The translations under genes were made by a program, and so were the position numbers. Source: an uncultured Bacilli bacterium (GTDB lineage: Bacteria; Bacillota_I; Bacilli_A; RFN20; CAG-449). From it: a DNA stretch of 48,187 nucleotides. The stretch's first letter is position 1. Each line of letters opens with the position of its first letter. Where the stretch lies: NCBI GenBank assembly GCA_947627505.1, contig CANQWG010000006.1, forward strand, positions 1 to 48,187. Direction: 5' to 3'. Positions 1 through 48,187 of the stretch are shown in pieces. The notes under the pieces were generated by a model, which saw nothing but the letters and a program-made list of their open reading frames with translations, did not search any database and was not told where the DNA came from.

Positions 1-74
1 AAATTGGGAACATTACGTTTTTCTTTACTCTTAGAATTAACATTAGAGATTACTTTTTCATTGTTTTCATTCAT
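1..74 (-). CDS. start of a further hsd-operon gene, probably a second HsdS (partial)
   Basis: An ATG at 72-74 follows a strong ribosome-binding site, AAGGAGG (84-90), that overlaps the hsdM stop codon. It opens a frame that stays open to the window edge (24 codons: MNENNEKVISNV..., ending near KRNVPN). The hydrophilic lead followed by a VPN-type motif resembles the N-terminus of many Firmicutes HsdS subunits, where a basic stretch precedes VPxLRFPxF. The position directly after hsdM fits a specificity subunit. Coding is well supported by the RBS and coupling; the product name is inference from two dozen residues. Confidence 0.55.
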   Translation of the reverse strand, partial: MNENNEKVISNVNSKSKEKRNVPN

Positions 75-88
75 ATTAAAGCACCTCC

Positions 89-1642
89 TTATTCAATACC
101 TAATTCTTTTAAATATTTAGCTATTTCAGCATCTAATTCTGCTCTTTTAGCTTCTAACTCTTTAATTTCCTTTTGAACAGCTTGAATGTCAATTTCTTCT
201 TCCTCTTCAAATGTATCTACATATCTAGGGATATTTAAATTAAATTCATTTTCTTCAATTTCAGATAATTGAGCTACATGAGCATACTTTTCTATATCTT
301 TTCTTTCTTTATAAGTATTAAGAATCTTTTCAACATTCTCATCACTTAAAATATTTTGATTTTTTCCAGATACATATTCTTTTGATGCATCAATAAATAG
401 GATATCATTTGTTGTGCGACACTTTTTAAATACTAATACACAGGTTGGAATTGAGGTTCCATAGAATAAGTTAGCTGGCAAACCAATAACCGCATCTAAC
501 CAATTCTTTTCACTAATAATAAACTTTCTAATGGTTTCTTCTGCTGCACCTCTAAATAACACACCATGAGGCAATACAACAGCCATTGTACCTGCATCAT
601 CTAACTCATATAACATGTGTTGAACAAATGCATAATCAGCTTTAGATTTTGGTGCTAACTTGCCATATCTACTAAATCTTTCATCATCTAAGAACTTAGG
701 ATCAGCTGACCAATTTGCAGAGTATGGCGGATTAGCTACTACTGCATCAAATTTCATTTCTAGCATATCTTTGTCTGGATATTCTAATGTATCATTATTT
801 TCAATATGGAATCTATTATACTTAACTCCATGTAATAACATATTCATTCTTGCTAAGTTATACGTTGTAGAAACCATTTCTTGCCCATAGAACGATACAA
901 CATCACATTCTCTTGCAACACGAAGCAATAACGAACCTGAGCCACATGTTGGATCATATACATTTTTAAGTTTATCTTTGCCTAATGTAACAATCTTTGC
1001 TAAAAGTTTGGATACTTGCTGTGGAGTATAGAATTCACCTGCCTTCTTTCCCGCTGAGGCCGCAAATTGCCCAATTAAATATTCGTACGCATCACCTAAT
1101 ACATCAATTTCAGAATCCTTAAATTTAAAATCAATTGCATTAATCTTCAAGATTACCTTAGCAATAAGCTTGCTTCTATCTGTTTCAGTTTTACCAAGCT
1201 TATTAGAGTTAAGGTCCATATCTTCAAATAATCCATTGAAATCTTCTTCTGAAGCTTGACCTAATGTAGATTCGTTAATTGAATTAATAGCATTTGCTAG
1301 GACTGTAATATTAAATTTATCCTCATTAATCATATCAACTATAGTATTCCATAAGAATTGTGGTTCAATTACATAACCTAATTCTTCTAATAAAATAGAA
1401 ACTATATCGTCCTTATACTCCTCACTCTTGAAAGCTTCAGCATAGGTTACTCCACCCTCATCCTTAAGCTCATTATCTACCTTTTCAAGCAATTGCTCAG
1501 ATAAGAATCTATAGAAAATTAATCCTAATATATAATTTTTAAATTCTGAGGCATCCATATTACCTCTTAAATCATTAGCACACGCCCATAATTGGGAATG
1601 TAATTCGTTTTGTTGTTTTGACTGAATTTCATTTGTTTTCAT
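89..1642 (-). CDS. hsdM: type I restriction-modification methyltransferase subunit HsdM
   Basis: N6-adenine DNA methyltransferase subunit of a type I restriction-modification complex (M2S modifies, R2M2S restricts). The 517-residue length is normal. The N-terminal helical HsdM domain (about 10-150) is followed by the SAM-binding motif DPTCGSGSLLL (about 230-240) and the catalytic NPPY (304-307). The C-terminal 40 residues form an acidic coiled coil likely to contact HsdS. Its start overlaps the end of the short hsdS by 14 nt, so the two are translationally coupled, and it shares the promoter at 2275-2303. Methylation by HsdM protects host DNA from the HsdR encoded upstream. All catalytic motifs are intact. 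Confidence 0.95.
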   Translation of the reverse strand: MKTNEIQSKQQNELHSQLWACANDLRGNMDASEFKNYILGLIFYRFLSEQLLEKVDNELKDEGGVTYAEAFKSEEYKDDIVSILLEELGYVIEPQFLWNTIVDMINEDKFNITVLANAINSINESTLGQASEEDFNGLFEDMDLNSNKLGKTETDRSKLIAKVILKINAIDFKFKDSEIDVLGDAYEYLIGQFAASAGKKAGEFYTPQQVSKLLAKIVTLGKDKLKNVYDPTCGSGSLLLRVARECDVVSFYGQEMVSTTYNLARMNMLLHGVKYNRFHIENNDTLEYPDKDMLEMKFDAVVANPPYSANWSADPKFLDDERFSRYGKLAPKSKADYAFVQHMLYELDDAGTMAVVLPHGVLFRGAAEETIRKFIISEKNWLDAVIGLPANLFYGTSIPTCVLVFKKCRTTNDILFIDASKEYVSGKNQNILSDENVEKILNTYKERKDIEKYAHVAQLSEIEENEFNLNIPRYVDTFEEEEEIDIQAVQKEIKELEAKRAELDAEIAKYLKELGIE

Positions 1643-2243
1643 TATAATTTTCTCCTTTGTAATACTTATTTATTATAATTTTGTTTAATGTAAAGTTTAA
1701 TTCTGCTAACCTTCGATCAACTCGATATTTTTCCAAATATTTCATGTAAAAATTAGCAATCTTATTTTGTTCGTCCATAGATATAACTTCTATCATCATT
1801 TCTCTAACATATTGTGTTTTTAAAACGGATACTGCTGCAGTACCTTGCTTTGAGTTTTCAAAATAATTTTTAATTGCTTGGTTTTCATTCAATAACCAAC
1901 ATAAATATGTAGGATTTAAAAGATTAGTATCATGAATCCTAATCCTTAAGAAATTTGATGCAATAAGTTTGTTTTCGCGAGAACAATCTATTACCATCGC
2001 ACTTCTTGATGTTAATCCCAACACAATATCATTTATTTTTGTAAATTCACAGAAATGTATTTTGCTTCTTTTTATCTTAGAATATAGCACGTCACCTTTA
2101 ATGTCAGTTTTACCAACATAGTAACTAACCTCCTGCATGCTAATAGTTTCAGCTTCTATCGCATCGTCATGCGGTTCAGCATTAACTCTTGTAAGGATAG
2201 TTCCTAGCGAAATGTCAGCTAATTCTGATAATTTTAAGATCAT
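1629..2243 (-). CDS. hsdS: half-length type I specificity subunit HsdS (single TRD)
   Basis: Target-recognition subunit of the type I system. At 204 residues it is half the usual 380-450 and holds one target-recognition domain (opening LKLSELADISLGTILTRV, typical of a TRD start) followed by a short conserved helix region (about 155-195, IANFYMKYLEKYR...). Half-size S subunits can act as dimers, giving a palindromic recognition site; alternatively this is one part of a split or shuffled S. RBS GGAGGTG lies just before the ATG (2241-2243). It sits between hsdR and hsdM and overlaps hsdM. A probable second hsdS starts at position 74 beyond hsdM, so the locus may carry two S proteins. Confidence 0.85.
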   Translation of the reverse strand: MILKLSELADISLGTILTRVNAEPHDDAIEAETISMQEVSYYVGKTDIKGDVLYSKIKRSKIHFCEFTKINDIVLGLTSRSAMVIDCSRENKLIASNFLRIRIHDTNLLNPTYLCWLLNENQAIKNYFENSKQGTAAVSVLKTQYVREMMIEVISMDEQNKIANFYMKYLEKYRVDRRLAELNFTLNKIIINKYYKGENYNENK

Positions 2244-2257
2244 TTATTTCACCTCCG

Positions 2258-2338
2258 TTGCAATTTACATAAATAGCATAGCCAAAAATTGCAAACTTGT
2301 CAATAGGCAAATTTGCAATTTAATTAAATATCGCAATT
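2258..2338 (-). promoter_or_regulatory. promoter of the hsdS-hsdM unit with repeated TTGCAAtt-type sites
   Basis: Reading the minus strand, TTGACA (2298-2303) and TATGCT (2275-2280) are separated by exactly 17 bp, a near-consensus sigma-A promoter, 32 bp upstream of the hsdS start. Around it, TTGCAA/AAATTGCAA-type words recur: near 2331-2336, 2307-2322 (AAATTGCAAATTTG), inside the spacer (TTTGCAATTT), and near 2257-2266 between the -10 box and the RBS. The spacing suggests a repressor binding several copies. Restriction-modification loci often delay or limit one component this way. Promoter call is strong; the operator role is inferred. Confidence 0.7.
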
Positions 2339-5237
2339 ATTGCAAGAATCTAATGATTGTATTCTTAACGAAATCAATTATTCTTTGGGCTATAGATTTC
2401 TTAGCTTTGATAACTGTTGGAATGTTTTCCTTTTCCTTAATCTCTTGGACTTTTTCTTTCTTTAAATCATGCTTAATTTTATCAGGTTCCAAAATGCCAC
2501 CGAATTCATATTCTTTAATATATTCTTCAATTCTTTCAGGAGTTAAGCCAAAATAATCTGCAGTATCATTAATTTCTTTAATTCTTTGTTCTTCCATGAA
2601 TTTATTGTATTCATCATCAATTTCCATATCTGGAGTTAATACAGGAGATACTCTTATAATAAATGCTTTAATTAAGTCTGCTTTTGAATGAAGATTATCA
2701 TCAGTGGATTGATCAATCATATCAAGTAAGTCTTTAAGATCCTTTTCTTTTTCTTCTCTCTTCTCATCTTTAGCTATCTTCTTTAACAAATTAAGAATAT
2801 ATTGAACATTAATTTTATCATTTGCAATTAATTCAATACAGAAATCAATATCGGCTAAAATAGAAATCCTTTGTTTTTGTGTATGTTGTTCTCGAGCTAA
2901 TGCTAAATATTTGCTTTTATAATCTTCAAAAGTTTGCCTATCTAAACCTAATACTTCTTTGTTAAAAACAAATTCTATAAATGTATTAAGCTTTACCAAG
3001 TTACTTAGCATCTCTCTAAAACATATAACAAATTTCTTATTTTTAATTTCATCTCCACCCAGTTCAATTGAATCAGGAGTTGGCGCATAATCTAACAATT
3101 CAACATATGATTTTCTAAATTTTTGGATATAATAATCCATATCTTTCATTAATATACCTTCAGTATTATCGGAATTAGAGAATAGCATAATCGCACTATC
3201 AACGGCTTTTTTGCTTGTTTGATAACACACGATATTACCATATGGCTTAGTAACTGATTCTACTCTATTTGTTCTTGAGAAAGCTTGAATCAAATCATGA
3301 TTCTTTAATCTCTTATCCACATATAATGTATTTAAGAATTTAGCATCAAAACCAGTTAAAAACATATTAACTACAATAAGGATATCAATTTCATTAGACT
3401 TTACTCTTTTAGTAACATCTTTAAAATATGCATCAAATGTACTAGTACTATATTTAGTTCCAAACATCTTATTATAGTCATCAATGATTCTTTCTAACGA
3501 ATCCCTTGAATGTTCAGACTTATTTTCTAAATCTTCATTTTGGTCAAATGTAAATATAGCTGCTATTTTTAAATTTTGAGTGTTATACTCTTTAAATAAA
3601 TCATAATATTTGATTAATGAATCTATATTTTTAGTAGCAAATATCGCATTGTACTTTTGATTCCTGGTTTTCATATGATGTATTTTTAATATATTTTTAC
3701 AAACATTGGTTAATCTTTCGTTAGCCATTAATACCTCTTCCGTATCAATCGCCTCTACCTTTAAATCATTATCTTCATTATAAGTAGTATTAATTGTTTT
3801 AACATAATCAACATTAAATCCTAATACATTTCCATCTTTAATTGCATCTTTAATTAAATAATGATGTGCTTCTTTACCAAATATATCGGTAGTTGTTCTA
3901 CCATCTTGGCTTGGATTATCTTTAAATCTAGGTGTGCCTGTGAATCCAAAATATTGTGTTTGATATTTATCTTTAAACGCTAATTCGATAGCTTTATGCA
4001 TATCTCCAAATTGACTCCTATGGCATTCATCAATAATAAATACAATCTTCTTGCCTTTTAAATCTTCCATAGCAGATTTCATTGTTTTAACTTTATTTTC
4101 ATCATTTTTTAAATCTACGACATCAGTTTTTCCAATCTTGGCTCTATCATCTTTAGATAATACTAATTTACAAACATTAGACATTTTTTGAATTGTCGTT
4201 AATATTAATTTTTCAGAAGGATCTTTTAAGTATTTCAAAAGCATATCAGCATCTTCTGTAGCTGATACTGAGCCCTTTTCAAATCTATTAAACTCACTTA
4301 AAGTTTGACCATCTAAGTCTTTTCTATCAACCAAGAAGATGACCTTAGCAATACCACCTTGAGCCTTCAATAAAGAAGCGAGTTTGAATGAGGTTAACGT
4401 TTTACCTGAACCTGTAGTATGCCATACATATCCATTATGATTACCTTCTGCTCTATCTAATAATGATTCAACTGCAAACACTTGATATGGTCGCATTATT
4501 ATTAAAGATTTAGCATCCTTATCTAAAATCATATATCTAGATATCATCTTAGATACCCAACACTTAGAAAGGAAGTACATTGTAAAGTCTTGAAGGTTAG
4601 AACATCTATTATTTTCTAAATCACTCCAATAGAATGTATATTGAAATGATAAATCACCATCACCATTAGCAAAATATTTAGTATCAACACCATTAGAAAT
4701 TACAAAAAATTGCACAAATCTAAATAAACCGGTAAGGGAATGCTTCTTATATCTGCATATTTGATTAAAAGCCTCCTTAAAATCAATTCCTCTTCTCTTA
4801 AGTTCTATTTGCACCAAAGGCAATCCATTTATTAAAAGCGTAACATCATATCTATTTTCGTATTTACCAACAACAGTTGTTTGGTGTGTTACCTGGAATT
4901 CATTTTGGCACCATTCTTTTCTATTAAATAGTTCAACATAAACATCAGTACCATCATCTCTTTTAATGTTTTGAATATTCCTCAAGATTTCAGCACTAGC
5001 AAAAACACTCTTTCCTAAAATAACAGCTAATAGTCTTTCGAATTCAGCATCTGATAATGGTTTGCCATTAAAATACTTATTTAGATTATGCTTATTAATT
5101 TGGGCTTTAAAATTTTCTAGTAAATCGGCTTCACTATTAATGGTTACTGACTCATATCCATCAGCAACTAATTGTTGCATCATTTTGTCTTCAAGTGCTT
5201 TTTCACTTTGATACTTTTCATCAATTGATAAAGACAT
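2337..5237 (-). CDS. hsdR: type I restriction endonuclease subunit HsdR
   Basis: ATP-dependent DNA translocase and endonuclease of the type I complex; it cuts unmethylated DNA away from the recognition site. At 966 residues it is within the family range. The N-terminal PD-(D/E)XK nuclease shows D131 and E145-x-K147 (IELKRRG). The SF2 motor follows with Walker A GSGKT (276-280), DECH (403-406), TGTPRF (about 430), and a helical C-terminal domain that binds HsdM. RBS GGAAGTG precedes the ATG. It has its own promoter (5287-5315), separate from the hsdS-hsdM promoter 94 bp downstream, so restriction and modification are separately controlled. No missing residues. Confidence 0.96.
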   Translation of the reverse strand: MSLSIDEKYQSEKALEDKMMQQLVADGYESVTINSEADLLENFKAQINKHNLNKYFNGKPLSDAEFERLLAVILGKSVFASAEILRNIQNIKRDDGTDVYVELFNRKEWCQNEFQVTHQTTVVGKYENRYDVTLLINGLPLVQIELKRRGIDFKEAFNQICRYKKHSLTGLFRFVQFFVISNGVDTKYFANGDGDLSFQYTFYWSDLENNRCSNLQDFTMYFLSKCWVSKMISRYMILDKDAKSLIIMRPYQVFAVESLLDRAEGNHNGYVWHTTGSGKTLTSFKLASLLKAQGGIAKVIFLVDRKDLDGQTLSEFNRFEKGSVSATEDADMLLKYLKDPSEKLILTTIQKMSNVCKLVLSKDDRAKIGKTDVVDLKNDENKVKTMKSAMEDLKGKKIVFIIDECHRSQFGDMHKAIELAFKDKYQTQYFGFTGTPRFKDNPSQDGRTTTDIFGKEAHHYLIKDAIKDGNVLGFNVDYVKTINTTYNEDNDLKVEAIDTEEVLMANERLTNVCKNILKIHHMKTRNQKYNAIFATKNIDSLIKYYDLFKEYNTQNLKIAAIFTFDQNEDLENKSEHSRDSLERIIDDYNKMFGTKYSTSTFDAYFKDVTKRVKSNEIDILIVVNMFLTGFDAKFLNTLYVDKRLKNHDLIQAFSRTNRVESVTKPYGNIVCYQTSKKAVDSAIMLFSNSDNTEGILMKDMDYYIQKFRKSYVELLDYAPTPDSIELGGDEIKNKKFVICFREMLSNLVKLNTFIEFVFNKEVLGLDRQTFEDYKSKYLALAREQHTQKQRISILADIDFCIELIANDKINVQYILNLLKKIAKDEKREEKEKDLKDLLDMIDQSTDDNLHSKADLIKAFIIRVSPVLTPDMEIDDEYNKFMEEQRIKEINDTADYFGLTPERIEEYIKEYEFGGILEPDKIKHDLKKEKVQEIKEKENIPTVIKAKKSIAQRIIDFVKNTIIRFLQ

Positions 5238-5286
5238 AAATATTCACTTCCTTAATCCTTAATGTAAATAATTAAAGTTATTAATA

Positions 5287-5315
5287 ATTTTACTATAATT
5301 TGCTAATAATGTCAT
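5287..5315 (-). promoter_or_regulatory. probable hsdR promoter
   Basis: On the minus strand, ATGACA (5310-5315) is followed after 17 bp by TAAAAT (5287-5292), 50 bp upstream of the hsdR start. The -35 is weaker than for hsdS-hsdM. The rest of the gap up to 5445 is AT-rich with no reading frame that I can support. Confidence 0.5.
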
Positions 5316-5444
5316 TATTTGACTTAATACCTCGCATAATTATCTCAATTTTTTCAAAACAAAATTCAGATTTTTAAGATAGAATATTGTTGCTTATATC
5401 AATTTATATTATTAATGTCACATAACAATCCTAATTTAATGCAT

Positions 5445-5487
5445 AAAAAAGTCCTAGAGAGTGCAATGTCTACACTTTCCTAAGACC
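5445..5487 (-). terminator. imperfect hairpin with T-run, second terminator after tRNA-Leu
   Basis: On the minus strand an interrupted stem (GTCTTAGGAAAGTG against CACTCTCTAGGAC) closes around a short loop and is followed by TTTTTT (5445-5450). It lies downstream of the repeat-family terminator at 5506-5534 and insulates hsdR from the tRNA-Leu transcript. Confidence 0.55.
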
Positions 5488-5505
5488 TATGTTTTTTAAG
5501 AGTTA

Positions 5506-5534
5506 TAAAAAACAAACTGGCACATTGTATCAAT
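5506..5534 (-). terminator. tRNA-Leu terminator of the recurrent AGATTGATAC family
   Basis: On the minus strand ATTGATAC and GTGCCAGT pair around an AAT loop and are followed by G and a T-run (5507-5512), 17 nt past the tRNA-Leu 3' end. Four other sites in the window share the same stem and loop words (see Findings). One pair in this stem is mismatched. Confidence 0.6.
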
Positions 5535-5550
5535 AAAATTCTTGAGTTTT

Positions 5551-5635
5551 TGGTGGGGATAATGGGACTCGAACCCATATGCTTTTCAGCACTAGAACCT
5601 GAATCTAGCGTGTCTACCAATTTCACCATATCCCC
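5551..5635 (-). tRNA. tRNA-Leu (anticodon CAG)
   Basis: The acceptor arms GGGGATA/TATCCCC pair perfectly, with discriminator A and an encoded CCA end. The anticodon stem TAGA/TCTA holds the loop TTCAGGT, giving CAG. The long variable arm expected of tRNA-Leu is present, as is GGTTCGAGTCC in the T arm. It lies 23 nt downstream of the deaminase gene stop and is probably transcribed with it. Confidence 0.95.
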
Positions 5636-5658
5636 ATAAAATGTATCTTCAAAACAAA

Positions 5659-6114
5659 TCAATAATTTTGCTTATCTTGAATACTTTCATATTCTTTAAA
5701 AAGTTTTAAACATTGCTCACGATCTAATTCAAGAATAAATTCATTTTTCTTATTCTCCGTCATCTCATAAAATACCTTATCCCTAAATCCGATGTTTTCC
5801 GTATCACCGATATTGCATCCAAAATAAACTTTAGAAATATTAGCCCAAAGAATCGCTCCTAAACACATTGGGCAAGGTTCGGCTGTTGTATATAATTCAC
5901 AACCACTTAAATCAAACGTCTTTAATTTTTTAGAGGCTTTACGAATCGCCATCATTTCCCCATGACAAGTTGCATCTTGATTTTTAATCACTTCATTATG
6001 ACCTTTAGCGACAATCTTTCCGTCTTTTACAATCACTGAACCAAAAGGACCTCCATGTCCGGAAGTAATACCTTTTTTAGCTTCTAAAATTGCCGCTTTC
6101 ATAAATCTATTCAT
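5659..6114 (-). CDS. zinc-dependent nucleobase deaminase, guanine-deaminase-like
   Basis: Cytosolic zinc hydrolase of the CDA/dCMP deaminase fold. Zn-site motifs are CHGEMMAIRKA (the proton-shuttling E follows H) and PCPMCLGAI, with the usual GGPFGSVIV N-terminal strand. At 151 residues the length and the GGPFG...KxG...NxV pattern fit guanine deaminase (GuaD, guanine to xanthine) better than TadA, which usually has HAE and is essential; the two are hard to tell apart by eye. Like GuaD the C-terminus is long and ends in a charged aromatic tail. Start is set by GAGAGGG 8 nt upstream. It is followed by tRNA-Leu. The HGE in place of HAE is within the family pattern [HC][AGV]E. Confidence 0.8.
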   Translation of the reverse strand: MNRFMKAAILEAKKGITSGHGGPFGSVIVKDGKIVAKGHNEVIKNQDATCHGEMMAIRKASKKLKTFDLSGCELYTTAEPCPMCLGAILWANISKVYFGCNIGDTENIGFRDKVFYEMTENKKNEFILELDREQCLKLFKEYESIQDKQNY

Positions 6115-6155
6115 AAAAATTACCCTCTCAACGAAAATATCTTATCATAAACTAA

Positions 6156-6187
6156 TAAAAAAAAGAAGCACCATATTTGGTACTTCT
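6156..6187 (-). terminator. intrinsic terminator after the acidic membrane protein
   Basis: On the minus strand AGAAGTACC pairs with GGTGCTTCT around AAATAT (one mismatch), followed by eight T. It separates the 431-residue protein gene from the deaminase gene. Confidence 0.8.
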
Positions 6188-6204
6188 AATCTTTTAATAA
6201 AACT

Positions 6205-7500
6205 TTATATATTACTATTTTTTAGTTCTTGGATGAAATCGATATTTTTATATTTTCTTACCTTAGTAGTTCCTCTTTCATCCATGATTTTTTGAATAAT
6301 TTCAAGGGCATATTTCGCGGATCTTTGAGACTTCACTTTTAAAAGATGAGGAACTAACTCATATTTCTTTTTATCATAAACATCTTTTACAAAATACTTT
6401 TCCTCAATCTTATAATTCGATAAATTAAAGTACATCTTTAAAGTTTTACCGGCAATAGTCAATTTCACTAATAAATCGCGATGGAGACGGAAAGAATCAC
6501 AAGAATGAGAAAGTCTTGCATTTACCTTTCGATAACTCATCAATTCATTTTTAATTTCATTATAGTACTCTTGTGTTTCACTCGGTAAATCTAACATTTT
6601 TTCTTTAAATGAACGACTCACTATTTTTTGCTTCATTTGAGGATGATTTTCATTCTCGTCCTCTTCATCATCTTCATCCTCTTCGTCTTCGTCATCTTCT
6701 TCGTTTTCATTAGCGTCGACGACCTTATTTTCATCTTCGATATCTTTTGATTCTGCTTCTTTTTCAACGATTGGAGTTTCAATCTTCTCTTCAACTTTCT
6801 CTTCGACAACTTCTTTTTTTGTATTTGCGTGAAGTTCTTCTAATTCCAACTCTAATTCTTCAATTTTTTCTTCTTGTTTTTCTTGAGGCTCTTCATCAAC
6901 TTCACTTTTACCATGAGACTCTAAAGAAACTTCCAATTTATCTTCTTCGTTTATTGTTTCCCCTTTTCCAATTTCTTGCGCGATTAATACTTGTCCGTTT
7001 TCATAATTAGCATCGATTTCATCTTGATCATCATATCCTAAGTATTCATATTGAACTTTATTTTTAGTTAATGTACATAAAAAGTATACAATCATCAAAA
7101 CAACCGCTACAGCGAGAGCTTTATATAAAACATAAACTACAACTGGTTCGGAACTGAGTTTTTTATCTAAGCAATCACGATAATGATACATTAAAAGAGG
7201 CATTAAACAAACAATCGGCAATAATACTTGTCCAAAATAAGCGGATATAGTTTTACGATTCTTGATATTGCTTATTAACCATACCACTTCCCAAACTAAT
7301 AAAGCGCCTAATGCCACATAAACAAAAATCGTTTTACCATCGATTTGCCGTTGCGATGAATTTAAAAATTTAATCAAATAGTTATAAGTATCTACAAAGA
7401 AAAGTGAACCAACAAGTTCTTGCAATAATACGACAAACGTTATAATTGCCGCTAAAAGCAATAATGTTAGAAGAATATATCCGGCCTTTCTTTTTTTCAT
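6205..7500 (-). CDS. membrane protein with acidic linker and conserved C-terminal domain, unknown function
   Basis: I do not recognise a named function. Visible parts of the 431 residues: a short basic N-terminus, about four membrane segments (7-29, 58-76, 88-105, 120-145), then an acidic, low-complexity, probably disordered linker (about 155-300, with runs of D and E), then a compact basic domain (about 310-420). That domain has a pattern I have seen in other Firmicutes proteins: YYNEIKNELMSYRKV, KLTIAGKTLKMYFNL, KYFVKDVYDKKKYE, HLLKVKSQRSAKYALEII. The layout suggests a cytoplasmic ligand or partner domain tethered to the membrane. RBS GGAAGGAG precedes the ATG. It is a single-gene unit between two terminators. 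Confidence 0.8.
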   Translation of the reverse strand: MKKRKAGYILLTLLLLAAIITFVVLLQELVGSLFFVDTYNYLIKFLNSSQRQIDGKTIFVYVALGALLVWEVVWLISNIKNRKTISAYFGQVLLPIVCLMPLLMYHYRDCLDKKLSSEPVVVYVLYKALAVAVVLMIVYFLCTLTKNKVQYEYLGYDDQDEIDANYENGQVLIAQEIGKGETINEEDKLEVSLESHGKSEVDEEPQEKQEEKIEELELELEELHANTKKEVVEEKVEEKIETPIVEKEAESKDIEDENKVVDANENEEDDEDEEDEDDEEDENENHPQMKQKIVSRSFKEKMLDLPSETQEYYNEIKNELMSYRKVNARLSHSCDSFRLHRDLLVKLTIAGKTLKMYFNLSNYKIEEKYFVKDVYDKKKYELVPHLLKVKSQRSAKYALEIIQKIMDERGTTKVRKYKNIDFIQELKNSNI

Positions 7501-7579
7501 AACAAACTCCTTCCACTGCGTAATAATTTCTTATTCCTTTTTATTATATCGTAATTAATTTGATTATGCTATTTATATT

Positions 7580-7620
7580 AAAAAAAACACCCATTCATTC
7601 AAAGGTGTCTTCTTTTTTTT
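7580..7620 (-). terminator. tRNA-Ala terminator, possibly bidirectional
   Basis: ACACC (7587-7591) and GGTGT (7604-7608) form a stem flanked by an A-run on the left and a T-run on the right, so it could stop either strand. It lies right after the tRNA-Ala 3' end in the minus direction. Confidence 0.7.
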
Positions 7621-7625
7621 GCGAT

Positions 7626-7701
7626 TGGTGGAGCTGACGAGGATCGAACTCGCTACCTCCTCCATGCCATGGAGGCGCTCTCCCAGGTGAGCTACAGCCC
7701 C
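7626..7701 (-). tRNA. tRNA-Ala (anticodon GGC)
   Basis: GGGGCTG pairs with CAGCTCC (one G-T), with an encoded CCA. The anticodon stem CCTCC/GGAGG carries the loop ATGGCAT, anticodon GGC. D arm GCTC...GAGC and T arm GAGTTCGATCCTC are intact. Confidence 0.95.
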
Positions 7702-7713
7702 AACGCAAAATAA

Positions 7714-7742
7714 ATTATATGAATATATAAATTAATAGTCAA
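7714..7742 (-). promoter_or_regulatory. tRNA-Ala promoter
   Basis: On the minus strand TTGACT (7737-7742) and TATAAT (7714-7719) are spaced 17 bp, placing the start about 5-8 nt before tRNA-Ala. Near-perfect consensus, as expected for a stable-RNA gene. Confidence 0.85.
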
Positions 7743-8089
7743 GAATAAAATAAAATCCTCTCGATTTTAAAATAACCCAAAGTATAAAAAAATTAGCCAT
7801 GTTACATGTTCCTTAAAATTTACAAACCAGTAGAAGGTGTATTGTTAGTGTGTTTGTGCTTATCTACCAGTTTAGTCGATATAATTCCCAGTAACTATCA
7901 ACAATTAAGCGACGAGAGCAACATAGCTAATTATCTGATTGAGCAAATCAGATAAGACCATTTTAGTTTATTATGATATTTTGTAAATAATAGCATTGTC
8001 TCTTATTTTTAGATAATGTCAACCGCAGCATATTTAAGCCGATTTTTTCGCATTTATTACTAAAAAAATTTATTTAAAAAATTTATAAA
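7743..8089. other. non-coding gap with two foldable stretches
   Basis: No supported reading frame. Two stretches could fold: 7825-7876, where AAAC-CA-GTAGA faces TCTAC-CA-GTTT around a T/G-rich loop, and 7931-7955, where TTATCTGATT faces AATCAGATAA around a short loop (10 bp stem). The GC content of 7825-7950 is above its surroundings. A small RNA or a decayed gene are both possible; no promoter fixes an orientation. Confidence 0.35.
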
Positions 8090-8120
8090 ATAAAAACGTT
8101 CTACTCGAGTAGAATAGAAC
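8090..8120 (-). terminator. terminator after polC and tRNA-Pro
   Basis: A perfect 16-nt palindrome, TTCTACTCGAGTAGAA (8099-8114), followed on the minus strand by CGTTTTTATTTT. It ends the polC to tRNA-Pro transcript. Confidence 0.8.
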
Positions 8121-8134
8121 GATAATGATAGAAA

Positions 8135-8213
8135 TGGTCGGGACGACGCGATTCGAACGCGCGACCTCTAGTTCCCGAAACTAGCGCACTAAACCAAACT
8201 GTGCTACGTCCCG
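8135..8213 (-). tRNA. tRNA-Pro (anticodon CGG)
   Basis: CGGGACG pairs with CGTCCCG, discriminator A and encoded CCA. The anticodon loop TTCGGGA in stem CTAGT/ACTAG gives CGG. It begins 11 nt after the polC stop and has no promoter of its own that I can see, so it probably rides on the polC transcript. Confidence 0.94.
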
Positions 8214-8224
8214 AATATCAATTA

Positions 8225-11200
8225 TCAAAATAATGATAACTGACTATCCTCAGGAAGATCATCTAAAGAGCCTAATTTTCTGAGGTTTTCAATATTTTGC
8301 AAGTTTAACTTCGTTCGCTTAGACAAATCCTCAACTGAAATAAACGGATTTTTCTTTCTGGCTTCAATTACAGTTTCTGCAGCTTGTTCGCCTAAGCCAT
8401 CGATAACGCTAAACGGCGGTATTATTGTACCATTTTCTTTATCAACAATAAAGACTTTACTATCTGATTTGTTAAGATTTATTTTTTCAATCTTATAGCC
8501 ACGTTCTGCCATTTCTAATGCAACGTGTAAAGTTTTTTCTATATCATCATCTTTAGGTGAAAGTTTTTCACCGTTATTTCGACGTTCGTCATATTCACAT
8601 AATTTAGCAATTATAGCCTTTTCTCCGCCTACCATAACTCCGATATCAAATTGTTTGGCACGAGTTGAAAAATACGAAGCGTAAAATTCCAAAGGATAAT
8701 ATACCTTATACCACGCGATACGACAAGCCATCATCACATAGGCCACCGCGTGTGCTTTCGGGAATAAATATTTAATTTTATTGCACGATTGAATATAATA
8801 ATCCGGTATTCCTTGTTCCCTTAGCATTTTTTCATCATCCGGATTAATTTTTTTACCTTTTCTCACACTTTCCATGATTTTAAAAGCTTTAGACGGATTA
8901 ATTCCATGCTGGGTCAAGTAAATCATAATATCATCACGACATCCGATAACCCCGTGAATATCACATATTCCGTTATTGATCAAATCTTGAGCATTACCAT
9001 TCCAAACGTCGGTACCATGCGATAGACCGGAAATGATAACAAGATCGGCAAAAGTTTTAGGATTAGTCGCTTTAAGCATCTCTCTTGTTAACTTGGTCTT
9101 AAATTCCGGCACCGCTAAAACCCCGGTGGTTTCTTTTAAATAATTAGAATGGCAGTTTAATGCTTCTCTAGAAGAAAACAAAGAGATAACTCGCGGATCG
9201 GTCGCGTTGATTTCTTGGGGATTGATCCCTGTAATATCACTTAACATTTTTAATTGAGTAGGATCATCGTGTCCCAGTAGATCAAGTTTCAAGACGTTAT
9301 CGTGGATTGCATGGAAATCAAAGTGGGTGGTTTGCCACGCCGCATTTTGATCATCCGCCGGATATTGAATCGCCGTAAAATCATAAACGTCCATATCGTC
9401 GGGAATGACGATGATGCCTCCTGGATGTTGACCGGTTGTTCTTTTTACGTTTTCACATCCCTTAGCAAGATATAATTTTTGTGCTTGTGAAATAGTGCTA
9501 GGATCTATTCCTAGTGATTCATAATAGCCTAAAGCAAATCCGATCGCCGTTTTTTCGGCAACCGTTTCTATCGTTCCGGCGCGATAAACATTTTTCTCAC
9601 CTAACAAAGTCTTAGTTAACTCATGTGCTTGCGATTGATATTCACTTGAAAAGTTTAAATCGATATCCGGAACCTTTTCGGCATTAAAACCTAAGAAGGT
9701 TGCAAACGGAATATTTTGTCCATCGCGTTTCATTTCTATATGGCAATGCGGACACTCTTTTTCCGGAAGATCATAGCCACTTCGAATGTTAGGATCGTCG
9801 ATAAATTCCGAATGTTTGCATTTCGGGCATAAATAATGCGGTGGTAACGCATTGACTTCCGTAATCGAAGCCATCGTCGCCACAAACGAAGAACCGACTG
9901 AACCACGAGACCCGACTAAGAACCCATCTTGATTGGCTTTTTGGACAATTTTATGCGCAATATAATAAATGACGGCATATCCGTGAGCGATAATTCCGCT
10001 TAACTCCGCTTCCAAGCGTTCCGCGACAATCGAAGGTAAAGGATCACCATACACTTCATAAGCCTTTTTATAAACTAAGTCTTGAAGCATTTCATTGACG
10101 TTTTCAATATGTGGCGGATAAAGTTTATCTTTAATTGGATAAATCTCTTCAAAAGAATCCGCAAGAAGATTCGTGTTAGTGACCACGATTTCTTTAGCCT
10201 TCTCTTCACCTAAAAAAGCAAAGTCACTTAACATTTCATCCGTCGGTCTAAAATGTTGTGAAGGGTTTTCGACATGTTGTTTTCCACGCCTAATTAAATT
10301 CAAAGGATGAAGCGAGGAGTTTTTAGCCGGCTTCGCGGAAATATAGACGTCGCGGAAAATCTTTTGATAGGGATGTAAATAATGACAATCGCTGGTTGCT
10401 ATGACCATTTTATCCAATTCATCTGCCGCTTCTACGATATCAGTTAAAATTGTTTGTACTCTTTCTTCGCTTTCAATTTGTCCGGAATTAATTAAGTACG
10501 AATAATTTTCAATCGGTTGCACTTCGATAAAATCATAAAATTTCATCTTCTCTTTGACGATGTTTTTGCTTCGCGTAGAAGCGGTATCGAATACTTCGCC
10601 ATTAAAACAAGCACTGCCGATCAATAGATGCTCACGATATTTTTCAATTTCGCTTCTAGGAATTCTAGGACCGCCGGCATAATACTTAATGTGTGACATT
10701 GAAATGAGTTTAAAAAGGTCTTTTAATCCTTGAGCGTCGCGAGCATAACAAGTGATGTGCTTAGGGCGCAAATTTTTAGCCATTTCCGGATTATACAAAT
10801 CATTTAAATCACGATGGCGAAGTTTCGGGTTATCTTTTGTAAGACGTCCTAACATCGCAATCCACACAAAAGTTAAAACTTCCGCATCATAGTCAGCACG
10901 GTGTGCTGATTCTTCATCATATTCGACTTCGCATTGCCTTGCCGTGGCTCCTAAATTGTGGAATTTATTTTTAGCAAAAAGATATTGTGATAAAGGTAAA
11001 GTATCGATAACCGGATTATCTAATTCCTCATAACCTAAGTTGACTAAATTTTGGTTCATAAAACCGACATCGAAGTTAGCATTATGGGAAACGAGAATCG
11101 CATCTTTACAAAATTCTCTGATCACATTGATCACTTTATCGATCGTCGGTTTCCCTTTTAACATTATCGGTGTGATATTAGTGATTTCTGTCGTCTTTTC

Positions 11201-12520
11201 GCTAATTTCAAAACCCGGATTAATCAGCAAGTCGAGACGATCGGCAATTAAACCTTCTTTGTATTTAACCGCGCCAAATTCAATGATTTTATCGTATCTT
11301 GCCGATAAACCTGAAGTTTCTAAGTCAAAAGAAACATACGTAGCTTTATTTAGTTCGATATCCGAAGGATTCATAATATAGCTGAGTTTTTCATCATACA
11401 TATAAAGTTCGGAGCCATAGATCATTTTAATTCCGGCTGCTTTCGCCGCTTTTTGGGCTTCCGGGAAAGCTTGAACCACCCCATGATCCGTGACGGCGAT
11501 GGCTTTATGGCCCCATTTTGCGGCTTGATCGATATAATCGCTAATTGAAGTCACACCATCCATAACCGACATTTTAGTGTGTACGTGAAATTCGACTCTT
11601 TTCTCTTTTGCCGTATCTAAGATCTCTTTTTCAAAAGGTTCATCGATGATCGCTATAGAACGAGCTACGATTTGCAACCGTTGATTATAATCCGACAAGG
11701 AAACTCTGGCTTTAATTTTCAAGTGTTCGGCTTTTTTAATTAATTCAAGTTTTTCAGGCGTAAAGTTTCGGTTATTTTCAAACACCAAAACTTCGACTGA
11801 GTCAGTGCGGTCATAGATATATAACGTAAGCATTTTTTTACCCTTAAAGGTGGTTCTATCTTCCGCATAAAAATTCTTACCTTCAAAAGACACATAGCCA
11901 CTATCGGCATTGAGGTCTTTAAGCATGATTTCTTTACAAGGACCTAACACTTTATAACGTCCGCCATCAAAAGAATCATACGAGCCATAACGGCTTTCCA
12001 ATTGACGAAATTTTTCCTTAATCACTGGCAAAAACTTTTCCATCTCTTCAAATCTTTGCTTTAAAACTCCATCGCCGCTTCGTTCTTCGTGCTTAATTTC
12101 AAAATCGAGATCGATATCATCCAAGAATTCTTCCCATTCCGCTAAAACCGGTGAAAAGTAATTGTAATGAAGCGAACCATTAAAGATGAAAGTGATGCTT
12201 TGTTTACCACCGCTAAAAGATGGCATCTGTGCTTCACTTAAACCCGTATTGTACACAAAATTATCTTTCAATAAATCATATACGTCTTGAACCGTATAAA
12301 AATTTCTATGAATAAAAGAAAGATTTACTTTATAGGTCGGTAAACTTAAGCCATTAAAGATTCTTTGATAATCAAGGTAATTTAATTTTTGATTGACATA
12401 TATTTTTGCCTCTAAAACATTATTTTTCTTATCAAAAGAACATGAAAAACCGACTCCTTCATAGGGAGTGATATCTTCAATTTGAAGGCTTTTTAAAAAT
12501 CGTTCAAATACTTTATCCAC
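8225..12520 (-). CDS. polC: DNA polymerase III alpha subunit, PolC type
   Basis: Main replicative DNA polymerase of low-GC Gram-positives, at the replisome. At 1431 residues it is close to B. subtilis PolC. Domains in order: N-terminal helical region, OB fold (about 215-295), PHP domain (HVHTKMS 312-318), inserted 3'-5' exonuclease (DLE 399-401; HNANFD 479-484; HRADYD near 545), polymerase palm (GSRGSVGSS 871-879), a zinc knuckle (CPKC 898-901 with CPHC near 923-926), catalytic PDIDLNFS (951-958), then fingers and C-terminal region. Start is GTG with GAGG 9 nt upstream. The stop is TGA. It follows rseP by 24 nt; proS, often between them, is absent here. Confidence 0.98.
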   Translation of the reverse strand: MDKVFERFLKSLQIEDITPYEGVGFSCSFDKKNNVLEAKIYVNQKLNYLDYQRIFNGLSLPTYKVNLSFIHRNFYTVQDVYDLLKDNFVYNTGLSEAQMPSFSGGKQSITFIFNGSLHYNYFSPVLAEWEEFLDDIDLDFEIKHEERSGDGVLKQRFEEMEKFLPVIKEKFRQLESRYGSYDSFDGGRYKVLGPCKEIMLKDLNADSGYVSFEGKNFYAEDRTTFKGKKMLTLYIYDRTDSVEVLVFENNRNFTPEKLELIKKAEHLKIKARVSLSDYNQRLQIVARSIAIIDEPFEKEILDTAKEKRVEFHVHTKMSVMDGVTSISDYIDQAAKWGHKAIAVTDHGVVQAFPEAQKAAKAAGIKMIYGSELYMYDEKLSYIMNPSDIELNKATYVSFDLETSGLSARYDKIIEFGAVKYKEGLIADRLDLLINPGFEISEKTTEITNITPIMLKGKPTIDKVINVIREFCKDAILVSHNANFDVGFMNQNLVNLGYEELDNPVIDTLPLSQYLFAKNKFHNLGATARQCEVEYDEESAHRADYDAEVLTFVWIAMLGRLTKDNPKLRHRDLNDLYNPEMAKNLRPKHITCYARDAQGLKDLFKLISMSHIKYYAGGPRIPRSEIEKYREHLLIGSACFNGEVFDTASTRSKNIVKEKMKFYDFIEVQPIENYSYLINSGQIESEERVQTILTDIVEAADELDKMVIATSDCHYLHPYQKIFRDVYISAKPAKNSSLHPLNLIRRGKQHVENPSQHFRPTDEMLSDFAFLGEEKAKEIVVTNTNLLADSFEEIYPIKDKLYPPHIENVNEMLQDLVYKKAYEVYGDPLPSIVAERLEAELSGIIAHGYAVIYYIAHKIVQKANQDGFLVGSRGSVGSSFVATMASITEVNALPPHYLCPKCKHSEFIDDPNIRSGYDLPEKECPHCHIEMKRDGQNIPFATFLGFNAEKVPDIDLNFSSEYQSQAHELTKTLLGEKNVYRAGTIETVAEKTAIGFALGYYESLGIDPSTISQAQKLYLAKGCENVKRTTGQHPGGIIVIPDDMDVYDFTAIQYPADDQNAAWQTTHFDFHAIHDNVLKLDLLGHDDPTQLKMLSDITGINPQEINATDPRVISLFSSREALNCHSNYLKETTGVLAVPEFKTKLTREMLKATNPKTFADLVIISGLSHGTDVWNGNAQDLINNGICDIHGVIGCRDDIMIYLTQHGINPSKAFKIMESVRKGKKINPDDEKMLREQGIPDYYIQSCNKIKYLFPKAHAVAYVMMACRIAWYKVYYPLEFYASYFSTRAKQFDIGVMVGGEKAIIAKLCEYDERRNNGEKLSPKDDDIEKTLHVALEMAERGYKIEKINLNKSDSKVFIVDKENGTIIPPFSVIDGLGEQAAETVIEARKKNPFISVEDLSKRTKLNLQNIENLRKLGSLDDLPEDSQLSLF

Positions 12521-12544
12521 CGCTATATCCTCACTACTTAAAAA

Positions 12545-13693
12545 TTATATTATGTACTTTATGATATCTTTGAAAAGAACCACTATCATCAATCCAAATA
12601 ACAAAACCATGCCGACCGTGGCCGCGATATTTTTAACTTTACTCGGCATTTCTTTTCGGGTGATGCCTTCAAATGCCACCACCAATAAATGCCATCCATC
12701 TAACCCTGGGAAAGGCAAAATATTCATCACTGCTAAGTTTACCGAAATAACGCCCCATAATCTTAAAAAATAACCAAATCCGTCTTTAAAAGCGTTTTTA
12801 CTCGCTTCAAATATCGCAATAGGACCGCCTAAATTTTCAAATCCTTCTTTGCTGAAAAGCGTCCCTAAAGCTTTAACAATGATCACTGATGATTCTCCGG
12901 TCTCTTTAAACGAGGAAGAAAGCACTTCGCCGAAATTCAAAGCACGATAGTGAAGTCCGATTCCCGTCCCTTCAAAGCTATAAGTCAAAGAATCACCTTC
13001 TCCGACAACTTTTAAATCTAAAACAATCGGTGTTTTATTATTAACGTGCAAAGTCATCTGCACTTTATCATTTTGCGTAAGAGGATAAAATTCGGATTTA
13101 TTAACTCTATCGTCCGTCAATAAGTGATTAATCGCTCGGATTAAATCATTGCCATTATTGATGTCGGTAGTATATTCGACAGTCTTACCATCGATAGTTC
13201 CTAAATAATCGAGTTTAATAATTTCATCATCTTCACGCAAGCCTTGATTATACGCCGTTCCGTTTTCTAAAACTCTAAAGGAACGATACGATGTGTCGAT
13301 TTGTTCCGTAGTGGCAAAATATCCGATAAAAAACAGAAAGGCCAAAACCATATTGAGTGTGACGCCGGCCACCATGATAATAGCTCTTTTCCATTTGGCG
13401 ATTCCCAATAACGAACGTTCTTTAGGAAGATTTTTGATTTCTTCATCTTCGTCATCTTGATTTTCATCTTCGCCTTCACCCACCATAGAGACGTATCCGC
13501 CTAAAGGAATCGCTCTTAAAGAATATTGTGTTTCGCCCCATTTCTTTTTTAAAAGCAAGGGACCAAAACCAATCGAAAATTCACGACAATACACTTTGAA
13601 TAATTTAGCCATCGAAAAATGGCCTAATTCATGAATTGTCACTAATAATCCTAAACTAATGATAAATAAGATGATGTTAATAAGAAAATCCAT
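12545..13693 (-). CDS. rseP: RIP metalloprotease RseP/RasP (site-2 protease)
   Basis: Integral membrane zinc protease that cuts anti-sigma factors and signal-peptide remnants within the membrane. HELGH (21-25) lies in the first membrane helix, and the third zinc ligand LDG is at 331-333. A PDZ-like domain lies between the membrane segments (about 130-265), and hydrophobic helices follow at about 105-127, 305-325 and 355-378. A short acidic cytoplasmic loop (about 75-90, DENQDDEDEE) is distinctive. The ATG overlaps the dxr stop by one base (TAATG), so translation is coupled. Confidence 0.96.
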   Translation of the reverse strand: MDFLINIILFIISLGLLVTIHELGHFSMAKLFKVYCREFSIGFGPLLLKKKWGETQYSLRAIPLGGYVSMVGEGEDENQDDEDEEIKNLPKERSLLGIAKWKRAIIMVAGVTLNMVLAFLFFIGYFATTEQIDTSYRSFRVLENGTAYNQGLREDDEIIKLDYLGTIDGKTVEYTTDINNGNDLIRAINHLLTDDRVNKSEFYPLTQNDKVQMTLHVNNKTPIVLDLKVVGEGDSLTYSFEGTGIGLHYRALNFGEVLSSSFKETGESSVIIVKALGTLFSKEGFENLGGPIAIFEASKNAFKDGFGYFLRLWGVISVNLAVMNILPFPGLDGWHLLVVAFEGITRKEMPSKVKNIAATVGMVLLFGLMIVVLFKDIIKYII

Positions 13694-14850
13694 TACATTT
13701 CCTCCTCAATCAAGCGCCACGCTTCTTGATAAGCCCAAGAGTTGACATAAACTAAATCATCAAGGGTCGGGTTATCGATGATGCGATGGGAATCCATCAC
13801 TTTTTCAATGATCGTTTCAATGCGATTAAATTTCAATTTATTAGTCCTAAATGCCAAGTTGCACGCTTCATTCGCGGCATTTAAGACACATGGTAAGGTT
13901 CCTTTGGTTTTTAATGCTCTTCTTGCTAAAGCTAGACCTGGATACCTCTTATTATCGAGTTTTCTAAAATGCAAAGTTTGCATCTTTTCTAAATCAAGCG
14001 AGGGAAGGTCATTATGGTGATAGCATTCGCCATATAACGCATATGAAATCGGTATCCGCATATCAGCGATTCCTAAATCCGCCACAAACGAATGATCGCT
14101 ACATTCGATCATCGAATGAATTACCGATTCATCGTGAAGCAAGACATCGATCCGTTCTTCAGGAATTCCAAAAAGATAATGAGCTTCAATGATTTCAAAG
14201 CCTTTGTTGATCATCGTCGCCGAATCGATAGTAATTTTATCGCCCATGGACCACGAAGGATGCTTTAAAGCGTCTTCAACCGTGACGTTTTGAAGTTCCT
14301 CGCGTGATAAATCGCGAAAACTACCACCCGAAGCCGTTAAAATCAATCTTAAAACATCGGTGTCTTTTTTCGCTTTAAGACATTTGCTTAAAGCCACGTG
14401 TTCTGAATCGATGGGATAAAGATGACTTAAAGGATGCTCTTTCAATAGTTTATTGATCAGTTCACCACCAACCACCAAGGTTTCTTTGTTTGCCAAAGCG
14501 ACATCCAAATTAAGTTCGAGAGCCTTAACTGTAGGAACAAGTCCTGCAAATCCGACTAAAGCGTTGACTAAAAGATCGCACGAGGAATCCTCTAACAATT
14601 TTAATATACCCTCTTCTTGATTATAAAAAACCACCGAAGGAAATTCTTTTTTTAATATCTCTGTTCCTTCTTGGCTTTCGATGTAACAAAAGTGAATACT
14701 TGGATGGGAACTTATTATTTTTCTCATTGCATCGATGTTTTTTTGACAACAGACACCAATCAGTTCAAAATCTTGCTTATTATCATCGATAAGAGAAATA
14801 GTTGAACGACCGACGCTTCCGGTCGCCCCTAATAAAACGATCTTTTTCAT
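13693..14850 (-). CDS. dxr: 1-deoxy-D-xylulose 5-phosphate reductoisomerase
   Basis: Second enzyme of the MEP pathway: DXP to 2-C-methyl-D-erythritol 4-phosphate with NADPH and a divalent metal. The 385 residues show the NADPH fold GATGSVGRS (8-16), LANKETLVVGGELI, the metal and substrate motifs DSEHVAL, SGGSFRD and HPSWSMGDKITIDSATM, and the C-terminal four-helix bundle. It supplies isoprenoid precursors used by UppS encoded upstream. One-base overlaps with cdsA and rseP on both sides indicate a tight operon. The pathway's presence separates this host from many reduced mycoplasmas. Confidence 0.97.
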   Translation of the reverse strand: MKKIVLLGATGSVGRSTISLIDDNKQDFELIGVCCQKNIDAMRKIISSHPSIHFCYIESQEGTEILKKEFPSVVFYNQEEGILKLLEDSSCDLLVNALVGFAGLVPTVKALELNLDVALANKETLVVGGELINKLLKEHPLSHLYPIDSEHVALSKCLKAKKDTDVLRLILTASGGSFRDLSREELQNVTVEDALKHPSWSMGDKITIDSATMINKGFEIIEAHYLFGIPEERIDVLLHDESVIHSMIECSDHSFVADLGIADMRIPISYALYGECYHHNDLPSLDLEKMQTLHFRKLDNKRYPGLALARRALKTKGTLPCVLNAANEACNLAFRTNKLKFNRIETIIEKVMDSHRIIDNPTLDDLVYVNSWAYQEAWRLIEEEM

Positions 14851-15806
14851 TATGATATAAACGGAAAGTTAATGATCGTCAAGAGCACTAAAGTTACTGC
14901 TAAGCAAGTGACAATAACTGAGTCAAAACGATCTAATACACCACCATGTCCCGGTAATAAATTTCCAAAATCTTTGATGTTAAAATGGCGCTTTATCGCT
15001 GAAAACATGAAATCGCCCAACACGGAAATCACCGCGATAATCACCGACACCAATAAAACCCAATACCAATGTTCGATATCTAAATATCCTTTAAGTATCG
15101 GTGCATTCAAGGAATCGCATATTAGCGCAAACGAAAAACTTAAAATTGTCGATATACACATACCACCGACAAATCCTTCCCAGGTTTTTTTAGGTGAAAT
15201 ACGTGGATTCATTTTATGTTTTCCTAAAAGAATACCGGTAATATAGCCTCCCGCATCGCATAAAAGGGCGCCACCGACCACGTAAATAAATAACAAACAT
15301 GATAAAAACTGATTTGAGTAATTAAAATGTGTTAAAGCAACCGGACAATAACGCAAGAAGTAAATCGATTGAATTCCTACCCCGATTAATAATGACATCG
15401 TCGAAACATAGCAGACTTCATTTATACCAAAATCTTCATACATTAACGATAATAAGAAAAGTCCTCCGATAAGAACCGCAAAACCCATCGTCGAAACACG
15501 CATATCATTCATCAGGAACATATTATCTTTGACTGAAGCAATTTCGGTATTTTTCACAAAAATCCAATAAATGAAAGATAAAGTCATTATCATTGAGAAT
15601 GATTTTACGATTATATTAATTTTAGGATTTCGTGGTGCATTCAAAAATTCAATGATTGCTAAAACTGCAGCTACGAGCACGAAGATAAAAAAGAACCAAT
15701 CACCAAAGATAATTGCCGGAACTCCTATCAACAATAAAGCGAGTGCCGTAGTTATCCTGACTGAAAAAGATTTTTTAGTATCTTCGGTAATTTTATTTAC
15801 TTTCAT
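14850..15806 (-). CDS. cdsA: phosphatidate cytidylyltransferase
   Basis: Integral membrane enzyme making CDP-diacylglycerol from CTP and phosphatidate, the entry to phosphatidylglycerol synthesis. The 318 residues include about eight membrane helices, and the family signature is present near the C-terminus (SAIKRHFNIKDFGNLLPGHG followed by GVLDRFDS). KKTWEGFVGG is also typical. The start overlaps the uppS end by 14 nt. The start at 15806 was kept because it gives the usual basic N-terminal tail before the first helix. Confidence 0.96.
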   Translation of the reverse strand: MKVNKITEDTKKSFSVRITTALALLLIGVPAIIFGDWFFFIFVLVAAVLAIIEFLNAPRNPKINIIVKSFSMIMTLSFIYWIFVKNTEIASVKDNMFLMNDMRVSTMGFAVLIGGLFLLSLMYEDFGINEVCYVSTMSLLIGVGIQSIYFLRYCPVALTHFNYSNQFLSCLLFIYVVGGALLCDAGGYITGILLGKHKMNPRISPKKTWEGFVGGMCISTILSFSFALICDSLNAPILKGYLDIEHWYWVLLVSVIIAVISVLGDFMFSAIKRHFNIKDFGNLLPGHGGVLDRFDSVIVTCLAVTLVLLTIINFPFIS

Positions 15807-16548
15807 ATTTTATTCCCCCAAATCGCCGATCGCGTTTAGAATATTCTTCAAGGACTTTTAAAAATTGCGGCCTTTTGAAATCCGGCCAGTGGTCATCGAT
15901 AAAAACAAATTCGGCATAAGCAGCTTCATATAGCATGAAGTTAGAAATGCGCATTTCACCTGAAGTCCTTACAAGGACATCAATTGGTGGTAAATCGTGT
16001 GATTCCATCGCACTTTCAAAAGTAGATTTATTGATATCTGAAATTGAGAGGGTTCCTTTTTTCACCTTTGTCGCCAACTCAATAGCGGCATTGACAATTT
16101 CATCTTGACCACCATAATTGAGACAAATATTTAAAATAAAACCATCATTGTTTTTAGTGATTTCTTTAGCTTTTCTTATCGCTTCTTGAGCGGACGTCGG
16201 CAATCTTGTCAAATCCCCTAAAGTCACTACTTTGGCATGATGTTCGTTAAGTTCATCAATCTCGTCGCGAAAAAAGGTTTCCAACAAATTAAATAAATAG
16301 TCAATCTCCTTTTGGTCTCTTTTCCAATTTTCGGTTGAAAAGCAAAATAAAGACATTACTTTTATATTAAACTCTTCACATAAAAATGCAGTTTCTTTTA
16401 TTCTTTTGCATCCTTCACGATGTCCCATAGAGCGTGGTAATCCCCGCCTTTTAGCCCAGCGACCATTCCCATCCATAATAAAAGCAATATGATTAATCGG
16501 TTTATAAACGATATTTTGATTTGCTTTATTTTTTTTGAAGAGTGCCAT
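15793..16548 (-). CDS. uppS: undecaprenyl diphosphate synthase
   Basis: Cis-prenyltransferase extending farnesyl-PP to the C55 carrier for cell-wall polymers. The 251 residues carry MDGNGRWAKRRGLPRSMGH, with catalytic D26, then the conserved FSTENWKR and the C-terminal VRTSGEMRISNFMLYEAAY; the family consensus RTSGExRLSNFLLWQ is recognisable with a few changes (I for L, YE for WQ). RBS GGGAGGGATC just before the ATG. First gene of the uppS-cdsA-dxr-rseP-polC run; upstream lies a gap with a terminator for frr, so it likely has its own promoter. Confidence 0.96.
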   Translation of the reverse strand: MALFKKNKANQNIVYKPINHIAFIMDGNGRWAKRRGLPRSMGHREGCKRIKETAFLCEEFNIKVMSLFCFSTENWKRDQKEIDYLFNLLETFFRDEIDELNEHHAKVVTLGDLTRLPTSAQEAIRKAKEITKNNDGFILNICLNYGGQDEIVNAAIELATKVKKGTLSISDINKSTFESAMESHDLPPIDVLVRTSGEMRISNFMLYEAAYAEFVFIDDHWPDFKRPQFLKVLEEYSKRDRRFGGIKYESK

Positions 16549-16809
16549 AAAGATCCCTCCCCTCTTTGTTATAATTATACATTAAGGAGTTAAAATATAA
16601 AAATAGTATTTTTATATTTTTGTCGTTTACATTAAGTGATTAATAATAGATTTTATTATCAACTTTTTTGGTTTTTATCATAAATTTGCAATTTCTGAAA
16701 ATTTATAAGCCAACCTTTTTAATACATATAAAGTTTGTTTTATATTTGAAAATTAGCAATTAGTAAATTTTCAAATCTTCGCTGATAAAATATTTGCATT
16801 ATTAAACAA
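16549..16809. other. gap upstream of uppS with long AT palindrome
   Basis: No reading frame. A TATAAT lies at about 16568-16573 on the minus strand, 20 bp upstream of uppS, with no convincing -35. Just behind it is a perfect 13-bp inverted repeat (AAAATATAAAAAT at 16592-16604 against its complement at 16608-16620), which could be an operator or a terminator. The rest is AT-rich with several AAATTTGCAATTT-like words. Confidence 0.4.
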
Positions 16810-16897
16810 AATAAAAATACCTCCAAAGTGGATTACAATTTGCATCGTGAATTTGTTGTATATTTTGCAATTTGTTTTTATCCACTATGGAAGGTAT
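16810..16897 (-). terminator. long-stem terminator after frr
   Basis: Arms at 16817-16833 and 16880-16897 (ATACCTCCAAAGTGGAT against ATCCACTATGGAAGGTAT, one bulge and one mismatch) enclose a 46-nt interior; on the minus strand the second arm runs into TTTTTATTTT. The long interior is unusual for a terminator and could equally be a small inverted-repeat element that has become one. Confidence 0.65.
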
Positions 16898-16909
16898 AAA
16901 TATCACTTA

Positions 16910-17461
16910 TTAAATTGTCATGATGTCTTTTTCTTTTTCAGCGTATTCAGCATCGATTTTTTTGACGAATTCGTCGGTGATTTTTTGGACTTCATCTTCA
17001 AGTGATTTTCTTAAATCTTCGGGAAGTTCTTTATCCTTTTTTAATTCATCGTTTTGCTCTCTTCGAATATTGCGAATCGCAACTTTAGCATCTTCAGCAT
17101 ATCTTTTTGCGGTCTTGGCTAAATCTTTTCTCCGTTCTTCAGTGAGAGCGGGAATCACAAGACGGATAGTATTTCCGTCATTGATTGGATTAATGCCTAA
17201 ATCGGAACTATTAATCGCCCCGAGAATTAACTTTAAGGTTTCACGATCGTAAGGCTTAATTAATAGTTGCCGTGGTTCCGGCACCGATATCGACGCCACT
17301 TGATTAAGCGGTGTCATCGATCCATAATAGTCAATTTCGATGCAATCAAGTAAAGTCGGCGAGACTCTACCGGTTCTTAAAGTGTTGAAATTGTTTTTCA
17401 ATGACTCAATGCTTTTTTGCATTTTTTCACGAGTTTCTTCGACAATGATTTCCTCTATCAT
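16910..17461 (-). CDS. frr: ribosome recycling factor
   Basis: Splits the post-termination ribosome with EF-G. The 183 residues match the family length. The opening helix has LKNNFNTLRTGRVSP, followed by the hinge and domain II with GSMTPLNQVASISVPEPR; PALTEERRKDLAKTAKR lies in the second long helix. It starts 6 nt after the pyrH stop with its RBS (AAAAGGAG) inside the pyrH end. Terminator at 16810-16897 follows. Confidence 0.97.
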   Translation of the reverse strand: MIEEIIVEETREKMQKSIESLKNNFNTLRTGRVSPTLLDCIEIDYYGSMTPLNQVASISVPEPRQLLIKPYDRETLKLILGAINSSDLGINPINDGNTIRLVIPALTEERRKDLAKTAKRYAEDAKVAIRNIRREQNDELKKDKELPEDLRKSLEDEVQKITDEFVKKIDAEYAEKEKDIMTI

Positions 17462-17466
17462 AATAT

Positions 17467-18192
17467 TTATATCTCCTTTTTAATAGTTGTTCCGATATCT
17501 TCGCCATCGAGTATTTTTTCAAAATTTTCCAATTTATTCATATTGAAAACCCGAAGTTCAATGTCTGTATTCATACATAACGATAAAGCGGTGTTATCCA
17601 TGACGCTAAGATCTTTCGCTAGCATTTCTTTATAAGAAAGCTTAGGGAAGAAAACAGCATCGGGATTTCTTTTCGGATCAGCAGAATAAACGCCGTCAAC
17701 GCCATTTTTAGCCATCATAATCGCGTCACATTCCATTTCATTGGCCCTTAATGCCGCGGTCGTATCGGTTGTAAAATACGGAATCCCGGTTCCACCGCCA
17801 AAGATTACCACGCGATTTTTTTCAAGATGGCGAATCGCTCTTCTTCTAATATATGGTTCAGCGACTTCTTTTATTTCAAACGAAGTCATCACTCGCGATT
17901 GAACTCCGATATTTTCCAAAGATGATTGTAACGCTAACGCGTTAATAATCGTACCTAACATTCCCATATGATCGGCGGTAGTTCTTTCAACTCCGATTGA
18001 ATCTGCAAGTTTACCCCGCCAAATATTCCCGGCTCCAACCACAACGCAGACATCGACGCCGCGATTAACCATAAGTTTAATTGCCATGGCCACTTCTTTT
18101 AGACGCTTCGCTTCCAATATACCATTATTGGTATGATCAGCCAAAGCTTCCCCACTGAGTTTGACTAAAACGCGATGATATTTATTTGCCAT
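17467..18192 (-). CDS. pyrH: UMP kinase
   Basis: Phosphorylates UMP to UDP in pyrimidine nucleotide synthesis; bacterial hexamer of the amino-acid-kinase fold, allosterically controlled by GTP and UTP. The 241 residues show KLSGEAL near the N-terminus, VVGAGNIWRG, DHMGMLGTIINALAL, and FGGGTGIPYFTTDTTAALRA. Coupled to frr. It is separated from tsf by the terminator at 18217-18240, so read-through or a promoter in the 20 nt after it must drive it. Confidence 0.97.
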   Translation of the reverse strand: MANKYHRVLVKLSGEALADHTNNGILEAKRLKEVAMAIKLMVNRGVDVCVVVGAGNIWRGKLADSIGVERTTADHMGMLGTIINALALQSSLENIGVQSRVMTSFEIKEVAEPYIRRRAIRHLEKNRVVIFGGGTGIPYFTTDTTAALRANEMECDAIMMAKNGVDGVYSADPKRNPDAVFFPKLSYKEMLAKDLSVMDNTALSLCMNTDIELRVFNMNKLENFEKILDGEDIGTTIKKEI

Positions 18193-18216
18193 TTATATTG
18201 CTCCCTTCTCGCTTAT

Positions 18217-18240
18217 AAAAAGCACTCTTAAAAGAGTGCC
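18217..18240 (-). terminator. terminator between tsf and pyrH
   Basis: GCACTCTT (18222-18229) and AAGAGTGC (18232-18239) form a perfect 8-bp stem with a two-base loop centre, followed on the minus strand by TTTTT. It closes the rpsB-tsf transcript, partly or fully. Confidence 0.88.
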
Positions 18241-18245
18241 TTTTG

Positions 18246-19118
18246 TCAGTTATTCATTTGTTTTGCAACTTCTTCTGCAAAGTTTTCTTCGCGTTTAGCG
18301 ATTCCTTCACCGACTGCATAACGTACAAATTTTACAACTTGAGCGTTGTGACTCTTCAAGAAATTACCAACTTTATTTCCCGCATCTAGCAAATAGTCTT
18401 GTTCGACTAAAACCGATTCGGCAAAATATTTGTTAACTTTTCCTTGAATAATTTTAGTAATGACTTCTTGCGGTTTACCGGCAAGTTTAGGATCGGACTT
18501 ACTGGCTTCTAATTGAATTTTTGTTTCATTTTCAATCGCTTCAGCAGGAATCTCTTCGGTTGTCACATACGAAGGATTGTTAGCGGCGATATGCATCGCA
18601 ACGCCTTTGGCTAATTCGTCGTCACCGCCAGAAACAAGGGCCAACACCGAAATTTTACCGCCCATATGAATATATGCACCAAAATGCTCAGAAGCTTTTT
18701 TGGTTACGATTTCAAATCTTCTGAAATCAAGTTTTTCACCGATTTTAACGGTGGCATTAGTGAAAAGTTCCGCCGTTAAATCCTTGGCACAATTGATACA
18801 GCCTGGTTTCTTTTCTAAAACTAAGTCAGCTACATCTACCACCAATTTTTTGAAATCATCGCTTTTGGCAACAAAATCTGTTTCACTGTTAATTTCAAGA
18901 ATGACGGCTTCATCACCTTTGGCGACAACATAAGTCAAACCTTCAGCAGCAATACGCGAAGCCTTTTTGGCCGCTTTGGCAATACCTTTTTCACGAAGCC
19001 ATTCGCAAGCCTTTTCAACATCGCAATCGGTTTCCAATAAGGCTTTCTTGCAATCAAGCATTCCAGCCCCGGTGCGATCACGTAAAACTTTAATTAATTC
19101 AATAATATCGCTGGCCAT
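18246..19118 (-). CDS. tsf: translation elongation factor Ts
   Basis: Guanine-nucleotide exchange factor for EF-Tu. At 290 residues it is normal for Firmicutes. The N-terminal UBA-like module has LRDRTGAGMLDCKKAL, the core begins at about 55 with EGLTYV and INSETDFVAKSDDF, and MHIAANNPSYV marks the second core half. It starts 3 nt after the rpsB stop, the usual rpsB-tsf pair, and is closed by the terminator at 18217-18240. Confidence 0.97.
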   Translation of the reverse strand: MASDIIELIKVLRDRTGAGMLDCKKALLETDCDVEKACEWLREKGIAKAAKKASRIAAEGLTYVVAKGDEAVILEINSETDFVAKSDDFKKLVVDVADLVLEKKPGCINCAKDLTAELFTNATVKIGEKLDFRRFEIVTKKASEHFGAYIHMGGKISVLALVSGGDDELAKGVAMHIAANNPSYVTTEEIPAEAIENETKIQLEASKSDPKLAGKPQEVITKIIQGKVNKYFAESVLVEQDYLLDAGNKVGNFLKSHNAQVVKFVRYAVGEGIAKREENFAEEVAKQMNN

Positions 19119-19121
19119 AGT

Positions 19122-20258
19122 TTACTCCTTATCTTCTACTACTTCCGCTGCCGCTTCTTCTTTTTTCTCTTCTTTCACTGCTTCTTTAGCGGGTTCTTTA
19201 GTAGCTTTTTTTCTAGTCTTTTTAACTTTGACCTCTTCTTGAACGGGTTCTTCCGGTTTAACTTCTTCTTTTACTTCTTCAGCTGGTTTTTCTTCTTGAA
19301 CTTTTTGAGTTTTTTCAACCGGTTTTTTAAATGGTTTACGAGATGGTTTTTTCTTACCTTGTTGAGCATCTTCACGCGCTTTTTGACGAATTTGTTTTAA
19401 TTCTTCGGCGCGATCGGCTTGTTCAAGAGCAACTTCCATAGAAACTTCATCTTCAGGATTGACATTGTAAGCAGTGATGGTTTGACCACCTTTAGCTTCA
19501 ACGACGGCATCCGCCATTAAACCAACGATAAGTCTTACCGCGCGAACCGCATCATCATTCGACGGGATCACATAATCGACCAAATCCGGATCACAGTTAG
19601 TATCGACAATACCGAAAACCGGAATCCGCAATTTACGAGCTTCGCTTACCGCATTGTGTTCCAAGCGAGGATCAACGACAAATAAAGCATTTGGAATCTT
19701 TCTCATGGATTTAATGCCATCGAGATTCTTCAATAATTTTTCTTTTTCTTTTCTCAATAAAATCGCTTCTTTTTTAGGAAGAACGTCGTACGATCCGTCA
19801 TCTTCCATCGCTTCTAATTTATTGAGATATTTAATTCTTTTTTGAATAGTTTTAAAGTTGGTGAGAGTTCCACCCAACCAACGGGTTACCACATAGAATG
19901 ATCCAGAACGTAACGCTTCTTCTTGAATAATTTCTTGACATTGTTTTTTAGTGCCGACAAAGAGCACCTTTCCACCATCAAGGACAATTTTCTTTAAAGC
20001 CAAGTATGCTTCTTGAATCTTTTGAGCACTTTTGACTAAATCGATAATGTGAATTCCGTTCTTATTAGCATAGATGTATTTTTCCATCTTCGGATTCCAT
20101 CTACGTGTTTGATGACCGAAATGTACACCTGCTTCAAGCAGGGCTTTGGTTGAAACAATCGCATCTTCTTCACTATGAACGACTGTTTCCATGATGTTGT
20201 CGGAAGCCACTTCTTCTTTGGCTTCTTCTTCGACTAAGACTTCTTGTTCTTCACTCAT
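19122..20258 (-). CDS. rpsB: 30S ribosomal protein S2 with long N- and C-terminal extensions
   Basis: Small-subunit protein, 378 residues against about 230-260 in most bacteria. The conserved core runs from about 35 ([20 protein letters not shown]) to about 257 ([13 protein letters not shown]). Before it are 34 acidic residues; after it about 120 lysine/glutamate-rich, proline- and alanine-punctuated residues that look disordered. The start is supported by AAAGGAGGA immediately upstream, so the N-terminal extension is real. Charged C-terminal tails on S2 occur in some Mollicutes-related lineages. A promoter at 20382-20410 and a structured leader precede it. Confidence 0.95.
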
Positions 20259-20376
20259 TTTTTGAGTTCCTCCTTTTGTTATTTACCTCTTTCACTTCGA
20301 ACAACAACCCTAAAGATATTTTCTTTAGACGTGGCGGTTGAATCCATGAAATGTGTTGTCTCTCTAAGCGAGAGCC
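20259..20376 (-). promoter_or_regulatory. structured 5' leader of rpsB-tsf mRNA
   Basis: About 115 nt lie between the likely transcription start and the rpsB ATG. On the minus strand the leader holds CTCTCGCTTAGAGAG (stem-loop), and a longer stem built from CTAAAG...CTTTAG, with CAACC/GGTTG flanking it. Such leaders commonly bind the encoded ribosomal protein for feedback control; an S2-binding role here is inference. Confidence 0.5.
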
Positions 20377-20381
20377 ATATA

Positions 20382-20410
20382 ATTTTAGCATAGGCTTGCC
20401 ATTTTAACAA
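20382..20410 (-). promoter_or_regulatory. rpsB promoter
   Basis: TTGTTA (20405-20410) and TAAAAT (20382-20387) on the minus strand with a 17-bp spacer; no other good promoter lies in the 180 bp between xerC and rpsB. Confidence 0.75.
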
Positions 20411-20440
20411 CAACTTTTTGCCGATAATTTCCTATTTTGC

Positions 20441-21361
20441 TTAATTTTTTTCTTGTTTTTTAGCCCTTGGAAAGCTTATATCATAAATCTTTTTCATTTG
20501 TTCCAAAGAGACATGCGTATAAATCTGTGTGGTTGATAAAGATTCGTGTCCTAAAATCTCTTGAATCGTTTTTAAATCTGCACCTTGATTCAACATGTGT
20601 GTGGCAAAACTATGGCGAAATTTATGTGGGTGTAATTTTAAATAAACCCCTGTTTTCTTTTCAATCGAATGAAGAATATACTCTACTCCACGCGACGTAA
20701 GCTGTTCACCATGATCATTTAAAAAAACATAATTTATTTTATTCGTTGTTTGATTTTTGTTTAATAATTTTTTCCTTACGTCTTCAAGATAATTATTCAA
20801 AGACTTAAGCGCGCTTTGTGAAATGGGTACTAGTCGTTCCTTGTCGCGTTTGCCGATAACACGCATAAACCGCTCCCGAAAATTTATATCTTGCAAAGTC
20901 AAAGAAGTTAATTCGCTGACTCTTAATCCAGAAGCAAACAATAATTCAATTATGGCCTGATCCCGATCTTTTAAAAAATCATCACGTTCACTATTAGCCC
21001 TAAACAATTGATCTATTTCATTTAAATACATAAAATCCGGAAGATTTTTATCGGTTTTCGGTTTCACGATATTAAGAAAAGGATTCATATCAATATAGTT
21101 TTTTTTAACCAACCATTCAAAAAATTGCTTTAAAGCCGTAATTTTTCGTTGCAAAGAACGTTTTGAAATTCCTTTTGTGACTTCATATCGCATGTAATTT
21201 CTAATCAAAGTTTTATCTATTTGTTTAAGAGTATAATTCTCATCATTAGCATATTTTAAAAATTGTTCCACATCAATTCTGTATGCGTCAATCGTATGAG
21301 GCGAGTATTGCTTCTGTTGGCCTAAATATATATTGAAATAATCGTTTAAAATCTTACTCAT
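20441..21361 (-). CDS. xerC: tyrosine recombinase XerC-like
   Basis: Site-specific recombinase, usually for resolving chromosome dimers at dif. The 306 residues comprise an N-terminal SAM-like domain (about 1-95) and the catalytic domain with R147 (ASGLRVSEL), K171, H246-x-x-R249 (HPHKFRH), H272 (LGHESLSTTQ) and the nucleophile Y281 (IYTHV). All catalytic residues are present. Its start overlaps trmFO by 8 nt. The position between trmFO and rpsB is the standard one for chromosomal XerC, so it is not a mobile-element integrase. Confidence 0.94.
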   Translation of the reverse strand: MSKILNDYFNIYLGQQKQYSPHTIDAYRIDVEQFLKYANDENYTLKQIDKTLIRNYMRYEVTKGISKRSLQRKITALKQFFEWLVKKNYIDMNPFLNIVKPKTDKNLPDFMYLNEIDQLFRANSERDDFLKDRDQAIIELLFASGLRVSELTSLTLQDINFRERFMRVIGKRDKERLVPISQSALKSLNNYLEDVRKKLLNKNQTTNKINYVFLNDHGEQLTSRGVEYILHSIEKKTGVYLKLHPHKFRHSFATHMLNQGADLKTIQEILGHESLSTTQIYTHVSLEQMKKIYDISFPRAKKQEKN

Positions 21362-22637
21362 TCAAGAACTCCTTTAAAGCTGCAATGGCTCTTTGAGATG
21401 CGATTTCTTTGTCTTTAGGGCAATTGTAAACTATTCCAAAATTAGCATTCATCGGCGCAAAATTTTTAGCTGAAGTCTTCATTAAATAATTGATCAAGGA
21501 ACCACACATCGTCTCTAAGGGAAAATCGCGCATCGGTTTATTTTTTAATCTTCTTTCAAGATGAAAAGCCGCGATAAGTCCGCTCATCGCCGATTCAACA
21601 TATCCTTCCACTCCGGATAATTGTCCTCCGATAAAAATATCAGGATCACACTTTAAAGATAAATCGCTGTTTAAAACTTTAGGAGCACAAATAAAAGTAT
21701 TACGATGCATTAAACCATAACGATAAAACTCGGCTTTTTCTAACCCCGGAATCAAGCGAAAAACTCGTCGTTGTTCGCCATAAGTAAGATTGGTTTGAAA
21801 ACCGACCATATTATAAAGCGAGGCTGAAGCGTTGTCTTGACGCAATTGCAATACCGCATAAGGTCTTATTCCATCTTTTTCAAGTCCCATCGGTTTTAAA
21901 GGACCATATCGTAATGTTTTTTCGCCCCGTTTAGCCATCACTTCAATGGGCATACAGCCTTCGAAAACCTTATCAAAATCATGTAGTGACGCTACTTGAG
22001 CGTTTATTAATTCGGAATAAAATTTTTCATATTGTTCTTTGGTAAAAGGGCAATTTATATAAGAATCGTCCCCTTGATTATAGCGGGATTTTCGATAGCA
22101 AATATTCATGTCCAATGAATCATAAGCGATAATCGGTGCTGCCGCATCATAAAAAAACAGCGGTTCTTCTCCGATTTTATTTTGAAGAGCTTTTATTAAA
22201 TTGTCGCTAGTCAAAGGTCCGGTACAAATAAGGTTATATCCTTCTTTAAAATCCTTGACTTCTTCTTCGTAAATTGTGATCATCGGTTCACTTTTTATTT
22301 TTTCAGTCAAATATGCAGCAAAACGTTCGCGATCGACTGATAAAGCGTTACCCGAAGGAACTTTATTTGTTTCAGCCGCTTCCATCGTTAAAGAACCTAA
22401 AAGCCGTAATTCTTCTTTTAAAAGTCCACACGCATTATCTAACCGATTACTTTTTAAAGAATTTGAACAAACCAGTTCTCCAAAATTGTCGCTATGATGC
22501 GCGGGACTTTTAGTATGCGGCTTTTGTTCAAACAAATTTACTTTAAAGCCATGACGGGCTAAATAATAACTTGCTTCAACACCCGCCAAACCGGCGCCTA
22601 TCACATTAATCGTTTTCTGTTCCATATTCTTCCTCAA
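21354..22637 (-). CDS. trmFO: tRNA (uracil-54-C5)-methyltransferase, folate/FAD-dependent
   Basis: Makes 5-methyluridine at position 54 of tRNA using methylenetetrahydrofolate and FAD. The 427 residues open with the FAD fold VIGAGLAGVEASYYLARHG, then KSPAHHSDNFGELVCSNSLK, and the C-terminal GGQLSGVEGYVESAMSGL with TxMGAL-like MCGSL. It follows topA (terminator at 22659-22685 between them) and is coupled to xerC. The usual start is the second ATG (MEQKTINVIG, five codons in at 22625) or the first; both leave the FAD motif whole. Confidence 0.96.
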   Translation of the reverse strand: MRKNMEQKTINVIGAGLAGVEASYYLARHGFKVNLFEQKPHTKSPAHHSDNFGELVCSNSLKSNRLDNACGLLKEELRLLGSLTMEAAETNKVPSGNALSVDRERFAAYLTEKIKSEPMITIYEEEVKDFKEGYNLICTGPLTSDNLIKALQNKIGEEPLFFYDAAAPIIAYDSLDMNICYRKSRYNQGDDSYINCPFTKEQYEKFYSELINAQVASLHDFDKVFEGCMPIEVMAKRGEKTLRYGPLKPMGLEKDGIRPYAVLQLRQDNASASLYNMVGFQTNLTYGEQRRVFRLIPGLEKAEFYRYGLMHRNTFICAPKVLNSDLSLKCDPDIFIGGQLSGVEGYVESAMSGLIAAFHLERRLKNKPMRDFPLETMCGSLINYLMKTSAKNFAPMNANFGIVYNCPKDKEIASQRAIAALKEFLNE

Positions 22638-22658
22638 AAACCATTATAGCATCTATCA

Positions 22659-22685
22659 TAAAAAAACAGGATGATTTCCTGTTTT
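22659..22685 (-). terminator. terminator after topA
   Basis: AAAACAGGA (22663-22671) pairs with TCCTGTTTT (22677-22685); the minus strand runs into TTTTTTTATG. Located between topA and trmFO. Confidence 0.85.
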
Positions 22686-22692
22686 GATTTTT

Positions 22693-24753
22693 TTATTTTT
22701 TTATCGATTCTGTATAACGGCATTTTGGAAAATTAGAGCAAGCGATAAAATCACTTTTTTTACCAACTCCTTTGCGAATCAGCAAAGTGCCACCGCATTT
22801 AGGACACACGCGATTTTCGATTTCAATCGGCTTGTCCTTTTCAATATAGTTACATTGAGGATAACCGCTGCAACCATAAAATTCGCCTCTTTTTGATTTG
22901 CGGAGAACCAATGGTTTTCCACATTTTGGACAAAGTTTATCTTCATTAATTTGCGGTTGCTCTTTTTCTTCTTTTTTTACATAGTGACATTCAGGGTATC
23001 CAGAACAAGCGATAAACACCCCAAATCTTGAAGATTTCAATTCCAAATCTTTGCCACAAACTGGGCACTTGCCATAAGATTCAATCCAAGTTTCACTAGC
23101 ATTTTCATAAAGTTTTTGAAATGAACTATAAAATTGATTAAGCAACGTCAATCGAGAAGAAGAACCCTCAACGATGTTATCTAATAAAGTCTCCATCTTC
23201 GCGGTAAATTTTTCATCCATAAAAGTCGGAAAATATTTTTCAAGTCGATCAGTGGTGAGCATTCCTTGTTTTGAGGGAATCAAAGCACCATTTTCGGCTT
23301 TGATATATTCGCGTTTATATAATGTCGAAATCGTCGAAGCGTAAGTTGACGGTCTTCCAATACCGACTTCTTCCATCGTTTTTACAAGACGCGCTTCAGT
23401 AAATCTTGAGGGAGCTTTCGTAAAATGTTGTTCTTTGACAAATTCATCGACATCGTAAGTCAAGCCTTCTTTAAACTCCGGCAAAGATTTCGTGTCATCT
23501 TCTTCTAGATTATAGATTTTTGTAAAGCCATCGAAAACTAGAACCGAGCCGTCGGTTTTAAACTCATAATCTTTATTAGTGAGTTTTACTGAAGTGCTTT
23601 CATCAATTCTAGGTGCCATTAACGAAGCTAAGGCGCGATTATAAATAAGGGTATAAAGATTGTATAAATCCCGAGACAAATATTCTTTCATTTTTGAAGG
23701 AGTATTCAATAAAGAAGTCGGTCTTATCGCTTCGTGAGCATCTTGCACTTGACCTTTTTGACTTTTACGAATCTTAGCGTGGCCGAGATATTGTTTACCA
23801 TATTCATTTTCAATGAATTCATTAGCGCTATTTATAAATTCGGGAGATAAACGAACCGAATCAGTTCTCATATAAGTGATAAGTCCTGTAGTTTCAGAAC
23901 CTAATTCGATTCCTTCGTATAATTTTTGAGCCAACAACGATGTCTTAGCCGTTGAGAATTTGTATCGATTATAAGCCTCTTGTTGCAAAGTAGAGGTCGT
24001 AAAAGGAGGTTTGGATTCAATCTTTTTGATTGTTTTTTTAACTTGACTACAAACGAAAGTGCGTGGCAAATCAGTTAAAATCTCATTTGCTTCCGCTTCA
24101 TTTTTAATCTTGAGATCTTTATCGGCTTTCTTATCGAGTTTAGCGGTAAATAACTTATTATTAAAAGAGGCTTCAATAGTCCAATATTCTTCTGGAACAA
24201 AAGACTGTACTTCTTTTTCACGGTCGGTAATAAGCTTTAAGGCCACCGATTGAACCCTTCCTGCTGAAATCGAACCGATCTTCCTTTTGAGCATAGTCGA
24301 TAATTTAAAGCCCATAATGCGATCGATTATTCGCCTTGTTTCTTGACTTGACACTAAATTCAAGTCGATGGTTCGCGGTTTATCGAGAGCTTTCATAATG
24401 GCAGGTTTGGTAATTTCGTGAAACTCGAGACGTTTAGTGTTTTTTACATCGAGATTCAAGACTTCCGCTAAATGCCACGATATCGCTTCACCTTCACGGT
24501 CAGGGTCGGTTGCTAAGATGATTTCATCTGCCTTTTTAGCTTCCTTTTTCAATGAAGCCACGACTCTTTTTTTATCTTCGCTAACTATATATGTAGGTTT
24601 AAAATCATGTTCGATATCAACGCCAAGTCCGCCTTGACCCGTAGTCGATAAATCACGAATATGTCCGTATGAAGCCATCACTTTGTAATCGGAACCTAAA
24701 TATTTTTCGATCGTGTGACTTTTAGCAGGTGATTCAACAATGACAAGTTTCAT
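22693..24753 (-). CDS. topA: DNA topoisomerase I
   Basis: Type IA topoisomerase relaxing negative supercoils. The 686 residues start with the Toprim domain (VIVESPAKSHTIEKYLG; DPDREGE at 83-89), then the cleavage/strand-passage core with catalytic Y294 (GLITYMRTDS), and three C-terminal four-cysteine zinc ribbons, each of the form CPxCG...C(S)xxPxC, from about residue 570 onward. RBS AGGAGGAG-like (CCTCCT at 24755-24765 on plus) precedes the ATG. Follows dprA. Confidence 0.98.
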   Translation of the reverse strand: MKLVIVESPAKSHTIEKYLGSDYKVMASYGHIRDLSTTGQGGLGVDIEHDFKPTYIVSEDKKRVVASLKKEAKKADEIILATDPDREGEAISWHLAEVLNLDVKNTKRLEFHEITKPAIMKALDKPRTIDLNLVSSQETRRIIDRIMGFKLSTMLKRKIGSISAGRVQSVALKLITDREKEVQSFVPEEYWTIEASFNNKLFTAKLDKKADKDLKIKNEAEANEILTDLPRTFVCSQVKKTIKKIESKPPFTTSTLQQEAYNRYKFSTAKTSLLAQKLYEGIELGSETTGLITYMRTDSVRLSPEFINSANEFIENEYGKQYLGHAKIRKSQKGQVQDAHEAIRPTSLLNTPSKMKEYLSRDLYNLYTLIYNRALASLMAPRIDESTSVKLTNKDYEFKTDGSVLVFDGFTKIYNLEEDDTKSLPEFKEGLTYDVDEFVKEQHFTKAPSRFTEARLVKTMEEVGIGRPSTYASTISTLYKREYIKAENGALIPSKQGMLTTDRLEKYFPTFMDEKFTAKMETLLDNIVEGSSSRLTLLNQFYSSFQKLYENASETWIESYGKCPVCGKDLELKSSRFGVFIACSGYPECHYVKKEEKEQPQINEDKLCPKCGKPLVLRKSKRGEFYGCSGYPQCNYIEKDKPIEIENRVCPKCGGTLLIRKGVGKKSDFIACSNFPKCRYTESIKK

Positions 24754-24871
24754 TATTACTCCTCCTAACTTCTAATAAATTTAATCATCTAATAAAGCAT
24801 TGTCAAGTGTAATAGAACGACTTTTTTTCGACAAAATCTCTTTATTATTAAAGATAATAATAAAAAAATTT

Positions 24872-25645
24872 TTAATGAAATTCAGATAATATCTCATGAC
24901 CGGAGCAAATGAGGATTGCTCCTTCTTTAATAAGGCGATTGCAAATCGAATTGTCAAATATCGATGATGGCACGCAAAAGATATCGCGACCACTTTCAAG
25001 GCCATAATTGATTGTGGAAATCGTTCCTGACTTTGGCTTAGCTTCAACAACCACAATTCCGGCCGCTAATCCGGCGATAATGCGATTCCGCATCGGAAAA
25101 GAATCTTTTACATATGCATTTTGCGGAGGATATTCACTTAGTATTAAACCTTCTTCGGTTAATCTTTGATATAAACTTAAATTATCTTGAGGATAGCAAT
25201 AATCAATACCCGTTCCTAAAACAGCGATAGTATAACCATCTTCCTCTAAAGCAGTTTGATGCGCGATGGCGTCGATTCCTCGAGCCATTCCCGAAACAAT
25301 AACCACTTCCTCCTCTTCAATTAATTCTTTAACAATTTTCTTCGCAGCTTTTTTACCATACGAAGAAGCGTTACGAGAACCGATTACCGCTAATCGCGGA
25401 CTAAGATTAAGCAATTCGACTCTCCCTCGATAAAATAACACAAATGGTGGTTTTGAAACATTCTTCAACGACACCGGATATAAATCATCGATTAAAGTAA
25501 AGTAAGATTCATGACAACTTTCAATCAATTCGCGTGCTATGCTTTCCTCGATTCTTTCTTTGCGTTTCAAGCAATCGTAAATCGCATCCCAATTACCATG
25601 ATGCTTAAGTGAATAATATAGAAGAATTTCTTGAAAAGTCAGCAT
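24872..25645 (-). CDS. dprA: DNA processing protein DprA/Smf, short form
   Basis: Loads RecA onto incoming single-stranded DNA in transformation. The 257 residues contain the N-terminal helical region (1-60) and the Rossmann-like DNA-binding core (LAVIGSRNASSYGKKAAKKI, VSGMARGIDAIAHQTAL, LGTGIDYCYPQDN, SEYPPQ, FPMRNRIIAGL, VVEAKPKSGTI). The C-terminal winged-helix (DML1) domain of longer forms is absent; the protein ends soon after the core. Its RBS lies in the right arm of a hairpin (25648-25678). Position between rnhB and topA is standard. Confidence 0.94.
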   Translation of the reverse strand: MLTFQEILLYYSLKHHGNWDAIYDCLKRKERIEESIARELIESCHESYFTLIDDLYPVSLKNVSKPPFVLFYRGRVELLNLSPRLAVIGSRNASSYGKKAAKKIVKELIEEEEVVIVSGMARGIDAIAHQTALEEDGYTIAVLGTGIDYCYPQDNLSLYQRLTEEGLILSEYPPQNAYVKDSFPMRNRIIAGLAAGIVVVEAKPKSGTISTINYGLESGRDIFCVPSSIFDNSICNRLIKEGAILICSGHEILSEFH

Positions 25646-25647
25646 AT

Positions 25648-25678
25648 AAAAAACCTCCTCATTAAATAAATAAGGAGA
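25648..25678 (-). promoter_or_regulatory. hairpin covering the dprA ribosome-binding site
   Basis: On the minus strand CTCCTTATT and AATGAGGAG pair (one bulge each side possible) around a 5-nt loop, followed by G and six T, and only then by the dprA ATG. GAGGAGG in the right arm is the dprA RBS. The element could end rnhB transcripts and also hide the dprA RBS. Regulation is inference. Confidence 0.6.
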
Positions 25679-25691
25679 TTTGAAATAATTT

Positions 25692-26312
25692 TTAAAATAA
25701 TGGGATTTTTTGGTGCAATTCTTTTACCGGTCCATAAGAATAGCGATAAACACCCTCAATTGGCCCGTATTTTTGCAATGCCGAAAGATGTTCTTTGGTT
25801 GGATATCCTTTATGTTTAGCAAATCCATATTGAGGATATGTTCGATCAAGTTCAATCATAATATCATCACGAGTAACTTTAGCTAAAATACTCGCCGCCG
25901 CGATAGATAAAGCCTTGGCATCACCTTTAATGATATTCTCTTGAGGAATCGTAATATTTTTAAGCGGCATCGCATCCGTCAAAATATAATCCGGTTTTAC
26001 TTGAAGACGTTTTACCGATTCAAACATCGCCAAACGACTAGCTTCATAGATGTTGATTTCATCGATTTTTTTCGGAGAAATAATGGTAATTTCGTAAGCG
26101 ATGGCATTTTCTTTTATTTCTTGAAAGAGCTTGCGCCTTTTTTTATCCGATAATTTTTTTGAATCATCGATTTCATCATTGCGATAATTTTTGTCAAATA
26201 TAACCGCCGCCGCGACCACCGGTCCTGCTAGAGGGCCACGCCCAGCTTCATCACATCCGGCGATATACGTATATCCTTTTTTATAAAGAGCACGCTCATA
26301 ATCAAGACTCAT
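25692..26312 (-). CDS. rnhB: ribonuclease HII
   Basis: Removes RNA from RNA-DNA hybrids and single ribonucleotides from DNA. Motif CDEAGRGPLAGPVVAAAVI carries the first catalytic D and E, DDSKKLS follows, and the later catalytic D is in YILTDAM; KHKGYPTKEHLSAL closes the core. An upstream in-frame ATG (26340-26342) exists, but the ATG at 26312 has GAGG at the right distance and gives the normal start MSLDYERAL; it overlaps rbgA by 11 nt. Length 206 residues. Confidence 0.95.
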   Translation of the reverse strand: MSLDYERALYKKGYTYIAGCDEAGRGPLAGPVVAAAVIFDKNYRNDEIDDSKKLSDKKRRKLFQEIKENAIAYEITIISPKKIDEINIYEASRLAMFESVKRLQVKPDYILTDAMPLKNITIPQENIIKGDAKALSIAAASILAKVTRDDIMIELDRTYPQYGFAKHKGYPTKEHLSALQKYGPIEGVYRYSYGPVKELHQKIPLF

Positions 26313-27171
26313 AAGGTACCTCATCAAGGACAACTTTAGCAATTAATCCTTCTTTGAATTCTTTTAGTAATAATCGTTCAGCTCGATCATAATCAATTTC
26401 GCCACCTTTTAGCAAAAGGCCGCGACTCTTTGCTATCATTTCCAAAATCGTGTTTTGATCATATGGCTCTTGAAGTGAAATGCCATATCGTGATTCAAGA
26501 TTAGGCATTAAATTCTTAGCGAAAATAACTACAAACAATCTATCTAATAAAACGGTAAGTGGCACATTTTGTTCTTTCATTGAACCAATCAAAGCCAAGT
26601 TAATCGCCGTCAATCGATCTTCATAATGCGGTGGTAAGATACCTGGTGTATCAAGTAACTCCAATTGTTTATCAACTTTGATCCATTGTTGCGCTTTAGT
26701 GTGTCCTGGAGTATTAGCAATAGAGGCGGCGTAACGACCGCTAAGACGATTGATCAAAGTTGATTTACCGACATTGGGAATGCCTAAAATCATCGTTCTT
26801 AGAGGTTGAGGTTTTAATCCTCGAGAACGATAACGATCATTTTTTTCTTGCCCCAATTTTGAAACCTGCAATCTAATTTCTTCGATGTCCTTTTTTTTAG
26901 ACAAATCCGCCAGCACCACTTCGTATCCTTGATTTTGGTAATATTCTTTGAATTGCACTGCAGTTTTTAAATCCGCCAAATCGCTTTTAGACATTACCAA
27001 AAGACGCTTTTTATTAGCAATCAAGCGATTTAAAAAAGGATTCTTACTAGATAAAGGAACTCTGCAATCGACAATCTCAATAACAACATCGATAAGTTTT
27101 AATTTTTCTTCAATCTGCCGTAAGGCTTTTTGCATATGCCCCGGAAACCACTGAACTCCTTTTTGTTGCAT
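26302..27171 (-). CDS. rbgA: ribosome biogenesis GTPase RbgA (YlqF)
   Basis: GTPase for late 50S subunit assembly (L16 incorporation). Circularly permuted: the G4-like SKSDL (about 62) comes before G1 GIPNVGKSTLINRL (about 130-143) and G3 DTPGILPP. A C-terminal helical domain follows (about 200-289). The N-terminus QWFPGHMQKALRQI is the family signature. Length 289 is typical. Downstream of lepB by 9 nt, upstream of rnhB with overlap, as in Bacillus. Confidence 0.97.
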   Translation of the reverse strand: MQQKGVQWFPGHMQKALRQIEEKLKLIDVVIEIVDCRVPLSSKNPFLNRLIANKKRLLVMSKSDLADLKTAVQFKEYYQNQGYEVVLADLSKKKDIEEIRLQVSKLGQEKNDRYRSRGLKPQPLRTMILGIPNVGKSTLINRLSGRYAASIANTPGHTKAQQWIKVDKQLELLDTPGILPPHYEDRLTAINLALIGSMKEQNVPLTVLLDRLFVVIFAKNLMPNLESRYGISLQEPYDQNTILEMIAKSRGLLLKGGEIDYDRAERLLLKEFKEGLIAKVVLDEVPYES

Positions 27172-27180
27172 AACTAATAC

Positions 27181-27807
27181 CTAAAAAAACATCCACGAAC
27201 GATACTCTTTCGTCCCACTTCTACAAGTTTTATTTTCAAGATCAACTTCACATTTGCCAAATATAACTTTTAAAACACCTGTAATTTGATCACTTTTGAC
27301 AATTCCGACGGCTCCTCTAGAATCCATCGAATTACCACGATTATCACCCATGACAAAATATTCTTCCTCTCCAAGTTTCAAGCCTTGAAGAAATAACTCA
27401 CTTCCACGATATTCATAAGAATATGTTAATCTTTTATTAACTTCGCTCAAAAAAAATTGTTCAGTCTTTATTTCGTTAATGTATAAATCACCATTTTGGG
27501 GGTCAATTCTCATTGTTTCATTTGGTAGTCCAATCACTCTTTTAACTAAAAGACGTTCCTTGTCATTAGTATTGTCTTGGTATTTAAAAGTGATGATTTG
27601 AAACCGAGAAATACTATTTTTAGCCCAAGAAGTTATCTCAATTAAACCAAAATTTCCATCGACCAAAGTATCATTCATTGATGAACCCGAAACGATAACT
27701 TCTTCATACATCAAATTTTTAACAAGAACCGAAGAAGCGACGACAAAAAGTAAAACAAGTAAAACATTGGTAATGATTTTCAAAACTTTCTTGGTTTGAT
27801 CACTCAT
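27181..27807 (-). CDS. lepB: signal peptidase I
   Basis: Membrane-anchored serine protease that removes signal peptides outside the membrane. One N-terminal membrane helix (about 10-32), catalytic S43 (SGSSMNDTL), catalytic lysine K89 (LLVKRVIGLP), then the box GDNRGNSMDSRGAVG. Length 208. It begins a transcription unit running rbgA, rnhB, dprA, topA and is separated from yhaM by a terminator. Confidence 0.95.
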   Translation of the reverse strand: MSDQTKKVLKIITNVLLVLLFVVASSVLVKNLMYEEVIVSGSSMNDTLVDGNFGLIEITSWAKNSISRFQIITFKYQDNTNDKERLLVKRVIGLPNETMRIDPQNGDLYINEIKTEQFFLSEVNKRLTYSYEYRGSELFLQGLKLGEEEYFVMGDNRGNSMDSRGAVGIVKSDQITGVLKVIFGKCEVDLENKTCRSGTKEYRSWMFF

Positions 27808-27870
27808 TTCACTATAACCTCTTTAGATATTATATATCATTTAAAAATAGATACCAAACTTTGTTTTTGG

Positions 27871-27902
27871 AATTAAAAGGCTGTTTCGCAGCCTTTTAAT
27901 TT
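27871..27902 (-). terminator. perfect-stem terminator after yhaM
   Basis: AATTAAAAGGCTG (27871-27883) and CAGCCTTTTAATT (27889-27901) are exact complements around a five-base loop; A and T flanks within the stem would allow either direction. It follows the yhaM stop by a few bases. Confidence 0.9.
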
Positions 27903-27906
27903 CAAA

Positions 27907-28851
27907 TCACTTATTCTTCAATGGTTTATAAAACATTCTTCCATCCATAGATTGAATTCTTAGTGAAAATTCACCGGGTTTGACTCCATCAAGCGCCTTA
28001 TCGAGGATCATCATCTTGGCGTCTAAATCATCGATCATGTGAAGAACAACCGCTTCTCTAGTCAATGGTACCACCGGGGATCCAAATTCTTTTTCACCAT
28101 GATGTGAAAGCACAAGATGCTCTAAAAGTAATGGGATTTCTCCGTGAATATTTAACTTATCCGCCACTTCTTTTATCTCACTTACCATAATAGTGATATG
28201 ACCTAATAGTTTCCCTTCTAGTGTATATTTTGTAGCGATTGGACCACTTAATTCGGTAGTTTTTCCAATATCGTGTAAAATAGCACCACTGACTAATAAA
28301 TCTTTATCTAACGAAGGATAATAGGTGCAAAGCATCAAAGCAATTTCTACCATTGAAACCGTATGATACAATAAGCCAGAAGCAAATTCATGATGATTTT
28401 TGGTAGCGGCCGGAAATGAAATAAAATCATCATAATGACTTAAAACAATTTCGTTCACGATGTTACGGCAATCATCATTTTTAATCTCACGAATATAATT
28501 GTTTATTTTTCTTTCCAATTCGTGGACGTCGGTCGGACAAGGAAGCGCATATCGTGTAAAATCAACCATTTTTTGATCGATAGATGCGACTCCTAAAATC
28601 TTTAATTGCAACGTGGATCGATATTCGATGACATCAACTAAAAGTTTAATCACCAATCCAACTTTTACTGCTTCGATATCTTCTTCACTGACATCCCATT
28701 TTTTACCTTCGATAGTTCCGGTTCGATCTTGGAAAGTAATCGATAAATACGGAGCTCCAGCATTAGACACACCTTTAGTGACATTAGTGACTAATAAACA
28801 AAGTTCTAGTTTATTATCACCCTCTTGTAATTCATTAATAAATTTCTCCAT
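27907..28851 (-). CDS. yhaM: 3'-5' exoribonuclease YhaM
   Basis: Exoribonuclease of Gram-positives that trims RNA 3' ends. It has an N-terminal OB fold (about 1-95, with ITFQDRTGTIEGKKWD) and a C-terminal HD domain (HDIGKTTELSG, LVLSHHGEKEFGSP). A longer in-frame start exists at 28896, but MEKFINEL at 28851 has GGAGG with the right spacing and overlaps recX by 17 nt; length 314 matches the family. Last gene before the terminator. Confidence 0.94.
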   Translation of the reverse strand: MEKFINELQEGDNKLELCLLVTNVTKGVSNAGAPYLSITFQDRTGTIEGKKWDVSEEDIEAVKVGLVIKLLVDVIEYRSTLQLKILGVASIDQKMVDFTRYALPCPTDVHELERKINNYIREIKNDDCRNIVNEIVLSHYDDFISFPAATKNHHEFASGLLYHTVSMVEIALMLCTYYPSLDKDLLVSGAILHDIGKTTELSGPIATKYTLEGKLLGHITIMVSEIKEVADKLNIHGEIPLLLEHLVLSHHGEKEFGSPVVPLTREAVVLHMIDDLDAKMMILDKALDGVKPGEFSLRIQSMDGRMFYKPLKNK

Positions 28852-29635
28852 ACAATTCCTCCAATACTTCTTTAACATCTTCATAACGATAGCCACGAGC
28901 TAACATCTTTTTCTTTAAAATCGCAATTAATTCTTCCTCATTATAGCGTACTTTCAAAGTTTGAAAAAGCGACCTCGCTTCCTTTTTCAATATTTCTATT
29001 TCTTTTTGATGATCATAATTTAGTTTTTCGATAATTTGACTTATCATCTCTGTTTCAAAACCACGACTTTTTAAAAATCGAAATATCGCTTCTTTTTGCT
29101 TCACAAAATTTTTATTTTGATAGATAATTTTTGCTTGTTCAAACGCAACATTTAAATTTTCGATTTCTTCATCTTGTGTATAATTTTCACGTACTAATTT
29201 ATCGTCTTTAATTCCTGCTTCTTTTAATCGTTGTTGAATCCGCTTTGAACCATATCGCTTTAATTTGCTTTCTCTTATAGTCTCTTCTAAATACTCTTGG
29301 TCAGAAAGTAGATTTGATTCTTGCAATTCTTTTATTATTTGTTCAACTTCATGATCGAAAAGTCCTCGCTTCAGTAATTTGTCTTTCATTTGTTTTTTGG
29401 AATAAAGTCGATTTGAAGCAATTTTAAAAGCATACTTTCGGCTCTCATTAATATTTTCATACGCGATCAGTTCACAAAATTCTTGATTTGATAAAACTTT
29501 ATTGGGATATAAAAAGAATTGAGCATATGTTTCTTTGGATATTAGCAAATCATCCGCATTATTAAAAATTATTTTAATTTTATTTTTAACAAATACGATC
29601 TTATCGATAACTTTACCATTTGCGGCGGATGGCAC
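28835..29635 (-). CDS. recX: regulatory protein RecX
   Basis: Binds RecA filaments and modulates recombination. The start is a GTG at 29633-29635: GGAGG lies 9 nt upstream, inside the end of the glycosyltransferase gene, while the ATG at 29662 lacks an RBS. The resulting 266 residues are mostly helical with three RecX repeats of the type ALRILSxRxxSKKxLxxKL (SNRLYSKKQMKDKLLKRG near the middle). Length fits Firmicutes RecX. Between the glycosyltransferase and yhaM in one overlapping run. Confidence 0.9.
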   Translation of the reverse strand: MPSAANGKVIDKIVFVKNKIKIIFNNADDLLISKETYAQFFLYPNKVLSNQEFCELIAYENINESRKYAFKIASNRLYSKKQMKDKLLKRGLFDHEVEQIIKELQESNLLSDQEYLEETIRESKLKRYGSKRIQQRLKEAGIKDDKLVRENYTQDEEIENLNVAFEQAKIIYQNKNFVKQKEAIFRFLKSRGFETEMISQIIEKLNYDHQKEIEILKKEARSLFQTLKVRYNEEELIAILKKKMLARGYRYEDVKEVLEELYGEIY

Positions 29636-30785
29636 GTTTATAGACCTCCAACATTTTTTCATAGAAAGTATCGATAGAATAATTTTCAGCTTTTATAAAA
29701 GCTTTTTCAATAATATTAGCTGACATTTCTTCACTTAATCCTAAAATTTTCTTTAAAAGATTTACGTATCCTATCTCATCATAGAAGAAAAATCCTGATT
29801 CCCCATCATCTATTACTTCACGTAAATTATCATCGTAACGACAAAGCACAATCGTTTTAGAAGCCATCGCTTCAATGTAAGTTAAGCCTTGCGTTTCACT
29901 CGTCGACGCCGAAAGAAATAAGTTTGCCAAAGAATAATAAAACGGAACATCTTCGTGAGGTACTTTACCCAAGAACAACACCCGATCACCAATCGACAAG
30001 TCCAAAGATAATGCCTCTAATTCTTTTTTGCCCGGTCCATCACCGACAACAAGAAGCATCGTCTCTTGATCTTTAGTATCACGCAAAAAAGTAGCGTATC
30101 CCCGAATCAAAAAATCGATAGATTTCTCTTTGGCTATTCTTCCTAAAGATAGTAGAATTTTCTTATTTTCAAGCTGATGTTTTTTTCTAAAATCATCAAA
30201 ATCTGCCGGTGAAAATTGTGCCGGATCAAATTTTTTAATGTCGATTCCATTGGGAACCACATTTATATAACGATTGACACCATAGCCTCTTAAAGCTTCT
30301 TTGGTTTTTTGTGAAGGCGTTGTAAATTCCGAACATGAATCAGCCATCGTCTTGGAAAATCGTTTAACAATCGCTTTAGCAGCTCGATCAAAATGCCCTC
30401 TTGTAACATAATAAGTGTAATCTTCATACATCGTATGATACGTATAAACCAAAGGAATATCATATCTTTTAGCCAGAATTTTTCCAAACATTCCAATTCC
30501 GATTTCCGTTTGAATATGAATGACATCTAATTTCATCTTGCGAATCAAAAGTGCCGCCTTACGATTAAATAAAAATGCTAGATGATAATCGTAAAGCATT
30601 TTCAGCCTTACTCCAGGGATTCTAATAATATTATCCTCGTAAATCACATGGTTAGAATATGGATTTGTAGTGACGACAAACACTTCATGTCCGTTTTTTT
30701 TGAAGATCTCCGCCAATGTACTTGTCGCAGTAGCAACTCCGTTTATTTCCGGAGGGTAGGTATCACTGAATAAACCGATTCTCAT
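29613..30785 (-). CDS. GT4 glycosyltransferase, probable 1,2-diacylglycerol 3-glucosyltransferase
   Basis: Retaining family-4 glycosyltransferase. The 390 residues start MRIGLFSDTYPPEINGVATA, the opening of monoglucosyldiacylglycerol synthases (alMGS type), then HIQTEIGIGMFGKIL in the acceptor domain, PNGIDIKKF at the hinge, and the donor-binding ExFxxxxxE-type STSETQGLTYIEAMASK in the second Rossmann domain. Likely makes glycolipid for the membrane or lipoteichoic-acid anchor. Its start overlaps the upstream flippase-like gene by ATGA, linking the two in glycolipid synthesis. Exact sugar and acceptor are inferred. Confidence 0.88.
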   Translation of the reverse strand: MRIGLFSDTYPPEINGVATATSTLAEIFKKNGHEVFVVTTNPYSNHVIYEDNIIRIPGVRLKMLYDYHLAFLFNRKAALLIRKMKLDVIHIQTEIGIGMFGKILAKRYDIPLVYTYHTMYEDYTYYVTRGHFDRAAKAIVKRFSKTMADSCSEFTTPSQKTKEALRGYGVNRYINVVPNGIDIKKFDPAQFSPADFDDFRKKHQLENKKILLSLGRIAKEKSIDFLIRGYATFLRDTKDQETMLLVVGDGPGKKELEALSLDLSIGDRVLFLGKVPHEDVPFYYSLANLFLSASTSETQGLTYIEAMASKTIVLCRYDDNLREVIDDGESGFFFYDEIGYVNLLKKILGLSEEMSANIIEKAFIKAENYSIDTFYEKMLEVYKRAIRRKW

Positions 30786-32050
30786 TTCCTTTTTTCCTCA
30801 TCTTCACGCTTAACAGCCAATTCATTTTCATGTAATTGATCTTTAAGATCTTCCTTCAATTTTTTAAAATGATCTTCAATCTGATCTTCTCTGATTGGTT
30901 CCATTTTAACTTCTTTTTCATTGGTTTTATTTTTTCGATATTCAGCTAGATTGATAATTTCAAGTTCTAACATTGTTCTTGTATTGGCACGATAAGCTTC
31001 TTGTTTGGGCGATTCGTGATACGAGAAGAAAACTATCGCTCCCAAGAATAGACCGAAATAGAAAGTAAATCCACGCCACAAGAGGTTAACCGCATTGACA
31101 GTGGGAATAGTGCCATCAAAGAATTGACGGAACATCACGGTAAACACTAATTCAGCACCGCCTGAAGCACCAGGAATTGGAACCATAGAAGTAACCATGC
31201 TTACGAAACTAGCTAAGGAGATACCTTCGAATAAATTGTGGGTCATATTTATTTCAAGCGCCATGCCCATTACAAAAGGTATCGAATAAAGAATCGTCAA
31301 TTGCACAAATTTTAAAGCGATTACCACCAAAAGAATTTTGATATTTGACGATAAGCGTTTAAATTCAATTCTAAATGTTTCAACTTTCGTATTGATATCG
31401 ATTCTTTTTTGTTCAGGATCTTTTATTATTTTCATTTTAGCTAATAGATTAACTCCGCTATTGACAATTAATTTATGAATTTTTTTTGAAAACGCTAAAG
31501 AGAAAAGACCGACAATCACTAAGGCATTAATAACAAAGCCTAAAATTGATAGTCCGATGACATTAAATTCAAAACCAAATAAATTGAAAGTACCGGAAAT
31601 TGCAGACATTTCACTAAATTTAAAAGCAAAAGTTAAAATGCCATATAAAACTATAACTATTTGATGAACTATAAATTGCATAAACAAAATCGAAGCTGCA
31701 TTGGTTATTTTTATTCCTTGCTTAGAAAAAGTAAATGCTTGAACAAATTGTCCACCGCTAGACGAAGGAGTAATTCCGTTAAAAAAAGTTCCGATCATCC
31801 CATTACAAAAACCTTTGTAATATTTATATTTGCGATTATATAATCTCGCTAGTATTGTAAGAATTAAACCGTCGATTGCAAAACTAACGAGCATTAATGC
31901 TCCCGCTAAAATAAGATAACGATAATCAGCTTTAGCAATCGCTTCAAAAATAGCGGTCGGATCATCTTTTAACACAAAAAAAAGTGCCAAAGCGGTCACA
32001 GCAATCAATAAAGCAATATTTATCAAATACTTTCTTTGTTGCTTAGTCAT
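30782..32050 (-). CDS. flippase-like membrane protein (LPG_synthase_TM / UPF0104 family)
   Basis: The 422 residues hold about eight membrane helices with the family marks NGMIGTFFNGITPSSSGGQ and SMVPIPGASGGAEL; the C-terminal 70 residues are charged and cytoplasmic. Members resemble the membrane part of MprF and are thought to move lipids. No synthetase domain is present. It opens the operon with the glucosyltransferase (ATGA overlap), so moving glycolipids is a reasonable inference. A TATAAT at 32076-32081 (minus) lies 26 bp upstream. Confidence 0.86.
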   Translation of the reverse strand: MTKQQRKYLINIALLIAVTALALFFVLKDDPTAIFEAIAKADYRYLILAGALMLVSFAIDGLILTILARLYNRKYKYYKGFCNGMIGTFFNGITPSSSGGQFVQAFTFSKQGIKITNAASILFMQFIVHQIVIVLYGILTFAFKFSEMSAISGTFNLFGFEFNVIGLSILGFVINALVIVGLFSLAFSKKIHKLIVNSGVNLLAKMKIIKDPEQKRIDINTKVETFRIEFKRLSSNIKILLVVIALKFVQLTILYSIPFVMGMALEINMTHNLFEGISLASFVSMVTSMVPIPGASGGAELVFTVMFRQFFDGTIPTVNAVNLLWRGFTFYFGLFLGAIVFFSYHESPKQEAYRANTRTMLELEIINLAEYRKNKTNEKEVKMEPIREDQIEDHFKKLKEDLKDQLHENELAVKREDEEKRK

Positions 32051-32200
32051 AGTTACCTCGTTAATACTATATTTAATTATATCATATTCATTTTAAAAGA
32101 ATATACGCTTTTATTTTACAAAAAAATAAAAACTTTATTATCCGAAAATCGTCTAATTTTACTATCACGTTTAATTATATTTTCTTTAATTTATCAAAAG

Positions 32201-32284
32201 TTTACATTATAAAATTTTTAAGATACAATAGTTTTGCAAGTGTGACTAGACAAAATTCCAATTGTCAATTGGTACTTTGCAAGA
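32201..32284 (+). promoter_or_regulatory. XRE-DUF4349 operon promoter and palindromic operator
   Basis: TTTACA (32201-32206) and TACAAT (32224-32229) are spaced 17 bp. About 25 bp past the likely start is a perfect 7+1+7 inverted repeat CCAATTGTCAATTGG (32258-32272), bracketed by two copies of TTTGCAAG (32233-32240 and 32277-32284). The encoded HTH protein is the obvious candidate to bind it. Confidence 0.75.
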
Positions 32285-32319
32285 AGGCAAAAGTCTATAA
32301 TAACGATGAGGTGATAAAA

Positions 32320-32772
32320 GTGAACATTGGACAAAATATCGCTAATGCGAGAAAGAAAAACAATATGTCACAAGAAGATTTAGCTAATTTACTTGAAGTG
32401 TCTAGACAATCGATTAGCTTATGGGAAACCGACCAAACTATACCGACTTTAGATAAATTAGAGACTTTATGTAAGGTTTTAAATGTTTCCGCCGATACCA
32501 TTATCGGGCGAGAATCTTTCCCAATAGTAAGCAATGAAACATTACAAGAATTATCTAACAAGAAAAGAAAACGCGAAAAATATAGAGATATTATCGCCTT
32601 TGTTCTTGCCTGTATTTCATTGATTACTTATCGTTTATTTCCTTTAGGATTGTTTACAACGCTTATAAGTTTTATTTTAGCGTTAACAATTATCAAAAAA
32701 GAAAATATTTTTGCGCCTTACTCAATGGCAATATCGCTGGTTTTTTTCGTTGCATCTATCATAATGTACTAA
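32320..32772 (+). CDS. XRE-family regulator with C-terminal membrane segments
   Basis: The start is a GTG at 32320 with GAGG 7 nt upstream; an ATG farther up (32242) would read through the operator and has no RBS. The first 60 residues form a lambda-repressor-like HTH (IGQNIANARKKNNMSQEDLA, SRQSISLWETDQTIPTLDKL). A short basic linker leads to about three hydrophobic segments (KYRDIIAFVLACISLITY; FTTLISFILALTII; SMAISLVFFVASIIMY). Membrane-tied XRE regulators of this kind often control neighbouring envelope genes. The next gene starts 20 nt downstream. Confidence 0.88.
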   Translation: MNIGQNIANARKKNNMSQEDLANLLEVSRQSISLWETDQTIPTLDKLETLCKVLNVSADTIIGRESFPIVSNETLQELSNKKRKREKYRDIIAFVLACISLITYRLFPLGLFTTLISFILALTIIKKENIFAPYSMAISLVFFVASIIMY

Positions 32773-32792
32773 TTAATAGGAGGTAAAAACTT

Positions 32793-33596
32793 ATGAAAAA
32801 ATTGAAAATTGTTGTTGCAATATTACTCTCTTTTATCACACTTGTATCTTGTGCTTCCGGCAATTCGACCGAATATCATCCAAATGAGGGTGAGAACACA
32901 GGTGGCAATGGAAGCGCCTTGGAACCCGACAATCAATTGGTCATTGATTCGTCACGAAAAGTTATATATAACGTTCAATATACTATTAGATCTTCTAATG
33001 TCGAAGAAACTATAAAATCGATAAATTCCAATTTGATAACACTTGGTGGTTATATTTCACGTTCAAATGATTCAAGCAATTATTACGCGACATATGTTTA
33101 TAAAATTCCAACCGACAAGTTAAACGATTTTTTAAACACCATCGATTCAAACGAAGGGATAACTAATAAGTCGATATCGACCGAAGACGTTACTTCCACC
33201 TATAACAAAATACAGGCTAGCATTGAAACTTACGAAGCTTCTAAAGCCGCATATGAAAAGATGTTAGCCGAATTAGAAAATCCTTCTATTAACGATATCA
33301 TTCAAATCACTTCTCATCTTGATGATATTAATTCAAATTTAAAATATCTTTATGCTGAACTTGATTCCTTAAATGGTCAAGTTGATTATGCCACAGTGAC
33401 AATCGATTACTATCAATACGATAGTCAACAATCTAGTTTTTTAGGCGATTATCCGGGTTATTTAGCATCCCTCGGGCTTGATTTTGTCTCTTTCTTAGCT
33501 TATAGTGCACCTTTTATTATCATTGCCGCCATTGCTTGCTTAATTATTTTCTTAATTAGAAAAAATAACAAAAGTAAGAAGGTCATCAAACAATAA
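32793..33596 (+). CDS. DUF4349 lipoprotein
   Basis: The signal peptide has a lipobox LVSC with C20, followed by a low-complexity linker (about 21-50). The DUF4349 core (about 55-215) shows VIYNVQYTIRSSNVEETI, GGYISRS, KIPTDKLNDFLNTI and a coiled-coil stretch, and a membrane helix lies near the C-terminus (about 235-258) before a basic tail. Function of the family is unknown; members are envelope proteins. RBS AGGAGGT before the ATG. Cotranscribed with the XRE regulator. Confidence 0.9.
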   Translation: MKKLKIVVAILLSFITLVSCASGNSTEYHPNEGENTGGNGSALEPDNQLVIDSSRKVIYNVQYTIRSSNVEETIKSINSNLITLGGYISRSNDSSNYYATYVYKIPTDKLNDFLNTIDSNEGITNKSISTEDVTSTYNKIQASIETYEASKAAYEKMLAELENPSINDIIQITSHLDDINSNLKYLYAELDSLNGQVDYATVTIDYYQYDSQQSSFLGDYPGYLASLGLDFVSFLAYSAPFIIIAAIACLIIFLIRKNNKSKKVIKQ

Positions 33597-33602
33597 TAAT
33601 CC

Positions 33603-34403
33603 TTAGAACAATAATTTCACATCTTCTTCACTAATTTCAAAATCCAACTCAACATTTTGTTTTTGATGATTGTAATTAGCGCTTTTAGGCAATGAAACAA
33701 GTCCTAATTGTAAAGTATATTTGATGCAAAGTTGTGCAACACTGACTTTATATTTTTCAGCCATAGCTTTAATCTTTTCACTATTAAGCACATTACCATG
33801 AGCAATCGGCGAATATGCTTCAACGACAATATCATGTTTCTTACAAAATTCGATGAGTTCAAATGGCGTATTATTGACATGCGTAAGAATTTGATTGACC
33901 ATTGGTTTAATTTTGCAGTTTTTAAAAATATTTTCCAAATCACAAATTAGGAAATTAGAAACTCCAATCGCTTTTACTTTTTTTGCTTCATACGCTTCTT
34001 CTAAAGCTTTGTAAACCTCAACATTTTCTTTGAAATATCGATTCGGCTGTCCAAACAAATGCCATGGTTGTGGTGCATGAATCAGCATTAAATCAATATA
34101 ATCAGTTCCTAAACGTTTTAATGAATTATCGATACTTTTTTTTGCTGAGTGATAATCCTTAATTTCCGCCGGAATTTTAGAAGTAATAAACACTTTTTTT
34201 CTATTTAAATTTGATTGCTTTAAAGCTAAACCGACACCTTCTTCATTTCCGTAGGCTTCAGCAGTATCGATGTGACGATATCCAATATTAAGCGCCGATT
34301 TAACTGCTTCTATAGCTTCCTTATTAGGTATTTCCCATACTCCTAAACCAATTTTAGGAATTTTAATACCATTGGATAAAGTGTAATTTTCATCTAAAAT
34401 CAT
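33603..34403 (-). CDS. aldo/keto reductase
   Basis: NADPH-dependent oxidoreductase with a (beta/alpha)8 barrel; substrate not predictable. The tetrad is complete: D46, Y51, K76 (FITSKIP) and H109 (LMLIHAP). The cofactor-end motif LPKSANYNHQKQNV is present. The 266 residues are slightly short of the 275-280 usual for the DkgA-like group; the C-terminus ends soon after ISEEDVKLLF. It converges on the DUF4349 gene with 6 nt between the stops. Confidence 0.93.
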   Translation of the reverse strand: MILDENYTLSNGIKIPKIGLGVWEIPNKEAIEAVKSALNIGYRHIDTAEAYGNEEGVGLALKQSNLNRKKVFITSKIPAEIKDYHSAKKSIDNSLKRLGTDYIDLMLIHAPQPWHLFGQPNRYFKENVEVYKALEEAYEAKKVKAIGVSNFLICDLENIFKNCKIKPMVNQILTHVNNTPFELIEFCKKHDIVVEAYSPIAHGNVLNSEKIKAMAEKYKVSVAQLCIKYTLQLGLVSLPKSANYNHQKQNVELDFEISEEDVKLLF

Positions 34404-34434
34404 AAAATTAATCTCCTTTCATCCCATTATATAA

Positions 34435-34465
34435 GAAAAATAGACACATTTGTATCAATCTATTT
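34435..34465 (-). terminator. weak member of the AGATTGATAC terminator family
   Basis: On the minus strand GATAC pairs with GTGTC around AAAT, extended by AATA/TATT with a bulge, then TTTTC. It lies just upstream of the reductase gene, far (about 390 bp) from the TPR gene stop. Confidence 0.45.
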
Positions 34466-34858
34466 CTTTCTTATCTTTAAATCGTGAAACTTATGGTCTT
34501 TCTAGTATTAAAAGATTATTTCTTTATCCAAAAAATGAAAACGGGACAACATTTTTGTATTAACTGAAAATGCATAAAATCGCCTTCATTTAGCCACTTT
34601 TAATCGTTTCTTTTTGCTTTAACTGTCAAATATAAAATTAAAAACAAGAAAATATTATGCTACCTCTTAGTTTTATAAAGAAAAAACATATTGTTGATCT
34701 GCACTATAGATTTTTCACCAATAAACAAAACATAAATTGCTTCAAATTTGCAATTTTAGATTTACGTAGATTCTGTTTGTTATAATATTCGGGTGCACCG
34801 AAGATTTCAAGTACCCAAAACCACGAAAACTTAAGGCCTCGCATTGACCAAAATGTAA
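34466..34858. other. non-coding gap with a GC-richer patch
   Basis: Nothing codes convincingly over 34466-34785. At 34786-34858 the composition changes (TTCGGGTGCACCGAAG, AAGGCCTCGCATTG), with GGTGCACC as an 8-nt palindrome. On the minus strand this patch directly follows the TPR gene stop and is open for about 40 codons but has no start signal. I cannot name it. Confidence 0.3.
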
Positions 34859-35731
34859 CTACTTTTTCTTTTTACTATTTTCTAATATGTAATAATCTAT
34901 CGTGGGCATAGTATCAACAAGAAAATCATATTGTCTAAAATACATTTTAACTTCCGACGAATCTCCTCTAGAATAATATCCTTCTGGAACATATTTATTT
35001 TCTTTCATTGTACCTTTAAAGAATTTTATAAAATTAGGATTAGCTTTATTTATTCGATCTAAAAACTCTTTAGCTTTCGTATCATTTCCTTGCTTATAAT
35101 AAAGTACAAATAAAGGAAATAGCATTTCTAAGTTCTCCTCAGAATATTTTTTGTATAGTTCAAGAAGATCATTTTCTTCTTCTAAATACGCATATATTGC
35201 CATAAGTAAATATCTAGCACCCGTGTTATCACTTTCATTTAATTTAAGAATTTCTTTACAAACATCGCGTGCTTGTTTTATTTTACCATCTAAAATTAAG
35301 TAATTTGCCTTTGCATATAACCCCTTAATATATGGCCTAGTTTCAAGTATTCCATAAAAACGTCCAATATTATTTTTAAAATATCCTTCTTTTTCTAATT
35401 TGTCTTTTTCAAATTTTAATCCTTCATCTAATAGTTTCCATCTTTTTAAAGGATTATTTTCTAATTGTGAAAGAAATAGTACTGCATCAAAGCAATCAGG
35501 ACACATATCATATGCCTCTTTTGCATATTTTATAGCTTGTGTTTTAGATTTAGCATTTTCCGCTTTTTCTAATAGTTCATAAGCATCATCCAATATTGTA
35601 TTTTCATATTTTATTTCACCGGCATTGTATTTTTGAAAAAATTCTTGCAATTTTTCATTCATTTCTTTTTCGTCTTTTGCATCAGTATTTGCTAAAAATT
35701 CTTTAACCTTATTATTAAGTTTATTATTCAT
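34859..35731 (-). CDS. tetratricopeptide-repeat protein, unknown function
   Basis: The 290 residues are almost wholly helical. At least four TPR-like units are visible, e.g. AIKYAKEAYDMCPDCFDAVL (near 65), YAKANYLILDGKIKQARDVC (near 140), GARYLLMAIYAYLEEENDLL (near 170) and PLFVLYYKQGNDTKAKEFLD (near 205), followed by a C-terminal tail with YYSRGDSSEVKMYFRQYDFL. TPR proteins of this build with an ST7-like second half occur in Firmicutes next to unrelated genes. RBS is AGGTAGGAG-like. No enzyme motif. Its neighbours are decayed genes; it is itself intact. Confidence 0.8.
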   Translation of the reverse strand: MNNKLNNKVKEFLANTDAKDEKEMNEKLQEFFQKYNAGEIKYENTILDDAYELLEKAENAKSKTQAIKYAKEAYDMCPDCFDAVLFLSQLENNPLKRWKLLDEGLKFEKDKLEKEGYFKNNIGRFYGILETRPYIKGLYAKANYLILDGKIKQARDVCKEILKLNESDNTGARYLLMAIYAYLEEENDLLELYKKYSEENLEMLFPLFVLYYKQGNDTKAKEFLDRINKANPNFIKFFKGTMKENKYVPEGYYSRGDSSEVKMYFRQYDFLVDTMPTIDYYILENSKKKK

Positions 35732-35810
35732 TTGCTTTCTCCTACCTCTTTCATCTATATTAATTAAAACTCTTAATTTAATAGAAAATCAAGTATGTTT
35801 AAATAAAATA

Positions 35811-36130
35811 CTATCCTGTCTTGTAATAAATTTTAAATAACTTACGTTCTTTTTCGGATTCAGTACGGTTATTATATTTTTCCAAAAGCCCATATTTAGC
35901 TTTATCTGTTTCAAACCAAATGGTTATGTCAATTTTGTACCGTTGAGTAATAGAAACTAAATTTGTGATTTTTTCATTATCTTCTAATCCACAAAATTCT
36001 TGCAAAAACGCATATACAACTGGACCTATTGTATCATCGACATAGTTGTCAAACAACCAACATAAAAAAGCATCCTGCGCCAATTCTTTTTTCGCATATG
36101 TAAATAAGTTTTTTTCATAGCTTCAGTCAT
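35811..36130 (-). pseudogene. decayed PD-(D/E)XK nuclease family gene
   Basis: A normal start exists (ATG 36128-36130 with AAAGGAG), but it runs MTEAMKK and then leaves frame at a run of seven A (36109-36116 region). The frame after the run reads NLFTYAKKELAQDAFLCWLF, the usual opening of a PD-(D/E)XK nuclease family, then IDITIWF with the first acidic residue. After YGLL the expected IEDK-type catalytic stretch is missing: the text jumps to LEKYNNRTE and KIYYKTG and stops. So there is a frameshift, an internal deletion removing the ExK motif, and an early stop. Family assignment is by pattern, not search. Confidence 0.65.
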
Positions 36131-36377
36131 GATTTTTTCTCCTTTAATTTATGACAAGCAAAATTCATCGTGCTTAAATATAATACATTTCTACGATTAT
36201 CCAATCAGTGGCTATTATCCGTATCGTCTGATGAGTGGTTACCTCATGGATAAATCCCCTCTTTTTCCAAAAGCATTTTTTTGTCGTTCCAATTGATGAA
36301 AATGTTGGCACATTCTTCTTGTAATTGTCTTCTTTAATTGTTTTAACAAATATAATTTGTACTACTTGTTTTTACAC

Positions 36378-37369
36378 TCATTCATATTTAGCTAAGGCAT
36401 CTCTTAACCCATTTTTAACTCTTGCAACAAACGACTTTGGTTTTATAACTTTAACACAATCTGCATATTGCATTACCCAATAAAAAAGTGCAGTTTCATT
36501 ACATTTTACTTGTGCAAAGATTTTATCATTTGTTTCAATGAGATCAACATTTTCACCAAACCAATCTTTAATAAACTGAATGCAATCAGAACTATTTAAT
36601 TCAAGCGTTGCTTCTATAATTTTTCCGGCAAAAAGATAAATGTATTCATTAATGTATTTAGTTATTGAAAAATCTTTTTCTGAATCCTTTAAGTTGTTTA
36701 ATTTTATGATGTCACAGTCGCTTTTAATTTCAATATTGTCCATATAATCTATTCTAAATGTTTGCAATGGGCGATACTTTTCATTGTAGCTGCATAAAAG
36801 ATAGTATCTGCCAAAATTATTTATTAAAAAATATGGTGAAACAACATATCGAAAACCATCTTTTCTAAATATTTTATTACCTTTATTTCATATGTCAGAT
36901 ATTGAAAACTAATTTTCTTATCTTGTTTAATAGCTTCCTGAATGACACTAATATTATAAAAAACTTCTTTATTATCTGTTCTATTTATTTCTGCTGATTT
37001 ATAAATATATGAAAAATCTTTTTTTTATATATACTAAAACATTTAAATTTGGAATCACTTAGCTTTTTAGCCTTTCGGCCATCGATGCTTTTACTTGAAA
37101 ATTCAGCATCAATCAAAAAAGTTGCTTCAGTTTCATCAAATGTTCTAGATAAAAGGGCAAAACCACCCTTAGATTTTTTTGCAATATCGTAATCCAATTC
37201 TTCTAATAGTTGTAAAGAAAAAGCCGATACTTTTTATTTCAATTTCGATACCATATAAAGTTTCGATTTTGTTGGCAATTTTGGCTTGTGTTAAATAATG
37301 TTATTCATCAGTATATTCTTCCAATACTTTGAGTACCAACAAAATTGAACTTTTTTTATTTGGAATCAT
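36378..37369 (-). pseudogene. WYL-domain transcriptional regulator, broken
   Basis: Pieces in order from the ATG at 37367-37369: MIPNKKSSILLVLKVLEEY, an in-frame TAA, LTQAKIANKIETLYGIEIEI (winged helix), a shift at a T-run, LLEELDYDIAKKSKGGFALL and DETEATFLIDAEFSSKSI, a shift at a run of eight A, YKSAEINRTDNKEVFYNI and ISFQYLTYEIK (WYL domain start), a third shift, GFRYVVSPYFLINNFGRYYL, and a long in-frame C-terminus (VKVIKPKSFVARVKNGLRDA) ending at 36378. One stop and three shifts make it non-functional unless the assembly is wrong. The operator upstream is intact. Confidence 0.85.
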
Positions 37370-37427
37370 ATTTTCACCAACTTTATTTATACCATAAGTA
37401 ATAAAACTTTAACATTTTCCTAGAATA

Positions 37428-37462
37428 AGTATAGCAACGATAATGTCCTTTTTTTAGGACAT
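37428..37462 (-). promoter_or_regulatory. surviving promoter/operator of the WYL regulator
   Basis: ATGTCCT (37443-37449) and AGGACAT (37456-37462) form a perfect inverted repeat around six T (plus strand). TATACT on the minus strand (37428-37433) lies 9 bp further towards the gene, so the palindrome covers the -35 region. This GTCCTaaaaaaaGGAC layout is common in front of YafY-type WYL regulators. Confidence 0.6.
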
Positions 37463-37569
37463 GTAAAAATTATTGACGCTAAAAACGAGAATTTTAATAG
37501 TCAATTTTGTAATTTTAACATCTCAAAATAGTATTATTATTAATATAATGCACTCATTCTATAACAAAA

Positions 37570-37645
37570 TAATTTGTTCAGTTAATCTCCCAAAAAGGAT
37601 TTTATTCTCCCAAAATGCTAAATTAATGTGAGTTTATTTTATTTT
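37570..37645 (-). repeat. fic 3' flank, copy 1 of a duplicated segment
   Basis: CTCCCAAAA occurs twice (near 37588 and 37609), followed by the fic stop region. The same order and words recur at 39633-39742 (copy 2). Within copy 1 the second CTCCCAAAA lacks the matching GGGAG, so the hairpin present in copy 2 is lost here. Confidence 0.7.
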
Positions 37646-38680
37646 CACGTAGTAAGTTGAACGCCCGCCACCACGTTTTTCAATCATTCCTTCTTTGCAT
37701 AGTTGTTTTAAGGATGATTCGACTGAACTAGATCCTATCTCCGGGCAATATTCCATGATGTCGCTTTTGGTGAATTTACCAATCTTCTGACTAACAGCAT
37801 TTTTCACCATTTCAAGTGCAGATAGTTTCTTAGAAACGACATTCACTCTATCCTCAAAATCGCGGTAAGCGGCTAAAATAGTGCCAAGTAAATATTTGAC
37901 GAAAGCAGTATCATCGTTGTTTTCTTCATACCATCCCTTTGAACTTTCGCTTAAAGCTTCATAATATTCTGGTTTAGTGATTTGGATTTTCTTCTCTAAG
38001 GAAATGTATTTGCCAACCACAAATCCCGATTTATAAAGAAGTAATGTGGTAAGTAATCTAGACATTCTTCCATTTCCGTCGTTGAATGGATGAATACATA
38101 AAAAATCATGGATAAAAATCGGTATTACCAATAGTGGATCAATTCCATATTCCCCTATCGCTTTATTGTATTCTTCACACAAACTTTCAATAGCGATCGG
38201 AGTTTCAAACGGCTCTAATGGTTTAAATATAACTTCTTTGACACTATCTTCATGTATGGCAACTATTTCGTTTGGGGTATCTTTGAAGTTACCACCAAAA
38301 GTCACATCCATAAAACGATACATTTCCTTATGAATTTGAAGTATATAGTTATTTCTAATTGGAATATATTCAAAGGATTCATGAACCAAGTTAAGTGCAT
38401 ATCTATATCCAAGTATCTCTTTTTCATTACGATTTTTAGGAGTGGTCTTATCGTTCATCAACTGAAGTAATCTAGAATTCGTAGTTCTAATGCCTTCAAT
38501 ATCATTACTAGCTTCAGTGGATTGTCTTTTGGCTAGTTCCACCAATTTGCTAAGTTCTTCTGGCTTTTGCTTTAAATAAAGTTGCTGTCTACCTTTATAT
38601 TCGTGAATCAATCCTACGTAATTAACTACTTCCTTAGGCCATTTCCTGTCTTTAAGTTTTGAATAATCAAAGTATTTCAT
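37634..38680 (-). CDS. Fic family AMP-transferase with N-terminal inhibitory helix and C-terminal winged helix
   Basis: Fic proteins usually move AMP from ATP to a target hydroxyl. The core motif HPFNDGNGRMSR is complete (HxFx(D/E)GNGRxxR). The inhibitory motif [ST]xxxE[GN] is present N-terminally (SNDIEG, near residue 55), class II, so the enzyme is self-inhibited. The last 60 residues form a winged helix (FTKSDIMEY...SSVESSLKQL...GGGRSTYYVKIK) that could bind its own operator. The start at 38680 (MKYFDYSKLK) has AAAGGG upstream and sits right behind the promoter; an ATG at 38752 lies upstream of the promoter and is rejected. Length 348. Confidence 0.92.
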   Translation of the reverse strand: MKYFDYSKLKDRKWPKEVVNYVGLIHEYKGRQQLYLKQKPEELSKLVELAKRQSTEASNDIEGIRTTNSRLLQLMNDKTTPKNRNEKEILGYRYALNLVHESFEYIPIRNNYILQIHKEMYRFMDVTFGGNFKDTPNEIVAIHEDSVKEVIFKPLEPFETPIAIESLCEEYNKAIGEYGIDPLLVIPIFIHDFLCIHPFNDGNGRMSRLLTTLLLYKSGFVVGKYISLEKKIQITKPEYYEALSESSKGWYEENNDDTAFVKYLLGTILAAYRDFEDRVNVVSKKLSALEMVKNAVSQKIGKFTKSDIMEYCPEIGSSSVESSLKQLCKEGMIEKRGGGRSTYYVKIK

Positions 38681-38737
38681 TCTCACAATCCCTTTCGTAT
38701 TCTCACAAATTATAGTATATTTTGTGAGAATAATCAA
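38679..38737 (-). promoter_or_regulatory. fic promoter with three-half-site operator
   Basis: Minus-strand TTGATT (38732-38737) and TATAAT (38709-38714), spacer 17 bp. An exact 11-bp inverted repeat, ATTCTCACAAA (38699-38709) and TTTGTGAGAAT (38721-38731), covers the spacer and the edge of the -10. A third half-site, ATTCTCACAA (38679-38688), overlaps the fic start codon. The 20-bp step between the two same-direction half-sites is about two helix turns. Confidence 0.8.
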
Positions 38738-38839
38738 TAGACTATGAGGCAATTTTTGATGCTTTTATATTTAATTTGCCACTTTTTTCATAAACTAGAA
38801 TACTATTCCAACACCTATAAGTTTGATATCAAACTCAGC

Positions 38840-38868
38840 AAAAAAACAGACTGACACATTGTGCCAAT
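38840..38868 (-). terminator. AGATTGATAC-family terminator after the 39-residue frame
   Basis: Minus-strand ATTGGCAC pairs fully with GTGTCAGT (G-T pairs allowed) around AAT and is followed by CTG and seven T. It ends 10 bp after the stop of the short frame at 38878-38997. Confidence 0.65.
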
Positions 38869-38877
38869 ATAATTCTT

Positions 38878-38997
38878 TTAACGGAGCAAAATTATACATA
38901 CAAATCGTTCCGTATAACTTTGTAAACGTTCTAAATGAAACTCAACTCGTTCTTTATCAATTTTACCTTTTAAATGGAATAAGTGATTGTCGCTCAT
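38878..38997 (-). CDS. possible 39-residue protein
   Basis: ATG (38995-38997) preceded by CGGAG at 6 nt; reads MSDNHLFHLKGKIDKERVEF and LERLQSYTERFVCIILLR, then stop, then a terminator. It resembles nothing I know. A spaced RBS, charged first half and immediate terminator argue for a real or recently real gene; the C-terminus may be truncated by the terminator sequence. The region just upstream holds a hairpin (39020-39059) and the IS30 fragment, so its promoter may be lost. Confidence 0.35.
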   Translation of the reverse strand: MSDNHLFHLKGKIDKERVEFHLERLQSYTERFVCIILLR

Positions 38998-39019
38998 CAC
39001 TAACTCCGTTTCCTAATTT

Positions 39020-39059
39020 AAGGAGGTTTCAAGCATTACTACTTTCCGCTTACCTCCTT
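39020..39059. repeat. inverted repeat AAGGAGGT/ACCTCCTT
   Basis: Eight-base arms at 39020-39027 and 39052-39059 around a 24-nt interior, directly before the IS30 transposase fragment. It marks the edge of the surviving IS sequence. Confidence 0.5.
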
Positions 39060-39065
39060 TTCTAA

Positions 39066-39305
39066 AATCACGAATTTATTCGTTACATTTTACCTAAAGG
39101 AAAATCTTTTGATTCTTTAACTCAAAAAGACGTAGATTTGATCTTCTCACATATCAATTCTACGCCTCGTAAGAGCTTAGGGTTTTCTACTCCCTATGCC
39201 GTCTTTGCCAATACTTTTGGTAAAGACTTATTAAACAAATTGAACATTCATCTCATTCCAAAAGATGAAGTTCTGTTGAAACCAACACTCATTGCCAACC
39301 ATTAA
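39066..39305 (+). pseudogene. IS30-family transposase, C-terminal fragment
   Basis: Plus-strand frame from 39066 to the stop at 39303-39305, about 79 residues, with NHEFIRYILPKGKSFDSLTQ, DVDLIFSHINSTPRKSLGFS and TPYAVF, the C-terminal part of IS30 transposases (the final catalytic E lies in NxEFIR). The N-terminal three quarters is missing and an in-frame stop precedes it. The sequence after it (39306-39545) keeps a GTTGTGTTGC...TTTAATTTAG end like the 74-bp repeat's complement. Confidence 0.82.
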
Positions 39306-39632
39306 ACCATGAGTGTTTATCCTCTTGAACATCTAATAGCTTAATCTCTCCCAAAGTGTTGCGATTCAATTGAACTTTTCGACACTTTCTTTTCATTATG
39401 CTTTTTTGATGTTCTTGAAGGACCTTTTTATCTTATCAAATTTATTCTTTTCTTTCAATTTATTCCTTTTTCCACTTTCTTCTTCGTTTCATTTTGCAAC
39501 ACTTTCATTTCGCAACGTTGTGTTGCTTTTTTAATTTAGATTAGCAGTAGAATTGCAAGTAAACCGTAATTTATAAAAATATGCAAGCAATTTTTAAGCA
39601 ATAAAAAGAGGATAAAAATAAGATGAACTCTT
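39306..39632. other. IS30 3' flank and AT-rich DNA
   Basis: No gene. The first 240 bases are the tail of the IS30 remnant (GTGTTGCGATTCAATTGAAC near 39357, TTGCAACACTTTCATTTCGC near 39495, then GTTGTGTTGC). The rest is AT-rich filler up to copy 2 of the fic 3' segment. Confidence 0.5.
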
Positions 39633-39742
39633 GTCTAATTAATCTCCCAAAAAAGTTTTTATTCTCCCAAAACACGTATTTTGATGGGAGTTTATTTAAT
39701 TTTCACATAGTAAGTTGAACGTCCGCCACCACATTTCTCAAT
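39633..39742 (-). repeat. second copy of the fic 3' end and terminator (fic remnant)
   Basis: On the minus strand the last codons of a second fic are readable: IEKCGGGRSTYYVKIK and a stop at about 39690, against EKRGGGRSTYYVKIK in the intact gene. Behind it come the same CTCCCAAAA words as in copy 1, here forming a proper hairpin (CTCCC at about 39660 with GGGAG at 39682). The homology ends at about 39742, upstream of which no fic sequence remains. Confidence 0.8.
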
Positions 39743-40040
39743 ATGGATGCATGCAAACAAACGCAAATGCAAGCTGGTTATAATAAATTATTTTTATTTT
39801 TAGATAACTTGTTTTACTTTATTTGTTTATGCTATATTTTTTAAGTTTTATTATTTAATGAATGTGGTTAGATAAAAATTATTTTTTACCAACCTTTTGC
39901 TATTAATTTATAAAAGGAAATTTATTAGAATTCATAAGTAAAATAAAGAATAATCCAAAACTAATAAGTTTCTTTAAAATTCTAATAATATATAATTCTA
40001 TCCTCAGTTTAATAGACTCTATATTTTTTTATGCATACTT
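39743..40040. other. AT-rich gap, no gene seen
   Basis: No supported frame or clear terminator on either strand. ATGCATGCAAACAAACGCAAATGCAAGC at the left edge (39746-39774) is a junction-like purine/pyrimidine-mixed stretch; the remainder is over 80 percent A and T. Confidence 0.4.
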
Positions 40041-41321
40041 TTAATTTTTCAAGCACCCAATTGGAATTACCATAACACCATCTTCTCTTTTATATCCATA
40101 TTTAGTCGCAGTAATTACAATCTTTAAATCTGGTAATCTTAATTTACCATGCTTACTAGATTCATTATGTTCTATGATTAATCTTTCAATTTTACATAAA
40201 TGTTTAGCTCCTTCATCGATGCCATCTTCACCTAGTTTAAACTCTATTAATGCATATCTTCCATCATTCAAATGCAAAACACAATCTGCTTCCAAGCCAT
40301 ATCGATCTCTATAGTAAGAAACTCTTCCATCCAATGATTGTGAATATACTTTCAAATCTCTAATACATAAGGATTCAAATAAAAAACCTAATGTATTAAA
40401 ATCTCTATTAAAAAATTCTGGTGATAAACCCATTGCAGCAACTGCGATAGATGGATCTATTAAGTTCCTTTTTTTAGATGAACGAATCGCGGTTTTTGAT
40501 CTTATCGAAGGGCACCACGCATCTATATCATCGATAATATATAATTTATTTAAATCTTCCATATAGTCATAATATGTATTTTTTGATAGTTCGAAATTTG
40601 CTGCGACATCAGCATAAATAGTATTTGTTTCCGCGAGAGTACAAATATTTCTACTATATGACTGTAAGATGGTTTGTGCTATTTTGGGGTTTCTTTTTGT
40701 ATTAGAAATTTTATTTATATCTACCGAATATGTTTGCACAAACAAATCTTTTGCAATCTCCAATTTTGCCCTACTACTAGCCAAACCTAGTGAATGAGGC
40801 CAACCACCTCGACAGATAGCAAAAATTAAATCATCAAAACTCAAGTTAGAAACACAGCTTTTAAAAGCATCATGGCAATCAAATAAATCCATTAATGATA
40901 TTTCTCCATTAGATTCATTTGATTCATATAGACTCATAGGTAACATTTTAAGTCTAGAAATTCTCATGGTTCCCGTATGTGGGGTATCTACTTCTTGCGA
41001 TGAAGAACCAGTTAAAATATACATACCTACTTCACCTGTATCATCAATGGATTTTCTTATAGCACCCCATATTTTTGGTGAATCTTGCCATTCATCAAAA
41101 AGAATTGGTTTTTTACCTTGCAAAAGTTTTGATGGCTGTATTTCTGCAATTTTTAATAATTGTTCTCGATAATCTTCATCTTCAAATTCAATGATTGTAC
41201 TAGCAATTTGTTTGGCACTTGTTGTTTTACCACATCCTTTTGGACCAACAATTAAAGCTGCCCCAAACGCTTCTAACTTGTATTTTAAAAGCTTATCAAT
41301 AATACGTTTTTTATATTCCAT
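40041..41321 (-). CDS. AAA ATPase with DUF4143 C-terminus
   Basis: The 426 residues start with a P-loop GPKGCGKTTS (26-35) and Walker B PILFDEWQ, followed by TGSSSQ (sensor-like) and a winged-helix stretch. The C-terminal DUF4143 part has a PD-(D/E)XK-like core (LEADCVLHLNDGRYALIEFK). Such ATPases are frequent in gut Firmicutes; their cellular role is unknown, and a toxin-like or defence role has been suggested without proof. A strong promoter and three 23-bp repeats lie upstream. Neighbouring copy: 41922-43193, which is related in layout but not close in sequence. Confidence 0.88.
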   Translation of the reverse strand: MEYKKRIIDKLLKYKLEAFGAALIVGPKGCGKTTSAKQIASTIIEFEDEDYREQLLKIAEIQPSKLLQGKKPILFDEWQDSPKIWGAIRKSIDDTGEVGMYILTGSSSQEVDTPHTGTMRISRLKMLPMSLYESNESNGEISLMDLFDCHDAFKSCVSNLSFDDLIFAICRGGWPHSLGLASSRAKLEIAKDLFVQTYSVDINKISNTKRNPKIAQTILQSYSRNICTLAETNTIYADVAANFELSKNTYYDYMEDLNKLYIIDDIDAWCPSIRSKTAIRSSKKRNLIDPSIAVAAMGLSPEFFNRDFNTLGFLFESLCIRDLKVYSQSLDGRVSYYRDRYGLEADCVLHLNDGRYALIEFKLGEDGIDEGAKHLCKIERLIIEHNESSKHGKLRLPDLKIVITATKYGYKREDGVMVIPIGCLKN

Positions 41322-41339
41322 TATATCGCCTCATACAAA

Positions 41340-41440
41340 ATCATAGCTTATTATCTATTGATTGTAAAGTTTTTTTGAACATATTTGTGGTGTTTCATTG
41401 CACACATTTGGGCTGTTTTGCTTCACACATTTGTGAAATT
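41340..41440 (-). promoter_or_regulatory. promoter and 23-bp direct repeats of the first ATPase
   Basis: Minus-strand TTTACA (41363-41368) and TATGAT (41340-41345), 17-bp spacer, 19 bp from the start codon. Ten bp behind the -35, a 23-bp unit repeats: begins at 41379 (ACATATTTGTGGTGTTTC), 41402 (ACACATTTGGGCTGTTTTGC) and, partial, 41425 (ACACATTTGTG). Spacing is just over two helix turns, suiting cooperative binding by an activator or repressor. Confidence 0.75.
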
Positions 41441-41800
41441 CAAAATATAGAAAGCTCTCATTAAACTTTATTTAAAAAACATTATCATATAAATCGGAAG
41501 ATAAATAATCACTTCATTTCTTAAATCTTATGTAAAAATTAACCACTTTTGTTTTGCTCAAATAGAAAACTTATCAATAAAATGTATAAAGTTTTACCGC
41601 TTATTCTAACTTCTGTTAACTTTCATACTAGGGTATTTTGTAATCTAATTATGAAATCTAAATACTGTTTTTTGATGATATTTTTTATTTTTTGATAATA
41701 ATATTTTAACGCAATTATTTTTTAAATCTTTATATTTTACATATAGTGTTATATAAATAAGAAGTATTATGTTACTTATGTTATCTCTTAGTTTAATTAT
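41441..41800. other. AT-rich gap, no gene seen
   Basis: No frame worth reporting. Several T-runs and AATATT words but no stem that would make a terminator. Upstream of the ATPase at 40041-41321 only the repeat block is notable. Confidence 0.4.
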
Positions 41801-41802
41801 AT

Positions 41803-41850
41803 GAAAACAGACTGACACTATTGCAAACTCGTCTGCATTGGTATCAATCT
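41803..41850 (-). terminator. AGATTGATAC-family terminator with enlarged loop
   Basis: Minus-strand AGATTGATAC (41841-41850) pairs over ten positions with GTGTCAGTCT (41809-41818), and GTTTTC follows. The loop is 22 nt and contains TGCA...TGCA, in place of the usual AAT. It follows the second ATPase gene by about 70 bp; a further small hairpin GTATCATTTTGATAC sits between at 41874-41888. Confidence 0.7.
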
Positions 41851-41921
41851 AGTTCATCCTATATGGCAAAAGAGTATCATTTTGATACAATGTACCGCAA
41901 ATGCATGCCCCATATGTTTAA

Positions 41922-43193
41922 TTAAAACAATTCAACTTTATTCAATAAAAAATCGATGAGTCTGCAATGCATTATTCCATCATCATCATAAAAAGTTGTA
42001 GGAATATCATTTCTTATCACTATTTTTTTAAAGAAATCCGCGGTAAGCTTTAAAGAATCAAGTTCTGCTTCCTCTTTTTTTTGCTTGTTTATTCTAAATG
42101 CAGATTGAATATAAATTTTTTTATCAAAATAATTGACTACAAAATCTATCTCTTTTATTTTTTTATTATTTGTACTTCTATCTTCGACCACGCCTATATC
42201 AACAGAATATCCTCGTCTTATAAGTTCGTTATAAATGATATTTTCCATGATGTATCCATAATCGATTTGTCGATAGTTTAATCTAATATTCCTAAGTCCT
42301 ACATCAGAATAATAATATTTTTTGGGATAATCAAAAAACTTTTTTCCTTTCACATCATATCTTCTTGCCTCAAAAATAAGAAATGCATCCATTATGTGTC
42401 TAAGATATTTTGTTACAGTATCATCCGATATTTTGTTTGATGCTTTTGTGTTAATAGCTCCTGTAATTTTATTGGCGTTTGTTAAGGAACCTATAGAAGA
42501 TGCTAAATAATCTAGTAAATCTTCTAAAACATCTTGCCTTCGTACTTTTGAGTGTTCAACTAAATCTTTTATATAAATTTCATCATAAAGATTCTTTAGA
42601 TATGTGCGTTTTTGTTCCGCGGTTGATTCATTGATAAGTCCCGGCATACCACCATAAAGCATATATTCATCTAATGCTTCACTTGCTACACCACCCCTAT
42701 AAGAGTAAAATTCTTCAAAAGAAAATGGATACACTTTTATTTGACTAGATCTTCCACGAAATTCAGTAGCAATATCGCTTGAAAGCATTTTTAAATTACT
42801 ACCTGTAACATAACAATCAAGATTAGAATAGCCCTTTAACTCATTTAACATATCGTATATACTTACTTCTATTTCACTTTCTTTATCAATAATCTTTTTG
42901 GTAAGTTGAACCTCATCGATAAAAAGATAATATTGATCAATTTTTTTTTCTTTAACGATATTTTCTACATAGTCACAAAGGAAAAATGGATCTCTAAATT
43001 TATAAAATTTTCGCTTATCAAGTTCAATTTCTATTATGTGATCTTCATTAACTCCAGAGGAAAGTAAATATTCTTTAAATAAATTAAAAAGAAGTGTTGA
43101 TTTGCCTCCTCGTCTGATGCCTGTAATAACTTTGATTTCTCCATTCCACATTTTTTCAATGATTTGATTTAAATAAAAATCTCTTTTAATCAC
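41922..43193 (-). CDS. AAA ATPase with DUF4143, second copy type
   Basis: The 423 residues have P-loop GIRRGGKST (25-33), Walker B YLFIDEVQL, TGSNLKML, the linker and winged helix (HSKVRRQDVLEDLLDYLASS), then DUF4143 with KEIDFVVNYFDKKIYIQSAF (nuclease-like D...Q-x-x in place of E-x-K, so the nuclease site looks inactive). Start GTG with GGGAGG at 7 nt. Own promoter (43248-43276) and two flanking 20-bp repeats. The fragment at 43432-43656 is the C-terminal end of a third relative (IYIQVTENMNSEEV). Confidence 0.88.
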   Translation of the reverse strand: MIKRDFYLNQIIEKMWNGEIKVITGIRRGGKSTLLFNLFKEYLLSSGVNEDHIIEIELDKRKFYKFRDPFFLCDYVENIVKEKKIDQYYLFIDEVQLTKKIIDKESEIEVSIYDMLNELKGYSNLDCYVTGSNLKMLSSDIATEFRGRSSQIKVYPFSFEEFYSYRGGVASEALDEYMLYGGMPGLINESTAEQKRTYLKNLYDEIYIKDLVEHSKVRRQDVLEDLLDYLASSIGSLTNANKITGAINTKASNKISDDTVTKYLRHIMDAFLIFEARRYDVKGKKFFDYPKKYYYSDVGLRNIRLNYRQIDYGYIMENIIYNELIRRGYSVDIGVVEDRSTNNKKIKEIDFVVNYFDKKIYIQSAFRINKQKKEEAELDSLKLTADFFKKIVIRNDIPTTFYDDDGIMHCRLIDFLLNKVELF

Positions 43194-43216
43194 AATTTAT
43201 TCCTCCCTCTAGAATG

Positions 43217-43331
43217 TTACGGCGTTTATGCCGTAAGTTTCGACTATATAATATAAAAAAATAAAGATAAAAACAAGTAGATAACACAATTTTTGTTCGA
43301 AAGTTAGTACATTTATGCCGTAAGTTTCGAC
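43217..43331 (-). promoter_or_regulatory. promoter of the second ATPase with paired 20-bp operators
   Basis: Minus-strand TTGTTT (43271-43276) and TATTAT (43248-43253), 17-bp spacer. TTTATGCCGTAAGTTTCGAC occurs exactly twice, at 43225-43244 (just past the start point) and 43312-43331 (upstream), 87 bp apart. The first lies in a perfect palindrome TTACGGC...GCCGTAA (43217-43236); the second is the right half of a near-palindrome with TCGAAAGTTA. A repressor bridging both would loop the promoter. Confidence 0.8.
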
Positions 43332-43431
43332 ACTTATCGTTATCTAGTATAATAATTAAGGAAAAAGTATGATAAAAAAGAGATGTCGATTATCCTTTTT
43401 TAATTTAGGTTTTTCAACATTCTTTTAAAAT

Positions 43432-43656
43432 TTATCTTTTTGAAAGGAACCAATCAATTAAGTTAATTGATTTCATCCCGTTATAAACATTATTTAAGGC
43501 TTTATCCCTTGATAATCCTATTTTTTCATATTTAATAGGAATTTTTCTAAGTGGTGTAAGTTCTCTTTTTCTTACTTCTTCACTATTCATATTTTCAGTT
43601 ACTTGTATATAGATTTTATCCGTTGTTTTTGTGGCAACCGCATTTATTTCATAATA
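43432..43656 (-). pseudogene. C-terminal fragment of a third DUF4143-type ATPase
   Basis: Minus-strand frame without start: YYEINAVATKTTDKIYIQVT, ENMNSEEVRKRELTPLRKIP, KYEKIGLSRDKALNN, ending INLIDWFLSKR and stop. This is the tail of the ATP-binding/DUF4143 family, in which DFVA...KxYxQVxxx is typical. The upstream 85 percent of the gene is gone; the break abuts the truncated IS3 transposase at 43666. Confidence 0.75.
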
Positions 43657-43665
43657 CTACCATTT

Positions 43666-44208
43666 TTAAAGAAGTATTGTTCCTTTAAATGGCTCGCCAT
43701 GTTCATCAAACATCATTTTCATCATTCTTCTTATTTGAGCATAATTGGGATGTTCAGATATGTCATAATAACTAAGTATTTCTCTCGTATAAAAATCAAT
43801 AATTGGAGATAAATATAATTTCCCCGCTTCTATTTGAAATTGAGTAACATCTGTCCCTAATATTTGATATGGTCTATTCGTTTCAAAATGTCTCTCGTAT
43901 CGATAAATATGCTTATCTTTATCTAGTTTCTTAATAAGTAGATGATTCCTACAAATTTTTCCAATTTGTCCTTTATAAGAATGATAACCATGTCTCCGTG
44001 GTAATGCTGATAAACTTCTCTCTTGCATAATGTGATAAACTTTTTTGTTATTAACAAAAATCCCTAGTCTTTTTAATTCTTGTACAATACGCGGCCTTCC
44101 ATATTTTTTATGATTCTTATTAAATATTTCTTCAATCAAATCACTAATTTCTCGATCTTTTTCTTTTTTATAATTTTGATGTTTTTCAACTAATATATAA
44201 TTTAAATT
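43666..44208 (-). pseudogene. IS3-family (IS150-type) OrfB transposase fragment
   Basis: Frame runs NLNYILVEKHQNYKKEKDRE, EIFNKNHKKYGRPRIVQELK (DUF/HTH_21 region), LPRRHGYHSYKG, GTDVTQFQIEAGKLYLSPI (first two core catalytic positions D), SYYDISEHPNYAQ, and ends EHGEPFKGTILL where intact copies continue into HSDQGWQY. So both ends are cut: no OrfA and no final D/E catalytic part. Inverted repeats are not visible. The 3' end abuts the ATPase fragment, the 5' end abuts the 36-bp and 74-bp repeats. Confidence 0.85.
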
Positions 44209-44213
44209 TTAGA
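44178..44213. repeat. 36-bp repeat, copy A (other copy 46659-46696)
   Basis: GATGTTTTTCAACTAATATA and TAATTTAAATTTTAGA recur at 46659-46696, where the T-run is two bases longer. Copy A is within the first codons of the IS3 OrfB remnant; copy B includes the stop codon of the alcohol dehydrogenase gene. Confidence 0.85.
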
Positions 44214-44214
44214 A

Positions 44215-44288
44215 TGTTAATTATAAAAGCAAGTGCAACAAACGAAGAAAGAAACGGGAAGAAAATGTTTCAAATAGAAGTAAAATTA
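44215..44288. repeat. 74-bp repeat, copy 1 (other copy 48114-48187)
   Basis: 71 of 74 bases are identical to the copy at the right edge of the window. It contains AGTGCAACAAACGAAGAAAG. Its complement resembles the region behind the IS30 transposase fragment (39485-39545), so the repeat is probably the outer end of an IS30-family element. Confidence 0.8.
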
Positions 44289-44318
44289 CAATTTATTTTG
44301 TGCTTATCTTCTTGATTA

Positions 44319-45227
44319 TTAATTTTTCTTGCTTTTTAAATTAGATAATAAAATATATATTCCCAGTAAAATTATGCTCGTTCCTATTACAACCGCAAAA
44401 AGAGTCCAAGTAGGTATTGTGTTATTAAACAACACTAACTTTCCGTCAAACGAGAGTCTAATTTGTTCTGTTATTTCCGAAGGCACATGTTCTACGGTTT
44501 GTAGTTGATTTATGACTCCATTCATATAATATTGTCTAAACAATACAGTTCCATAAGTGCTAGGCAAAAAACTTAAAAAATTTCTTATTCCACTTCCAAA
44601 TTGGGATATTGGCATATAAGCACCACTTATAAAACCATACATTGAGGATACAAGTGTAGATACAGCTGAATGTGCTCCTTGTGAAGATATAAACGTTCCA
44701 ATAATTGATGCTAATAAACTACCAAACAAACACATACAAAATGTTGATACAAAAAGCATTATCACATCTAAAAAGGTTAAATAAAAACCAACAAAGCCAA
44801 GATAGATAAAACTAATAATAAGCACAATCACACCAATCAAAAACGTTGTTAAAAAATTAGATATAAAATAGGATATTAACAACGTTGATCTTTTAACAGG
44901 TGTCATATTTAAATCATCAATTGCCTTATTCAATTTATCAAGGATCATTATATTTGAACAAAACGATACCGTTACACAAGAAACAGAAATTATTGATGAA
45001 AATAACCATCCGCCGCAGAAAGCTTCAATTGTATTTTTATTAACTTCTATTCCTTCTGGTATAAGATTAGTTATGGTATCAGCATAGACATTTTTTAAAA
45101 ACGTTAAGAATAAAACAACTAAAATCAGCGGAGTTAATAAGGAAACAAAAAAGGTCATTTTATCTTTGAAATATAATTTAATATTTCTGTTTATTAAGGC
45201 TAAAAGTTTTTTCATTTCACTTTTCAT
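44319..45227 (-). CDS. ABC-2 type transporter permease
   Basis: Membrane half of an exporter. The 302 residues have an N-terminal helix (about 22-45), a long external loop, and five further helices (about 95-120, 135-165, 168-195, 200-220, 270-295), the ABC-2 layout. SxGAYMPISQFG in the fourth segment is typical of drug/antibiotic exporters. The start overlaps the ATPase stop by ATGA. Substrate unknown; last gene of the AbrB-ABC operon. Confidence 0.9.
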   Translation of the reverse strand: MKSEMKKLLALINRNIKLYFKDKMTFFVSLLTPLILVVLFLTFLKNVYADTITNLIPEGIEVNKNTIEAFCGGWLFSSIISVSCVTVSFCSNIMILDKLNKAIDDLNMTPVKRSTLLISYFISNFLTTFLIGVIVLIISFIYLGFVGFYLTFLDVIMLFVSTFCMCLFGSLLASIIGTFISSQGAHSAVSTLVSSMYGFISGAYMPISQFGSGIRNFLSFLPSTYGTVLFRQYYMNGVINQLQTVEHVPSEITEQIRLSFDGKLVLFNNTIPTWTLFAVVIGTSIILLGIYILLSNLKSKKN

Positions 45228-46150
45228 ATCGCAAGCTCCTTTAAGTCTTTACCAGTTATGTTTAAAAAAACATTGTCCATTTTTCCTTTAACTACTTCAA
45301 AATCAAAGATATATTTACCATAATTAATGATTATATTTTTAGCTTCTTCGATATTTGTTAGTTCTAATTCTAAAGCTTTATCCGTCTTTATAAATTTTAC
45401 TTGATTTTGATTTAGTATGGCTGGAAATTGTTCAGCATACTTATATATTTTCAAAATATCATTAGCATATTTATTTTTTAAATTATTCGGTGTATCGTTT
45501 GCTACAATTTTCCCATTATCGATAATCACAATCGTATCTGCCTCATCGGCTTCTTCCATATAATGAGTCGTTAAAATGATGGTAAGTTCTTTTGTTAATC
45601 TTAAGTTAGATAAAAGTTTCCAAACTAAAATTCTTGTTTTAGGATCAAGTCCGGTAGTCGGTTCATCTAATATCAGAATTTCAGGATTATGAATGAGAGC
45701 ACGAGCAATATCCACTCTTCTTTTTTGTCCCCCACTTAATTTATAAAGAGCGCGATTTAAAATATCTTTAAACTCTAAAGTTTCGGCAAGATAATCCAAA
45801 TTTTCTTTAAATTTTTCTTTTCTCATGCCATATAAATCTGCTTTAAATTTTAAATTTTCAAAGACAGTAAGTTTTAAATCGAGAACAGAATTTTGAAAAA
45901 CAGTACCAAGTTTTGGTTTGATTTTACTAATATCATTATCCAAGTTTAAGCCACCAATAACAACATCCCCATCATCTTTTTTAAGTTGTCCACATAAAAT
46001 ATTTATCGTCGTCGATTTACCCGCGCCATTTAAACCTAAAAAAGCAAAAAATTCCCCTTTTTTTATTGAAAAAGAAATATCATCAACTGCTTTGACGTCT
46101 TTAAAATATTTTTTTAAATGATTAATTTCAATAATATTATTTGTTGTCAT
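45224..46150 (-). CDS. ABC transporter ATP-binding protein (DrrA-like)
   Basis: Nucleotide-binding subunit for the permease downstream. Walker A GLNGAGKST (39-47), Q-loop TVFQNSVLD, signature LSGGQKRR, Walker B ILILDEPTTGLDP, H-loop TTHYMEEAD. The C-terminal 80 residues are the DrrA/CcmA-type regulatory tail. Length 308. Start overlaps the AbrB-like gene by 14 nt. Most similar in layout to multidrug or antimicrobial-peptide exporters. Confidence 0.95.
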   Translation of the reverse strand: MTTNNIIEINHLKKYFKDVKAVDDISFSIKKGEFFAFLGLNGAGKSTTINILCGQLKKDDGDVVIGGLNLDNDISKIKPKLGTVFQNSVLDLKLTVFENLKFKADLYGMRKEKFKENLDYLAETLEFKDILNRALYKLSGGQKRRVDIARALIHNPEILILDEPTTGLDPKTRILVWKLLSNLRLTKELTIILTTHYMEEADEADTIVIIDNGKIVANDTPNNLKNKYANDILKIYKYAEQFPAILNQNQVKFIKTDKALELELTNIEEAKNIIINYGKYIFDFEVVKGKMDNVFLNITGKDLKELAI

Positions 46151-46361
46151 TTTTGTCTTCCTTTAATTTAAAAATTTCTTCTGCAAATTTTAAATAATCA
46201 TCGTATTTTGCAATTGCAATGCCTTTACTTTTATCACCAAGTAAAATTAATGTATCTCCATCTTTAAAGCCAAATACATCTCGCGCTTGTTTTGGAATAA
46301 CAATTTGTCCTTTACTTGTTATTTTAGTGGTCCATATAAATTTATCCTGTTCGTTGTTCAT
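46137..46361 (-). CDS. AbrB/SpoVT-type DNA-binding protein
   Basis: The 74 residues contain the swapped-hairpin barrel of AbrB: TTKITSKGQIVIPKQARDVF and FKDGDTLILLGDKSKGIAIA. The C-terminal 20 residues are a charged helix. It begins the operon with the ABC genes. ACATATATG follows GGAG closely. Direct and inverted TTCTTAC words over the promoter suggest it represses its own operon; release on drug stress would induce export. Function inferred from context. Confidence 0.88.
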   Translation of the reverse strand: MNNEQDKFIWTTKITSKGQIVIPKQARDVFGFKDGDTLILLGDKSKGIAIAKYDDYLKFAEEIFKLKEDKNDNK

Positions 46362-46378
46362 ATATGTTCTCCTTATTA

Positions 46379-46422
46379 TTCTTACTTTTCTTACATTATA
46401 TCAAAAATAAGAATTAAGTCAA
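46379..46422 (-). promoter_or_regulatory. AbrB-ABC operon promoter with repeated GTAAGAA operator
   Basis: Minus-strand TTGACT (46417-46422) and TATAAT (46395-46400), 16-bp spacer. GTAAGAA occurs twice in tandem, 9 bp apart (46388-46394 and 46379-46385), and inverted as TTCTTA (46408-46413) inside the spacer. Confidence 0.78.
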
Positions 46423-46508
46423 TTAAAATGTGCCTTTTTATTTATCTATCATTGCCACGCTATTTAAAATTTCAAAAAAGGTCCTAGAAAATATAACTTA
46501 GATCAAGA

Positions 46509-46539
46509 TAAAAAAAAGATTGACACATTGTATCAATCT
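46509..46539 (-). terminator. tRNA-Val terminator, best member of the AGATTGATAC family
   Basis: Minus-strand AGATTGATAC (46530-46539) pairs at all ten positions with GTGTCAATCT (46517-46526), loop AAT, then T8. It directly follows tRNA-Val. Confidence 0.88.
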
Positions 46540-46552
46540 AATTTTTTCAATA

Positions 46553-46628
46553 TGGTGGGCGCTGAGGGGATCGAACCCACGACCTCTTCCGTGTGAAGGA
46601 AACGCTCTCCCGACTGAGCTAAGTGCCC
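46553..46628 (-). tRNA. tRNA-Val (anticodon CAC)
   Basis: GGGCACT pairs with AGCGCCC (one mismatch/G-T), encoded CCA. The anticodon loop TTCACAC gives CAC. D arm GCTC...GAGC and T arm GTGGGTTCGATCCC are normal. Confidence 0.93.
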
Positions 46629-46630
46629 AT

Positions 46631-46656
46631 AAAATGCTACTTAATAGTAGCATTAT
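46631..46656 (-). terminator. terminator after the alcohol dehydrogenase gene
   Basis: AATGCTAC (46633-46640) and GTAGCATT (46647-46654), perfect 8-bp stem; on the minus strand TTTAT follows before tRNA-Val. The T-tail is short, so part of the transcripts may read into tRNA-Val. Confidence 0.65.
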
Positions 46657-46658
46657 TA

Positions 46659-46696
46659 GATGTTTTTTTCAACTAATATATAATTTAAATTTTAGA
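46659..46696. repeat. 36-bp repeat, copy B (38 bases here)
   Basis: Same words as 44178-44213, with seven rather than five T after GATG. It covers the stop codon of the alcohol dehydrogenase gene and the 35 bases downstream. Confidence 0.85.
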
Positions 46697-47858
46697 GCGA
46701 TTGACGCAATATTTTTTCAACGTCATCATTTGTTAAATTATAATATCCGCCTTCGCTAGCGCGATACGTTTTTGCAATCATAGGAATCATCTCTTCTTTG
46801 ACTCCGATTTCTTTAATGCTCATGGCTAAGTCTATCTCACGCATCCAATTTTCAAGTTTCTTCAATCCTTCTAAGGCAATTTGTTCATCGGTTTTATTAT
46901 CTACATTCACATTCCACACTTCAATTGCAAATCTTTTAAATTTAGGAAGACCATATTTTAAAATATAGCGATAATAAGCAAGTGAAACCGCAGATAAAGT
47001 CATTCCATGCGTTGCATCAGTATACGCCGCGATATGTTGTCCGATAGCGTGAACTGTCCAATCGGTTGTTTTACCTTTTGCGACCAAAGTGTTTAACGCC
47101 CAAGTCGAAATCCACATGATATTGCTTCTTGCATCATAATCATAAGGATTATTTACTGCAATTCTAGCACTATTAATCAGTGATTTCATCAACGCTTCTA
47201 TCAAATAATCGGAAGTATTATCGTCATCATCGGAGAAATATTGTTCCATAAGATGTGACATGATATCGAAAATGCCCGCAACCATCTGATATTTTGGTAC
47301 CGTGTATGTATATTTCGGATTTAAAATAGAAAATTTTGGAAATAATTCGTGATTAAAAACATGTCCAACTTTCATTTTTGCTTGATGATTGGTAATCACG
47401 GATCCGCCGTTCATCTCGCTTCCGGTACCAACCATAGTCAAAATGCATCCGATAGGAATAAGTTTGCACTTCGGTTCTTCAAATTTTATAAAATACTCTT
47501 CCCATGGATCCTCCGCGCAATAAGCCGAAGCTGAGACCGCCTTTGCATAATCGATAACCGAACCACCGCCTACCGCTAAAATAAGATCAATATTATTTTC
47601 GCGCGCCAATTTAGCTCCTTCATATAATTTTTCAATCGTCGGATTAGGCATAACTCCCGGGTCTTCAATGATAACTTTCTCGTTTTCTTTTAAAATTTTA
47701 ACAACTTCATCGTAAAGTCCGGTTTTTTTAATTGAACCACCACCATAAATCAACATAATTTTGGAACCATAATGTTTTAATTCATCTTTCAAATAATTTA
47801 AAGATTGATCACCAAAATATAACTTGGTAGGATTGCAATAAACAAAATTTCCTCGCAT
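46692..47858 (-). CDS. iron-containing alcohol dehydrogenase (butanol-dehydrogenase-like)
   Basis: NAD(P)-dependent reduction of aldehydes to alcohols in fermentation. The 388 residues carry the cofactor motif GGGSVIDYAKAV, GTGSEMNGGSVITN, and the metal-binding DIMSHLMEQYF and HAIGQHIAAYTDATHG histidines. The group is nearest YqhD/BdhA. Start ATG with AAAGGAGAG upstream. The stop codon lies in repeat copy B, but the C-terminus is of normal length and shape, so the repeat has not truncated it. Confidence 0.93.
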   Translation of the reverse strand: MRGNFVYCNPTKLYFGDQSLNYLKDELKHYGSKIMLIYGGGSIKKTGLYDEVVKILKENEKVIIEDPGVMPNPTIEKLYEGAKLARENNIDLILAVGGGSVIDYAKAVSASAYCAEDPWEEYFIKFEEPKCKLIPIGCILTMVGTGSEMNGGSVITNHQAKMKVGHVFNHELFPKFSILNPKYTYTVPKYQMVAGIFDIMSHLMEQYFSDDDDNTSDYLIEALMKSLINSARIAVNNPYDYDARSNIMWISTWALNTLVAKGKTTDWTVHAIGQHIAAYTDATHGMTLSAVSLAYYRYILKYGLPKFKRFAIEVWNVNVDNKTDEQIALEGLKKLENWMREIDLAMSIKEIGVKEEMIPMIAKTYRASEGGYYNLTNDDVEKILRQSL

Positions 47859-47935
47859 GTTTTCTCTCCTTTTATTATTTTAATAATAACATAAAAGTTA
47901 TATGCAACGATAAAAATGTTCAATAAATTTGGCAT

Positions 47936-47957
47936 AAAAAAGAGCACCTTAGTGCTC
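47936..47957 (-). terminator. tRNA-Ile terminator
   Basis: GAGCAC (47942-47947) and GTGCTC (47952-47957) around CTTA, followed on the minus strand by TTTTTT. 13 nt past the tRNA-Ile 3' end. Confidence 0.88.
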
Positions 47958-47970
47958 GAATAATCATTAT

Positions 47971-48047
<77 letters not shown>

Positions 48048-48058
48048 AACGCTTAGTT

Positions 48059-48087
48059 ATAATACAATAATCGTTAATGAAAATCAA
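48059..48087 (-). promoter_or_regulatory. tRNA-Ile promoter
   Basis: Minus-strand TTGATT (48082-48087) and TATTAT (48059-48064), 17-bp spacer, start about 6 nt before the tRNA. Confidence 0.8.
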
Positions 48088-48113
48088 TATCATTTTAAAT
48101 TTTTAATAAAAAG

Positions 48114-48187
48114 TGTTAATTATAAAAGCAAGTGCAACAAACAAAGAAAGAAACGGGAAGAAAATGTTGCAAACAGAAGTAAAATTA
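48114..48187. repeat. 74-bp repeat, copy 2, runs to the window edge
   Basis: Three differences from copy 1 at 44215-44288. The repeat may continue beyond the window. If it is an IS30 end, the transposase would lie to the right on the minus strand. Confidence 0.8.

Follow-up and report, generated by a model that had tools for sequence, protein, structure and literature searches.

Paired dyads bracketing the promoter of a DUF4143 ATPase gene suggest control of the gene by its own product

Results

Two dyads at the promoter of the second DUF4143 ATPase gene

The window, that is, the whole 48,187-nucleotide stretch of DNA analyzed here, carries two genes for ATPases with AAA_14 and DUF4143 domains (Pfam), referred to below as the first and second ATPases (Table 1). 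The second ATPase (P0001) consists of an AAA+ module, a winged helix with a predicted recognition helix at about residues 257–269, and a C-terminal PD-(D/E)XK-like domain without the catalytic Lys; Pfam assigned AAA_14 with 97.1 bits (cut-off, 27) and DUF4143 with 60.6 bits (cut-off, 28.1) and no other domain, and NCBIfam gave no match above its cut-off. In PADLOC, P0001 matched PDLC04787 (PDC-S01) over residues 1–419 (E = 3e-109), placing it in this candidate defense family, and the first ATPase (P0002) matched PDLC04790. The genome contains 11 DUF4143 ATPase genes (L003–L013), a heavy load of one unvalidated family for 1.38 Mb.

The first-pass annotation had described two identical 20-bp sites 87 bp apart at the second ATPase gene, and counts in both the window and the genome bore this out. 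Thus, TTTATGCCGTAAGTTTCGAC occurs exactly twice in the window, at a start-to-start distance of 87 bp, and a search allowing up to 3 mismatches still gave 2 matches, as compared with 0.01 expected from shuffles. Across the genome (1,378,218 bases in 60 contigs), a search tolerating as many as 3 mismatches likewise recovered just the two promoter copies; an occurrence elsewhere within an unrelated repeat family had been named as the refuting finding. The 15-mer arm was found genome-wide in 2 exact copies and in two further copies elsewhere with 2 mismatches, the reversed control pattern giving 2. Neither the exact 20-mer nor a degenerate dyad was found in the viral contigs. With no further copy in the genome either, we rejected a genome-wide or phage repeat family for TTTATGCCGTAAGTTTCGAC.

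On the gene strand, each copy of the 20-mer constitutes one arm of a dyad of about 36 bp. The palindrome reported earlier at the start point has a perfect core, TTACGGC-N6-GCCGTAA, its placement at the start point being only approximate, as the dyad (operator 2) lies between the -10 hexamer and the Shine-Dalgarno sequence. The distal copy, described before as a single upstream site, likewise has a partner arm, with which it forms the inverted repeat TCGAAAGTTA/TAAGTTTCGA (90%), not mentioned in the earlier annotation; this second dyad (operator 1) is located upstream of the -35 hexamer. Both hexamers in the window were assigned by eye, the automatic hexamer scan having chosen a different pair there.

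Table 1. Features of the two DUF4143 ATPase genes and their promoters in the window
Feature	Position	Strand	Remarks
First DUF4143 ATPase	40041..41321	-	426 aa, protein P0002; another PDC-S01 subtype, intact D...ExK
Three direct repeats, first ATPase promoter	41369..41435	-	23-bp spacing
Second DUF4143 ATPase (AAA_14-DUF4143)	41922..43193	-	423 aa, GTG start; protein P0001
Shine-Dalgarno sequence (gagggagg region)	43202..43208	-	From sequence
Operator 2	43208..43245	-	Dyad between -10 and ribosome site
Perfect inner dyad of operator 2	43217-43236		TTACGGC-N6-GCCGTAA
20-mer copy in operator 2	43225-43244		TTTATGCCGTAAGTTTCGAC
Predicted -10 hexamer TATTAT	43248..43253	-	27 bp from operator 2 center, family-typical offset; by eye
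Predicted -35 hexamer TTGTTT	43271..43276	-	17-bp spacer; by eye
Operator 1	43295..43332	-	Dyad upstream of -35; center 87 bp from operator 2
20-mer copy in operator 1	43312-43331		TTTATGCCGTAAGTTTCGAC

Paired dyads among relatives of the second ATPase

Collecting and aligning promoters of this ATPase group had been proposed as a check on the two sites. From the 584 relatives in a genome-contig scan with the second ATPase, we took the best 80 (47–99% identity), which belong mainly to Bacillota, with some from Spirochaetota, Bacteroidota, Kiritimatiellota, and Mycoplasmatota, and which together with the window make a set of 81 promoters. Two good dyads were found by the site model in 52 of the 81, and the remaining 29, with fewer than two good sites, have mostly kept operator 2 alone. 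A leave-one-out symmetric site model scored above all 40 dinucleotide shuffles in 80/81 promoters (the exception being L048), a test that is not fully independent because close relatives remain in the training set. A model-free two-site score, whose sensitivity is lower than that of the site model, exceeded the 99th percentile of shuffles in 50/81 promoters and the maxima of both controls (324 shuffles and 260 other upstream regions) in 15/81. Moreover, the two arms of a dyad covary, their pairing over 102 sites being 0.598 against a mean of 0.477 and a maximum of 0.503 in 1,000 shuffles of the right arms, and arm agreement is higher between the two sites of one promoter (0.659) than across promoters of the same group (0.576).

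The distance between the two dyad centers (n = 52) falls into two classes, 73–78 bp in 29 promoters and 83–88 bp in 23, with none at 79–82 bp; each class is present in both groups A and B, and the cluster means, determined by hand, are 74.7 and 86.3 bp, about 11.6 bp apart. A vector test for helical period rose steadily up to 12 bp and did not single out 10.5 bp. Among the 50 scorable promoters, 37 have the -10 hexamer at 25–29 bp before the center of operator 2 and the -35 hexamer at fixed offsets after the center of operator 1, either 23–27 bp (23 promoters) or 34–37 bp (14 promoters). With the -10 fixed to operator 2 and the -35 in two offset classes, it is between operator 1 and the -35 that the distance changes by about one DNA turn. 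The promoter of the ATPase gene is thus bracketed by conserved sites, as in an autoregulated operator gene, judging both from the number of promoters with two sites (52/81) and from the hexamer offsets (37/50).

Relatives of the ATPase occur also on viral contigs (L154–L157 and L159, with L158 incomplete), and by eye L154–L157 carry site pairs in front of the gene. At L084, a further copy of the locus's own promoter dyad is located at positions 1951–2020, just past the stop codon, where it may have served a second gene copy, or one since lost, as its promoter.

Direct-repeat promoters in other DUF4143 ATPase families

In the family of the first ATPase, direct-repeat arrays of three repeats at 23-bp spacing were found at a score of at least 34 in 59/64 promoters, that of the first ATPase itself included, comprising 27/30 of a first set and 32/34 further promoters. 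Within the first set, 28/30 promoters exceeded all shuffles and 27/30 reached the stricter score of 34, on which the family totals are based. Every array interval measured in this family (56 + 64) is exactly 23 bp. A third family, represented in the same genome by L005 (protein P0003), has direct repeats at a score of at least 34 in 41/74 promoters (23/29, and 18/45 among more distant relatives), all measured intervals being 32 or 33 bp; L141 was excluded as a partial match, and one of the 46 further loci was unusable because its upstream sequence is missing. As a control, 0/66 upstream regions of other genes at the same loci reached a score of 34.

Units within one array of the 23-bp family agree at 0.82–0.93 over the core, whereas many of those core positions hold little information between members. 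The repeat spacing is strictly inherited and the repeat letters are not. Paralogues in the window's own genome with clear arrays have units that differ from one another. Collectively, the paired dyads (52/81), the two kinds of direct-repeat promoter (59/64 and 41/74), and the empty controls (0/66) sustain the proposal that this ATPase family is regularly under repeat-based control. The initial observation is thus confirmed, and it is much more general than the first-pass annotation could tell.

Covariation of operator letters with protein residues

The similarity of operators was correlated with that of the proteins, with a Mantel r of 0.76 in the second ATPase family (79 members) and of 0.67 and 0.62 in the other two. 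The 79 members, which also underlie the arm counts below, remained after dropping L027, whose dyad center was misplaced, and rows in which a good site or a full-length protein was missing. When overall identity was regressed out in this set, the outer half of the arm tracked best residues 254–264, at the predicted recognition helix, with a partial r of 0.48 in the best window (0.14 for the permutation 95% maximum), whereas its inner half tracked residues 336–360 with a partial r of 0.39 (permutation 95% maximum, 0.19), the permutation values being too favorable because the tree was ignored. The segment 336–360 covers the conserved E-I-D of the PD-(D/E)XK-like domain as well as residues before it. 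In scans of subgroups, group A alone peaked at residues 211–219, and groups B and C together at 336–344.

The letters of the arm can be sorted by residues 258–259. With NT at these positions (32 members, including five Treponema of group A), TGA is found in 96/102 arms; DT goes with TCG or TAG in 28/30 arms and TT with TTG or TTA in 15/18, and Leu at 259 is accompanied by mixed letters, mostly CTC/CTT/CTA or AAT/AAG. On a tree from which the helix columns were left out, the four helix classes require 3 changes, and NT could be ancestral; the independent events are therefore few, and shared ancestry explains part of the helix–operator association.

For the 42 members of the third family, residues 365–373 were tracked by positions 0–6 of the repeat unit (0.39 vs. 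0.27) and residues 267–275 by positions 12–18 (0.33 vs. 0.28), and a profile alignment (hhalign) showed these two segments to be homologous to the pair found in the second ATPase family. The same test on the 23-bp family (59 members) was not positive in the homologous segments, and no code is offered for it.

Fold and nuclease motif of the second ATPase

An AlphaFold2 model of the second ATPase (pLDDT, 90.3; pTM, 0.90) has a helix at residues 257–269 followed by strands, and this is the helix with which the winged-helix part is predicted to recognize DNA. The best fold matches of residues 1–306 were 2qen and 2fna (Z, 18.0; rmsd, 3.1–3.2 Å; 265–266 residues aligned), which are the archaeal AAA+ ATPases PABY2304 and SSO1545, respectively. 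They are nearest in fold at only 16–18% identity; a sequence search gave no solved relatives up to E = 1, and the accessible parts of the open-access literature yielded no function for either protein. Several chains of STAND/NLR proteins matched the model with Z of 12.6–14.6 over about 250–270 residues, and Orc1/Cdc6 (2qby_B) with Z of 13.4 and an rmsd of 9.9 Å over 265 residues. The second ATPase thus has the AAA+-winged-helix fold of STAND/NLR proteins, a shared fold that says nothing on function, and lacks their large C-terminal sensor repeats, having only AAA_14 and DUF4143 in its 423 residues.

The PD-(D/E)XK motif in the second ATPase family consists of D (78/79) followed by Q (79/79) and S (79/79), with Lys at the third place in 0/79, so that the D...(E/Q)xK catalytic set of an active PD-(D/E)XK nuclease is incomplete. 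ExK is kept in the direct-repeat families (E 58/59 and K 59/59 at 23 bp; E and K 42/42 at 33 bp). The loss of the catalytic Lys together with the invariant Gln-Ser suggests that the nuclease fold has been kept for DNA reading in the window's family.

Genomic surroundings and mobility

The 362 neighboring ORFs at 80 loci contained no conserved neighbor gene, the largest cluster covering 6/80 loci at mixed positions, and a partner gene associated with the operators was rejected on this basis. Copies in unrelated surroundings share homology that commonly starts near operator 1 and ends at the stop codon, extending further in some pairs; it runs from -138 to +1276 in the pair L014–L017 and from -117 to +1287 (85.6%) between L071 and L082 from Lachnospiraceae and Treponema. 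The gene and its operators consequently travel together, and the best explanation is a portable single-gene cassette.

Discussion

Autoregulation of the ATPase gene by its product through its own operators is the best-supported reading of these promoters and, judging from the sequences, probably the correct one. Operator letters that vary with the protein at a fixed spacing suggest that the protein recognizes and controls its own gene. As no partner gene was found and the letters track the DNA-binding segments of the protein, the ATPase itself is the best explanation for the binder; for the same reasons, control by the ATPase is the half of the earlier proposal (the ATPase itself or phase variation) that we retain. 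Probably dimeric, the ATPase would bind the two dyads bracketing its own promoter, and transcription of the ATPase gene would be controlled by bridging or stacking across the 7 or 8 DNA turns that separate them, promoter occupancy setting its expression. Two modules of each protomer may together read a half-site of about 17 bp, the outer half of the arm being contacted presumably by the winged helix and the inner half by the PD-(D/E)XK-like domain. Families would then differ in how the half-sites are arranged, as inverted pairs or as direct repeats of 23 or 33 bp. The regulatory sign is most likely repression, because operator 2 covers the start region, and activation from operator 1 at a low protein level is possible.

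This last possibility can be extended to an on-then-off switch, in which the ATPase would use operator 1 (class I-like, at about -60 or -72) as an activator and operator 2 as a repressor. Class I activators are known to act from such positions, and the one-turn steps between operator 1 and the -35, with operator 2 fixed to the -10, are in keeping with such a division of labor. However, bridging of two dimers predicts the one-turn steps equally well, and promoters with a single good site mostly retain operator 2; we consider the switch rather unlikely. It is very unlikely that the sites bind a host transcription factor, with the ATPase gene a mere member of its regulon. Dyads around a promoter are ordinary sites for such factors, and the ATPase is only a putative binder; nevertheless, the site is private to the second ATPase gene within the genome, paralogues with clear arrays in the same genome carry different units, and across Bacillota, Spirochaetota, Bacteroidota, and Mycoplasmatota it is the protein clade with which the sites go.

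The sites might also be iteron-like and the ATPase an Orc1/Cdc6-like replication initiator whose gene is a remnant replicon, given that AAA+-winged-helix genes are here preceded by direct repeats of 23 and 33 bp and that the fold search also returned Orc1/Cdc6 (2qby_B; Z, 13.4); this reading is highly improbable, since the genes stand singly without conserved neighbors, the sites are tied to the -35 and -10, and STAND/NLR chains are somewhat better fold matches. Control at the RNA level, with operator 2 acting as a 5'-UTR hairpin that masks the ribosome site, has scarcely any credibility: the 63-nt leader in the window does fold at -12.2 kcal/mol (z, -2.0), but this fold is weak, 9/200 shuffles being as good, and operator 1, equally conserved, stands before the -35 and outside the transcript made from the second ATPase promoter, so that we reject this reading. 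Finally, phase-variable expression, the other half of the earlier proposal, with the sites serving for recombination of an invertible promoter, can practically be dismissed, for although a 6-bp center flanked by arms of about 14 bp resembles tyrosine-recombinase sites and, by eye, the two dyads look mutually inverted in part of group A, no inverted promoter was seen by eye among the 81, the two copies in the window are in direct orientation, no conserved recombinase is found next to the gene at 80 loci, the direct-repeat relatives are unable to invert, and the -35 and -10 keep fixed offsets from both sites in 37/50 scorable promoters.

Returning to autoregulation by the ATPase, the WYL regulators BrxR and CapW reportedly control defense loci by binding to operator DNA. 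They are encoded by separate WYL-domain genes, and Pfam gave no WYL match in either P0001 or P0002. According to the accessible part of its description, RptR represses the promoter of a restriction-modification/DarTG2 island through three direct repeats (PMC12255303), which resemble the direct repeats at DUF4143 ATPase genes; RptR is, however, the product of a separate small regulator gene, whereas DUF4143 loci lack a conserved regulator and the candidate defense protein is the likely binder. Known regulation of defense loci (RptR, BrxR/CapW) thus uses separate regulators, unlike the self-control proposed here for the ATPase. In the portion available to us, a report on IniR, a mycobacterial signal-transduction ATPase that binds a promoter and induces transcription, likens its AAA+ domain to SSO1545 (PMC5760070), a likeness shared by the second ATPase; IniR differs in having separate C-terminal DNA-binding and MalT-like domains, in acting on the iniBAC promoter, and in not being a DUF4143 protein. 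A description of self-operators of DUF4143 ATPases was not found in the open-access PMC literature as far as its texts were accessible, subscription papers and bioRxiv aside.

PDC-S01, as presented in the accessible part of its report, is an unvalidated candidate in which an ATPase is fused to a PD-(D/E)XK member, and ranks as the fourth most common defense across prokaryotes (PMC12988326); the same part describes no promoter or operator architecture. The second ATPase is the same AAA_14-DUF4143 single gene with a putative defense role, from which its family departs in lacking the catalytic Lys (0/79). For one of the commonest candidate prokaryotic defense genes, with no validated function in the accessible text (PMC12988326), the operators name the probable DNA ligand sequence by sequence, for each examined promoter that carries them, and thereby open an orphan ATPase family to direct tests in binding, footprinting, and reporter assays.

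More tentatively, and with somewhat more doubt than confidence, all DUF4143/PDC-S01 ATPases might be regarded as self-addressed DNA readers, that is, portable cassettes with a private operator that co-diversifies with the protein and with a nuclease-like second reading module. If so, many paralogues would stay orthogonal in one genome, and the PD-(D/E)XK-like domain of the window's family would have given up catalysis for sequence reading. Should a protein–operator code hold, it would provide a naturally orthogonal set of regulators and a nuclease fold used for specific reading.

As to when these genes might be expressed, the presence of a plasmid raised the DUF4143 ATPase gene TT_P0211 of Thermus thermophilus 6.6-fold, and did so only when the strain carried Argonaute, according to the accessible part of the report (PMC4406477), which can be taken by analogy as a hint that DUF4143 genes respond to invading DNA. 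In the window itself, a fragment of an IS3-type transposase (HTH_21, rve) is located upstream of operator 1 at 43666–44139, and transposase-like sequence was also noticed by eye at around 38.9–39.4 kb. A Fic/DOC protein with a DIP2311-like C-terminal regulator domain is encoded near both ATPases, at 37634–38752.
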